From contig JAFZAP010000103.1 in NCBI GenBank assembly GCA_017557185.1, positions 1-45,530 on the forward strand: 45,530 bases of DNA, in the 5' to 3' direction. This DNA comes from Prevotella sp. GTDB taxonomy: Bacteria; Bacteroidota; Bacteroidia; Bacteroidales; Bacteroidaceae. Position numbers and translations under genes: made by a program. A model generated the notes under the pieces. The model had not been told where the DNA came from. It was given only the letters and a program-made list of their open reading frames with translations, and did not search any database. Shown here one piece after another: positions 1 through 45,530 of the stretch; the first letter of the stretch is position 1, and every line of letters starts with the position of its first letter.

Positions 1-1
1 A

Positions 2-1048
2 TTTCGAGACCATGATGAGATAGAGTACATGAAACTTGTCGACTGGCAACGCCAGATAAAGACTCGTGGCGCGAACAAGGAGAAACCCGAGCGCCCCGAC
101 GTGAGCTTCTGGTTTCCGCCATCAGACCTGACTAACCCGGCATTCATTCAGAACGCGATGGCCTTGGAGAAGCATGGCGGTCGCACGCAGTATCTGAACC
201 TGCCTGAGGTGGAGATGGCTGATAAGATGTGTGGAGGACACCGACAGGTGAGCCAGACCGTCCGCAACATCTATGACTGCCAAAGGGCAGGCGCTCTAAG
301 GGCCACGGCTGATGGCGTGACCGGCAATCCCATCCTGCGGGTGAACATCACGTTCAGCTCCACCCCTGACGCAGCACGCTCGTTCTACAAGAAGGACATG
401 ACCAACGGCTTCTTCGGTCGCATCCCCTTTGCCTACAAGGCACGTGGTGAGCGAAAAGGCCGCATTCCACGACAAGGTTCGTACAACGAAGAGTTCCTGA
501 AAAAACTCGACAAATACATCCTGCGTTTGGACAACTGCAAGGGACGATTCGTGGTGAAGCCGTTGAACAAGATTGCCGACCAGTTGGCAGAGGAGATGGC
601 CAGTATTGCCGACCTTGCCGACGACGATGTGCTCTTTGAACTCAGCCATCGCAGCATTTTCGCAGCATGGAAGAAGGGTGCTACGCTTTGGATTCTGAAC
701 GACCAGACATGGTCGCGCAGCATTGGCGAATTTATGATTTGGTTTTGCTATTACGACCTTTGGTCGAAGGTCAAAGTGTTTGGCGACATGTTCAAGGGCG
801 GGGAAGCCCAGCAGGAAGAGACGCAGAAGCGCGGTCCGAAGAACTTTCTGCAGGAGCTGCCTGATTCCTTCTCAGAACAGCAGCTTGAAGCTCTGCGCGT
901 CAGCATGGGCAAGGCGAAGGAAGGAACGCGCCACCAGATTTCTGTATGGACAAATCGCGGCCTGATAGAACTATCTGAACAAGGTCTTTACTCTAAGACT
1001 GACAAATACCTGAAAGCGAGTCCAAAGATTAAAGTTCAGAGCGAATAG
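2..1048 (+). CDS. DUF3987/VirE-type helicase-primase-like protein, 3' part (5' end outside window)
   Basis: The frame is open to the left window edge, so this is the C-terminal ~348 residues of a longer protein; the ATG at 29 is internal. The order of segments parallels the C-terminal half of the complete VirE/DUF3987 protein at 39596-41953: a 'GFFGRIPFAY' segment matches its 'NGLSSRVLP' segment, followed by a charged helical stretch, a helical block with conserved Trp/Arg and a C-terminal winged-helix-like end (HQISVWTNRGLIELSEQGLY). Family members are P-loop proteins linked to replication or mobility; the Walker motifs would lie upstream. The stop is 2 bp before the next start (1051), so it is co-translated with the CHC2 primase, a common pairing in Bacteroidales cassettes. 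Its substrate and exact role are unknown. The assignment rests on architecture and is moderately sure. Confidence 0.6.
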   Translation, partial: FRDHDEIEYMKLVDWQRQIKTRGANKEKPERPDVSFWFPPSDLTNPAFIQNAMALEKHGGRTQYLNLPEVEMADKMCGGHRQVSQTVRNIYDCQRAGALRATADGVTGNPILRVNITFSSTPDAARSFYKKDMTNGFFGRIPFAYKARGERKGRIPRQGSYNEEFLKKLDKYILRLDNCKGRFVVKPLNKIADQLAEEMASIADLADDDVLFELSHRSIFAAWKKGATLWILNDQTWSRSIGEFMIWFCYYDLWSKVKVFGDMFKGGEAQQEETQKRGPKNFLQELPDSFSEQQLEALRVSMGKAKEGTRHQISVWTNRGLIELSEQGLYSKTDKYLKASPKIKVQSE

Positions 1049-1050
1049 TT

Positions 1051-2013
1051 ATGGAAAAGTATGAGATTCAGAAGCTCCGCGACCTTCCCATTGAGGGGGT
1101 CGCAGAGCGACTTGGATTGCAGGTGGTCAGGCATAAGGCGCTCTGCCCGTTCCACGACGACCACCATGCTTCGCTGTCGTTCAGCATCCGCCGCAACACC
1201 TACCGCTGCTTCGCCTGCGGAGCCCATGGGGGCACGATAGATCTGGCGATGCGGGTCCTCGGCAAGGATTTTATGGAGGCATGCCGATGGCTAAGCCTCA
1301 CCCCCGACCCCTCTCCCATAGAGAGGGGAAGCCTCACCCCCAACCCCTCTCCCGTAGAGAGGGGAACATCTTTCGATGCAAAGCGCTATGAGCGATTCTT
1401 CGCGCGTCCTTGGCTCTCTCCAGAAGCCCGAAAGTTCCTCTTCGAGGAGCGCAAGTTAGACCCGAGGGTGGTGCGCTGGTGCCGCCTGACATCGTGGAAG
1501 GACCGACGGGAAGTGCCGTGGTTGCAGATTCCCTACTACGACCGCGAGGGCAAGTTGATAGGCGTTCAGAACCGAAACCTCGTGAAGGGCGGCTTGCCCC
1601 GCTTCCGCTTCCCACAAGGCTCGGAGTGCAGCATCTACAACCTGCCCGTGTTGAATCTGCTGCGTCCCGGCGAGGCGCTCTTCATCACCGAGGGCTGCTC
1701 CGACTGCTGGGCGATGCTCTCCGCAGGCCACAAGGCCTTCGCCATCCCCTCCGCCACCCTGCTGAAACGCAAGGATATAGAGCTACTAAAAAGCCTCACC
1801 CCCGGCCCCTCCCCCGTAGGGAGGGGAGAAATAAAAGCCTCCCCTATGGGGGGAGGTCGGGAGGGGGCTCTCTCCTTCCACATGTTCCCCGACCGCGACG
1901 AGCCCGGCGAGCGTCTCTTCCTTCAGTTGCAGCAGGTGTTGCCAAATCTGCAACACCACCAGCTGCCACCCGGCTGCAAGGACTTCAGCGAGTACTATTT
2001 GCAGACAAAATAA
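1051..2013 (+). CDS. CHC2 zinc-finger / Toprim DNA primase-like protein
   Basis: A 320-aa DnaG-like primase of the short type found in mobile or accessory cassettes. The N-terminal CHC2 zinc finger is visible as C32-P-F-H35 and C53-F-A-C56. The Toprim core shows the acidic 'FITEG' motif near residue 211, the 'PDRDEPG' DxD motif near 281 and a final 'CKDFSEYY'. The DnaG helicase-binding C-terminal domain is absent. It starts 2 bp after the DUF3987 gene, so the two probably act together in priming or replication of an element. Oddities are two in-frame REP-like insertions: SLTPDPSPIERG and SLTPNPSPVERG in tandem after the zinc finger (residues ~82-105), and a second ~27-aa insert (residues ~248-274) just before the DxD motif. 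The catalytic motifs are intact, so the gene may still be functional. Confidence 0.85.
   Translation: MEKYEIQKLRDLPIEGVAERLGLQVVRHKALCPFHDDHHASLSFSIRRNTYRCFACGAHGGTIDLAMRVLGKDFMEACRWLSLTPDPSPIERGSLTPNPSPVERGTSFDAKRYERFFARPWLSPEARKFLFEERKLDPRVVRWCRLTSWKDRREVPWLQIPYYDREGKLIGVQNRNLVKGGLPRFRFPQGSECSIYNLPVLNLLRPGEALFITEGCSDCWAMLSAGHKAFAIPSATLLKRKDIELLKSLTPGPSPVGRGEIKASPMGGGREGALSFHMFPDRDEPGERLFLQLQQVLPNLQHHQLPPGCKDFSEYYLQTK
1295..1366 (+). repeat. Tandem 36-bp REP-like palindromic repeat inside the primase gene
   Basis: Two adjacent 36-bp copies (1295-1330, 1331-1366) differ at a few positions. Each carries the hairpin CCCCTCTC-N5-GAGAGGGG after a GCCTCACCCCC lead. Because 36 bp is exactly 12 codons, the frame is kept. 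Related copies lie at 1793-1872, 2053-2130, 2731-2767, 3159-3179 and 37931-37964. Confidence 0.85.
1793..1872 (+). repeat. Inverted pair of REP-like elements inside the primase gene
   Basis: A copy of the GCCTCACCCCC...CCCCTCCCCCGTAGGGAGGGG element is followed, after a short AT-rich spacer, by a second palindromic stretch (CCTCCCCTATGGGGGGAGG). It is translated in frame as a Gly/Pro/Arg-rich insert between two Toprim motifs. Confidence 0.75.
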
Positions 2014-2052
2014 AAAACGCGCCCTCATTGCTGGGGGCACGTCTTCTGAGGG

Positions 2053-2130
2053 AGCCTACCCCGACCCTCCCGAAAGGGAGGGAGAATGGGGTGTTCCCCT
2101 CCCTACTGGGGAGGGGTTACGGGGTGGGGC
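2053..2130 (+). repeat. REP-like palindromes at the primase/HU convergent junction
   Basis: Two hairpins, CCCTCCCGAAAGGGAGGG and CCCCTCCCTACTGGGGAGGGG, lie in the 3' ends of the convergent genes. The last codons and the stop of the HU-like gene (2117-2119) are inside the repeat. The hairpins could also act as a bidirectional terminator. Confidence 0.7.
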
Positions 2131-2563
2131 TTTCCTTCTCGACTGCATTCTCAGGAGTCTCCTCCACCTGCAGATCATCGAGGAACACACGTCTGCGCTG
2201 ACCACCGCTGGCACTGGACCAGTGGGTCTCGGGCTGGAAGTTCACACGCGAACCCACCACATGCTTCGAGGCTGAGAAGTCCTTCGCGGTGTCGGCAGGC
2301 TTGGTGGCCAGACCGATCTTGAACGATCCGAAGCCATCGAGCTTCACACGGTAGGACTCCTGAAGCCAGAGCTTCATGACGTTCACCAGCTCGTCGAGCA
2401 CAGCGATGACATCCGACTTCTTCACCGACACGTTGTCCTGAATCATCTGGGCAAGGTCCTTGGTGCACTTCGGAGTCTTCGGGTAGATGGCACGGGCGTA
2501 CCACTTGCCACGAGTCGTCGACTCAGCGCGGTTGTCCTGGTAAAGACGATACTTGATTGCCAT
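2117..2563 (-). CDS. HU-like DNA-binding protein (HU-HIG family)
   Basis: A 148-aa nucleoid-type protein of the Bacteroidota HU-related class. It opens with 'MAIKYRLYQDNRAES...GKWYAR' and has the typical helical dimerisation region (KCTKDLAQMIQDNVSVKKSDVIAVLDELVNV, quoted here in part) followed by the beta-arm segment containing 'VKLDGFGSFKIGL', the signature Gly-Phe-Gly-Ser-Phe of HU/IHF proteins. The C-terminal ~35 residues are a charged extension of this family; its last residues are encoded by a REP-like repeat. HU proteins bend and compact DNA. HU-like genes of this type commonly accompany VirE/DUF3987 and primase cassettes, as here. Transcription probably starts at the promoter at 2803-2833, giving a leader of ~230 nt that holds repeats. 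Confidence 0.85.
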   Translation of the reverse strand: MAIKYRLYQDNRAESTTRGKWYARAIYPKTPKCTKDLAQMIQDNVSVKKSDVIAVLDELVNVMKLWLQESYRVKLDGFGSFKIGLATKPADTAKDFSASKHVVGSRVNFQPETHWSSASGGQRRRVFLDDLQVEETPENAVEKESPTP

Positions 2564-2730
2564 AATGTATTCTTGCCCCCCTCTAATCCCCCCAAAAGGG
2601 TGGAAGCCGTAACAGGGGCTTGGGCTGTGGTTAATAAAGTTTTAGCCCCTTCTCGTTGGGAAGCCAAGTCCTGGGGCGAGGATCATGACTTGCATATCAT
2701 GTGGCCTTTCTCTTCTCCCTTCCCTTATTA

Positions 2731-2767
2731 TTCCCCTCGCCCTTTGGAGAGGGGTTAGGGGTGAGGC
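2731..2767 (-). repeat. REP-like element, minus orientation
   Basis: Read on the minus strand it is GCCTCACCCCTAACCCCTC... with an imperfect CCCCTC/GAGGGG palindrome, the same ~36-bp family as at 1295. It lies in the leader of the HU-like gene. The rest of 2564-2802 holds a degenerate C/G-rich copy near 2575-2605 and no gene I can support. Confidence 0.65.
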
Positions 2768-2802
2768 CGGGCAGGGGGTAGGCTTCATCATCTTTGCTAC
2801 TG

Positions 2803-2833
2803 CAAATTTACAAAATAATTTCCAGATATCCAA
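2803..2833 (-). promoter_or_regulatory. Promoter of the HU-like gene
   Basis: On the minus strand a TTG (2833-2831) is separated by 20 bp from TAAATTTG (2810-2803), an exact match to the Bacteroidota -33/-7 form TTG-N19/20-TAnnTTTG. It points to the HU-like gene starting at 2563. Confidence 0.65.
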
Positions 2834-2950
2834 ATATTGTGCAAGGAGAATACAATAAAAAAAGTTAATTATTTATTGTTGAGCCGCATCCAATATTCAG
2901 CTGTAAGCTAAATATTTACGCTATTATTTTTAAAGAAAAACTTTAATATT

Positions 2951-3149
2951 TTCAGAGCATTGTTCCTGTCCCTACGGAGCGCTGCTTTAGACCAAAGAGA
3001 GCACTATTCTCAACCCTACGGAGCGCTGCTTTAGACAAAAGAGAGCACTGTTCCCTACCCTACGGAGCACTGCTCCCGACCATAGAGAGCACTGCTCTAT
3101 ATACCTACGGAGTACTGCTCCCGAGGATACAGAGCAATGCTCCTGAGGA
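2951..3149 (-). repeat. 22-bp palindromic tandem array A (9 units)
   Basis: Nine head-to-tail units, eight of 22 bp and one of 23 bp, each carry a GAGC-N3-GCTC-like core (for example CGGAGCACTGCTCCCG). Units at 2973 and 3017 are nearly identical and alternate with another nearly identical pair (2995, 3039), showing a 44-bp duplication. The array lies 54 bp beyond the gldE stop, between gldE and the HU promoter. Relatives are at 9187, 19446 and 29703. Confidence 0.85.
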
Positions 3150-3158
3150 TACAAAACA

Positions 3159-3179
3159 CCCCTCCTTTTGGGGGAGGGG
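3159..3179 (-). terminator. REP-like hairpin, possible gldE terminator
   Basis: The hairpin CCCCTCC/GGAGGGG lies 24 bp after the gldE stop and is followed on the minus strand by TGTTTTG. It is a short copy of the REP-like family. The U-run is weak, so a terminator role is only possible. Confidence 0.4.
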
Positions 3180-3203
3180 CTATGGGGGATGCTGAGGATG
3201 ATT

Positions 3204-4538
3204 TTATTTGCCTGTCGTGTCCTTCGGCTTCTCGTGGATAACGACCTTGATGCGGCTGATGCGGCGTTCCTCGATGGCCATCACCTCGAAAGTGTAGTTG
3301 GCATAGTCGATCATCTCGTGGATGCTGGGGAAGTCGCCTTTCAGCTCGAGCAGCAGGCCTGCGAGCGAATCGGCATCGCCTTCGACTTCGGCAAATTCAT
3401 CGTCGGGAACATTGATGATCTTGCAGAAATCGCTCAGAAGGGTCTTTCCTTCAAAGAGATAGGTGTTGTAGTTCAACTTGGAATAAGTCTTCTCCTCCTC
3501 GTCGAACTCGTCGTTGATCTCGCCTACGATTTCCTCAAGGATGTCCTCGAGCGTGACCAAGCCGCTGGTGCCGCCAAACTCGTCGACGACAATAGCAATG
3601 TGCACCTTGCTCTCCTGGAACTCGCGCAGCAGGTCGTCGATCTTCTTCGTCTCGGGAACAAAATAAGGAGGCCGGATGAGCGTCTGCCAACGGAAATTGG
3701 AAGGCTTCGTCAGGTGTGGCAGCAAGTCCTTGATATAGAGCACGCCGCGAATGTTGTCGGTGTTGTCCTGATAGACGGGAATGCGGCTGTAGTTGTTCTC
3801 GACAACACATTGCAGCACATCGGCAAACGAGCTCTTGATGTCGAGGTCGACGATATCCTGACGGCTGGTCATCACCTCCTTGGCCGTTTCGTCGCCGAAG
3901 CGGATGATTCCCTTCAGCATCTGCTGTTCCTCGCGGATTTCGTCCTTGTCGGTCAGCTCAAGTGCCTGCTCCAAGTCGTCGACACTCAGGACGTGATTCT
4001 CGTGCTGCACCACTTTCTCGGCCAGCGCCCCACTATGCATGAGCAACGTCTCGAGCGGCCAGAACAAACGGCGCATCACCAAGATGAATCCTACGCAGCG
4101 ACGGCAATACTTCAGCGGATTCTGCCGGCTGTAGATCTTCGGCATGATTTCACCGAAGAGCAGGAGCAGGAACGTAAGGAGGATTGTGATGCAAAGGAAC
4201 TCGAGCCACGCAGCCTTGAAGTGCACCAGCGAGGCGAAGACAAAGTTGCAGAGCATGATGATGGTGACGTTCACGAAGTTGTTGGCTATCAAGATGGTAG
4301 CCAAAGTTCGTTCACTATCTTCTCGAAGCTCCTTCACATGCTGGTCGGTGGTTGTCTTTCCGTCTTCGATCTCAGCCAAATCGGTTGGGGTAAGGCTGAA
4401 GAATGCTATCTCCGAACCGCTTGCGAAACCGGAGACAAATAACAACAAAGCAGCCAATACGGCTGCTATGATCACCCCGATGGTAACCGGTTGAAATACG
4501 ACTAAGTCATTGATATTTTGTAAGCTCGAAAAGTCCAA
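3204..4538 (-). CDS. gldE: GldE-type CNNM/CorC transmembrane protein with CBS pair
   Basis: A 444-aa inner-membrane protein. An N-terminal DUF21/CNNM domain (residues ~15-190) has several hydrophobic helices, among them 'GSEIAFFSL' and 'FGEIMPKIYSR'. It is followed by a CBS pair (from ~'VMTSRQDIVDLD' to 'VVDEFGGTSGLVTLEDILEEIVGEI') and a C-terminal CorC_HlyC domain. The family includes Mg/Co transport-associated proteins. In Bacteroidota the member next to ssb is GldE, named for gliding but kept in non-gliding Bacteroidales, so its role here may be ion handling or envelope function. The only start codon that fits is TTG at 4538, 25 bp after the ssb stop; a TAA lies just upstream in frame. It is probably co-transcribed with ssb. 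Confidence 0.9.
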   Translation of the reverse strand: MDFSSLQNINDLVVFQPVTIGVIIAAVLAALLLFVSGFASGSEIAFFSLTPTDLAEIEDGKTTTDQHVKELREDSERTLATILIANNFVNVTIIMLCNFVFASLVHFKAAWLEFLCITILLTFLLLLFGEIMPKIYSRQNPLKYCRRCVGFILVMRRLFWPLETLLMHSGALAEKVVQHENHVLSVDDLEQALELTDKDEIREEQQMLKGIIRFGDETAKEVMTSRQDIVDLDIKSSFADVLQCVVENNYSRIPVYQDNTDNIRGVLYIKDLLPHLTKPSNFRWQTLIRPPYFVPETKKIDDLLREFQESKVHIAIVVDEFGGTSGLVTLEDILEEIVGEINDEFDEEEKTYSKLNYNTYLFEGKTLLSDFCKIINVPDDEFAEVEGDADSLAGLLLELKGDFPSIHEMIDYANYTFEVMAIEERRISRIKVVIHEKPKDTTGK

Positions 4539-4563
4539 GGCTGCGTAGTTTTATGAGAATGAG

Positions 4564-4971
4564 TTAAAACGGAAGGGTTCCACCTTGGTTCGGCTGCTGG
4601 TCGCTGATGGGTTCCGACGGAGAAGCCTCGCTGGCGTTAGCAGGCTTGGCAGAGAGCAGTTCCATGTTTTCAACGACAATCTCTGTGACATACTTGCGCT
4701 GACCACGCTGGTCGTCGTAGGCACGATAGCGGAGACGCCCATCGACATACAGCTTGTCGCCCTTATGCACATAACGCTCAACGACCTTGGCCATACCGCG
4801 ATAGAACACCACATTGTGCCAGTCGGTGCGGTCGGGCACCTGCGTGCCGTTCTGCAACGTGTAGCCGCGCTCCGTCGTAGCCAGACGAATCTGCGCTACG
4901 GCCTGGTCGGCTTCATAGTATCTCACTTCGGGTTCCTGGCCAACATTGCCAATGAGCATTACCTTATTCAT
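4564..4971 (-). CDS. ssb: Single-stranded DNA-binding protein
   Basis: A 135-aa SSB with the standard N-terminal OB-fold: 'MNKVMLIGNVGQEPEVRY' opening, 'WHNVVFYRGMAKVVERYVHKGDKLYVDGRLR' (quoted in part) and 'VTEIVVENMELL'. The C-terminal tail is short and low-complexity and ends in 'GGTLPF', a variant of the usual acidic D-D-I-P-F tip that recruits partners; here the acidic residues next to the tip are missing. It binds ssDNA as a tetramer in replication, repair and recombination. The gene is upstream of gldE in the conserved Bacteroidota order. No clear TAnnTTTG promoter precedes it, so it may be read from the upstream gene at 5054-5608. Confidence 0.95.
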   Translation of the reverse strand: MNKVMLIGNVGQEPEVRYYEADQAVAQIRLATTERGYTLQNGTQVPDRTDWHNVVFYRGMAKVVERYVHKGDKLYVDGRLRYRAYDDQRGQRKYVTEIVVENMELLSAKPANASEASPSEPISDQQPNQGGTLPF

Positions 4972-4989
4972 ATGTCACTCTATTCTCTA

Positions 4990-5056
4990 TTAAGCCCTTT
5001 TAAACTCTATAAGCCCTTTAAGCCCTTTATTCCTTTTAAGCCCTTTAAGCCCTTTA
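4990..5056 (-). repeat. 9-bp tandem repeat (TAAAGGGCT)n in the intergenic gap
   Basis: Read on the minus strand, units of TAAAGGGCT (with variants TAAAAGGAA, TATAGAGTT) repeat about seven times with a 9-10 bp period. The first TAA of the array is the stop codon of the upstream hypothetical gene. The repeat fills almost the whole gap to ssb. Confidence 0.8.
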
Positions 5057-5608
5057 CTTCCACATTCCAAGATACTTGAAGCGGAAATTCTTTCCCTTGG
5101 CCGACGGGAATTGCGAACGATGGTCGACGCGCTCACGCAGGTGTTCCACGATGCGGTTGTAGCAATCCTGACCGGAGTTGGCCTTGCAGCGTGCAACAAA
5201 ATGGGTGTCGCGATACTCGTGCTTGCCTGTTGAAGGAATCAGCACGACGCGCTTGAAGTCGAGAACTCCCTCGTACCATCCTTCGCGGAACTCGGCCAGG
5301 CGCACACCGGCACCTGCTGCGGGATCACGACGGTCGGCAGCTGCTGCGTTGGCAGGGCTGGGACGCAGGGCTTTCTTCTGCTTGAAGTCGAGCATCGTGG
5401 CTGCTGTGGTCTTGATGAGGATGAAATAAACGCGGGGACGTACTTTATATCGCTTGGGATACACTATGTCGCTGGCAACGTAGTCGCGGATATCGGCTTC
5501 CAAGTCGGCATTCATTCCGATTTCGGGAATGGAACTAAGGAAATCAATAGCTTCGTCAACACTGGTCACCAATGTCTCGTTATCGAAATATCTTAAGTAT
5601 AAATTCAT
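5054..5608 (-). CDS. Conserved hypothetical protein
   Basis: A 184-aa soluble protein I cannot assign to a named function. The frame is open further upstream, but that part runs through a tRNA-Gly gene, so I place the start at the ATG at 5608 (MNLYLRYFDNETLV). It has an acidic helical N-terminus, a central 'YPKRYKVRPRVYFILIKTT' strand-rich segment, an Ala/Pro-rich linker (~residues 83-105, DFKQKKALRPSPANAAAA in part), then 'GWYEGVLDFKRVVLIPSTG' and a basic C-terminus ending 'KNFRFKYLGMWK'. No signal peptide or membrane segment is visible. It follows the tRNA operon at 32 bp and precedes ssb, so it may be transcribed from the tRNA promoter. I am sure it is a gene but not of its role. Confidence 0.75.
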   Translation of the reverse strand: MNLYLRYFDNETLVTSVDEAIDFLSSIPEIGMNADLEADIRDYVASDIVYPKRYKVRPRVYFILIKTTAATMLDFKQKKALRPSPANAAAADRRDPAAGAGVRLAEFREGWYEGVLDFKRVVLIPSTGKHEYRDTHFVARCKANSGQDCYNRIVEHLRERVDHRSQFPSAKGKNFRFKYLGMWK

Positions 5609-5639
5609 TGATAAAAAATGTTTCTCTGATAAAAAAAAG

Positions 5640-5712
5640 AGCGGAAAACGGGACTCGGACCCGCGACCCCAACCTTGGCAAGGTTGTGCTCTACCAACTG
5701 AGCTATTTCCGC
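5640..5712 (-). tRNA. tRNA-Gly (GCC), copy 2
   Basis: A 73-nt cloverleaf with acceptor GCGGAAA/TTTCCGC, D-loop AGCTCAGTTGGTAGAGC, anticodon loop CTTGCCAAG (GCC) and T-arm GGGTCCGAGTCCC, with U73 as usual for tRNA-Gly. CCA is not encoded. Identical to the copy at 5990-6062. Confidence 0.97.
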
Positions 5713-5742
5713 GATAGATGAAAAACTCTAAACATTTACAAG

Positions 5743-5826
5743 TGAAGAGGAGGAGACTCGAACTCCCACGTCGCAATTGACACTACCCCCTCAAAGTAGC
5801 GCGTCTACCAATTCCGCCACCTCTCC
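5743..5826 (-). tRNA. tRNA-Leu (GAG)
   Basis: A class II tRNA of 84 nt with a long variable arm. Acceptor GGAGAGG/CCTCTTC, anticodon loop TTGAGGG (GAG) and T-arm GGAGTTCGAGTCTCC are visible. CCA is not encoded. Confidence 0.96.
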
Positions 5827-5855
5827 AACAAGTAAACATTCTGAAACTGAATGTG

Positions 5856-5937
5856 TGCCCAGAACAGGACTCGAACCTGCACGCCTCGCGGCACACGCAC
5901 CTGAAACGTGCGCGTCTACCAATTCCGCCACCTGGGC
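5856..5937 (-). tRNA. tRNA-Leu (CAG)
   Basis: A class II tRNA of 82 nt. Acceptor GCCCAGG/TTCTGGGC region, anticodon loop TTCAGGT (CAG), long variable arm and T-arm CAGGTTCGAGTCCTG are visible. It lies between tRNA-Gly and tRNA-Leu(GAG) in one operon. Confidence 0.96.
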
Positions 5938-5989
5938 AAATAGCCACCGACTAACGAATAATGTAGTCGCGTGTTGTTTCAGAATGTTG

Positions 5990-6062
5990 AGCGGAAAACG
6001 GGACTCGGACCCGCGACCCCAACCTTGGCAAGGTTGTGCTCTACCAACTGAGCTATTTCCGC
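5990..6062 (-). tRNA. tRNA-Gly (GCC), copy 1
   Basis: Identical in sequence to the copy at 5640-5712 (anticodon GCC, U73). It is the first gene of the four-tRNA operon, 65 bp downstream of the promoter at 6128-6157. Confidence 0.97.
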
Positions 6063-6127
6063 TTTTTTCCTTCGAAAGAGTCAGGTAATCCCTATGCTTT
6101 CGAAGTGCATTTCTCTAAATGCGGTTG

Positions 6128-6157
6128 CAAAGGTAATGCTTTTTTCTGATTCCACAA
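6128..6157 (-). promoter_or_regulatory. Promoter of the tRNA operon
   Basis: On the minus strand TTTG (TTG at 6157-6155), 19 bp spacer, then TACCTTTG (6135-6128). This fits the Bacteroidota consensus and points to the tRNA cluster. Confidence 0.7.
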
Positions 6158-6210
6158 ACTTTTTCGTAGTTTTTTTTCAAAAAAAGTTTGTTTTTCCCCG
6201 AAATACCTGC

Positions 6211-7386
6211 TTAGTCCATACGATTCCGATAGTCGTCGTAAGTAAATTTGCGCAATATATCCAGTTCGCCATCGCTATGGAGGAACGCCAGCGACGGGTG
6301 ATTGATGCCGTTGAACATATTCGTCTTCACGGTCGTATAGTGGATCATGTCTTCGAAGATGACGTTCTCCACCACTTCCAGTTCGTGGTCGAAACGCCAA
6401 AGCCCCATGTAGTCGCCACTCAGACAACTGCACCCACCTAATCTATATATATGGGGGGAAGCGGAAGGCGCATCCGAATCCTCGTCTTCGACAACCTCGG
6501 CTCCTCTGACGGCAGGCATATAGGGCATCTCCAGACAGTCGGGCATATGGCACGTGAAGCTGACATTCAGAATGGCCGTACGAATGCCCTTGTCCTCGAC
6601 GACATCGACGACCTGCGAGACGAGCGGTCCTGTCTGCCAGGCAAAGGCGCTGCCAGGCTCTAAGATAACATGCAGATGGGGATAGCGCTGATGAACGCCC
6701 TGCAGGAGAGAAATCAGCAAGTCCGTATCATAGTCCTTGCGCGTCATCAGGTGGCCGCCGCCGAAGTTTATCCATTTCAGCTGCGAGAACCAAGGGGAGA
6801 AGCGTTTCTCTATCTCAGCCAAAGAGCGCTGGAACTCGTCGGCACTACTCTCACAATGACAATGAACATGGAATCCCTCGATATCGTCGGGCAGCCGGGC
6901 AGGAAGCTTATCGCACGAAACGCCGAAGCGAGTGCCTGGTGCACAGGGGTTATAGAGTTCCGTCTCGACCTCGGAATATTCCGGATTCACGCGCAATCCG
7001 AAGCTGATGTCTGGATTTGCCTGCCTTGCAGCATCACGATGCCGTTCATACTGGGAAAGCGAATTAAACGTTAGATGGCTCGAGAGGCGTGCGAAATCGC
7101 GGATTTCATCGTCGGTATAGGCGGGCGAATAGCTGTGGGCAGGTGAACCGAATTCCTCTGCCGCCAGCCTTGCCTCAGAGAGCGAGCTGGCTGTTGTTGC
7201 CGAAATGTATTCGCGGAAGATAGGGAACGTCTTCCAGAGCGCAAATGCCTTGAACGCAAGGATGATTTCCACGTCGGCAGCCTTTGCCACGCTGCTGATG
7301 AGCGACAAGTTCCTTCGCAACAGGCTTTCTTCCATCACGTACATAGGTTCATGCACGTTGTCGTAAGTCAGAGAATCTACTTTCAT
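6211..7386 (-). CDS. nspC: Carboxynorspermidine decarboxylase
   Basis: A 391-aa PLP-dependent fold-III decarboxylase that converts carboxynorspermidine or carboxyspermidine to norspermidine or spermidine, the last step of the alternative bacterial polyamine route. The PLP lysine is K46 in 'ILAFKAFALWKTF'. The glycine loop is 'INFGGGHLMT', the phosphate-binding stretch 'ILEPGSAF', and the active-site Cys lies in 'GGCSCLSGD' (residues ~317-325). Full length for the family. It stands alone on the minus strand, with its partner dehydrogenase not in the window. A TATCTTTG -7 box is at 7425-7418, about 30 bp before the ATG. Confidence 0.93.
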   Translation of the reverse strand: MKVDSLTYDNVHEPMYVMEESLLRRNLSLISSVAKAADVEIILAFKAFALWKTFPIFREYISATTASSLSEARLAAEEFGSPAHSYSPAYTDDEIRDFARLSSHLTFNSLSQYERHRDAARQANPDISFGLRVNPEYSEVETELYNPCAPGTRFGVSCDKLPARLPDDIEGFHVHCHCESSADEFQRSLAEIEKRFSPWFSQLKWINFGGGHLMTRKDYDTDLLISLLQGVHQRYPHLHVILEPGSAFAWQTGPLVSQVVDVVEDKGIRTAILNVSFTCHMPDCLEMPYMPAVRGAEVVEDEDSDAPSASPHIYRLGGCSCLSGDYMGLWRFDHELEVVENVIFEDMIHYTTVKTNMFNGINHPSLAFLHSDGELDILRKFTYDDYRNRMD

Positions 7387-7417
7387 TTAGAACCTTGATT
7401 ATATGTTATAGGCGATG

Positions 7418-7425
7418 CAAAGATA
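7418..7425 (-). promoter_or_regulatory. -7 box of nspC
   Basis: TATCTTTG on the minus strand, 31 bp upstream of the nspC start. No TTG is found at the ideal -33 distance, so only the -7 part is supported. Confidence 0.5.
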
Positions 7426-7464
7426 GTAAAAAAATGTCAATCTAAGTTTTTTTGCCGATTATTA

Positions 7465-7495
7465 TTGCAGGTTTAAGAGAAATTCACTATATTTG
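7465..7495 (+). promoter_or_regulatory. Promoter of the ThiE-like gene and prs
   Basis: TTG (7465-7467), 20-bp spacer, TATATTTG (7488-7495): an exact Bacteroidota promoter match. The expected transcription start near 7502 gives a ~43-nt leader before the ATG at 7545. Confidence 0.7.
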
Positions 7496-7544
7496 CACAA
7501 GATTTCGGCAACATTGCCGAGAAAGCATCTATAAAGTGCAGACT

Positions 7545-8153
7545 ATGAAACTTGCAATAATGACAAAATCCACATTTTTCGTGGAAGAAGACAAAATACT
7601 GTCCTCTCTCTTCGACGAGGGAATGGACAATCTGCACCTCTACAAGCCCGACTCTGCCCCCATGTACTGCGAGCGGCTGCTGACACTATTGCCTGAGGAA
7701 CACCATCGGCGCATCACCGTGCACGAGCATTACTACTTGAAAAACGAATACAACCTCGCCGGCATTCACATCGAAGATATGGATATGGAGAAGCCTGTGG
7801 GATATAAGGGAAACATCACGCGCAGCTGCTGCGACATCGAACGGCTCAAGGAGATGAAGAAGAAATCGCAGTATGTATTCCTCAAGAACATCTTCAACTG
7901 CATCGAGTTCAAGGAACAGACCTCGACGTTCACCCTTCAGCAACTGGAGGAAGCCGCCAAGCGAGGACTCATCGACAAACACGTCTACGCGCTCGGTGGA
8001 ATGCAGCTCGAGAACATACAGATAGCCCGCGACCTGGGCTTCGGAGGAGTTGTCATCTGCGGCGACCTCTGGAACCGCTTCGACATCCACAACCACCAGG
8101 ACTACAAGGAGCTCATCGCGCATTTCGAGAAGCTCAGAAAGGCAGCCGGATAA
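7545..8153 (+). CDS. Thiamine phosphate synthase-like (ThiE/TenI) TIM-barrel protein
   Basis: A 202-aa protein of the ThiE/TenI superfamily as seen in Bacteroidales. Family features are 'LHLYKPDSAP' near residue 30 (the usual L-H-L-R-K-P strand), 'RITVHEHYYL', 'GIHIEDMD', 'RSCCDIERLKEM' in place of the usual S-C-H-S motif, 'YVFLKNIFNCIEFK' and 'ALGGMQLENIQIARDLGFGGVVICGDLW' (quoted in part), where ThiE binds phosphate. The start at 7545 is chosen over an upstream in-frame ATG (7452) because the promoter lies between them. It is not near thiamine genes, so it may be a TenI-like or repurposed member. prs follows at 39 bp, probably in the same transcript. Confidence 0.75.
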   Translation: MKLAIMTKSTFFVEEDKILSSLFDEGMDNLHLYKPDSAPMYCERLLTLLPEEHHRRITVHEHYYLKNEYNLAGIHIEDMDMEKPVGYKGNITRSCCDIERLKEMKKKSQYVFLKNIFNCIEFKEQTSTFTLQQLEEAAKRGLIDKHVYALGGMQLENIQIARDLGFGGVVICGDLWNRFDIHNHQDYKELIAHFEKLRKAAG

Positions 8154-8192
8154 TCACGTCAACAAATACATAAACATAATAATCAGAAAGAA

Positions 8193-9131
8193 ATGAGTGA
8201 CATCAACTCTTATTACGTGTTCTCAGGGACGAAGACCCGCTATCTGGCAGAGAAGATCTGTGCCAGCCTGGGGTGCCCGCTTGGCAAAATGGTCATGACG
8301 AAGTTCTCTGACGGCGAGTTTGCCGTTTCCTACGAAGAATCCATTCGCGGGCGCGACATCTTCCTCGTGCAAAGCACCTTCCCGAACTCCGACAATCTGA
8401 TGGAGCTGCTCCTGATGATCGATGCTGCCAAGAGAGCGTCGGCCCGAACCATCAATGCCGTCATCCCCTACTTCGGATGGGCTCGCCAAGACCGTAAGGA
8501 CAAGCCTCGCGTGAGCATCGGAGCAAAGCTCGTGGCCGACCTGCTGAGCGTAGCTGGCGTGAACCGCGTCATCACGATGGACCTTCACGCCGACCAGATT
8601 CAGGGATTCTTCGACGTGCCTGTCGACCACTTGTATGCTTCCGGCGTACTTCTCCCCTATCTGCAGAGCCTGCGACTCGACGACCTATGCGTGGCCTCGC
8701 CCGACGTAGGCGGTTCGAAGCGAGCCAACACCTATGCCAAATACCTGGGTTGTCCGCTCGTGATGTGCAACAAGACTCGTGCCCGCGCCAACGTTGTCGC
8801 CACTATGCAGATCATCGGCGATGTGGTGGGAAAGAACGTTGTCATCATCGACGATATGGTCGATACAGCCGGCACCATCACCAAGGCTGCCGACCTGATG
8901 ATAGCAAGCGGAGCCAAGAGTGTTCGCGCCTGTGCCTCGCATTGCGTCATGAGCGGTCCGGCTTCCGACAGAGTGCAGGAATCGGCACTCGAGGAAATTG
9001 TCTTCACCGACTCTATCCCCTATACCAACCGTTGCTCGAAGGTGAAGCAGCTGTCGGTAGCCGACATGTTTGCTGAGACCATCCGCCGCGTTGTCAACAA
9101 CGAGAGCATCAGCTCGCAATATCTGGTGTAA
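8193..9131 (+). CDS. prs: Ribose-phosphate pyrophosphokinase
   Basis: A 312-aa PRPP synthetase making 5-phosphoribosyl-1-diphosphate from ribose-5-phosphate and ATP, for purine, pyrimidine, His and Trp synthesis. Visible signatures are 'FSDGEFAVSYEESIRGRDIFLVQS' (in part), 'AVIPYFGWARQDRKD', 'ITMDLHADQIQGFFDVPVDHL' (in part) and the PRPP loop 'VVIIDDMVDTAGTI'. Length is normal for class I enzymes. It is the second gene after the ThiE-like protein. The 22-bp array B starts 55 bp after the stop. Confidence 0.97.
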   Translation: MSDINSYYVFSGTKTRYLAEKICASLGCPLGKMVMTKFSDGEFAVSYEESIRGRDIFLVQSTFPNSDNLMELLLMIDAAKRASARTINAVIPYFGWARQDRKDKPRVSIGAKLVADLLSVAGVNRVITMDLHADQIQGFFDVPVDHLYASGVLLPYLQSLRLDDLCVASPDVGGSKRANTYAKYLGCPLVMCNKTRARANVVATMQIIGDVVGKNVVIIDDMVDTAGTITKAADLMIASGAKSVRACASHCVMSGPASDRVQESALEEIVFTDSIPYTNRCSKVKQLSVADMFAETIRRVVNNESISSQYLV

Positions 9132-9186
9132 CCTCCACAAGACACACTTTGCCCTTCTATGCATGCAAGGCTATGACTCCCCCTCA

Positions 9187-9318
9187 GATGGAGCATAGCT
9201 TTGCACCTTACGGAGCATCGCTCCATTACTTACAGAGCATTGCTCCACATCATACGGAGCATTGCTCCACATCATACGGAGCATAGCTCCATAGCATACA
9301 GAGCATAGCTATAGTGTT
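9187..9318 (+). repeat. 22-bp palindromic tandem array B (6 units)
   Basis: Exactly six 22-bp units (132 bp). The consensus begins TACGGAGCATTGCTCC followed by a variable 6-bp linker; three central units are nearly identical. The core GGAGCA-T-TGCTCC can form a 5-6 bp stem. The array lies between prs and the rpoD promoter region. The rest of 9132-9506 is AT-rich and holds only the -7 box at 9425. Confidence 0.9.
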
Positions 9319-9424
9319 GACAGACAGACTTTTACACACAAATACCTCATTTCAAGCATTAGCAGAAGACACACTTTTTTGCAAAAAAACGTTAACAGAA
9401 ATAACAACATTACTGTTTTTTTAG

Positions 9425-9432
9425 TAATTTTG
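9425..9432 (+). promoter_or_regulatory. -7 box of rpoD
   Basis: TAATTTTG on the plus strand, 74 bp before the rpoD start. No good -33 TTG is seen at 19-20 bp, so this is only a partial match. Confidence 0.5.
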
Positions 9433-9506
9433 CAGCACTTTTACGTAAAATTTTGCGCATACAAGCTTGATTATCAAGCATTTAGATGTATTATTTGAAG
9501 GGATAG

Positions 9507-10379
9507 ATGAGACAATTAAAGATTCAGAAAAGCATTACAAACCGTTCAAGCGAAGCCTTGGACAAATACTTAGTTGAAATTGGTCGTGCACCGTTGATTT
9601 CTATTGATGAGGAGATTGAATTGGCACAAAAAATTAAGAGGGGCGGTCCTGATGGCGAACTTGCCAAGGATAAATTGGTCACCGCCAATCTGCGATTTGT
9701 CGTATCGGTAGCCAAGCAATACCAGCATCAGGGACTCACGCTGACCGACTTAATCGACGAGGGAAACATCGGCTTGATCAAAGCAGCTCAGAAATTCGAT
9801 GAGACACGTGGCTTCAAGTTCATCTCGTATGCTGTGTGGTGGATTCGACAGAGCATTCTTCAGGCCATCGCCGAGCAGAGCCGTATCGTAAGACTTCCCC
9901 TCAACCAGGTGGGCTCGCTCAACAAGATCAATCACGAAATCAACAAGTTCGAGCAGGAGAACCAGCGTCATCCCTCCGTCTCTGAGCTGGCAGAAGCTAC
10001 AAAGCTCGACGAGGAGAAGATCGGTCAGAGCATGATGGCCGACGGTCACCATGTAAGTATTGATGCTCCGTTCCAAGATGGTGAGGACAACTGCATGCTC
10101 GACGTGATGCCTTCTGGCGACGATAGCCGTACCGACCGACAGGTTGACCACGAGTCGATGGCTCTCGAACTGAAGACGGTGCTCAACAAGGTTCTGAAAG
10201 AACGCGAGCGCACCATCATCTGCGAGTGCTTCGGTATCGACGGTCCTGAGAAGGGTCTTGAAGAGATTGGCGACAAGCTGGGGCTTACCCGCGAGCGTGT
10301 GCGTCAGATACGCGAAAAGAGCATTGCCAAGCTTCGCGATAGCGGCAACGCCAGAATCCTAATGAAATATTTAGGATAA
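9507..10379 (+). CDS. rpoD: RNA polymerase primary sigma factor (sigma-70, Bacteroidota type)
   Basis: A 290-aa sigma factor of the short Bacteroidota primary type that lacks region 1.1. Region 1.2 is 'LDKYLVEIGRAPLISIDEEI'. Region 2 includes 'NLRFVVSVAKQYQHQGL', 'DLIDEGNIGLIKAAQKFD' and 'FKFISYAVWWIRQSI'. Region 3 follows from 'RLPLNQVGSLNKI', and region 4.2 is 'LEEIGDKLGLTRERVRQIREK', here quoted in part as 'LGLTRERVRQIREK'. It recognises the TTG / TAnnTTTG promoters that recur in this window. It stands as its own unit; a perfect 12-bp inverted repeat with a T-run lies 40 bp beyond the stop. Confidence 0.96.
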   Translation: MRQLKIQKSITNRSSEALDKYLVEIGRAPLISIDEEIELAQKIKRGGPDGELAKDKLVTANLRFVVSVAKQYQHQGLTLTDLIDEGNIGLIKAAQKFDETRGFKFISYAVWWIRQSILQAIAEQSRIVRLPLNQVGSLNKINHEINKFEQENQRHPSVSELAEATKLDEEKIGQSMMADGHHVSIDAPFQDGEDNCMLDVMPSGDDSRTDRQVDHESMALELKTVLNKVLKERERTIICECFGIDGPEKGLEEIGDKLGLTRERVRQIREKSIAKLRDSGNARILMKYLG

Positions 10380-10418
10380 AAAGTTCCGATAAATTCGGGA
10401 AAATAAAAAAATAAATCG

Positions 10419-10457
10419 TATCTTTGCATTTCGATGGGAATGCAAAGATATTTTTTT
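10419..10457 (+). terminator. Perfect 12-bp hairpin with T-run: rpoD terminator overlapping the next promoter and start
   Basis: TATCTTTGCATT (10419-10430) and AATGCAAAGATA (10439-10450) are exact reverse complements around an 8-nt loop, followed by TTTTTTT (10451-10457). This is terminator-like for rpoD. The first arm is also a TATCTTTG -7 box for the next gene, and both possible start codons (10434, 10440) lie in the loop and second arm. Confidence 0.6.
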
Positions 10458-12524
10458 ATCATTCTTCTATCTGTGCTGCTTTTCTCAGCCGATAGCATTT
10501 CAGGCAGGGTCAGACAAGACACTACCGTCATCAACCGCATCTTCCGCTACGCCGAAAGCATCGACACATCGAACATCGCAGGCACTCACACCTATGCTTA
10601 TCAGCGATTCTTCATCAATACCAAGAAGCGCAACCCCATCCTGATGGCCGTTCCCACGATGTACGGCATCGCTCACGGAGGCGCCCGTAGTTTTGCCGGC
10701 GAGTTCTACGACAAGATTATTTTTCACGGTTACGGCCATTACGAATCGAAGCGCGTGCTCGACATCAACACCATTCCTCATCGACGACGCACCCTTACCA
10801 CCATTCTGCGATACCTCACTCCCGAAATCTACCACACTACTATCATCGACAAGGAAATTCTTTCGCCATTCAACAAGGTGAATCGCCGTTTCTATAACTA
10901 TAAAACCATTTATCTCGACAACTATCATGCTAAGGTGATCTTCAAGGCGAAGGTCGACAACACGCAGCTCGTTTCAGGCCGAGCAACGGTGGAGATGGCT
11001 ACTGGCCGCATCATTTCGGTCGACTTCTACGGCGAATACGACATGCTCCGCTTCCGTCTGTCGCTACAGATGGGCGACGAAGGGCTGACCTCTCTCCTAC
11101 CCAAGCGTTGTGAGATGAACGGACGCTTCAAGTTCATAGGCAGTCACATCACGGCCAGCTATCTCTGTCATTATGGAATGGACATCCCCGTCGAAGACAG
11201 TCTCTCCCTCGTCTACGGCAGAGCGACCGATACTGATTCCATCATCAGGGGAACTATGAGCAGAATCCGTCCCGAACCGCTCACGGCTGAGGAGGATACG
11301 GTTTTCAAGAGATACTTCAAGGAACAACTCTACCGACAGGAACAGATGGCTCTCGACACCCTGCCGCATCAGACGCCTGCCCAGAAGAACCTTGCGAAGT
11401 ATGTGTTCTGGGACATTCTCGGCGACCATCTGCTGAATCGTATCAGATCGAGATTCGGCGTCAACGACCAAGGGTATCTGCGCATCAGCCCCATCTTCAA
11501 CCCGCTCTATTTCGGCTATAGCGACCGCCGAGGTGTTGTCTATAAGTTCGACATCCGCACTAGCTACGACTTCACTCCAAATCGCGATGTGTCGCTGCGC
11601 TTCAAGTCGGGTTACAGCTTTAAGCAGAAGCAGTTCTACTATTACGTTCCGTTCCGCTTCAATTACAACAAGCGCCGACATGCTTTCTTTGCCGTCGATA
11701 TCGATCATGGGCGGCACGTCTATAGCTCGGAAATCGCCAAAGACTTCGAAGAGGAATACGTCGACTCGCTCCGTCTGGCACAGACGCGGCTCGACTATTT
11801 CAGAGATACCTTTATCAGAATCTATAACAACTACGATATCTCCGACAACTGGAGCTTCAACGTCGGCTTCACTTTCCACAAACGCGACGCTATCGACAAG
11901 GAGGGATTCAAGCAGCTCGGGCTTAAATACACCTATCGCACATCGGCTCCAAGAATTGAGGTGCAGTATCGGCCGACAGGCTGGTACGGACCTGCGATCA
12001 CACTCGATTACGAGCGAGGCATCAAAGGCTTCCTCGGGTCCGACGGTGCTTACGAGCGTTGGGAGATCGACGGCTCGTACATTCATCGGCTGCCAAGTCT
12101 TCAAGCGCTGTCGATGCGGCTCGGCGGAGGATTGTATTCGATGAAATCCGGCAAGCAATACTTTCTGGACTTTACCAACTTCCGACAGAACAACCTGCGC
12201 GGAGGATGGAACGACGACTGGAGCGGAGAGTTCGAATTGTTGCGCAGTTCGTGGTACAACTCATCTGATTATTACATCCGTTCGAATGTCACCTACGAAT
12301 CGCCGCTCCTTGTAGCCAGCCGAATACCCTGGTGCGGGCATTTCATCGAGATGGAGCGCGTCTATTTGGGATCGGTGTTGGCCGAAGAGCTGAAGCCATA
12401 CGTGGAGTTTGGCTACGGATTCACCACCCGCCTCGCCTCTTTGGCGCTGTTTGTCGGCAACCGCAACGGACATTTCGAACGCATCGGATGCACCTTCGGA
12501 TTCGAACTGTTCAGAAAGTGGTAA
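10434..12524 (+). CDS. DUF5686-type outer-membrane protein
   Basis: A 696-aa exported protein. The signal peptide is MQRYFFIILLSVLLFSADSI (from the second ATG at 10440, an equally likely start). The N-terminal third matches the DUF5686 pattern (YAES...GTHTYAYQRFF, 'LSPFNKVNRRFYNYK', 'ISVDFYGEYDMLRFRLSLQMG' in part). The C-terminal half is a repeated amphipathic strand pattern with many aromatic residues and ends in 'GFELFRKW', as expected for an outer-membrane beta-barrel. The N-terminal carboxypeptidase-regulatory-like domain often fused to this family is absent. Function is unknown in the family. The leader would be almost absent, since the -7 box ends 8 bp before the first ATG. Confidence 0.75.
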   Translation: MGMQRYFFIILLSVLLFSADSISGRVRQDTTVINRIFRYAESIDTSNIAGTHTYAYQRFFINTKKRNPILMAVPTMYGIAHGGARSFAGEFYDKIIFHGYGHYESKRVLDINTIPHRRRTLTTILRYLTPEIYHTTIIDKEILSPFNKVNRRFYNYKTIYLDNYHAKVIFKAKVDNTQLVSGRATVEMATGRIISVDFYGEYDMLRFRLSLQMGDEGLTSLLPKRCEMNGRFKFIGSHITASYLCHYGMDIPVEDSLSLVYGRATDTDSIIRGTMSRIRPEPLTAEEDTVFKRYFKEQLYRQEQMALDTLPHQTPAQKNLAKYVFWDILGDHLLNRIRSRFGVNDQGYLRISPIFNPLYFGYSDRRGVVYKFDIRTSYDFTPNRDVSLRFKSGYSFKQKQFYYYVPFRFNYNKRRHAFFAVDIDHGRHVYSSEIAKDFEEEYVDSLRLAQTRLDYFRDTFIRIYNNYDISDNWSFNVGFTFHKRDAIDKEGFKQLGLKYTYRTSAPRIEVQYRPTGWYGPAITLDYERGIKGFLGSDGAYERWEIDGSYIHRLPSLQALSMRLGGGLYSMKSGKQYFLDFTNFRQNNLRGGWNDDWSGEFELLRSSWYNSSDYYIRSNVTYESPLLVASRIPWCGHFIEMERVYLGSVLAEELKPYVEFGYGFTTRLASLALFVGNRNGHFERIGCTFGFELFRKW

Positions 12525-12558
12525 CAAGAAATAATGAAAAGGCTCAAATGACATAAAT

Positions 12559-15500
12559 ATGGGAATACTAACCGTCTATAAGGCAAGCGCTGGCACAGGC
12601 AAGACTTTCCGCCTGGCTGTGGAATATATCAAGTTGCTCATTGCCAACCCGTCTTCCTATAATAAAATACTCGCTGTGACCTTTACCAACAAGGCCACCG
12701 AAGAGATGAAGACCCGAATCCTCAGTCAGCTGTATGGAATTTCGAAACGTCTCGACGATAGTGCCGACTACATGGATCGTGTCACCGCCGACCTGGGCAT
12801 CTCTGAGGAAGTGGCATCCAAAAGAGCTGCTGCCGCCTTGACAAACCTCATCCACAACTACAGCTATTTCCGCGTGGAGACCATCGATGCATTCTTCCAA
12901 GGGGTGCTGCGCAATCTGGCTCGCGAACTCGACCTCACTGCCAACCTGCGTGTTGCCCTTAATGACGACCAGGTAGAGGAACAAGCCGTCGACGACCTCA
13001 TCGACACGCTCGACACGACCAGCTTGGAACTCGGCTGGATACTCGATTACATCCGTGAATCGATCGACGACGACCACTCGTGGAACGTCATAGGAGCCAT
13101 CAAGAAGTTCGGCCAGAATATTTTCAAGGACGTCTACCGCGCAAATGGCGAGAAACTCAATGAAGTTCTGCATAGCAAAGGTTTCTTCATACAATACACA
13201 CAAACGTTGCGAAGCATTCAAAAGCATGCGAAGGACGCCATGCAGGAATATGCCGATAAATACGACGAAACGCTCAATCGGTATCAATTGGATGTCTCAG
13301 ACTTCTCAAATGGCGCATCGGGTGTCTGCGGGTATTTCATAAAACTGAAAAACGGGCTGTTCTATGATGATAAGATAGCAGGAAAGCGTGTCAACGATGC
13401 TATCCTTAACCCAGACACATGGGTGACCGCCAGCAACAGGAAGGAAGGCAACACCGCCTATCAAGCCGTGAAAGACGTGCTTGGACAACTGCTCATCGAT
13501 GCAGAGAAGGAACGAAAACAACAGGCCCGTCTCTACAGGTCAGCACGTCTCACGTTAGGGCACCTGAACCAACTGCGCCTGCTCAATAGTATCGCGTCGA
13601 GATTCAGGGAACTCAACAACGCCTCGAATCGCTTCATGCTCAGCGAGACACAATCGCTGCTCAACGACCTGATTGCCGACTCCGACTCCCCCTTCATCTA
13701 TGAGAAAATCGGCTCTGAGCTTGAACACATCATGATTGACGAGTTCCAAGACACCAGCACGATACAATGGAAGAACTTCAAAGTGCTGCTGAAAGAATGC
13801 CTGAGCCATCAGGATTCGAAGAACCTCATCGTAGGCGATGTCAAGCAGAGCATCTATCGGTGGCGTTCTGGCGACTGGCGACTGCTCAACGACATCGAAA
13901 ACGAGTTCGACTCCAGTCAGATTCATTCGTTGCCGCTCTCTGTCAACCGCCGTTCGTCGCGCAGGATGATCAAATTCAACAATGCTTTCTTCAAAGCAGC
14001 CAGCGAGGAGGAATACAAACAGTTGGCTGTCGATAACGCGACCGAAGCCGAACAGTTGAAGAAGGCCTACAAGGATTTGAAACAGGAGATTCTCGACAAG
14101 GTGCCCCATACAGGCTATGTTCGTGTGGAACTGCTCACGGGCGACGACTATCGGGCTACGACCTTTGAACGCATCAAGACCTATATCGAGGAACTGCATG
14201 CAATTGGTGCGAAGGACAGCGAGATCGCGATTCTCGTCAGATCGAACCATACTATCCAGAGAATTGCCGAGTATCTGATGGAACAGATGCCAGAAGTGCG
14301 ACTGGTGTCCAACGAAGCGTTCTGCCTCGATGCCTCCGATGCCGTCAACATCATGGTGCAGGCGCTCTATACGTTGGCAAATCCACAGGACGAGTTGGGC
14401 AAGGCAACACTCTGCAAACTCTATCAGGTGAAGGTGCTGAAGTCAGCGCAGTCGGACGACGAACTCTTTGCCGACATTACCAAGCTCGACGACCTGCTGC
14501 CAGCCAACTATGCCAACCATCGTGAGGAACTACTCTCGATGCCTTTATACGAGCTTGCCGAGCGGCTGTTCGACATCTTCCAGATCAGCAGACTCTCAGA
14601 GCAGAGTGCCTACGTCTGTGCTTTCTTCGACCAGCTCAGCAGTTTCATCAACGACAACATTGCCGACATACAGACATTCCTCGACGCGTGGAACGAGAGC
14701 CTGCATAAGAAGTCCATACAAAGCGACAATTCCGACGGCATCAGGTTGCTCACCATCCACAAGAGCAAAGGCTTGGAATTCCCACACGTCATTCTGCCCT
14801 TCTGCGACTGGAAGCTGGAGAAGAGCTCACTCATCTGGTGTGAACTGCCAGACGACGCAGAGCCATTCAACAAGCTCCCCATCATTCCTGTCGACTTCAG
14901 TGCTACTCAGATGAAGGGTACCATCTACGAGAAGGCATACCAGCACGAGCATCTGCAGAACATGGTGGACAACCTGAACCTTCTCTATGTTGCCTTCACG
15001 CGCGCCAAGGACAACATGTTCGTCGTAGGCCGCAGGAGCAACAGCGCGGGCCGCTCTGACATCATCGAGAAATGTATCGCGAGTGTTGCCAAAGAACTCG
15101 CCGGCAGCTGTCTGACAGGCATCAGCGCCGATGGCGACAAAAAAGATAAGGAAAAGAAAAAGGACCCCGTCTTCTTTGAATACGGACAATTGGAAACAAA
15201 ACTGAAGGAGAAGAAGAAAGAGACCAAGAACGTGTTCCTTCTTCCATCCACTACTGTCGATGTTGAGTTGGAAAGCTTTCCTGTGAAGACCTCGTTCAAG
15301 CAGAGCAATCAGAGCCGCAACTTCATCGAGGGCGACGAAGAGGAAGAACGGCAGAAGATGTATATCAACCTCGGCAACATCCTGCACAGCGTCTTCTCGA
15401 ACATACGCACAACCGACGACATTCCTGCAGCGCTCACCCATCTGGAGGAACAAGGCGTTCTCTATGGAAACGAGCTGACTCGCCAGAAGCTCATCAACAT

Positions 15501-15810
15501 GATCGACGACCGGCTGCGCAGCCAGCAGGTTGCCGACTGGTTCTCTCCCCGCTGGGAGGTTTACAACGAATGTGCGATTCTTGAATACGACCACCAGGAG
15601 CAGCGTGTCATCGAACACCGCCCCGACCGAGCCATCACCGACGGCAGTCAGTTCATCGTCATCGACTTCAAGTTCGGCAAGCCTAACGATGATTATATCA
15701 CACAGGTGCAGCGCTACATGACGAAGCTCACGGAAATGGGATATCCTCGCGTACAGGGCTATTTGTGGTACGTCTATAGCAATAAGATCGTTCCAGTGGA
15801 AAACGTTTAA
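12559..15810 (+). CDS. UvrD-like helicase/exonuclease, AddA type
   Basis: A 1083-aa superfamily 1 helicase with a RecB-family nuclease end, the AddA-type subunit of a double-strand-break resection enzyme. Walker A is 'ASAGTGKTFRL' (residues ~9-19), motif Ia 'ILAVTFTNKATEEM', Walker B 'IMIDEFQDTSTIQW', motif III 'VGDVKQSIYRWRSGD', motif V 'TIHKSKGLEFPHVI' and motif VI 'LLYVAFTRAKDNM'. The nuclease core is 'VIDFKFGKPNDDYITQVQRY' near the C-terminus. A Lys/Glu-rich linker (~residues 855-890) joins the two parts. It is 18 bp upstream of the AddB-like gene, forming one operon that processes DNA ends for RecA. Confidence 0.9.
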   Translation: MGILTVYKASAGTGKTFRLAVEYIKLLIANPSSYNKILAVTFTNKATEEMKTRILSQLYGISKRLDDSADYMDRVTADLGISEEVASKRAAAALTNLIHNYSYFRVETIDAFFQGVLRNLARELDLTANLRVALNDDQVEEQAVDDLIDTLDTTSLELGWILDYIRESIDDDHSWNVIGAIKKFGQNIFKDVYRANGEKLNEVLHSKGFFIQYTQTLRSIQKHAKDAMQEYADKYDETLNRYQLDVSDFSNGASGVCGYFIKLKNGLFYDDKIAGKRVNDAILNPDTWVTASNRKEGNTAYQAVKDVLGQLLIDAEKERKQQARLYRSARLTLGHLNQLRLLNSIASRFRELNNASNRFMLSETQSLLNDLIADSDSPFIYEKIGSELEHIMIDEFQDTSTIQWKNFKVLLKECLSHQDSKNLIVGDVKQSIYRWRSGDWRLLNDIENEFDSSQIHSLPLSVNRRSSRRMIKFNNAFFKAASEEEYKQLAVDNATEAEQLKKAYKDLKQEILDKVPHTGYVRVELLTGDDYRATTFERIKTYIEELHAIGAKDSEIAILVRSNHTIQRIAEYLMEQMPEVRLVSNEAFCLDASDAVNIMVQALYTLANPQDELGKATLCKLYQVKVLKSAQSDDELFADITKLDDLLPANYANHREELLSMPLYELAERLFDIFQISRLSEQSAYVCAFFDQLSSFINDNIADIQTFLDAWNESLHKKSIQSDNSDGIRLLTIHKSKGLEFPHVILPFCDWKLEKSSLIWCELPDDAEPFNKLPIIPVDFSATQMKGTIYEKAYQHEHLQNMVDNLNLLYVAFTRAKDNMFVVGRRSNSAGRSDIIEKCIASVAKELAGSCLTGISADGDKKDKEKKKDPVFFEYGQLETKLKEKKKETKNVFLLPSTTVDVELESFPVKTSFKQSNQSRNFIEGDEEEERQKMYINLGNILHSVFSNIRTTDDIPAALTHLEEQGVLYGNELTRQKLINMIDDRLRSQQVADWFSPRWEVYNECAILEYDHQEQRVIEHRPDRAITDGSQFIVIDFKFGKPNDDYITQVQRYMTKLTEMGYPRVQGYLWYVYSNKIVPVENV

Positions 15811-15827
15811 TCCTAACCTTGAAGACA

Positions 15828-18557
15828 ATGATGACACATCGATCATTCCTCACATACGTAGCCGAAGACATCCTGCGCAAGCACGGCGACAACCTCTCGC
15901 GCATCGCCATCGTCTTCCCCAACAAGCGTGCATCGCTGTTCATGAACGAATGTCTGGCAAGCCAGGTTGAAAGGCCCATCTGGAGTCCGACCTACCTCAC
16001 CATCAGCGAACTCTTCCAGAAGAACACCACGCTGACTACGGCCGACCCCATCAAGCTTGTCTGCGACCTGCACAAGGTCTTCACGACCATAACGGACATC
16101 AACGAGACGCTCGATCATTTCTATGGATGGGGGCAGCTGCTCATCTCCGACTTCGACGATATCGACAAGAATATGGCCGACCCGAAGAAGGTGTTTGCCA
16201 ACCTGCGCGACATCCATGAATACGACGACCTGAGCTACCTCTCCGAAAAGCAGAAAGAACGGCTCAAGAAGTTCTTCAGCAACTTCTCCGACGATCAGGA
16301 CACCGAGTTGAAAAAGCGTTTCCTGAAGCTGTGGAGCCGCATCTACGACATCTACGCAGCCTACAACCAACGTCTACACGAACAAGGACTCGCCTACGAG
16401 GGAGCTCTCTATCGCCAGGTAGCCAGCCAGCTCGCCACCGACGATGGCAGACAGATTTTCCTGCAGACGATGGGGCGCCAGTTCGACCTGTTCATCTTCG
16501 TTGGTTTCAACATGGTGAACAAAGTGGAGCAGACGCTTTTCCAATTCCTGCAGCATCAGGGCAAGGCTCGTTTCTATTGGGACTTCGACCATTACTACAT
16601 GAAGTCGGAAGCCGGCCACTACATCGGCAAGTATCTGGAGCACTTCCCCAACGAGCTCGACATCGACAACAGCGAGATCTATGGCAATTTCCTGACAAAC
16701 AAGGACATCACCTACATCTCGTCATCTACAGAGAATGCACAGGCGCGCTATGTCGCCCATTGGCTCAGGCAGAAGGACCGCATTGCCGCAGGACGCCGCA
16801 CAGCCATCGTTCTCTGCGATGAGAGCCTGCTGCCAAGCGTCATCCACAACCTTCCGCCGGAAGTGGTGAAGGCAAACGTCACAACCGGCTACCCGCTGGC
16901 GCAGTCGCCCTTCATGTCGCTCATCAGTCAGCTCCTCGACTACCAACTCTCTTCAAACCCGCGCCGCAAGAGAAGGCTACAAGAGCGCCTGCAGCACCAT
17001 CCATACATGCAATACCTGCCCGACGAGCTGCCCGAATGTGCTGACACAGAGCCCGACACGCTCTCACTGTGGCTGCTGCAGATACTGCAACAGATAGGAG
17101 CCGCCACCAAGCAGACGGTCGACGACCCGTTCTTCCAAGAGTCGCTTTTCAAGTTCTACACCACCGTCAACCGACTGCATGAGCTCATGGCGGGCGGCGA
17201 CCTTGTTACCGACGTGCAAACCTTCCGGCGCCTGCTCTCTCAGATCGTCAACTCGACGAGTATCCCCTTCCACGGCGAGCCTGTCGAGGGAATACAAATC
17301 ATGGGCGTGCTGGAAACGCGAAACCTCGACTTCGACCATCTGCTGCTGCTCTCGTGCAACGAGGGAAACATCCCGCACGGCATCAACGACTCGTCGTTCA
17401 TCCCCTACTCTGTCCGCAAGGCCTACGACCTGACTACCATCGACCACAAGGTGGCCATCTATGCCTACTATTTCTATCGGTTGCTGCAGCGGGCTTCCGA
17501 CATCACGCTGACCTATAACAATGCAACCGAAGACGGACAGACAGGCGAGATGAGCCGTTTCATGCTGCAGTTGCTTGTCGAGAGTCCGTGCCAGATCCAT
17601 CGCCAGTCGCTTCAGGCAGGCCAGAATGCTATGCCTGGCCGTTCAGAGCGGATGGAGAAAACGCCGCTGGTCGTGGAACGCCTGCAGAAGATGAAGAGAA
17701 TGTCGCCCACAGCCATCAACACCTATTTGCGCTGTCAGCTGCGATTCTTCTATAAATACATCATGAATCTGAAGGAAAGCGACCAGCCCCTTGACGACGA
17801 TATTGACCACCGCACGTTTGGAAACATCTTCCACGAGTCGGCACGCGTGATCTATGACACCCTGCTGCAGAGAAGCCCCATCGTCAAGGCCGACGACCTT
17901 GCCTACTACCTCGACAATCCATCAGAGATTGAGCGAATTGTCGATGCCGTACTATGCAAAGAGCTGTCGTGCAAAATCACCGACTTGAACGGCCTGCAAT
18001 TCATCAATCGCAAGGTCATCATCAGCTACGTTCAGCAACTATTGAAGATTGACAGCCAGTACACGCCATTCAGAATCCTCGGCAATGAGCTGCCCGTAGA
18101 TATGAAAGTGGAACCAACAGGCACGATTCTGTTTGGAAAAATCGACCGACTCGACGAAAAGGACGGACAGATCAGAGTGGTCGACTACAAGACTGGCAGC
18201 AAATTGGCCAACGACATCGCCTCGCTGGAAGCCATCTTCTCTGGCGAGAACATCGATAGTTCCCACTCCGACTATTTTCTGCAGACCATGCTCTATGCCA
18301 TCATGGTGAAGCAGCACAACCAGCAAAAGGTCGCTCCCGCCTTGCTTTACATTCAACATGCAACAGCGATGGCCAAGAGTCCTATTCTGAGTATCGGCAA
18401 AACAGCCATCGAAGATATTGAAGAGTATCGGGAGCCGTTTATGGAAATGCTCAGTCAGGTGCTCGACGACATCTACAACCGGCAACTGGCCTTCGAACCC
18501 ACACAGGACCGCACCCGCTGCGCCACCTGTCCCTACAAGCAACTGTGTAGTTTATAG
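15828..18557 (+). CDS. PD-(D/E)XK nuclease family protein, AddB type
   Basis: A 909-aa partner of the upstream helicase. The ATG at 15828 is chosen over an in-frame TTG at 15819. The N-terminal half resembles an inactivated helicase (opening 'ILRKHGDNLSRIAIVFPNKRA', in part; 'GVLETRNLDFDHLLLLSCNE', 'YYFYRLLQRASDITLTYN'). The C-terminal nuclease shows 'FGNIFHESARVIYD', 'GKIDRLDEKDGQIRVVDYKTG' (in part, catalytic D...DYK) and Cys residues in 'RCQLRFF' and 'CATCPYKQLC', the arrangement of the AddB iron-sulphur clasp. The stop codon lies at the start of a short ACTATAAACTATCAACT-type repeat (18549-18574). ispE follows at 66 bp, after a small GCGCC-GCA-GGCGC hairpin. Confidence 0.88.
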   Translation: MMTHRSFLTYVAEDILRKHGDNLSRIAIVFPNKRASLFMNECLASQVERPIWSPTYLTISELFQKNTTLTTADPIKLVCDLHKVFTTITDINETLDHFYGWGQLLISDFDDIDKNMADPKKVFANLRDIHEYDDLSYLSEKQKERLKKFFSNFSDDQDTELKKRFLKLWSRIYDIYAAYNQRLHEQGLAYEGALYRQVASQLATDDGRQIFLQTMGRQFDLFIFVGFNMVNKVEQTLFQFLQHQGKARFYWDFDHYYMKSEAGHYIGKYLEHFPNELDIDNSEIYGNFLTNKDITYISSSTENAQARYVAHWLRQKDRIAAGRRTAIVLCDESLLPSVIHNLPPEVVKANVTTGYPLAQSPFMSLISQLLDYQLSSNPRRKRRLQERLQHHPYMQYLPDELPECADTEPDTLSLWLLQILQQIGAATKQTVDDPFFQESLFKFYTTVNRLHELMAGGDLVTDVQTFRRLLSQIVNSTSIPFHGEPVEGIQIMGVLETRNLDFDHLLLLSCNEGNIPHGINDSSFIPYSVRKAYDLTTIDHKVAIYAYYFYRLLQRASDITLTYNNATEDGQTGEMSRFMLQLLVESPCQIHRQSLQAGQNAMPGRSERMEKTPLVVERLQKMKRMSPTAINTYLRCQLRFFYKYIMNLKESDQPLDDDIDHRTFGNIFHESARVIYDTLLQRSPIVKADDLAYYLDNPSEIERIVDAVLCKELSCKITDLNGLQFINRKVIISYVQQLLKIDSQYTPFRILGNELPVDMKVEPTGTILFGKIDRLDEKDGQIRVVDYKTGSKLANDIASLEAIFSGENIDSSHSDYFLQTMLYAIMVKQHNQQKVAPALLYIQHATAMAKSPILSIGKTAIEDIEEYREPFMEMLSQVLDDIYNRQLAFEPTQDRTRCATCPYKQLCSL

Positions 18558-18574
18558 TTAACAGTTGATAGTTT
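18549..18574 (+). repeat. Short TTTATAGTT/GTTGATAGTT repeat at the AddB stop codon
   Basis: The last codons and the TAG stop of the AddB-like gene begin the TTTATAGTT...GTTGATAGTT repeat. The same family, in clearer 14-bp tandem form, begins at the stop of kdgK (25731-25764). Confidence 0.55.
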
Positions 18575-18623
18575 TGATTACTCTCACAAACCGCGCCGCA
18601 GGCGCATTGAACCATTACATATT

Positions 18624-19442
18624 ATGCTCCTCCATCCCTGTGCAAAAGTCAACTTAGGACTCAACATCGTGTCACGCCGTCCAGACGGCTATCATAACCT
18701 TGAGACCGTCTTCTACCCCGTTCCGATCTTCGACACCCTCGAAGCAACGCCGTCTCATAGTCTCAACCTATCGACGTATCCGCCTCTCGACTGTCCACCC
18801 GACCGCAACCTTGTCGTGCGTGCCTACAAACTGCTGGCTGCCGACTACAACCTGCCACCCGTCAGCATCGAGTTGCACAAGGACATCCCCTCGCAGGCAG
18901 GAATGGGGGGAGGATCTAGCGACGGGGCCTTCATGCTTCGCCTGCTCAATGAAGAGTTTCAACTCGGCATCGACAATCGCAAACTGCAGGAATATGCCAC
19001 GAAACTGGGTGCCGACTGCCCCTTCTTCATCACCGCCGAGCCTGCCTACGCCACAGGAATCGGCGAACAGCTTGAACCCTTGGAGGACTTGCGAGAGCAA
19101 CTCCGCGACCTCTACATCGCCATCGTGAAACCGCCTGTCGCCGTGTCCACCCGCGAAGCCTATGCCGCCATCACGCCTCGCAAGCCAGAAGTCTGTTGCC
19201 GCGATGTGGTCAGGATGCCTGTCAGCGAATGGCGCAATCTGCTCACCAACGACTTCGAACCGCCGCTCTTCGCTATCCACCCGCAACTTGCCTGCATCAA
19301 GGCGAAGCTCTACGACATGGGGGCCGTCTATGCGCAGATGAGTGGTAGCGGCAGTGCCCTCTTCGGGCTATTCCATTCCGTGCCGCAGCAACTTGAACAA
19401 ACCTTCCCCGACTGCTTCACCTTCGCAGGGGTGCTGGGGTAA
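18624..19442 (+). CDS. ispE: 4-diphosphocytidyl-2-C-methyl-D-erythritol kinase
   Basis: A 272-aa GHMP kinase of the MEP isoprenoid pathway that phosphorylates CDP-methylerythritol at the 2-OH. The N-terminal substrate motif is 'CAKVNLGLNIVSRRPDGYHN', the ATP-binding glycine loop 'IPSQAGMGGGSSDGAFMLR', and the catalytic Asp lies in 'GADCPFF'. The C-terminal motif is 'YAQMSGSGSALFGLF'. Length is typical. It closes the operon with the AddAB-like genes. The 22-bp array C begins 3 bp after the stop. Confidence 0.96.
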   Translation: MLLHPCAKVNLGLNIVSRRPDGYHNLETVFYPVPIFDTLEATPSHSLNLSTYPPLDCPPDRNLVVRAYKLLAADYNLPPVSIELHKDIPSQAGMGGGSSDGAFMLRLLNEEFQLGIDNRKLQEYATKLGADCPFFITAEPAYATGIGEQLEPLEDLREQLRDLYIAIVKPPVAVSTREAYAAITPRKPEVCCRDVVRMPVSEWRNLLTNDFEPPLFAIHPQLACIKAKLYDMGAVYAQMSGSGSALFGLFHSVPQQLEQTFPDCFTFAGVLG

Positions 19443-19445
19443 GAA

Positions 19446-19599
19446 TTGCGGAGCATAGATCCTGAGGGGATGGAGCATAGCTCTAGTGCGAATGGAGCAT
19501 AGCTCTATATATTGGGGAACAGTGCTTTCGGGGCAACGGAGCACTGCTTTATATGTTGTGGAGCATAGCTCTAGAGGGAAAGGAGCATAGCTCTCGATT
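19446..19599 (+). repeat. 22-bp palindromic tandem array C (7 units)
   Basis: Exactly seven 22-bp units (154 bp) starting 3 bp after ispE. The usual core is GGAGCATAGCTCT, keeping GAGC-N3-GCTC with a G-T outer pair; two units vary (GGGGAACAGTGCTT, CGGAGCACTGCTTT). A minus-strand promoter at 19663-19693 points into it. Confidence 0.9.
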
Positions 19600-19662
19600 A
19601 GCTGATGATGGCTTTGATGCAGGTTGCAGCTCACACACACGATTGCGACCTGCTTGCAAGTG

Positions 19663-19693
19663 CAAAGATACAACATTCTGAGCCAACCTCCAA
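19663..19693 (-). promoter_or_regulatory. Orphan minus-strand promoter facing array C
   Basis: TTG (19693-19691), 20-bp spacer and TATCTTTG (19670-19663), an exact consensus match. It points leftward into array C and the ispE 3' end; no plausible minus-strand gene follows. It may make an antisense RNA or be fortuitous. Confidence 0.5.
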
Positions 19694-19810
19694 AAATGAA
19701 GGTGCGTGGCTTGCAAAAATCTTTTAAAGAATTGATTGCTTTTTGTTAAGAAATTTAAATGTGGTTATTCTCGCCAAGAAGGAGGGCAGTGTGTCCCATA
19801 TGAGTCGGGG

Positions 19811-19919
19811 CGAACAGTTCGAACAGATAACAGTTCGATTTTTGAATACCATACATCCGAACAGTTCGAACAGATAACAGTTCGATTTTTGAATACCCTA
19901 TCGCCGAACAGTTCGTAAC
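19811..19919 (+). repeat. 47-bp direct repeats with CGAACAGTTCG palindromes
   Basis: A 40-bp segment is present twice without change (19811-19850, 19858-19897), spaced by unrelated 7-bp linkers, with a third partial copy from 19905. Each opens with CGAACAGTTCG, a 5+1+5 palindrome, followed by AACAGATAACAGTT. The first 23 bp recur inverted at 20071-20093. The stretch 19600-19810 between array C and these repeats holds no supported gene. Confidence 0.85.
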
Positions 19920-19978
19920 AGTTGACTGCAGTTTTTTGCCTTCACGAACCCACAAACTCTATTTGTAAAATACTTTTA

Positions 19979-20020
19979 CTTATTATATATATATTCTTCT
20001 AATAATATATATAGAATAAG
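19979..20020. other. AT-rich inverted repeat
   Basis: Arms of 17 bp (19979-19995 and 20004-20020, one mismatch) surround an 8-nt loop; the sequence is almost all A/T (CTTATTATATATATATT). It could be a cruciform or an AT-rich terminator between the convergent ispE and AbgT-like genes. Confidence 0.5.
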
Positions 20021-20070
20021 TAAGTTCTAATCAGAGTAACCATCTAGGGGGAGGGGTGTCAGGATTCTAA

Positions 20071-20093
20071 CTGTTATCTGTTCGAACTGTTCG
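20071..20093 (-). repeat. Inverted copy of the CGAACAG repeat
   Basis: The 23 bp are the exact reverse complement of the first 23 bp of the 47-bp repeats at 19811 and 19858. They lie 10 bp beyond the stop of the AbgT-like gene. Confidence 0.75.
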
Positions 20094-20102
20094 GTCGGTG
20101 AA

Positions 20103-20693
20103 TTAAAAGACGAAGCAGAACGAAGCGTAGAGCTCTGCCGCGATGACGTAGAGGAGGAACAGAGGACTTGCCTTGCGGATGCCGGCGACGGGGGCATCGA
20201 TGAGCATCTGGAAAGAGGTGAACTTCCCGCTGGCATAGCCATAGGTGAGTGATGTGATGATCACAATGATGCAGACGAGGGGGAGCAGGCTATCGGAGAA
20301 ACTACTGGGAAAGAGCACGCCTGTAGCGCTGAGCAATGGTGCATGAGGGATGGCTGTGAGCAGGAGGAGAGCCACGACGATGACGGCCAGCTCGATTGCA
20401 ACCAGACGCAAGGCGAACCGCTGCCGATAGGTAGTTGGGCTGTGCAGTTGCAGCAGTCCGCTCGCATCGAGACACCCCCACCCCATGCTCACTAGCAGCA
20501 GGGCCGGGAGCACGGGTGTAGAGAGGTTCTGCATGAGCGAGCCGAACAGCCAGCGCAGTCCCTCATTGCTGAGTAGCGAGTGGACAGCCGACTGTGGCAT
20601 TGCGGCAGCAATGAGCCACGACACGAGGATGAGCAGCAGCCATGCGGCCAACAGCACCACCACGAGCGCGCCGAATATCTTCTTAGTTCTCAT
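20103..20693 (-). CDS. Miniature AbgT-like membrane protein
   Basis: A 196-aa protein with about five hydrophobic segments. The start at 20693 is chosen because its ATG overlaps the response-regulator stop (ATGAGAACTAA), implying translational coupling. 'SLLSNEGLRWLFGSLMQN' resembles the segment after helix 1 of AbgT p-aminobenzoyl-glutamate transporters ('LLS-EGL-W...NF'). From 'QRFALRLVAIELAV' to 'SLLPLVCIIVIITSLTYGYA' the sequence resembles the AbgT part after its central loop. The intervening helices and the C-terminal third of the ~500-aa transporters are missing, so it is either an internally deleted relic or a distinct small family. The comparison is from memory of AbgT and needs alignment. 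Its place at the end of the sensor/regulator operon suggests a regulated or sensory role. Confidence 0.6.
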   Translation of the reverse strand: MRTKKIFGALVVVLLAAWLLLILVSWLIAAAMPQSAVHSLLSNEGLRWLFGSLMQNLSTPVLPALLLVSMGWGCLDASGLLQLHSPTTYRQRFALRLVAIELAVIVVALLLLTAIPHAPLLSATGVLFPSSFSDSLLPLVCIIVIITSLTYGYASGKFTSFQMLIDAPVAGIRKASPLFLLYVIAAELYASFCFVF

Positions 20694-21408
20694 CAGGTTG
20701 CAGATTGTCGATGTCAAGGATGTGCAATTCCAGAGCACGCACCACCAGTCGTGTGGCATTGATTCCGTAGCGGCCGCCGGCATCTGGGAATAGTTTCTGC
20801 ACGAGTTCGTTCTGCCGCTTCTCGAGGCTCTTCACACCAAAGGGCATACCGCGCAGATTGGTGATCTGCTCCTTCGTATAACCCAGTGCCAGATGACGGA
20901 GGAAACGCTCGTCGTACTCGTCGATCTCGTAGTCGATGAGTGCCTCCTGGCGCATCAGCTGCGAGCCTACGCTACGCTTGAAGCGCTCGACGATCTTGGC
21001 AAGGATGGGCTCGTTGAAGACCATGCGCTTGCCGTCCATCACACTCGACACATCGCCACGCGTGAGCAGTTCGCCGCTCTTCAGGATGATACCGTCGCAA
21101 CCGGCATCGAGCACGTCGACCCACAGCTTCTCGTTGAGAATCTCGCCCGTGAAGATGAGGACTTTCACATGGGGATAGGCTTCCTTGGTGTGGCGGCAGA
21201 TCTCCACACCGATGGTGGTAGAACCGGCCAAGCCCAGGTCGAGCAGCACCAGGTCGGGCAACTGCTGCTTGAGAAGACGCCAGTAGGCAGGTTCGTTTTC
21301 TGCTGTTCCGATAATCTCGGCCTCAGGGATATCGTTGCGGAAGATACCCACCGTGCCTTTGAGTTCGAGGGGAACGTCCTCGACAATGATTACTTTAAAT
21401 GGTTCCAT
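20683..21408 (-). CDS. Response regulator with receiver and LuxR-like HTH domains
   Basis: A 241-aa regulator. The receiver domain (residues ~5-125) has the acidic pocket E10-D11, phospho-acceptor D57 in 'LVLLDLGLAG', 'LIFTGE' and the conserved Lys in 'GIILKSGELL'. The C-terminal part (~170-235) has an HTH of LuxR type, 'HLALGYTKEQITNLRG...VKSLEKRQNELVQKLF', rather diverged. Its start overlaps the sensor gene stop by 19 bp and its own stop overlaps the next ATG, so the three genes are translationally linked. It is the obvious partner of the sensor at 21390-24887. Targets cannot be read from the sequence; the neighbouring pectin/KDG genes are candidates. Confidence 0.85.
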   Translation of the reverse strand: MEPFKVIIVEDVPLELKGTVGIFRNDIPEAEIIGTAENEPAYWRLLKQQLPDLVLLDLGLAGSTTIGVEICRHTKEAYPHVKVLIFTGEILNEKLWVDVLDAGCDGIILKSGELLTRGDVSSVMDGKRMVFNEPILAKIVERFKRSVGSQLMRQEALIDYEIDEYDERFLRHLALGYTKEQITNLRGMPFGVKSLEKRQNELVQKLFPDAGGRYGINATRLVVRALELHILDIDNLQPDEN

Positions 21409-24400
21409 ATCTGTTTTGTTAATGTTATTTCAATCGTGGGATGGTCGCTACCTTCGGGCAAAACCGCCTGAATGCCGCATCCGCGCGCGCTGCCAGCCTC
21501 GCCGAAGTCGCGCATGATTTGTCGGCAGAGCAGGAAGTCCACGTTGACGGTGAAGGGCGTGAAGAGCTGTGCGGCCTGTTTGGGAGTGAGCGAAAGCTTC
21601 GTCAGCGGGATGCTGATCTTCAGGTAGTTGGGGTCATTCTGCTTCGCACCTACTTCCTTCTCCTCTCCTCCATAGCGCTTCAGGATGGCAAGCAGATAGT
21701 CGAAGAGGTCGCGGTCGATGCGTGCGAAGCCTTCTGCGGCACGTGTAGCCTGCATGGTGAGGATCGTGTAGAGGTCCTTGTAGTAGTCGGTCACCTCGGC
21801 AAGTGCTGTGAGATTTTCGTCGGAGCCGTCGGCGAGCTGACAGATGCGCGAGGGGAAGTACATCGTCTCGTGCTTCAGCGTCGACAGGCAGTTGTCGAGC
21901 ACGTTGTTGCTGATGTGCAAGCGGTCGTTCTCGAAATCGACCTTCCGCAACTCATCGCGTGCGAGGTCGATGGTGGTGTGCTGGTCGTTCTCCATCGTGA
22001 TAGCCGACTCCAGCGCCTCGCAAATCTGACTGACCACAGCGTTGAGCGGCTCGTGTTCCGTGCTGCCGATCTGCGCCTTCTTGCTCCAAAGATCGTTGAT
22101 CTGTTGCAGCTTTTCTTCTGCCGACACGCCGCTGAGCAGCACCTTGTTGATGCCGTTGATGCGCTCCACGCTGTAGCGATAGTCGAGCATGTGGCGGTAG
22201 TAGAGGAAATAGTAGGCGGGAAAGATGCTGAGCAGCAGCAGGACAAGCAGGATGATGGCCACGTTCTTGTTGGTTTCCGACTTCTGCATGACCTGACAAT
22301 AGCTGGCTATCGACTTATCGGCCGACATTTCGCGGAAGAGCTGCGTGTACACCTTATTATTATATTGGTAGAGATTCCACTGATGGAGTGCCAACGCAGC
22401 CACAGCACTCTCGTTGCGGATACTCTGAATGATGTCGTAGTTGGCAGGAAGGCTGTCGCGGTACCATTGCAGTTCGGCAGGCAGATCGGCATGATCGGCA
22501 TAGTCGACCATCAGAGCCGAGCCTTGCGGATTGAGCTTGTGGTAGAATTCATTGAGGCAGCGGCGGCAGCTGTCGGCATAGAGCAATGTCTCGCCGAAGC
22601 GGCCTTGAATGTTACAACTATAGGCGCTGTCGGCATATTGTCCTGCCTTCCGCATGAAGGGGTCGTCCTTCTGGGCGAAAGCCGTGCCCAGCGAGAGCAG
22701 CAAAAGAAGTGTCATGATGGCGCGTCCCAGCGGCAGACGGAAGAAGAAGCGGCTTCCGCGGCCCAGCTCGCTCTCCACGCCGATGTCGCAGACGCTGAAG
22801 ATCTTGCTCAGCTTGCGATATTTCTCGATGATGCCCTTGCAGTTGCGAAGACCAAACCCATGAGAGGGAGCGACGGCTGTGCCCTCAACGCTGGGTGAAA
22901 CGCCAGCCGCAGACGACGGCTTCAGTTCGCTAGCATCGACGTGCGCGCCTGCCTTGGGTGCTGCCTGAGGCTTGAACACCGTTTCCTGTTGCTCTTTCGT
23001 GAGACCGATACCCGTATCGCAAACGGAGACTTCGACATAGCTGTCGGTAGTCGAAGCGGCAATGGTCACTCGCCCACCCTCGGGCGTGAACTTACGGGCA
23101 TTGTCGGCAATGGTGTTGATCATGAAGAGCGTGAGCGTCTTGTCGGCCTTCACCACGCTCTCGGTATCTTCCACGACAAGGTCGATGCCCTTCATGCGGA
23201 AGCCCATACGGCCACGCTTCACAATGTTGAAGAGTTCCTGCAGGGGGAAGCTCTCCACGCGCAGACTCACCTCGCCCTGTCGCATCTGAATCCACTTGGT
23301 GAGCACGTCGTTATAGTCGTTGATGCGGTCGGTGAGCTCTGCAACATAGGCAAAGCGCTCGGCACGTACCTCTTGCGAGTCGCTGCGGCCGTTCTGCCGC
23401 ATCAGGCGGTTCACCTCGCCGGCTATGCGGTCGACAAACGGCATGATGCTGTTGGCCAGCGACACTTTCGCTCGCTGTTCGAGGTTGCGCTCCTTGTTCT
23501 GAATGAGCTGTTGTCGCATCAGACCTGTCTGCTCATCGAGTTCCTCATGTTGCTCCTCGAGATGCTTCGTGTGCTCCAGCGTCTTCTGCTTCCACTCCTC
23601 AAGCGGTTCGAGCAGGGAGACAATGGAGAAGTCGCGGTCCTTCCTGCGTCGCATGCGATGGAAGATGAAGAGCAGGAAGATGAGCAGTCCGATCATCAGC
23701 ACAACGGCTACGAGCATGAGATTGAGCTGACGGGCCGAAATCTGCAGTTGGCCGTAGCGTGCCTCAAGCTGCCGGTCCTGTCGCGTCTGTTCCTGCATGT
23801 CGAGGAAGAGGTTGCGGTTGTAGTCGCTGCGCGGCTTGTCGTCGATGGCTGAATAGACCAGGCTGAGCTGCTCGCGAATACTTGCCACGAGGTCGGGTGC
23901 CTGGTTGATGGCGGTATCCTTCTCCAGCGCATTCAGCAGACAGATCTCTGCCGACTGGTAGTCCTTGATGCTCCAGTAGCACTCGGCGAGCGTACGATAG
24001 GCACCTGCGGTCTGATAGACATCGCCATAGGCGGTGAAGATGTCGAGCGCCTGTTGTGCCAGATAGCCTGCCAACAGCGTGTCGGGCATGTTGACGGGAT
24101 TAACCAACGCGAGTGCGGGAGCATTGTTTGCCACGAACCAATTCATGAACTGTATGTTCTCGAGATGCTCGCCCATGCCTTGCAACGCCTGTGCCTCGAA
24201 GAACGGGTAGCCTCGCGCTATAGCCAGCTGGTAACACCTGACGAGATAGGAGAACTCCACATCGGCAATAGCCTCGGTGGTTTCCTCCTCGACGATACCG
24301 CCGGCACCGATGTTGTAGAGATAGTTGAGCAGCTGGGCGGTATCGGCCTCGAGGTAGCCATTGGGGTCGATATGCTCAATGGCGTCGACCGACTCCTCGG

Positions 24401-24887
24401 TGAGTCCTACATAATAGAAATAGGTGGACTCCACGATGTGGAACTCGCTCTCGGCATAGACAAAGCGGCGACGCTGATGGTCGTTGAGTCGCGACAACTC
24501 CTCCTTGATGCGATTGATGCGCCGTTGGGCACGCTCACGATAGTCGTAGAAGAGTTTGTTCTTCGACTCACGCTGGCACAGGCGCATGCGCTGCACATCG
24601 GCCACAAGCAGCTCAATCTGGTTGTTGGTGTTGATGCTGTCGAGCAGCTCGTAGGCACGCGTATACTCCATCTTGACGATGCTGTAGAAAGCCAAGTTGT
24701 TGAGTGCCTCTGCCCTACCCGCATCGTAGTCGCCAGCCTGCTGAAGCGCCCGTTCGGCATAGACACGCGTGGAATCGAGCGAACGGTAGTGGAAGTCATA
24801 CGACATCTCGTTCAACTCGTCAACCACCTGCTGCGGGTTTCCACAAGCTGAAAAAACAAAAATGCCCAATAGGGAGAGCATCCACAT
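21390..24887 (-). CDS. Giant two-part sensor kinase (DUF5112/DUF5113 type)
   Basis: About 1165 aa. I place the start at the ATG at 24887; the frame also offers a TTG at 24929 that would overlap eda by 20 bp and add a basic n-region. A lipoprotein-like signal (LLGIFVFSAC) leads to a TPR-rich periplasmic region (~20-385), a membrane helix (~389-409), a coiled coil and an ATPase domain (~580-720) with N-box 'NTIADNARKF', G1 'DTGIGL' and G2 'HGFGLRNCKGIIEKY'. At the usual H-box place it reads 'SLANSIMPFVDRI', with no His. A second hydrophobic segment (~723-738), a second periplasmic region, another helix (~876-897) and a DUF5113-like end follow, with 'STLKHETMYFPSRI' (His ~1006) looking like an H-box but no ATP-binding motifs after it. 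It probably signals to the overlapping regulator. Confidence 0.8.
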   Translation of the reverse strand: MWMLSLLGIFVFSACGNPQQVVDELNEMSYDFHYRSLDSTRVYAERALQQAGDYDAGRAEALNNLAFYSIVKMEYTRAYELLDSINTNNQIELLVADVQRMRLCQRESKNKLFYDYRERAQRRINRIKEELSRLNDHQRRRFVYAESEFHIVESTYFYYVGLTEESVDAIEHIDPNGYLEADTAQLLNYLYNIGAGGIVEEETTEAIADVEFSYLVRCYQLAIARGYPFFEAQALQGMGEHLENIQFMNWFVANNAPALALVNPVNMPDTLLAGYLAQQALDIFTAYGDVYQTAGAYRTLAECYWSIKDYQSAEICLLNALEKDTAINQAPDLVASIREQLSLVYSAIDDKPRSDYNRNLFLDMQEQTRQDRQLEARYGQLQISARQLNLMLVAVVLMIGLLIFLLFIFHRMRRRKDRDFSIVSLLEPLEEWKQKTLEHTKHLEEQHEELDEQTGLMRQQLIQNKERNLEQRAKVSLANSIMPFVDRIAGEVNRLMRQNGRSDSQEVRAERFAYVAELTDRINDYNDVLTKWIQMRQGEVSLRVESFPLQELFNIVKRGRMGFRMKGIDLVVEDTESVVKADKTLTLFMINTIADNARKFTPEGGRVTIAASTTDSYVEVSVCDTGIGLTKEQQETVFKPQAAPKAGAHVDASELKPSSAAGVSPSVEGTAVAPSHGFGLRNCKGIIEKYRKLSKIFSVCDIGVESELGRGSRFFFRLPLGRAIMTLLLLLSLGTAFAQKDDPFMRKAGQYADSAYSCNIQGRFGETLLYADSCRRCLNEFYHKLNPQGSALMVDYADHADLPAELQWYRDSLPANYDIIQSIRNESAVAALALHQWNLYQYNNKVYTQLFREMSADKSIASYCQVMQKSETNKNVAIILLVLLLLSIFPAYYFLYYRHMLDYRYSVERINGINKVLLSGVSAEEKLQQINDLWSKKAQIGSTEHEPLNAVVSQICEALESAITMENDQHTTIDLARDELRKVDFENDRLHISNNVLDNCLSTLKHETMYFPSRICQLADGSDENLTALAEVTDYYKDLYTILTMQATRAAEGFARIDRDLFDYLLAILKRYGGEEKEVGAKQNDPNYLKISIPLTKLSLTPKQAAQLFTPFTVNVDFLLCRQIMRDFGEAGSARGCGIQAVLPEGSDHPTIEITLTKQIWNHLK

Positions 24888-24909
24888 TGAGCATTTGTCG
24901 GGGCAATAT

Positions 24910-25578
24910 TTACGAACGAGCCTTAGCAATGTAACCTAATGCTTCACGACATTTGTCGGTGACATACTGCCAGTCGCCAGCCACCACCTTCTCATTGGGG
25001 AAGAGCTTCGAGCCCATACCAACGCAGTAGACACCAGCCTTGAACCACTTCGTGAGGTTCTCCTCGTCGGGCGACACGCCACCCGTAACCATAATCTTCG
25101 ACCAAGGCATAGGAGCCTTCAGGTCTTTAATCATGTTGGTACCTACGACGTCGCCTGGGAACACCTTCGTCAAGTCGCAACCCAGCTCCTGCGCCTTACC
25201 AATCTCGCTGACGGTCATACAGCCGGGACAGTAAGGCACGAGGCGGCGGTTGCAAACAGGCGCGATGTCGGGATTGAGCACCGGGCCCACCACGAAGTTG
25301 GCACCCAACTGCATGTAGAGTGCTGCCGTAGGAGCATCGACAACAGAACCTATGCCCAATGCGAGCTCAGGGCACTCCTTGTCGGCCCACTTCAACAGCT
25401 CGCCAAACACCTCTTGTGCGAAGTCGCCGCGATTGGTGAACTCGAAGGCTCTGACACCGCCCTCATAGCATGCCTTCACAACGTTCTTGCAGGTCTCAAG
25501 ATCCTTGTGGTAGAACACAGGCACCATACCTGTCTCACCTATTTTGGCCATAACGGCCAGCTTATCGAATTTTGCCAT
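24910..25578 (-). CDS. eda: 2-keto-3-deoxy-6-phosphogluconate (KDPG/KHG) aldolase
   Basis: A 222-aa class I aldolase splitting KDPG into pyruvate and glyceraldehyde-3-phosphate, and able to act on 4-hydroxy-2-oxoglutarate. The catalytic Glu is in '[11 protein letters not shown]' (the usual E-x-T/R motif) and the Schiff-base Lys in '[11 protein letters not shown]'. '[14 protein letters not shown]' and '[12 protein letters not shown]' are typical substrate-binding loops. Length fits the Bacteroidales enzymes. It acts directly after KdgK encoded upstream in the same operon, completing galacturonate/pectin catabolism. Confidence 0.95.
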
Positions 25579-25587
25579 AATCGTTCA

Positions 25588-25728
25588 TCAAGGTTTTGCT
25601 TCGCGCTTGAAATACATCGTTGCACTATCGACAGCAACCAACTCCCAGCCTTCATAGCCAAGCTGATTGAGCTTCTCCTCCCTGTTAAGAATGGGAGTGA
25701 TGATCTTATATTCAAATTGTTTTGCCAT
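25588..25728 (-). CDS. 46-aa DUF4177-type small protein
   Basis: A short gene between kdgK and eda encoding 46 aa. It opens 'MAKQFEYKIITPILNREEKL', continues 'NQLGYEGWELVAVD' and ends 'MYFKREAKP'. The pattern F/Y-E-Y-K-I, L-x-x-L-G-x-E-G-W-E-L-V-A-V, then Y-F-K-R-E is that of DUF4177, a small domain of unknown function. ATG and TGA are clear, it lies 9 bp before the eda start and 30 bp after the kdgK stop, and it shares their strand, so it is very likely expressed. Its role is unknown. Confidence 0.8.
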   Translation of the reverse strand: MAKQFEYKIITPILNREEKLNQLGYEGWELVAVDSATMYFKREAKP

Positions 25729-25730
25729 AA

Positions 25731-25764
25731 CTATAAACTATCAACTATAAACTATCAACTATCT
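25731..25764 (-). repeat. 14-bp tandem repeat at the kdgK stop codon
   Basis: CTATAAACTATCAA is repeated twice plus a partial copy (25731-25744, 25745-25758, 25759-). Read on the minus strand the first TAG of the repeat is the kdgK stop. It fills the gap to the DUF4177 gene. Confidence 0.75.
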
Positions 25765-26781
25765 CTGCACTCTTCCGTTGGCATTACCGCCAGCTAAACT
25801 CTCCACTTCGGCAGCCGAAACCAGGTTGAAGTCGCCGGGGATGGTGTGTTTCAGTGCACTAGCAGCCACAGCAAACTCAAGAGCTTCACCTTGCGTTGCC
25901 TTCGTCAACAAACCATGAATGAGACCACCCGAGAACGAGTCGCCACCTCCCACGCGGTCGATGATGGGGTTGATTTCGTAGCGCTTCGACTGATAGAACT
26001 CCTTACCGTCGAAGATCAGGGCCTTCCAACCGTTATAGCTGGCCGAGAACGACTCGCGCAGCGTGGAGACAACATACTTGAATCCAAACTCCTCGCACAT
26101 CTGACGGAAGATTCCCTCATAGCCGCTGGCATCGGTCTGGCCACCCTCAACGTCGGCATCGGGCTTGAAACCCAGGCAGAGTTCAGCATCTTCTTCGTTG
26201 CCGATACACACATCGACATACTTCATCAACGGGCGCATCACACTGATGGCCTTCTCGCTCGTCCAAAGCTTCTTGCGGAAGTTCAGGTCGACCGACACCG
26301 TCACCCCGTGACGCTTGGCAGCCTCGCAGGCCAGACGAGTCAGCTCGGCAGCGCGGTCGCTGATAGCAGGTGTAATACCGCTCCAATGGAACCACTGTGC
26401 ACCCTCCATGATCTTGTCGAAGTCGAAGTCTTCTGGCAGCGCCTCGGCGATGCTGCTATGAGCACGGTCGTAGATGACCTTCGAGGGGCGCATCGAGGCA
26501 CCTGTCTCAGCATAGTAAAGACCCACGCGGTCGCCACCACGTGCAACAAAGTCGGTGTTCACACCATAGCGGCGAAGGGCATTCAGGGCAATCTGTCCAA
26601 TCTCGTGCTTCGGCAGTTTGCTCACGTAATAGGCGTCGTGACCGTAGTTGGCCAGGCTGACAGCCACATTGGCTTCACCGCCTCCGGGGATGATGCGGAA
26701 TGACTCACTCTGGATGAAACGGTCGTTGCCTTGGGGCGACAGGCGAAGCATGATTTCGCCTAATGTAACGATTTTTGCCAT
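25759..26781 (-). CDS. kdgK: 2-dehydro-3-deoxygluconokinase (PfkB family)
   Basis: A 340-aa sugar kinase phosphorylating 2-keto-3-deoxygluconate to KDPG. PfkB signature 1 is 'IIPGGGEANVAVSLANYGHD' and signature 2 is 'IIDRVGGGDSFSGGLIHGLL', with the catalytic Asp in 'GGGDSFSGG'. 'LGEIMLRLSPQGNDRF' is the usual N-terminal substrate strand. First gene of the kdgK-DUF4177-eda-sensor-regulator-AbgT-like unit. Its promoter is at 26839-26869. It faces the pectin locus divergently, and its substrate is the product of pectin breakdown. Confidence 0.92.
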   Translation of the reverse strand: MAKIVTLGEIMLRLSPQGNDRFIQSESFRIIPGGGEANVAVSLANYGHDAYYVSKLPKHEIGQIALNALRRYGVNTDFVARGGDRVGLYYAETGASMRPSKVIYDRAHSSIAEALPEDFDFDKIMEGAQWFHWSGITPAISDRAAELTRLACEAAKRHGVTVSVDLNFRKKLWTSEKAISVMRPLMKYVDVCIGNEEDAELCLGFKPDADVEGGQTDASGYEGIFRQMCEEFGFKYVVSTLRESFSASYNGWKALIFDGKEFYQSKRYEINPIIDRVGGGDSFSGGLIHGLLTKATQGEALEFAVAASALKHTIPGDFNLVSAAEVESLAGGNANGRVQR

Positions 26782-26838
26782 AATCAGTATCCTTTTTTGA
26801 TATTCTTGTATTGTTATGTTGATTTCTTTTTATCCGTG

Positions 26839-26869
26839 CAAAATTAGCAAAAAAAACTTATTCCTGCAA
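26839..26869 (-). promoter_or_regulatory. Promoter of the kdgK operon
   Basis: TTG (26869-26867), 20-bp spacer, TAATTTTG (26846-26839) on the minus strand. The transcription start would be near 26832, giving a ~50-nt leader to kdgK. Confidence 0.65.
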
Positions 26870-26902
26870 ATTTTCATGGTGGAAATAGTTGCGCGAGGGC
26901 AC

Positions 26903-26975
26903 AAAAAAGAGGTTGGTGCAGGATGCTACCAACCTCGAAGGACGATTTCGTAGAAATTTCGAAATCAGAAAAACT
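26903..26975 (-). ncRNA. Candidate small RNA (~73 nt) between kdgK and the pectin locus
   Basis: Downstream of an exact minus-strand promoter (26981-27011) lie two stem-loops. The first is GATTTCG/CGAAATC with a 9-nt loop (26944-26966). The second is GAGGTTGGT/ACCAACCTC, a perfect 9-bp stem (26909-26936), followed at once by a run of six U (26908-26903), an intrinsic terminator. The predicted RNA runs from about 26975 to 26903 and contains no reading frame of note. It could be a free sRNA or an attenuated extra leader for kdgK, whose own promoter lies further on. No RNA family was recognised. Confidence 0.45.
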
Positions 26976-26980
26976 TGCCG

Positions 26981-27011
26981 CAAATATAGGACTTATTCTT
27001 GTAAATTGCAA
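26981..27011 (-). promoter_or_regulatory. Promoter of the candidate small RNA
   Basis: TTG (27011-27009), 20-bp spacer, TATATTTG (26988-26981) on the minus strand, an exact consensus match. It is followed within ~45 bp by a terminator hairpin. Confidence 0.6.
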
Positions 27012-27061
27012 ATTTTCTTTAAGAAAAGTGTGAAATTTAACATTATTCGGGCGGAAAACAC

Positions 27062-27069
27062 TAATTTTG
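27062..27069 (+). promoter_or_regulatory. -7 box of the pectin locus
   Basis: TAATTTTG on the plus strand, 57 bp before the GH28-GH105 start. No -33 TTG at 19-20 bp, which suggests a weak or activator-dependent promoter. Confidence 0.45.
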
Positions 27070-27125
27070 TGGAAGAAAAATAGGAAATTATCACTTTACG
27101 CTAACCCACAACGCATCAATAGAAA

Positions 27126-29696
27126 ATGACTAAATTTCTGAAACTACTCCTCGCAACACTACTCCTCCCGATGACTATTGCGGCACAAGGATGGGACGAT
27201 AGCGAATATCGCAGGATTGAAAGCAGCATTCATGAACCGCAGTTTTCCAGCCGCGACTTCCCCATCACGAAATACGGGGCAAAGTTGCAAGCAACACCAG
27301 CAAAGAACCAGAAGGCCATCAACAAGGCTATTGATGCCTGCTCGAAGGCTGGCGGAGGACATGTGGTGGTGCCCGCAGGAACGTGGACAACCGGACCTAT
27401 CACGCTGAAGAGCCACGTGAATCTCTATCTCGAGGAGGGTGCTACGCTACTCTTTGCTTTCGACACGAGTCTCTTCCCCATCGTGAAGACGCGCTGGGAG
27501 GGAATGGATCTGATGAACTACCAGCCTTGTATCTATGCATATAACGAGAAAGACATTGCTATCACGGGCAAGGGAACCATCGACGGTAACGGCTCGAATC
27601 AGACGTGGTGGCCGATGTGCGGCAAGGACACCTACGGCTGGACACCCGACACGAAGGAAAGCCAGAAGATAGGACGCCCGCTGCTCTTCCAATATGCGGA
27701 GGCAGGTACACCCATCGAGGAGCGTCGCTTCGAAGGAAAGGGACTGCGCCCACAGCTCATCAACCTCTATCAATGCGAGAACATCCTGCTGGAGGGCGTC
27801 ACCCTGTTGCGTTCACCTTTCTGGGTAGTTCATCCGCTGCTGTCGAGGAATATCACAGTACGCGGCCTGACCATCATCAACAACGGACCTAATGGCGACG
27901 GTTGTGACCCTGAGTCGTGTGAAGACGTGCTCATTGAGAACTGCCGCTTCCAGACGGGCGACGACTGCATCGCCATCAAAAGCGGACGCAACGAAGATGG
28001 ACGCCGCTGGAACCGCCCCTCGCAGAACATCATAGTTCGCAACTGTACGATGGCCGACGGGCACGGTGGTGTGGTCATAGGAAGTGAAATCTCGGGCGGT
28101 TGCCGCAACGTATTCGTCGAGAACTGCGAGATGGACTCACCCAACCTCGACCGTGTGCTGCGACTGAAGACCAACACCTGTCGCGGCGGTATCACGGAGA
28201 ATATTTATATGAGGAACGTGCGTGTGGGACAATGTCGCGAGGCCGTTATGCGCATCAACTTGGAATACGAGCCTAACGAGCCTGCCAAGCGAGGTTTCAT
28301 CCCAACGGTAAGGAACGTATATATGGAGAACGTCACTTGCCAGAAGAGCAAGTACGGAATCCTTCTCAACGGTCTGCAGGACGCCGACAACATCTATAAC
28401 ATCAACGTCAAGAACTGCCGATTCGACGGCGTGCAGAGCGAACCCGTCAGGCGAACAGGTAAGAGTCACGACCTGCACTTCGACAATCTCTTCATCAACG
28501 GTGAACTCATCTTGTTAGAGCCACCTTTCGTACAGATGCAGAACGGCAAGCCGAAGATGGCCGACGGACTACCCGTGCCCAGCTATTCCCAGTGGCTCAC
28601 GTGGTCGGAGATGATGCGTACACCCGAGCCCTACATGCTCGACTTTGCCAAGAAACCGCGCTGGAGTTATGTGATGGGCATCGAACAAGAGGCTATGCTC
28701 GACACCTATCTTGCCTATGGAAACCCCGAAATCCTGCAATATCTGAAGCAATATCCCGAGAAAATGATCGATGCTGAGGGCAATATCACGGGGTATAAGT
28801 ACGAAGATTTCAACCTCGACAACGTGCGAACAGCAAAATACATTTTCCGCATGAACCAACTGGAATCGAAAGCGAATGTAGAAAAAGCGCTGAAAACACT
28901 CTTCAGCCAGCTCGAGAAACAACCTCGAACGAAGGAGGGTGTCTGGTGGCACAAAGCGATTTATGCCAATCAGGTGTGGCTCGACGGCATCTTCATGGGC
29001 CTACCCTACTACACGCTTGCTGCTCCCCGCATGGTGAAGGCCAAGAAGGTGAAGAAATACTACGACGATGCGGTAGATCAAATCACAAAGACCGACCTGC
29101 GCACCTTCGACCCGAAGACCAACCTCTGGAAACATGCCTGGGACGAGACGCACCAGATGTTCTGGGCAGACCCCACAACGGGTCAGAGCAAGCATACCTG
29201 GGGACGCGCTCTCGGGTGGTACGTGATGGCTATGACCGAAGTTCTTGAAGCGTTGCCTGATGACTATGCGCGCCGCCAGGAGGTGATCCATTTGCTGCAG
29301 AAAGCGATGACGGAAGTCGTGAAGCATCAGGACAAGAAGACGGGTGTCTGGTATGACGTTCTCGATGTCAAGGATAATCGTAACTACTTGGAAGCCAGCT
29401 GTTCAGCGATGTTCGCTTATGTATTACTTAAAGGAGCTCGCAAGGGTTGGCTCGACGAAAGTTTTCAGCAGGCAGGTATCCGCGCTTTCAACGGAATCGT
29501 GAAGCAGTTTGTGCGTGTGAATGCCGACAAAACCATTTCACTGACCCGCTGTTGCGAGGTGTCTGGATTAGGTCCCGACAACAATCGCCGCCGCGATGGC
29601 TCGTTCGAATACTACATCTCTGAACCCATCCGCGACAACGATGCAAAGGGCGTAGGTCCCTTCATCTGGGCAGCCCTAGAAATGGAGCGGCTCTGA
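27126..29696 (+). CDS. GH28 polygalacturonase fused to GH105 unsaturated uronyl hydrolase
   Basis: An 856-aa exported two-domain pectinase. Signal peptide ~1-20 (LLLATLLLPMTIAAQ). The first half (~40-470) is a right-handed beta-helix with GH28 motifs: 'NGPNGDGCDPES' (N-x-D), 'TGDDCIAIKSG' (D-D), 'GHGGVVIGS' (G-H-G) and 'RVLRLKTN' (R-x-K). The second half (~500-856) is an alpha/alpha barrel of GH105 type, with 'QVWLDGIFMGLPYY' carrying the likely catalytic Asp, plus 'WGRALGWYVMAMTEVLE' and 'YLEASCSAMFAYVLLKGAR'. The enzyme would cut galacturonan or rhamnogalacturonan and then remove unsaturated uronic acids left by lyases. It heads the pectin locus, divergent from kdgK. Array D starts 6 bp after the stop. 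Confidence 0.92.
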   Translation: MTKFLKLLLATLLLPMTIAAQGWDDSEYRRIESSIHEPQFSSRDFPITKYGAKLQATPAKNQKAINKAIDACSKAGGGHVVVPAGTWTTGPITLKSHVNLYLEEGATLLFAFDTSLFPIVKTRWEGMDLMNYQPCIYAYNEKDIAITGKGTIDGNGSNQTWWPMCGKDTYGWTPDTKESQKIGRPLLFQYAEAGTPIEERRFEGKGLRPQLINLYQCENILLEGVTLLRSPFWVVHPLLSRNITVRGLTIINNGPNGDGCDPESCEDVLIENCRFQTGDDCIAIKSGRNEDGRRWNRPSQNIIVRNCTMADGHGGVVIGSEISGGCRNVFVENCEMDSPNLDRVLRLKTNTCRGGITENIYMRNVRVGQCREAVMRINLEYEPNEPAKRGFIPTVRNVYMENVTCQKSKYGILLNGLQDADNIYNINVKNCRFDGVQSEPVRRTGKSHDLHFDNLFINGELILLEPPFVQMQNGKPKMADGLPVPSYSQWLTWSEMMRTPEPYMLDFAKKPRWSYVMGIEQEAMLDTYLAYGNPEILQYLKQYPEKMIDAEGNITGYKYEDFNLDNVRTAKYIFRMNQLESKANVEKALKTLFSQLEKQPRTKEGVWWHKAIYANQVWLDGIFMGLPYYTLAAPRMVKAKKVKKYYDDAVDQITKTDLRTFDPKTNLWKHAWDETHQMFWADPTTGQSKHTWGRALGWYVMAMTEVLEALPDDYARRQEVIHLLQKAMTEVVKHQDKKTGVWYDVLDVKDNRNYLEASCSAMFAYVLLKGARKGWLDESFQQAGIRAFNGIVKQFVRVNADKTISLTRCCEVSGLGPDNNRRRDGSFEYYISEPIRDNDAKGVGPFIWAALEMERL

Positions 29697-29702
29697 GAGT
29701 CA

Positions 29703-29812
29703 ACTGGAGCAGTGCTCCGTTAGTTACAGAACATTGCTCCGTTTGTTACAGAGCATTGCTCCATAGGATACAGAGCATTACTCCGTAAAGTATAGAGCAT
29801 TGCTCCGTACAT
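29703..29812 (+). repeat. 22-bp palindromic tandem array D (5 units)
   Basis: Exactly five 22-bp units (110 bp) starting 6 bp after the pectinase stop and ending before the promoter at 29851. Most units begin TACAGAGCATTGCTCC. Same family and period as arrays at 2951, 9187 and 19446. Confidence 0.9.
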
Positions 29813-29850
29813 TTAGAAGAACTTTTTTGCACACTATGTAGGTATAAAAT

Positions 29851-29881
29851 TTGGAAGTTTCAAAAATAGTTTGTAACTTTG
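29851..29881 (+). promoter_or_regulatory. Promoter of the OB-fold surface protein gene
   Basis: TTG (29851-29853), 20-bp spacer, TAACTTTG (29874-29881). The transcription start is expected near 29888, ~41 nt before the ATG at 29929. Confidence 0.7.
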
Positions 29882-29928
29882 CAAGTGAAATCATACACAA
29901 CATTAATATTAACTTAAACCCAAAAATT

Positions 29929-32511
29929 ATGAACAAAACTCTACGCTTTTCACTACTCAGCATGCTCATGATGCTGTGTGGAAGTATTTATGCTGACGAA
30001 GTCAAGTTCGACTTCTCTACCGACGACGCTTATACGCTGTTCGGACTTACTGGCTTCTCCAGTGGAACAGGTGATAGTTACGTAAGCGATGGCGACATTA
30101 CAGAAGACAAATCGGCCAAGTCGGGCGACGTAACAGTGACTGTCTCCCCAAGTGGCGGTAAGAACCCTAACCGTATGTGGAGCGGTTCGCTGCGCATGTA
30201 TGGTGGCACGATGACTGTTGCCTCTGCTGGCAAAAACATCACTGCTATTACTTTTGAGTTGAACAGTGGCAAGTGGGGATCTGGCAACACAGCCGATTCG
30301 GGTACACTCGAAACAGGCAAGTGGACAGGTAATGCTGCAAAGGTCGTTATCAACGTAGCTGCAAATACGCAGATTAAGACGATGACCGTCACGCTTGGCG
30401 AAGGAGGCGACACTCCTCCGACCCCATCTGGCCGCACCTACAACAAGGTTACTGCCATCACGAGTGGCAAGGCTTATCTGATTGTTGCCGACAACGATGG
30501 ATTGAAGGCTGCTCAGCCAGTTGCTTCGACCGCCACATTCGCTTATCTGAAGACCTCTGACGTGACCGACAACGACGGAGTCATCACTATGGAGAACTCT
30601 AAGCAGGACTTCGTTATCACCGCCTCTGGTAGCAACTACACCATCAAGCAGGCTGACGGCCGTCTGTTCCGCAACGACCCGGCATACAAGACCATCAGCG
30701 TTGATGAAACCATTGAGACCACCGAATGGACTATCACTGCCAATAGCGACGGCACGTTCAAGATTATGAATGCCACTACCAACAAGTGGATTCAACTCGA
30801 CCCCGGCTACGGCACCTATGGCTGCTACGACGTGGAACAAGGTGTGATGCCTTATCTGTATGAGTACGACGGTGATCCCGACCCAGGTCCTGGCCCTGGT
30901 CCCACTCCTGACATCGAAAATGTCACTAATATCGCTGCTTTCAAGGCTCTTGCAACCGGCACAGAAGCTAATCTTACTCTTAAGGACGCAGAAGTGCTTT
31001 ATGTGAACGGAACCAACGACATCTACGTTCGCGACGCATCGGGTGCCATCGACTTCTTTAAGACCGGCCTCACCTATACTGCCGGCCAGAAGCTGAACGG
31101 CTCTGTCATCGGTATCTATGACACTTATAAGAACACTCCGGAGCTGACCAAGAGCAACAACACCAACGACTCGAAGATTACCGCAACCAGCGGAACCGTT
31201 ACCGCCAAGAGCATTCAGCCTGCTGATGCAGCCAACTACATTTGCGACCTTGTGAAGTTCAGCGGTGTAACCGTAACCGAGAATGAAGGTAAGTATTATG
31301 TTGGTGACGTTCAGGTTTACGACAAGTTTAAGGTTGTCAAGGGTACTCCTGATGCCGACAAGACCTACGACATCGAAGGTATTCTTATCTATTACGATAA
31401 TGTAGTAGAGCTCTGCCCCACCAGCGATTATACCAGTGGTGAGGTTCTTCCCGAGGAGACAAAGGATGCCACCATCGCTGAGTTCAACGCTGCCGCTGAG
31501 AGCACCAACGTCTGGTACAAGCTGAAGGGTGAGGTGAAGAATCTGAAGGATGACGACCAGTATGGCAACTTCGACCTCGAGGATGCTACGGGTAGCGTCT
31601 ACGTATATGGCCTGCTCTCTGAAAAGGGCGGCGAGAAGGGTAAGTTCCAGGCCCTTGCTGCTGAGAAGGGCATCAAGAACGGCTGCAAGATTACTATTAT
31701 CGGCAACCGCGGCTCATATAAAGACAAGATTGAGGTTCTGAATGCCTACTTCGTGAGCGTCGACGAGGCTGCTCCTGCCGAGCTGGTTATCAAGGGTCAG
31801 GAAACATTCGATGACTTTACTCTCGTCACTATCATTCCGTCTGACGTCGACCACGATGTCTACTACACGACTGACGGCACAGATCCGAAGACTTCGGACA
31901 CTCACATCCGCTACATGCTTCCGTTCACCATCAAGGAAAGCTGTACTGTAAAGGCTTGGGAAGAAGATGCCGACCTCTATGCAGAAATGACCTTCACGAA
32001 GACTGCAGCCGAAGAACTGACTGTTGAAGACGTGATTGCCGCTGCTCCTGAGGAAACTAATGCCGCACCAAATCAGGCTAAGGTTTGGGTGACTGGCTAC
32101 ATTGTCGGCTTCGTCGAAGGTCAGGCCCTTGCAACGGGTGCCAAGTTCACAGCCGATGGTTGCGAGACGAATACCAACCTGTTACTCGCCACCAGTGCCG
32201 ATGAGACCGATGTCGAAAAGTGCATTCCTGTTCAGTTGCCAAAGGGCGACATCCGCACAGCTCTGAACCTGCAGGACAATCCCAGCAACTTGGGTAAGGA
32301 GGTGAAACTCTACGGCCATGTTTTGAAGTACTTCGGTGTTCCTGGCCTGAAGAACGTCACCGACTTCAAGTTCACTGACGATTCGAATGTCAATATGATC
32401 AATGCCGAGACCGTCAGCGACGGAAAGATGTACAACGTAGCCGGCCAGCGTGTCGATGCATCTTATAAGGGCATCGTCATCATGAACGGCAAGAAGTACA
32501 TGAAGAAGTAA
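29929..32511 (+). CDS. Secreted multidomain OB-fold protein with Prevotella-type sorting tail
   Basis: An 860-aa exported protein. The start at 29929 follows the promoter and gives the signal peptide MNKTLRFSLLSMLMMLCGSI. In order it shows a beta-rich region (~25-305), a DPDPGPGPGP linker (~310-325), two OB-like segments (~330-600; 'DIYVRDASGAIDFF', 'YGNFDLEDATGSVYVYG'), a chitobiase-like C-terminal domain ('HDVYYTTDGTDPKTSDTHIR'), a DUF6359-type segment (~705-830; 'KVWVTGYIVGFVEG', 'IPVQLPKGDIRTALNLQDNP') and the tail 'MYNVAGQRVD...GKKYMKK', a short type IX-like sorting signal common in Prevotella. No catalytic motif is apparent. It may be a surface glycan-binding or nuclease-like accessory protein. 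It is its own transcription unit, with a promoter before and a terminator after. Confidence 0.75.
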   Translation: MNKTLRFSLLSMLMMLCGSIYADEVKFDFSTDDAYTLFGLTGFSSGTGDSYVSDGDITEDKSAKSGDVTVTVSPSGGKNPNRMWSGSLRMYGGTMTVASAGKNITAITFELNSGKWGSGNTADSGTLETGKWTGNAAKVVINVAANTQIKTMTVTLGEGGDTPPTPSGRTYNKVTAITSGKAYLIVADNDGLKAAQPVASTATFAYLKTSDVTDNDGVITMENSKQDFVITASGSNYTIKQADGRLFRNDPAYKTISVDETIETTEWTITANSDGTFKIMNATTNKWIQLDPGYGTYGCYDVEQGVMPYLYEYDGDPDPGPGPGPTPDIENVTNIAAFKALATGTEANLTLKDAEVLYVNGTNDIYVRDASGAIDFFKTGLTYTAGQKLNGSVIGIYDTYKNTPELTKSNNTNDSKITATSGTVTAKSIQPADAANYICDLVKFSGVTVTENEGKYYVGDVQVYDKFKVVKGTPDADKTYDIEGILIYYDNVVELCPTSDYTSGEVLPEETKDATIAEFNAAAESTNVWYKLKGEVKNLKDDDQYGNFDLEDATGSVYVYGLLSEKGGEKGKFQALAAEKGIKNGCKITIIGNRGSYKDKIEVLNAYFVSVDEAAPAELVIKGQETFDDFTLVTIIPSDVDHDVYYTTDGTDPKTSDTHIRYMLPFTIKESCTVKAWEEDADLYAEMTFTKTAAEELTVEDVIAAAPEETNAAPNQAKVWVTGYIVGFVEGQALATGAKFTADGCETNTNLLLATSADETDVEKCIPVQLPKGDIRTALNLQDNPSNLGKEVKLYGHVLKYFGVPGLKNVTDFKFTDDSNVNMINAETVSDGKMYNVAGQRVDASYKGIVIMNGKKYMKK

Positions 32512-32553
32512 TTGACAGGCATCGAGTTATAAAGGCGCCTATCAGCCTTGAAG

Positions 32554-32592
32554 ATATGGCAGGATCTCATGTGGGTTCTGCCATATTTTCTA
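32554..32592 (+). terminator. Terminator of the OB-fold surface protein gene
   Basis: ATATGGCAG (32554-32562) pairs with CTGCCATAT (32578-32586), followed by TTTCTATTT. It lies 42 bp after the stop. Confidence 0.65.
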
Positions 32593-32618
32593 TTTATGTG
32601 TGTTTTTTTGACAATTTA

Positions 32619-32650
32619 TTTGGCTAAATGGGATTTATTCTATACCTTTG
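32619..32650 (+). promoter_or_regulatory. Promoter of the susC-susD operon
   Basis: TTTG (TTG at 32620-32622), 20-bp spacer, TACCTTTG (32643-32650). The leader to the ATG at 32705 would be ~48 nt. Confidence 0.7.
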
Positions 32651-32704
32651 TAAACAGAAATCGTAATAACTTCATTATTTAACTAATCTAACTACAATTC
32701 ATGT

Positions 32705-35700
32705 ATGTCCGGTAAGTTCAATTACTTCAGAACGACACTCGTGTCGCTCCTGCTGCTGATGGCTGGAACGCTCTCAGCGCAGACCATCAAGGGTAATGTT
32801 GCTGACAATACGGGCGAGCCAATCATTGGCGCTACTGTTATGGAGCAGGGCGTCAGCGGTAACGGCACCGTAACCGATATTGACGGCAACTTCTCGTTAG
32901 TGCTCAAAGGATCGTCGAAGAAGCTGCAGATCTCATACGTTGGTATGAAGTCGCAGATCGTCGACGTAGCCAACCAGAGCAATGTAAGCGTCGCGCTCGA
33001 CGACGAGGCCACCAGTTTGAACGACGTGGTCGTCATCGGTTACGGCACAGTAAAGAAAAAGGATCTGACGGGTTCTGTGGCAACCGTCAACAGCGAAGTG
33101 CTACAGGCAGTTCCCGTGGCCAATGCCTCAGAGGCTCTGACAGGTAAGATGCCTGGTGTGCAGATCACGACCACTGAGGGCTCTCCTGATGCCGAGGTGA
33201 AGATCCGCGTACGTGGCGGAGGCTCCATCACTCAGTCGAACGAACCTCTCTACATCGTGGATGGCTTCCCCGTCGATGGTATCAGTGACATTCCCGCCAA
33301 CGACATCGAGGACATCACCGTGTTGAAGGACGCCTCATCGACCGCCATCTATGGTTCGCGCGGTGCCAACGGCGTAATCCTCGTCACCACCAAGAGTGGT
33401 AAGAGCGGCAAGACCAGCGTGAGCTACAACGCCTACTACAGCTGGAAGAAGATGGCGAAGAAGCTCGACGTCATCGGTGCTCGCGACTATGCCACCTGGC
33501 AATACGAGCTTGCCCTGCTGAAGAACAGCAACGACCCTGACAAGATATCGTCCTACACCGATTACTTCGGCAACTATCAGGACATCGACATGTATGACAA
33601 TATCGAAACCAACGACTGGCAGGACCTTGTCTACGGCCGCACGGGCAACACCTTCAACCACAACATCAACATCAACGGTGGCTCGGAGAACATCAGGTAT
33701 GCCTTCAGCTACGCCCACATGAACGACAAGGCCATTCAGGTAGGGTCGAACTTCAAGCGCGACAACTTCTCGCTGAAACTGAACACCAAGCCCACCAAGC
33801 GCACAACACTCGACTTCCATGCTCGCTATGCCAACACCGACATTCGTGGCGGCGGCGCCAATGATGCAACGGGTGTCTACGACTCTGACCACCGTCTTCG
33901 CTACGCCATGCTCTATTCGCCGTTCCCACTGAAGAACTTCGATGCCTCAGCAGGTAGTGCCGACGACGAGCTTGGCAACCTTTACAACCCCCTGCAGGTG
34001 CAGAAGGACAACGACCGCAAGAAGAACCGCAAGAACCTGAACATTGCCGGCGCCTTCGGATGGGAGGTTTACAAGGACCTGCGCCTGAAGACGGAGTTCG
34101 GCTACGACGACTATATGGAGAACGACAAGCGCTTCTGGGGTCTCTCCACCTATTATATCAAAAATGTTCCCGCCGTCGATGTGCAGAACATGCCGGCCAT
34201 CCGCATTACTGACACTGACCGTCACCGCTTCCGCAACACCAACACGGTGAACTACGACTTCAAGAAGTTGCTGAACAGCGACGACCACTCGCTCAACATT
34301 CTGGTGGGTCAGGAGTACATCATCACGAAGAAGCATGTCGATGCCGACGAAGCACACGGCTACCCTGTCGACTTCGATGCTCCCACAGCATGGCGACTCA
34401 CCGCTCAAGCCAAGTCACCCTTCAGCATCGACGATGCCTACAGCGCCGACGACAAGCTGCTCTCGTTCTTCGGACGACTCAACTACAACTTCCGCGACCG
34501 CTACCTCTTCAGCGCTACATTCCGCGCCGACGGCAGCTCGAAGTTCTCGAAGGACAACCGCTGGGGCTACTTCCCCTCAGCCGCTATTGCCTGGCGTATC
34601 TCCTCTGAGCCCTTCATGGCAGGCACTACGAAGTGGCTCGACGACCTGAAGCTCCGTCTGAGCTATGGTACCGCTGGTAACAACAACATCCCCGTGGGTC
34701 AGCTCGTGCAGATGTATGAGCCGAAGACGACGGCTTGGGTGAACGGCATCAGCTCCTACTGGGCTCCCTCGAAGGTGATGGCCAACCCCGACCTGAAGTG
34801 GGAAACCACCATCACCCGCAACGTAGGTCTCGACTTCACGCTCTTCGGCGGTGCCCTTAACGGTGGTATCGAAGCCTACATCAACACCACGAAGGACCTG
34901 CTCATCGAGTTCCCCGTTGGCGGTACCGGCTACGACACACAGTATCGCAACATGGGTGAGACCGAGAACAAGGGTGTGGAGCTCAGCCTCACTTGGCACG
35001 CTGTCAACAAGAAGGACTGGGGTATTGACTTTGGTGGAAACATCGCCCTCAACCGCAACAAGATCAAGAGTCTCGGCATCATGGAAGACTTCGGATGGAA
35101 CACCAACTGGGCTTCCACGGAAATCGGCAATGACTACATGATTGCCGTCGGCGAACAGCTTGGCACCCTCATGGGATATAAGCTCGCAGGCACTGGCCGC
35201 TACGAGGTCAGCGACTTCGTCGGCTACGACCAGAAGGAAGGCTGGATTCTGAAGGAAGGCGTGCCCGATGCAACCAATATCGTAGGCACCGTTCGTCCTG
35301 GCACCATCAAGCTGATGGACGTAGCAGGCAATGAAGACGGCTCGCCCGACGGATTGATTACGTCCGACGATATCACGAAGATTGGAACCGTCAATCCTGA
35401 TGTCTTCGGCGGTTTCAACATTGCGGTACGCGCCTATGGCTTCGACCTCGCCGCCAACTTCAACTACAGCATCGGCAACAAGGTTTACAACGCCAATAAG
35501 ATTGAGTACACCACAACTTCCAAGTACCAGTACCGCAGCCTCTCCAGCATCATGGAGGCAGGCAAGCGCTGGACAAACCTCGACCCCGCCACAGGGCTGC
35601 TCTCCAACGATCCCGCCCGCCTGGCTGAGTTGAACCAGAACACCACCATGTGGAGCCCCTACATGAGCAAGTTCGTGCTCACCGACTGGGCCCTCGAGGA

Positions 35701-35947
35701 TGCTTCCTTCCTGCGTCTGAACACGCTGACTCTCGGCTACACGCTGCCCGCCACGCTCACCAAGCAGGTAGGCATCAACAGCCTGCGCTTCTATGTGACT
35801 GGCTATAACCTGATCACCATCACCGACTACTCAGGTTTCGATCCTGAGGCCGATGGTATCCGCCGTACGGCTCTCACGCCCAATTGCGACTACTCATGTT
35901 ATCCGCGCAGCCGCCAGTTTGTTGTTGGTTTGAACTTGAATTTCTAA
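32705..35947 (+). CDS. SusC/RagA-type TonB-dependent receptor
   Basis: A 1080-aa outer-membrane transporter for oligosaccharides. Signal peptide ~1-25 ending 'GTLSAQ'. A carboxypeptidase-regulatory-like domain (~27-100, 'IKGNVADNTGEPIIGATVME') precedes the TonB-box-like 'LNDVVVIGYGTVKKKDLTG'. The plug (~115-230) has the SusC signatures 'LTGKMPGVQI', 'NEPLYIVDGFPVDG' and 'LKDASSTAIYGSRGANGVIL'. The barrel follows and ends 'RSRQFVVGLNLNF' with a terminal Phe. It forms a lid-and-barrel complex with the SusD encoded 22 bp downstream. Given the pectinase nearby and kdgK/eda, its substrate is probably a pectin oligosaccharide, an inference. Confidence 0.96.
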   Translation: MSGKFNYFRTTLVSLLLLMAGTLSAQTIKGNVADNTGEPIIGATVMEQGVSGNGTVTDIDGNFSLVLKGSSKKLQISYVGMKSQIVDVANQSNVSVALDDEATSLNDVVVIGYGTVKKKDLTGSVATVNSEVLQAVPVANASEALTGKMPGVQITTTEGSPDAEVKIRVRGGGSITQSNEPLYIVDGFPVDGISDIPANDIEDITVLKDASSTAIYGSRGANGVILVTTKSGKSGKTSVSYNAYYSWKKMAKKLDVIGARDYATWQYELALLKNSNDPDKISSYTDYFGNYQDIDMYDNIETNDWQDLVYGRTGNTFNHNININGGSENIRYAFSYAHMNDKAIQVGSNFKRDNFSLKLNTKPTKRTTLDFHARYANTDIRGGGANDATGVYDSDHRLRYAMLYSPFPLKNFDASAGSADDELGNLYNPLQVQKDNDRKKNRKNLNIAGAFGWEVYKDLRLKTEFGYDDYMENDKRFWGLSTYYIKNVPAVDVQNMPAIRITDTDRHRFRNTNTVNYDFKKLLNSDDHSLNILVGQEYIITKKHVDADEAHGYPVDFDAPTAWRLTAQAKSPFSIDDAYSADDKLLSFFGRLNYNFRDRYLFSATFRADGSSKFSKDNRWGYFPSAAIAWRISSEPFMAGTTKWLDDLKLRLSYGTAGNNNIPVGQLVQMYEPKTTAWVNGISSYWAPSKVMANPDLKWETTITRNVGLDFTLFGGALNGGIEAYINTTKDLLIEFPVGGTGYDTQYRNMGETENKGVELSLTWHAVNKKDWGIDFGGNIALNRNKIKSLGIMEDFGWNTNWASTEIGNDYMIAVGEQLGTLMGYKLAGTGRYEVSDFVGYDQKEGWILKEGVPDATNIVGTVRPGTIKLMDVAGNEDGSPDGLITSDDITKIGTVNPDVFGGFNIAVRAYGFDLAANFNYSIGNKVYNANKIEYTTTSKYQYRSLSSIMEAGKRWTNLDPATGLLSNDPARLAELNQNTTMWSPYMSKFVLTDWALEDASFLRLNTLTLGYTLPATLTKQVGINSLRFYVTGYNLITITDYSGFDPEADGIRRTALTPNCDYSCYPRSRQFVVGLNLNF

Positions 35948-35969
35948 AACAATGAGGAGGACAAACATT

Positions 35970-37784
35970 ATGAAGAATTATATTAAGCTTTCGATATTAT
36001 CGCTTTCTGTGATGGGACTCGCTTCCTGCGACATGGATGCCCCCAGCATCTCGTCGCTCGACGCCTCATCGGTGTTCAGCACCTACTCGCTGGCCGAAGC
36101 CGAGGTGATGTCCATACACGTTTCATTTGGCGAAACCAACTCCTACCGCGGACGCTTCCTACCCTTCTACGGTGTGAACACCGATGTGGAATGGGGCAAC
36201 ACGCCGTCCTACAACGACCGTCTGTCCGACAAGCAGAGCCTTTGGAACTACAACACGCTCGACGCCAACGGCCAGATGAACACCGCCAACAATGCCTATG
36301 CAAAGTTCTACGAGGGTATTGAGCGTGCCAACCTTGCCATTCAGGGAATCCGCCAGTATGGCAACATCGAGAAGAATCCCGATATGGCTCAGTTGCTCGG
36401 CGAGGCGCTGACGCTGCGTGCCGTCATCTACAACGACCTCATCAAGGCGTGGGGCGACGTGCCTGCCCGCTTCGAGCCCAACAGTTCCGACAACACCTAT
36501 CTGCCTCGCACCAATCGCGACGTCATCTACAAGCAGCTGCTGGCCGACCTCGACGAAGCCGCTAACTACTGCTATTGGGCCAACGAGAACAAGATCACCA
36601 AGACCACTGAGCGCGTCAACAAGGACTTCGTGAAGGGTCTGCGCGCACGTCTGGCACTCTATGCTGGCGGCTATGGACTTCGTGGCGACGGCTATCGCTT
36701 GTCGAAGGATGCCGATCTCGCTCCTGCCAAGATGTTCGAGATTGCCCGCAAGGAGTGCGAGGAAGTCATTGCTCACGGCTCCAGTAAGCTAGGCGCCTTC
36801 AAGGACAACTTCCTGAAGCTCTGTCAGGACAACGTCACCGCCGGAGGCGAGAGCCTTTGGGAGATTCCCTTCTCGGCAGGTCGCGGACGTGTGCTCTACA
36901 CCTGGGGTGTGAAGCACCAGACAAAGGACCAGTACACACAGCAGGCACAGGGTGGTGTCAACGGCCCCGTCCCTACCCTCTATTGGGATTACGATGTTGA
37001 TGACATCCGTCGCGACATCACCTGTGTTCCCTACGAGTGGAGCAAGAACCTCGTCAACGGCAATGCCCACGTGCAGCTTCGCGGCAACACCAAGTGGTGC
37101 TTCGGCAAACTGCGCTACGAGTGGATGAACCGCATCGTAACCTCTACCAACGACGACGGTATCAACTGGCAATACATGCGTATGGCCGATGTCTATCTGA
37201 TGGCTGCTGAAGCCGAGAACGAACTGGGCAACACTTCTGCCGCATGGAGCTACATGAAGCCCGTACTCGACCGCGTGCTTCCCGCTGCAAAGGTCAATGC
37301 GCTGAAGACAAAGTACACGGCCAATCAGAAGGCTTTCCGCGAAGGCATCTACGAGCAGCGTGCTCTTGAGTTCGCTGGCGAGGCTCTCCGCAAGCCCGAC
37401 CTTGTGCGCTGGGGAATCATCGACGCCAAGATGAGCGAGGCAAAGGCCAAGCTGAAGGCACTTGCCAACCGCACGGGTGCTTACGAAGGCCTGCCCAACA
37501 AGGTGTTCCTCTATCCTTCTGAAGATGCCAACGACATCCGCATCTACGGCCTCAACATGGGTGAAGACAACGAAGAACGCATCAACACACTCAACGCCGA
37601 AGGCTGGGAGTCGAAGAACTGGTTCGAGGACAGCAAGGGCGTCATTCTCACCGACGACATCATCGACGGCCTCTATGTTGCTACACCCAGCACCCACTGC
37701 ATCTGGCCCATCTGGAAATGCTTCATCGATGCCAGCAACAACCTGCTCAACAACGACGGAAACTTCGGCCAGCTGTCTGATTAG
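35970..37784 (+). CDS. SusD/RagB-type nutrient-binding lipoprotein
   Basis: A ~604-aa surface lipoprotein. The ATG at 35970 is chosen over 35952 because an AGGAGG (35955-35960) sits 9 bp before it and it gives the standard signal MKNYIKLSILSLSVMGLASC with the lipid-bearing Cys. SusD features are TPR-like helices such as 'KFYEGIERANLAIQGIRQY', 'LGEALTLRAVIYNDLIKAWG' (R-A-x-x-Y), 'DVIYKQLLADLDEAANYC' and the C-terminal 'YMRMADVYLMAAEAENELGN' and 'IYEQRALEFAGEALRKPDLVR' in part. It caps the SusC barrel and binds the glycan. It is in one operon with SusC. Confidence 0.95.
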   Translation: MKNYIKLSILSLSVMGLASCDMDAPSISSLDASSVFSTYSLAEAEVMSIHVSFGETNSYRGRFLPFYGVNTDVEWGNTPSYNDRLSDKQSLWNYNTLDANGQMNTANNAYAKFYEGIERANLAIQGIRQYGNIEKNPDMAQLLGEALTLRAVIYNDLIKAWGDVPARFEPNSSDNTYLPRTNRDVIYKQLLADLDEAANYCYWANENKITKTTERVNKDFVKGLRARLALYAGGYGLRGDGYRLSKDADLAPAKMFEIARKECEEVIAHGSSKLGAFKDNFLKLCQDNVTAGGESLWEIPFSAGRGRVLYTWGVKHQTKDQYTQQAQGGVNGPVPTLYWDYDVDDIRRDITCVPYEWSKNLVNGNAHVQLRGNTKWCFGKLRYEWMNRIVTSTNDDGINWQYMRMADVYLMAAEAENELGNTSAAWSYMKPVLDRVLPAAKVNALKTKYTANQKAFREGIYEQRALEFAGEALRKPDLVRWGIIDAKMSEAKAKLKALANRTGAYEGLPNKVFLYPSEDANDIRIYGLNMGEDNEERINTLNAEGWESKNWFEDSKGVILTDDIIDGLYVATPSTHCIWPIWKCFIDASNNLLNNDGNFGQLSD

Positions 37785-37897
37785 AATCTTGAAACTCAAA
37801 CTTTTGGAGCAGCGAGTGCAGAACAATGCTTGCATTAGCTTTGCCGAGTCGTGACAAAAGTCATAACGAAGTTATAAACTCGAAACTACATAGAATC

Positions 37898-39523
37898 ATG
37901 AAATCAAATATCAAACAATTCACATCGAGTCTCCCCTCCCTTCTGAGGGGTTGCGGGAGGCTCCTCATGCTCGGGCTTGTCACACTTGCCCTTGCATCAT
38001 GTGGCGATGTGGCCGACGAAATCACAAGCATCGCATTCGGACGGAACTTCTCGCCCACCGACCTCGAGGCACGCGTTGTCAACCGTACCAACGTGCGATT
38101 GACGTGGACGCCCGTCGCCCATGCCACGAGCTATAATATTGAGGTGTTTGCCAACGACAGCCTTACCTTCCAGGGGACACCCGAGAAGACCATCACCGGC
38201 ATCACCAACGACCAGATTCCCTACACGGTGACAGGCCTCTATGGCCAGACGCAATACTCGTTCCGCGTACAGGCTCTGACCGAAGGCGACGAGTCGCGCA
38301 CTTCGAAGTGGAGCGGCGCCTATGCCAAGACCGAGAGTGAGCAGATCCTCTTCAACGTTGCCGACGACGACATCACCGCCACCACCGTCACCCTGCGCTG
38401 GCCTGCCGGTCAGGAAGCCGACCTCATCACGCTCAATCCTGGCGGCATCACCCATGCTGTCACAGCTGCTGAAGTGGCTGCCGGCGTGGCTACTGTCACA
38501 GGTCTGCAACCCGAAACCACCTACACCGCCATACTCTCACGTCAGGGTAAGACACGCGGAAAGGCAGAGTTCACGACCGCCATCGACCTTGGTGGAGCCA
38601 CTGCCGTCTATCCTGGCGACGACCTCGCTGCCATCGTGGCTGCTGCACCCAACGGCACTACCCTCGCCCTCTTCCCCGGCGAGTATGGCATCAAGACCGA
38701 TGAAGCCGACTTCGGCGGTTCGTTCACCGTCGATAAGAACCTCTCCATCAAGAGTGTTCGCGCTGCCGACCGTGCTGTCATCAAGGGTCGCATCAAGATC
38801 GACAATGCAAGCCTCGACCTCTATCAGGTCGTGATGGACGGACAGGGCACCGATGGCGGCCAGTGCTTCGACTTCGTGGCCGATGGAGCCGTTGACCACC
38901 TCACCATCGAGGACTGCGAAATCCGCAACTACACCAAGGGCTTCTACTACATCAACAAGGCCGTGAAGGTGAACAGCATCACCATCAACAACTGCCTCAT
39001 CCACGACATCGAGTGCTCGGGAGGTGACTTCCTCGACAGCCGCAAGGGTGTGTTCCAGACGCTCACCGTCACCAACAGCACCATCTACAACAGCGCCAAG
39101 GAGCGCGACGTGGTGCGCATGGACAATGTTGGCGACTTCGCCGATGTGAAGCCCGTCATCAAGGTGGACCACTGCACCTTTGCCAACGTAGGCTCGGGCG
39201 GTGCCAACTACCGCTTCTTCTACGTTCGTCACGCCGACAACAAGATCACCTTCACCAACAACATCGTCACCGATTTCTGCAACAAGCGCGGCTTTGCCAA
39301 CCAGAAGCAGACCGACCCGTCGCCCAAGCTCGAGAACAACTACTACTGGAACACCCAGAACCTGCTCTCGCTGGCCGATGGAAACACGGAGGCCATCACG
39401 TGGTTCGACACCGCCGGCAAGGAAGCCGACCCGCAGTTCAAGAATGCTGCCGCCGGCGACTTCACCGTTGGAAACGAGGACATGAGATACTACGGCGTTG
39501 GTGATCCCCGCTGGACGAAGTAG
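37898..39523 (+). CDS. Beta-helix surface lipoprotein with FN3 repeats (DUF4957/DUF5123 type)
   Basis: A ~541-aa lipoprotein. The ATG at 37898 gives an unusually long signal whose h-region is 'LLMLGLVTLALASC'. Two fibronectin type III-like domains follow (~50-250; 'NRTNVRLTWTPVAHATSYNI', 'VTGLYGQTQYSFRVQAL', 'VTGLQPETTYTAIL'), then a parallel beta-helix (~255-540) with repeated 'I-x-N-C/T-x-I' turns such as 'LTIEDCEIRNY', 'ITINNCLIHD' and 'VTNSTIYNSA', matching the DUF4957/DUF5123 architecture seen in Bacteroidales pectin loci. It is likely a pectin-binding surface protein or an uncharacterised polysaccharide lyase-like fold. Part of the signal peptide is encoded by a REP-like palindrome (37931-37964). 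It is the last gene of the SusC-SusD operon and ends at a strong terminator. Confidence 0.82.
   Translation: MKSNIKQFTSSLPSLLRGCGRLLMLGLVTLALASCGDVADEITSIAFGRNFSPTDLEARVVNRTNVRLTWTPVAHATSYNIEVFANDSLTFQGTPEKTITGITNDQIPYTVTGLYGQTQYSFRVQALTEGDESRTSKWSGAYAKTESEQILFNVADDDITATTVTLRWPAGQEADLITLNPGGITHAVTAAEVAAGVATVTGLQPETTYTAILSRQGKTRGKAEFTTAIDLGGATAVYPGDDLAAIVAAAPNGTTLALFPGEYGIKTDEADFGGSFTVDKNLSIKSVRAADRAVIKGRIKIDNASLDLYQVVMDGQGTDGGQCFDFVADGAVDHLTIEDCEIRNYTKGFYYINKAVKVNSITINNCLIHDIECSGGDFLDSRKGVFQTLTVTNSTIYNSAKERDVVRMDNVGDFADVKPVIKVDHCTFANVGSGGANYRFFYVRHADNKITFTNNIVTDFCNKRGFANQKQTDPSPKLENNYYWNTQNLLSLADGNTEAITWFDTAGKEADPQFKNAAAGDFTVGNEDMRYYGVGDPRWTK
37931..37964 (+). repeat. REP-like palindrome inside a signal peptide
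   Basis: CTCCCCTCCCTTCTGAGGGG followed by TTGCGGGAGG: a palindrome of the same C/G-rich family as at 1295-3179. It encodes 'SLPSLLRGCGRL' in the n-region of the lipoprotein signal. Confidence 0.6.
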
Positions 39524-39550
39524 AACTGGTCACACCATTTATATTATAAT

Positions 39551-39586
39551 AGGAGGGCTCCCACCGCGGGGGTCCTCCTGTTTTGT
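39551..39586 (+). terminator. Terminator of the pectin locus
   Basis: AGGAGGGCTCCC pairs with GGGGGTCCTCCT (12-bp stem, 5-nt loop, 39551-39579), followed by GTTTTGT. It is 27 bp after the lipoprotein stop. Confidence 0.8.
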
Positions 39587-39595
39587 GTTCTGCCT

Positions 39596-41953
39596 TCAAT
39601 GCCACATTCCTCTGTTACTATACCTTAATGTGACTTTGTGACTTTGTGACATTGTGACTTTGTCTATTTTGTCTACTTTTTGCCAATGTTTGGAATCGAC
39701 CTTCTTGATCCAGCCTTCCTTACACCAGCGATAGATAATGGTATGCAGGGACTTATTACTACATAAACCCGCTTTCAGTTCTCTAAGATCATCAAGATTG
39801 AATTTGACTGCTAATTGGTCGAAAATCGAATTGTTGGCACCATAGTGCTGGCATTCCTCACGTGCTTCCACATACGACTTCTCCAAGGTTGCGCCAAAAG
39901 CCTTGATTTGCTCTTCCATGCAATACTGTGCCATCAGCAAGGCGAAGTCAATGGTCGCCTTCGATTCCCTGTTGTCGGGGAGACATTCCTCGTTTGAGGA
40001 AGCAACAGGCATCGACGACAGCAGATGATGAATCACTCCACAGCGGAAACCAATCACGGCAGCACGCTTGCGATAGACATCCTTCACCCTGTCGAAGTCC
40101 TTGGCAGCCTCCACGCGCTTCTCTTCCACCCATTTCTCGATGGCTCGCCTCAGGCGAGGCGTGTCCACAAAGCCCTTGTAGGCTCTGAGCTTGGTCACCG
40201 CCTCCTGAATCCTTGCCTCTTCTTCCTCAGAGCGCTTGCCAAACTTAGGCATCTTCGAGAATGAAGCGTCGGGCATTTCCGAAGGCAGAACTCTCGACGA
40301 AAGGCCGTTCTCGACATTATCCTGCTTGAAGCACTTCCTAAGGGCTCCGTCGGTGCCAAGGATCGTCCAATTATACCCTACCTTTACAACGCCCGACTCA
40401 GCAGCATCGGAGTTGTAATCCTGACCCCATTCGCCCTGGTCGAACCCCAGACGATAGATGTCATACTTCGCACTCCAGGAACCTGCACCATTGGTCTTGC
40501 GCAGGGTGTCCAGTTCCTCGCAAAAGCTGTACAGGGTATGTCCCTGAGCATTCTTTAAGCGCTTCAGAAGCGTCGAACAGGAAATGGTCACAGGCACCGA
40601 GCGAATCAGCACATGAGGGTCGTCAGGGGCCTTCTCGTTGGCCTTGCGCGCTTTCTTCTTGCTCTTCCATTCCTCTTCTATCCGTCGTGCTTCGGAATCC
40701 TCTTCGTCAAACTGCCGCTTCCAGATGTCGACGGCATTCTTGCACACAGTCTTTCCTGAAGCTTGCTCACCGCGTATGAGCGCCATCAACCCGAGTTTCT
40801 GCCTGTTCCCGTCGCAGTATTCCACCTCAATACCATCGGCATAGGCGCCGGCAATGGGCAGGACCGAGCAGATGACGGGAAGATACATCGACTGGGGGAC
40901 ACCCTTCAGCGACTCTTTCAAGCCGATGGGGAGTTTGTTCCTTTGAAGGTCGAACGTTGATGCTTGAACATCTTTCGCGTCTTCTGCGTCTTCCAACTCG
41001 TCACCCTCATCGTCAACGCCCACGTTCCTGAGAGCCTGCTGCATCCGCTTGGGAATGCCCTTCAGGAACTCGAAGCCCTGCGCACTCTTCACCGTCTGAG
41101 CCACGTTCTCACCACGCTCCTTGATGATTTCCTGCACGAAGGGTGTGTCGCGCAGGATGCTCTCGATGAGGGCTCCGTCGTTGTCGGTGATGTAGCGCAG
41201 GTGGTCGGCAAGAATCAAGGAGGTGCGGTGGCGGTCGCCAGCCTTCACCTGCTTTCCGTCGAGCCAGGCATCAACAATCTTGCTGTAGGGGATGCCGTGA
41301 TACGAAGCCTCACCCCCCACGGTAGGGGCAGACCCCTGTGTCTGCCCGAACAATAACGAATCCCCCTCCCCCGATGGCGGGCAGACACGGGAGTCTGCCC
41401 CTACGGACTCTCCAGCGGGCATGGGTGTCCACAACTTGTCATTAATATACTTCGTGTGGTCCTCCGTGACCATATAGATGCACCTCGAGACATCCTTCAC
41501 CGCCTTGTCTGGCTCGAAGCCCGTCACTTCCTTCATGAGTTCCTGAGCCTCGCCCGCCGACATGCCTTCTGGCAACTCCACCAGCACATGGGTACCACCA
41601 CGCACGCTCTCCTCAACGAGCAACACCGTCAGAGCCCCAGCATTTGATTTTTCATTTTTCACTTTTAATTTCGATAGAATATCGATGGTATGTCCCTTCT
41701 CGTCGAAATCAAGCATCAGGCGGTTCAAGGGCTTCACGGCATCGGCTATTGCCCTGTGGTTGTTCGCAAACTCCGCGCAATGAGGCGTCCACACCGGCAA
41801 ACGCTGCTTCAGCTGTTCTTGGCCATTCTTGATGCGCACACACATTTCCTTGAGCCAAGGTTCGCGACGCAACTGCTCCCAATCTTCTCGTGTCGCAGGA
41901 AGGCAAGGGGCGCCATACCCCTTACCTATACATGTAAAAAAATTGTTGTTCAT
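39596..41953 (-). CDS. VirE N-terminal / DUF3987 helicase-primase-like protein
   Basis: A ~785-aa cytoplasmic protein. The ATG at 41953 overlaps the stop of the upstream small gene (ATGA), so it is preferred to the TTG at 41959. The N-terminal VirE/BT4734-like region (~20-180) has 'LNRLMLDFDEKGH' and 'VSRCIYMVTEDHTKYINDKL'. The DUF3987 P-loop domain has Walker A 'IRGEQASGKTVCK' (~395) and an acidic 'YSFCEELDTL' stretch. The C-terminus resembles a winged helix. These proteins occur in Bacteroidales cassettes with HU-like genes and may be element-borne helicase-primases. Three in-frame insertions are seen: 'KLKVKNEKSNAG' (~95-106), a REPIN-encoded segment (~184-212), and an octapeptide-periodic tail 'KVTMSQSHKVTL' from an 8-bp repeat. 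Confidence 0.85.
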   Translation of the reverse strand: MNNNFFTCIGKGYGAPCLPATREDWEQLRREPWLKEMCVRIKNGQEQLKQRLPVWTPHCAEFANNHRAIADAVKPLNRLMLDFDEKGHTIDILSKLKVKNEKSNAGALTVLLVEESVRGGTHVLVELPEGMSAGEAQELMKEVTGFEPDKAVKDVSRCIYMVTEDHTKYINDKLWTPMPAGESVGADSRVCPPSGEGDSLLFGQTQGSAPTVGGEASYHGIPYSKIVDAWLDGKQVKAGDRHRTSLILADHLRYITDNDGALIESILRDTPFVQEIIKERGENVAQTVKSAQGFEFLKGIPKRMQQALRNVGVDDEGDELEDAEDAKDVQASTFDLQRNKLPIGLKESLKGVPQSMYLPVICSVLPIAGAYADGIEVEYCDGNRQKLGLMALIRGEQASGKTVCKNAVDIWKRQFDEEDSEARRIEEEWKSKKKARKANEKAPDDPHVLIRSVPVTISCSTLLKRLKNAQGHTLYSFCEELDTLRKTNGAGSWSAKYDIYRLGFDQGEWGQDYNSDAAESGVVKVGYNWTILGTDGALRKCFKQDNVENGLSSRVLPSEMPDASFSKMPKFGKRSEEEEARIQEAVTKLRAYKGFVDTPRLRRAIEKWVEEKRVEAAKDFDRVKDVYRKRAAVIGFRCGVIHHLLSSMPVASSNEECLPDNRESKATIDFALLMAQYCMEEQIKAFGATLEKSYVEAREECQHYGANNSIFDQLAVKFNLDDLRELKAGLCSNKSLHTIIYRWCKEGWIKKVDSKHWQKVDKIDKVTMSQSHKVTLRYSNRGMWH
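39623..39665 (-). repeat. 8-bp GTGACTTT tandem repeat at the DUF3987 3' end
   Basis: About four units of GTGACTTT/GTGACATT in a row. The repeat is translated as part of the C-terminus. Copies occur at 45303-45344 (opposite orientation) and 45462-45496. Confidence 0.8.
41322..41404. repeat. REPIN (inverted REP pair) inside the VirE/DUF3987 gene
   Basis: GTAGGGGCAGAC...GTCTGCCC (41322-41348) faces its inverted partner GGGCAGAC...GTCTGCCCCTAC (41379-41404). Each half is a hairpin with GTAG at the foot, the hallmark of REP elements. It is translated in frame as a ~28-aa insert. Confidence 0.8.
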
Positions 41954-42240
41954 ACCCAAATAGTGTTTTCTTTAAGTGAACGAATATAGTTCGTAATCTC
42001 CTGTATCTGGCTCGTCAGAGCATCGATGATGGCAAGCCGTCCGATGCCCAGGGGCAGTACAAGCTTCACGATCAGGTTCTTGCGCGTGCGCTTCACCTCG
42101 CCGTTGGCCGTCTGAAAGAGCTGTTCGTAGCGGCTGCCGCTGTTCGAGCGATAAGCCTTGAAGAAGCTGGTGCCGTCCTCCTCGATGGTCATCCGGCCTT
42201 TCGACCTCCTGCATCCGCCAGTTGTCACCTGTTCATCCAC
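41950..42240 (-). CDS. Small uncharacterised protein upstream of VirE/DUF3987
   Basis: Up to 96 aa. The frame starts with GTG at 42240, directly after the TGA of the preceding microprotein; an ATG at 42192 (MTIEEDGTSFFKAYRSNSG) is an equally good start giving 80 aa. It is basic, with 'NGEVKRTRKNLIVKLVLPLG' and a helical C-terminus 'ALTSQIQEITNYIRSLKENT'. Its TGA overlaps the ATG of the DUF3987 gene (ATGA), so it is translationally coupled to it. I do not recognise the family; tight coupling suggests a partner of the helicase-primase-like protein. Confidence 0.65.
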   Translation of the reverse strand: MDEQVTTGGCRRSKGRMTIEEDGTSFFKAYRSNSGSRYEQLFQTANGEVKRTRKNLIVKLVLPLGIGRLAIIDALTSQIQEITNYIRSLKENTIWV

Positions 42241-42354
42241 TCAGTAGCAAGGGTAGATGTTCACATCGCCGTTTACGTGGAACTTTGTCTGGGTGTCCAT
42301 CCCGATTTCACCAGCCAGAATCTGCTGTACGTGTAAATTTTTCTTCTGTTTCAT
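42241..42354 (-). CDS. 37-aa microprotein in the VirE cassette
   Basis: A short frame starting MKQKKNLHVQQILAGEIGMD and ending 'VNGDVNIYPCY'. Its stop directly abuts the GTG start of the next gene and it lies 81 bp downstream of the OB-like gene on the same strand. No homology is recalled. The clean ATG, basic N-terminus and packing in the cassette support a real gene, but it may be missed or spurious. Confidence 0.5.
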   Translation of the reverse strand: MKQKKNLHVQQILAGEIGMDTQTKFHVNGDVNIYPCY

Positions 42355-42435
42355 TGTTGAGTTGAATTGCGAGAAGAAGGTCAGATTCTTTGCGCATTTA
42401 CCCGGGAACATCCTCCTCACTTCAACTCAGGGTTT

Positions 42436-42741
42436 TTAATAATTGATGTTTTGAATATCGTTTGCAACAACATCCTGGAAGTACGAGCCGTTCGACTCAT
42501 GCGTCTGGAAACGCAGCGAGGCAATCACCGTCTTTCCCACAGCAAACTTACAGAGAGCGAGGTTGCCGTACATCGCGCAGATGTACTCATCCCCGAATTC
42601 ACCACCAAGCTCCTTGAGCCTGATCATCGACTTGGCCACCTGGCCGCTGTCGCTTTTCTTACTCGGCACGTACACGGGTTCCGTCTGTGCCATCACTTTT
42701 AGAATCTTTGTTACCATTTTGTTTACCTTTGTCAACGCCAT
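42436..42741 (-). CDS. Predicted OB-fold small protein (DUF3127-like)
   Basis: A 101-aa protein beginning MALTKVNKMVTKILKVMAQT; M9 is an alternative start. The strand pattern 'VTKILKVMAQTEPVYV', 'KELGGEFGDEYICAMYGNLA', 'FAVGKTVIASLRFQTHESNG' and a final 'YFQDVVANDIQNINY' resembles DUF3127-type OB-folds, which are single-stranded DNA-binding-like. In a cassette with a helicase-primase-like gene an SSB-like role is reasonable but inferred. It is the first gene after a strong terminator, with a degenerate -7 box TACCTTCG at 42768-42761. Confidence 0.6.
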   Translation of the reverse strand: MALTKVNKMVTKILKVMAQTEPVYVPSKKSDSGQVAKSMIRLKELGGEFGDEYICAMYGNLALCKFAVGKTVIASLRFQTHESNGSYFQDVVANDIQNINY

Positions 42742-42769
42742 TAGTGGTCGATTGACGTTGCGAAGGTAC

Positions 42770-42810
42770 GCATAAAAAAAAGTGGCTACCGGTATCGCTA
42801 CCAGTAGCCA
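42770..42810 (-). terminator. Intrinsic terminator of the 43863-42950 gene pair
   Basis: On the minus strand TGGCTACTGGTA pairs with TACCGGTAGCCA (11 of 12 pairs, 4-nt loop, 42810-42783) and is followed by ACTTTTTTTTATG. Strong hairpin and U-run. Confidence 0.8.
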
Positions 42811-42864
42811 ATTTCACTTTTCTGAGAAAAAACTTGCAACTATTTACTTTTTGCCCCCAGAAAT

Positions 42865-42933
42865 GTAGGGACGCGACGTGTCGCGTAAAATGGATGATGT
42901 CCTCGCCAGCAACGCGGCACGCCGCGTCCCTAC
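42865..42933. repeat. REPIN (inverted REP pair), intergenic
   Basis: GTAGGGACGCGACGTGTCGCGT (split here as GTAGGG + ACGCGAC-GT-GTCGCGT, 42865-42886) faces ACGCGGC-AC-GCCGCGT-CCCTAC (42912-42933). Each half is a perfect hairpin with GTAG at the foot. It lies 17 bp after the stop of the 42950 gene and before its terminator. Confidence 0.85.
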
Positions 42934-42949
42934 ATGAACTTGATGCCTG

Positions 42950-43318
42950 TCAAATCAAAGCCAAACCCGCATCAGCCAGCAGGCGGCGCAGCTTGTCGAG
43001 GTCGCTGCGGCAGTTGTCGGCAGAGGTGTCGACATGACGTTCTGTGTAGATCTTCTTCACATAGCCCTCGCTGGTGCCTGTGGCAAACGCCATCAGCCGG
43101 CACAGCTTGATGCGGTCGACAGTCCTCGTCGATGCCCCTGCCTGCTCCAGCAGAGCCTCCACCAGACGCAGCCGCACACGCAGCAAGGCAGCACCGCTGT
43201 CCTGCTCTTCTTGATGATTCTCCTTGCTCTGCCCACCCTCGTAGTGATAGTGGCGCTCGTCGGTGTACGACTGGTCGTCGTAGCGGCCACCGTTGTTAAT
43301 CGTAATTGTCTTGCTCAT
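42950..43318 (-). CDS. Uncharacterised protein with N-terminal GGRYDD/HYHYE motif
   Basis: A 122-aa protein, no recognised domain. The N-terminus 'ITINNGGRYDDQSYTDERHY' is rich in Tyr, His and Asp. The C-terminal ~75 residues are helical ('LRVRLRLVEALLEQAGASTR', 'KLCRLMAFATGTSEGYVKKI', 'LDKLRRLLADAGLALI'). It lies 35 bp after the 43354-43863 gene, and the two share a similar motif, this one at its N-terminus and the other at its C-terminus. Probably one operon from the promoter at 44057. Not obviously mobile-element machinery. Confidence 0.6.
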   Translation of the reverse strand: MSKTITINNGGRYDDQSYTDERHYHYEGGQSKENHQEEQDSGAALLRVRLRLVEALLEQAGASTRTVDRIKLCRLMAFATGTSEGYVKKIYTERHVDTSADNCRSDLDKLRRLLADAGLALI

Positions 43319-43353
43319 ATTTCTTCTTTAAAACTCCTACACTTCTACACTCC

Positions 43354-43863
43354 TTATTTATAATGATGTTCCGTCGTGCAACTGCGGTCGTGGTAGTCGC
43401 CCTGTTCAAAATTCACGCGCTGACCGCCATGCTCCAGCAGCCAATCGTGCTCAGCACGCTCGCGCTCCTTACTCGTAATCGCCTCGAAGGCATCTTCCAG
43501 CTCGTCCAGCACGTCCTGTCCTACACCGCCGTTGGCTGCCGACCACGTGGTCAGCAGGTCCTCCGTACGGGCAAACTCCTCGCGTCCGCCCTCGGGGTTG
43601 CGACGCAGGTTCTTCGCCGCGTGTTTTGCCAGCACACTCATGGGGATGCGGCACTTCTGCTCCTCTTCCAGGTTGCGGGCGCGCCGCTTCATCTTGTTGT
43701 AAGCCTGCAGCAACTGCATGGCTCCATCACCCGTCAAAATCACCAACCGCTGAGCCTTGTCATATCCCCTGAAACCAAACTCCTGCAACTCCTGCACCGC
43801 TGCATCGTCGGGTGCCCGCATGTCGCCCTTGAGCACCATCAATTCATCTGAAACCGTATCCAT
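43354..43863 (-). CDS. Uncharacterised protein with C-terminal GDYHD/TEHHY motif
   Basis: A 169-aa soluble protein, no recognised domain. The middle is helical and charged ('MQLLQAYNKMKRRARNLEEE', 'SVLAKHAAKNLRRNPEGGRE', 'LEDAFEAITSKERERAEHDW'). The tail 'FEQGDYHDRSCTTEHHYK' resembles the N-terminal 'GGRYDDQSYTDERHYHYE' of the next gene. A possible 31-aa frame (43878-43973, minus) lies in its leader but is not supported further. Confidence 0.6.
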   Translation of the reverse strand: MDTVSDELMVLKGDMRAPDDAAVQELQEFGFRGYDKAQRLVILTGDGAMQLLQAYNKMKRRARNLEEEQKCRIPMSVLAKHAAKNLRRNPEGGREEFARTEDLLTTWSAANGGVGQDVLDELEDAFEAITSKERERAEHDWLLEHGGQRVNFEQGDYHDRSCTTEHHYK

Positions 43864-44056
43864 AGATCTTTGAACTTTTATATATATTTATATTGGAAAA
43901 ATGAAGTTAGAAAGCATAGTATCCGCCCACAACCATTGCCTTTCAGCACGATGATTGCTGTCTTTTCCTCCATTCAGTAAAACGTGTTTCTGGGAATCGC
44001 GTGTCCTGAAATTCGTCTAGACAAAAGGTGTTTTTCACCCTCTTCCTTTCAAGACG

Positions 44057-44087
44057 CAAAGATACAAAAAATCCGTTCACCTCGCAA
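44057..44087 (-). promoter_or_regulatory. Promoter nested in the RAYT terminator
   Basis: On the minus strand TTG (44087-44085), inside the loop region of the terminator hairpin, is spaced 20 bp from TATCTTTG (44064-44057). It would start the transcript for the gene at 43863 with a leader of ~185 nt. Confidence 0.6.
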
Positions 44088-44098
44088 GAGATGAACGG
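44066..44098 (-). terminator. Terminator of the RAYT transposase gene
   Basis: CCGTTCATCTC pairs with GAGGTGAACGG (10 of 11 pairs, 44098-44073), followed by ATTTTTTG. It is 61 bp after the transposase stop. The rest of 43864-44158 has no supported gene. Confidence 0.75.
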
Positions 44099-44158
44099 AG
44101 AAAATTTTTCCTTTTACGCTTTTTAACACAAGAAATGAGGGGGATGCATGTGCGTTTT

Positions 44159-45193
44159 CTAGCCTTCACAAATCATCCTGGCCATATCGTTGAGCGAGAG
44201 GCACTGGGTGCGGCTGATGGTGAGGCGTTCGTTGTGGTGCTCCCAGGGAGCCAAGAGCAGCAGCTGGCCACGCTGGCAGGCTTCCATGCGCTTGCCGCCG
44301 GGCTTTGCCAAGTCAGTAAAACCGTTCTCCTGCAGGATGATGAGGGGGAGGCCTTCGTCGAAGGCTGCTCGCATGACTTGCTTCTCGCCCTTTGAGATAC
44401 TGGGCGACACCAGCACGGCTCCCCGTCGGGCTTGCTGTAGCCACCATGCCTGCTTCTCGGCAATCTCTTCATCGGTGAGGCGGCGGGAGCATTGCACCTG
44501 AAGCCGTACGGGGCGGTCGAGGAGGAAGCGGTTGCCGATGGCTGAGAACTGCTGGGGGCCTACCATGAGCCCTCGCTGTACGCGGAAGAGATCGGGGTGC
44601 TCGCGCTTCATCAAAAGGCGGCGCGGGTTGTCGCGCAGGTAGGTGAGCCAGCGCTCCAGCTGGCCTTGGCGCAGCAGCAGCTTGTCGTTGTAGCCGGGAG
44701 CGAAGAGCAGGCCGTGGTAGCGGTCGTTCTGTCTTGTTTGTTGCTGTTCTGTTTTTTGCGACTGAGTCGCAACAGACTGAACGGAGGGTGACAGCTCCCA
44801 ATAGGCGCGGTTGCAACCAGTTTTGAAGCCACGGATAATGCGGCTCAAGTCTTTCTCCATCTTTTCCTTCACAAAGAGGATGCCATGCATGTGGTCAGGC
44901 ATCATCTGCAGGGCAAGGATCTCCACCTGTGGATAGTAGGCAGGAATCCCCCACCATTCGTCGGCTACCCGCTGCCCCAGCTCGCTGAGATCTGTCCTCG
45001 GTGCCTCCTCGCTGCCTTCGGGAGCATCGCTGTGGCCAACCACCTTGCCGAAGAGCGGGAGACGGCTCTCAGTGACCATCGTCACCATGTAGATCTGGCG
45101 CTCCGTGTAGTCGTGACCCACACAGCGCCGCAGCATCGACGGCTTCTTCTCGCCAGCAAAAGCTTTCTGGCTCTCGTAGACTTCGCGTTTCAT
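44159..45193 (-). CDS. RAYT-type Y1 transposase with an extra C-terminal domain
   Basis: A 344-aa single-strand transposase of the IS200-like/REP-associated class. The HUH motif is 'PDHMHGILFV' (H101, H103). The candidate nucleophile is Y168 in 'APGYNDKLLLRQGQLERWLTYL' (in part), followed by 'YLRDNPRRLLMKREHPDLF', the usual RAYT end. A Gln/Ser-rich loop (~137-157) separates the two. Residues ~205-344 form an additional domain, 'GAVLVSPSISKGEKQVMRAA' to 'FDEGLPLIILQENGF' and 'QLLLLAPWEHHNERLTISRT', with the look of a Rossmann/SLOG (DprA-like) fold. No IS-type terminal sequences are seen around it, so it is probably a resident RAYT. It has its own promoter (45213-45242) and terminator. Confidence 0.85.
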   Translation of the reverse strand: MKREVYESQKAFAGEKKPSMLRRCVGHDYTERQIYMVTMVTESRLPLFGKVVGHSDAPEGSEEAPRTDLSELGQRVADEWWGIPAYYPQVEILALQMMPDHMHGILFVKEKMEKDLSRIIRGFKTGCNRAYWELSPSVQSVATQSQKTEQQQTRQNDRYHGLLFAPGYNDKLLLRQGQLERWLTYLRDNPRRLLMKREHPDLFRVQRGLMVGPQQFSAIGNRFLLDRPVRLQVQCSRRLTDEEIAEKQAWWLQQARRGAVLVSPSISKGEKQVMRAAFDEGLPLIILQENGFTDLAKPGGKRMEACQRGQLLLLAPWEHHNERLTISRTQCLSLNDMARMICEG

Positions 45194-45212
45194 GCTAATA
45201 GAATTGTTTCTG

Positions 45213-45242
45213 CAAAGATAACACTTTTATCGGAATCAACAA
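45213..45242 (-). promoter_or_regulatory. Promoter of the RAYT gene
   Basis: TTTTG (TTG at 45242-45240), 19-bp spacer, TATCTTTG (45220-45213) on the minus strand, ~20 bp before the ATG at 45193. Confidence 0.65.
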
Positions 45243-45302
45243 AAGAATTTTTATATTGTGTCGTTTACTTCCAGTTTTTTTATGATGATTTCCCCGAATA
45301 TC

Positions 45303-45344
45303 GACAAAGTCACATTGTCACATTATCACAAAGTCACATTAAGG
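45303..45344 (+). repeat. 8-bp GTCACAAA tandem repeat, plus orientation
   Basis: Units of AAAGTCAC/ATTGTCAC/TATCACAA in a row, the reverse complement of the repeat at the DUF3987 3' end. It forms an inverted pair with 45462-45496. Confidence 0.75.
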
Positions 45345-45530
45345 ACACTCCCTACTCAGCACAGAGGAAGAGTAAGAATAATTAATGTATATATATTGTA
45401 TAATTATAATATTATATTAATAAATATAACCCCCTATCGGGGGAGGGCGCACTCAAACACGCTTAATGTGACTTTGTGATATTGTGACTTTGTGACTCCA
45501 CATGGTCTAGGGACGGTGCTCCTCTTGGTC
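45345..45530. other. Gene-free right edge with inverted repeats
   Basis: No supported gene. It holds an AT-rich stretch (~45375-45428), a C/G-rich hairpin CCCCCTATCGGGGG (45430-45443) of REP-like type, and the second GTGACTTT repeat (45462-45496). The mixture resembles the 3' flank of a further VirE/DUF3987-type gene lying beyond the window. Confidence 0.5.
45462..45496 (-). repeat. 8-bp GTGACTTT tandem repeat, minus orientation
   Basis: AATGTGACTTTGTGATATTG followed by TGACTTTGTGAC: the same repeat and orientation as at 39623-39665. Confidence 0.75.

Follow-up and report, generated by a model that had tools for sequence, protein, structure and literature searches.

Intergenic arrays of 22-bp palindromic units in a Prevotella genome and their possible role as phased docking sites on DNA

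We analyzed a stretch of 45,530 nt (the window) from the genome of a Prevotella sp., referred to here as G000, which belongs to a group of bacteria abundant in the gut and rumen. Genes were called with our own hexamer caller, which trimmed some starts and gave some spurious small genes (e.g. 19755-19856, beside the array 3' of ispE). The names given to the genes in the initial annotation were upheld: gldE, prs and ispE passed curated cut-offs, and the gene named pectinase was found to carry GH28 and GH88 domains, with no NCBIfam model at cut-off (Table 1). Among Rfam models at the gathering threshold, we detected only four tRNAs in the window, clustered at 5640-6062 on the minus strand.

Table 1. 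Positions of the arrays, genes and other elements described in the text (window coordinates, unless another locus is given)
Feature	Position	Strand	Location or model
22-bp dyad array, 9 units	2955..3142		flanked by two minus-strand genes, gldE and the HU-HIG gene
22-bp dyad array, 6 units	9191..9311		3' of prs, ahead of a sigma-70-type factor gene; the array with which this study is concerned
22-bp dyad array, 7 units	19451..19593		3' of ispE
22-bp dyad array, 5 clear units	29707..29805		3' of the GH28/GH88 gene
HU-HIG DNA-binding protein gene	2117..2563	-	adjoins the first array; PF18291
Terminator-like hairpin	3158..3180	-	between the gldE stop codon and its array
gldE	3204..4538	-	TIGR03520, above cut-off
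prs, ribose-phosphate diphosphokinase	8193..9131	+	TIGR01251 and NF002320, above cut-off
ispE	18624..19442	+	TIGR00154, above cut-off
GH28/GH88 gene (pectinase)	27126..29696	+	PF00295 and PF07470
RAYT-like protein	44159-45193	-	NF047646, E 1.3e-10, below cut-off; Y1_Tnp weak
AT-rich 22-bp dyad blocks, G000	L036:982-1128, L048:1438-1578, six more		
AT-rich 22-bp dyad block, G348	L326:13604-13754		
REP-like palindromes at Y1_Tnp matches	L033 ~8620-8660, ~9240-9270; L199 ~1380-1410, ~1750-1780		

An independent scan returned the four arrays at the places initially reported, with 9, 6, 7 and 5 units. Each unit reads roughly RGAGC-NNN-GCTCY, an imperfect palindrome, and is completed by approximately 9 variable bases which tend to RTA-NNN-TAY and so form a second, weaker dyad between units. 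All steps in the four arrays were 22 bp, apart from one 23-bp step in the first array. The arrays had been described as exact; with the exception of that step this was true of the spacing, but not of the palindromes, as an exact GAGC-N3-GCTC core was present in 14 of 27 units (3 of 9 at gldE, 4 of 6 at prs, 4 of 7 at ispE and 3 of 5 at the pectinase gene). Both the register and the palindromic character of the units bore out the proposed period of two helical turns with dyads, and the statement that the arrays are not CRISPR also stood, since each 22-bp unit holds approximately 9 variable bases and long spacers are absent. The first core lay 62 bp from the stop codon of gldE, 59 bp from that of prs, 8 bp from that of ispE and approximately 10 bp from that of the pectinase gene. 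One extra unit with 2 mismatches was detected at 29685, where it overlaps the stop codon of the pectinase gene, and this is probably a chance match. Repeats of other types were also seen in the window: downstream of the ispE array, a 47-bp tandem repeat that includes a CGAACAGTTCG palindrome (19811-19921), a 36-bp repeat with a C-rich hairpin that resembles the terminator-like hairpin 3' of gldE (1293-1366), and 8-bp TGTGACTT/GTCACATT microsatellites (39629-39663, 45309-45340, 45467-45497).

The genome-wide search suggested in the initial annotation was performed. Two cores in register gave 93 forward matches in the genome, versus 0 for the reversed pattern, and random sequence from a first-order Markov model of the 781 kb scanned contained one two-unit array and none longer. 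A chance origin of the arrays is excluded. For the survey of the family, we used 61 stretches of G000 (1,169 kb) and counted arrays of at least 3 units. The stretches were mostly chosen on array-bearing contigs, which biases the density but should not bias the position relative to genes. We found 49 arrays, of which 36 had 5 to 7 units. None of the 49 was located inside a called gene, though 85% of the sequence is coding. Both neighbours were known for 45 arrays; 20 of these were placed between convergent, 18 between co-directional and 7 between divergent genes. The corresponding numbers for 484 intergenic regions of at least 50 bp were 67, 325 and 92, which means that convergent sites were enriched among arrays (20/45 versus 67/484, p = 6e-7, with arrays treated as independent). 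The family is dispersed over the genome. Its placement at operon 3' ends, as initially proposed, holds as a bias to convergent intergenic sites but not as a rule, given the divergent cases.

We wanted to compare the stability of the 22-bp register with that of the sequence. Consecutive exact cores not more than 140 bp apart (n = 118) were separated by 22, 44 or 66 bp in 109 cases and by one base more in the remaining 9. At the same time, the spacers of neighbouring units differed at 3.9 of 10 positions, and those of units from different arrays at 5.8 of 10. Between G000 and its close relative G348, non-array noncoding DNA had 81 indels per 730 substitutions, while the aligned arrays had 0 indels per 40 substitutions, in just 172 bases. 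Spacing outlasts sequence. Homogenisation inside each array is another way in which the period could be kept, and therefore these data support, but do not prove, selection on spacing.

The exact GAGC pattern was present in 10 of 398 genomes of the genus, G000 included. G348 had 31 forward matches, compared with the 93 of G000, and the other eight genomes had 0 to 3 on either strand. At orthologous places, 22-bp arrays follow ispE in G000, G348 and G227, and gldE is followed by one in G000 and G071. Within 420 bp of the stop codon, no array was found at gldE in G348, G223, G227 and G006, or at ispE in G071 and G223. About three worn units remain at prs in G348, as judged by eye. Among 19 arrays of G348, 3 could be compared with G000 by both flanks; at 2 of these places the array was present in G000 and at 1 it was missing. 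Some arrays thus occupy orthologous places across species and others do not.

Arrays with the same period but other units were seen elsewhere in the genus. In 476 kb sampled by place from 18 other genomes of the genus, 13 of 31 repeat segments had a lag of 22 or 44; these included several unrelated units, at least one of them GAGC-like. The proportion was 67/121 in G000, 1/72 in other phyla (681 kb) and 0/4 in other Bacteroidales (272 kb, 20 genomes), where one genome had two segments at lag 23. G006 had a family of its own, AAAC-N4-GTTT, with 11 forward matches and 0 in seven other genomes tested. Dyad symmetry (p < 0.05) was detected in 10 of 15 period-22 arrays of congeners (the 13 taken by place and 2 beside prs), 43 of 66 of G000 and 12 of 18 of G348. 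Among arrays of other periods it was detected in 5/57 in other phyla, 11/44 in G000, 3/14 in G348, 7/11 and 0/3 in two sets from the genus and 2/4 in other Bacteroidales, so that palindromy is enriched in period 22 and not confined to it. The arrays of G000 represent the form that, in one lineage, is taken by a class of intergenic elements found more widely in the genus. As congeners keep the 22-base spacing with other letters, the spacing itself seems to matter.

A second, AT-rich 22-bp dyad unit occurs in G000 as blocks, six or seven units long, that lie within or next to arrays of the GAGC type. Among the 398 genomes it was abundant only in G000 and G348 (at least 172 forward matches each), with 2 to 5 matches in five others. 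For six of nine AT-rich blocks, the phase of the GAGC-like units on the two sides was compared by eye, and it agreed. The blocks may share one founder, in which case the agreement in phase may count as one event. A third AT-rich unit, of the GTAATATAT type, was noticed at L025:17040 and L412 ~958. Further, 41-bp tandem arrays with units resembling intrinsic terminators (a hairpin and a T run) were noticed in genome G100 (L338:16012-16192 and L339:10939-11337).

The explanation we favour, tentatively and at somewhat under an even chance, is that the arrays may be phased docking sites for a protein on DNA at the borders of transcription units. In this reading an array would work at the DNA level: its imperfect palindromes, about six of them head to tail with a 22-bp period and a weaker dyad in each gap, would present a protein with docking sites at even intervals of approximately two helical turns. 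The predicted reader is a dimeric DNA-binding protein. By coating the border between two transcription units, or wrapping it, this protein could separate the neighbours or absorb supercoiling, as was proposed for BIMEs. Several observations point in this direction: the register is kept in spite of spacer drift (109 of 118 cores at multiples of 22, 0 indels per 40 substitutions), the arrays lie outside genes and often between convergent ones (20/45), congeners have 22-bp arrays of other units with dyad symmetry, some arrays occupy orthologous places, AT-rich blocks continue the phase of GAGC-type units, and RNA folding is without strand asymmetry (see below). There are also observations that count against docking sites. 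Arrays come and go between species, homogenisation could keep the period, 7 of 45 arrays are divergent, arrays of other periods can also be palindromic, and convergent genes which abut arrays are short of terminators, which fits a terminator role.

A broader form of the docking-site reading, to which we assign a low probability, is that of a genus-wide class in which the 22-bp spacing, with dyads approximately every 11 bp, would be the conserved signal, the sequence would be free to differ between lineages, composite arrays would keep phase and a family of DNA-binding proteins would read the arrays. HU-HIG proteins are candidates for such a binder, although a weak lead; the first array lies beside an HU-HIG gene. 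There were 15 PF18291 matches in G000; we viewed 7 of the loci, and 4 of these 7 had been chosen partly for their arrays. Among the three loci picked blind, one had an AT-rich 22-bp array of at least 3 units and two had isolated or worn units. In a comparison of 8 genomes with small array samples, we counted 15, 15, 13, 19, 23 and 11 HU-HIG matches in genomes with 22-bp arrays, and 4 and 7 where there was none or one; the model also matched in 9 of 14 control genomes, and therefore these counts include ordinary HU. Pieces of PF18291 genes were often found at contig ends (C7, C19 and C27 in G000; C15, C16, C28 and C30 in G348), as if near-identical copies had broken the assembly. If selection acts on the register, the arrays would be a sequence-flexible chromosome code. 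Each genome offers dozens of them, in several sequences, as natural replicates in which the effects of phased dyads on convergent transcription could be examined.

We also considered gyrase-like wrapping. Binding by gyrase, IHF or Pol I is one of the marks of REP/BIME elements. According to the available part of PMC6379681, gyrase cleaves a subset of BIMEs and has a motif of approximately 130 bp with a GC periodicity of 10.75 bp. Our arrays fit the motif in length. In periodicity only the AT-rich block fits (10.75 to 11 bp), while GAGC arrays peak at 7.3 bp and not at 11 bp; gyrase-like wrapping is therefore not supported for the latter.

The main rival to docking sites, a real possibility that we nevertheless hold to be the less probable of the two, is a minisatellite of a neutral or selfish kind. 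Its palindromic units would multiply by slippage or recombination, become homogenised within an array, be copied occasionally to other places and survive only where they are harmless, outside genes and promoters. This would explain why neighbouring spacers resemble each other more than spacers of different arrays, and why arrays are gained and lost between species. Also in its favour, outer units are often worn while inner units are clean, as judged by eye, and some arrays are copies of others; the clearest pairs are the window array at 2955 with L061, L036 with L300, and L042 with L053. A minisatellite, however, does not explain why unrelated units have a common period of 22 rather than 20, 21, 23 or 24, nor why length changes are rare amid sequence drift.

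An unlikely alternative is that the arrays act in RNA, as tandem hairpins which end transcription or protect or process the 3' ends of mRNA. The prs array did fold strongly (z = -6.8 as RNA, z = -5.3 as DNA), as is expected of palindromic tandems. For elements that act in the transcript, better folding of the sense strand is expected, but this strand was more stable than the antisense strand in just 8 of 18 co-directional arrays (p = 0.77). The outer hairpin pair in co-directional arrays was A-C in 36 units and G-T in 23, the reverse of the preference expected from G-U pairing in a transcript, and one of the unit families is AT-rich. We initially read the outer-pair counts as avoidance of Watson-Crick pairs (p = 7e-8); a better explanation of them is that the unit is asymmetric and occurs in both orientations.

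The analysis of terminators gave a mixed picture. The initial annotation had noted that all four window genes lack a strong terminator, and this was the case 3' of prs, ispE and the pectinase gene, where by eye a T tract directly after the last unit was absent as well. It is doubtful for gldE, which is followed by a terminator-like hairpin on the minus strand (3180-3158); one such hairpin was found in the stretch scanned versus 1.1 expected by chance from shuffles. A strong intrinsic terminator was present at 22 of the 58 gene 3' ends that face an array, and it preceded the array in 19 of these 22, though arrays within 60 bp of the stop codon leave little room for this; where the array started more than 60 bp from the stop codon, the terminator came before it in 19 of 20. 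As there is no folding advantage of the sense strand and existing terminators mostly precede the arrays, termination, which had been suggested earlier, is not the best general reading. One result leans towards it. Where an array lay within 60 bp of the stop codon of a convergent gene, a terminator was present in 1 of 16 cases, compared with 44 of 98 array-free convergent 3' ends (p = 0.004), but for co-directional genes the difference was not seen (1/7 versus 63/282, p = 1). Convergent arrays near a stop codon either take over the border or settle only where no terminator is displaced. In convergent pairs we also had the impression, by eye, that a terminator is present on one side only.

We find it very improbable that the arrays are a mobile element (a MITE of the BrickBuilt type, or a REP moved by a RAYT transposase), for although the family is dispersed, some arrays are copies, BrickBuilt has 23-nt tandem units and three RAYT-like genes or fragments are present in the genome (one in the window), several arrays lie at orthologous places and no common leader, tail or end repeat was found. 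A comparison of the flanks of 57 arrays (600 bp) yielded 66 local matches, none common to most arrays, and a mobile element with shared ends was rejected on this basis.

BrickBuilt is the nearest described system that we found. As far as the available text of PMC4596501 goes, it is a MITE or minisatellite of Porphyromonas gingivalis, with intergenic imperfect 23-nt tandem units at 19 places and leader and tail segments carrying IS5-like terminal inverted repeats; direct repeats of 41, 23 and 22 nt are mentioned for strain W83. Compared by this description only, our arrays are similar in that they come from the same order and are intergenic, imperfect and tandem, and they differ in the period of 22 with isolated 23-bp steps, in the palindromic units and in that shared ends were not found. 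Plasmid iterons are direct repeats of approximately 22 bp which all face the same side of the helix. The arrays resemble them in this respect but occupy dozens of chromosomal sites and have palindromic units. In the literature searched by title and abstract, mostly outside subscription journals, we found no description of such arrays in Prevotella; the accessible part of PMC12306157 does not mention Prevotella and that of PMC5771137 holds nothing on such arrays. With the present results, the initial observation widens to a lineage-specific member of a genus class of 22-bp dyad arrays.

REP and BIME elements, in the portions of PMC3733652 and PMC6379681 available, are extragenic palindromes which are often clustered and for the most part have co-directional or convergent genes as neighbours. 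A GTAG or CGTC tag marks REPs, those with GTAG are tied to RAYT genes (PMC3733652, PMC6379681), and CGTC repeats were reported in Bacteroidetes (PMC3733652, in the part available). The arrays are likewise extragenic and enriched between convergent genes, but they have no fixed GTAG or CGTC tag and are not beside RAYT-like genes. For the exact cores of the 49 arrays, counted on both strands, 23 of 332 core ends were followed by GTAG and 3 by CGTC at the best of three offsets, and there were no GAGC arrays within a few hundred bases on each side of the three RAYT-like genes or fragments. A RAYT/REP system was therefore rejected as the carrier of the arrays. The other two Y1_Tnp matches are flanked by REP-like palindromes of the GTAGGGGCAGAC type and the CACCCCTTCGGGGT type, as seen by eye, and therefore the genome may also harbour a distinct REP system.
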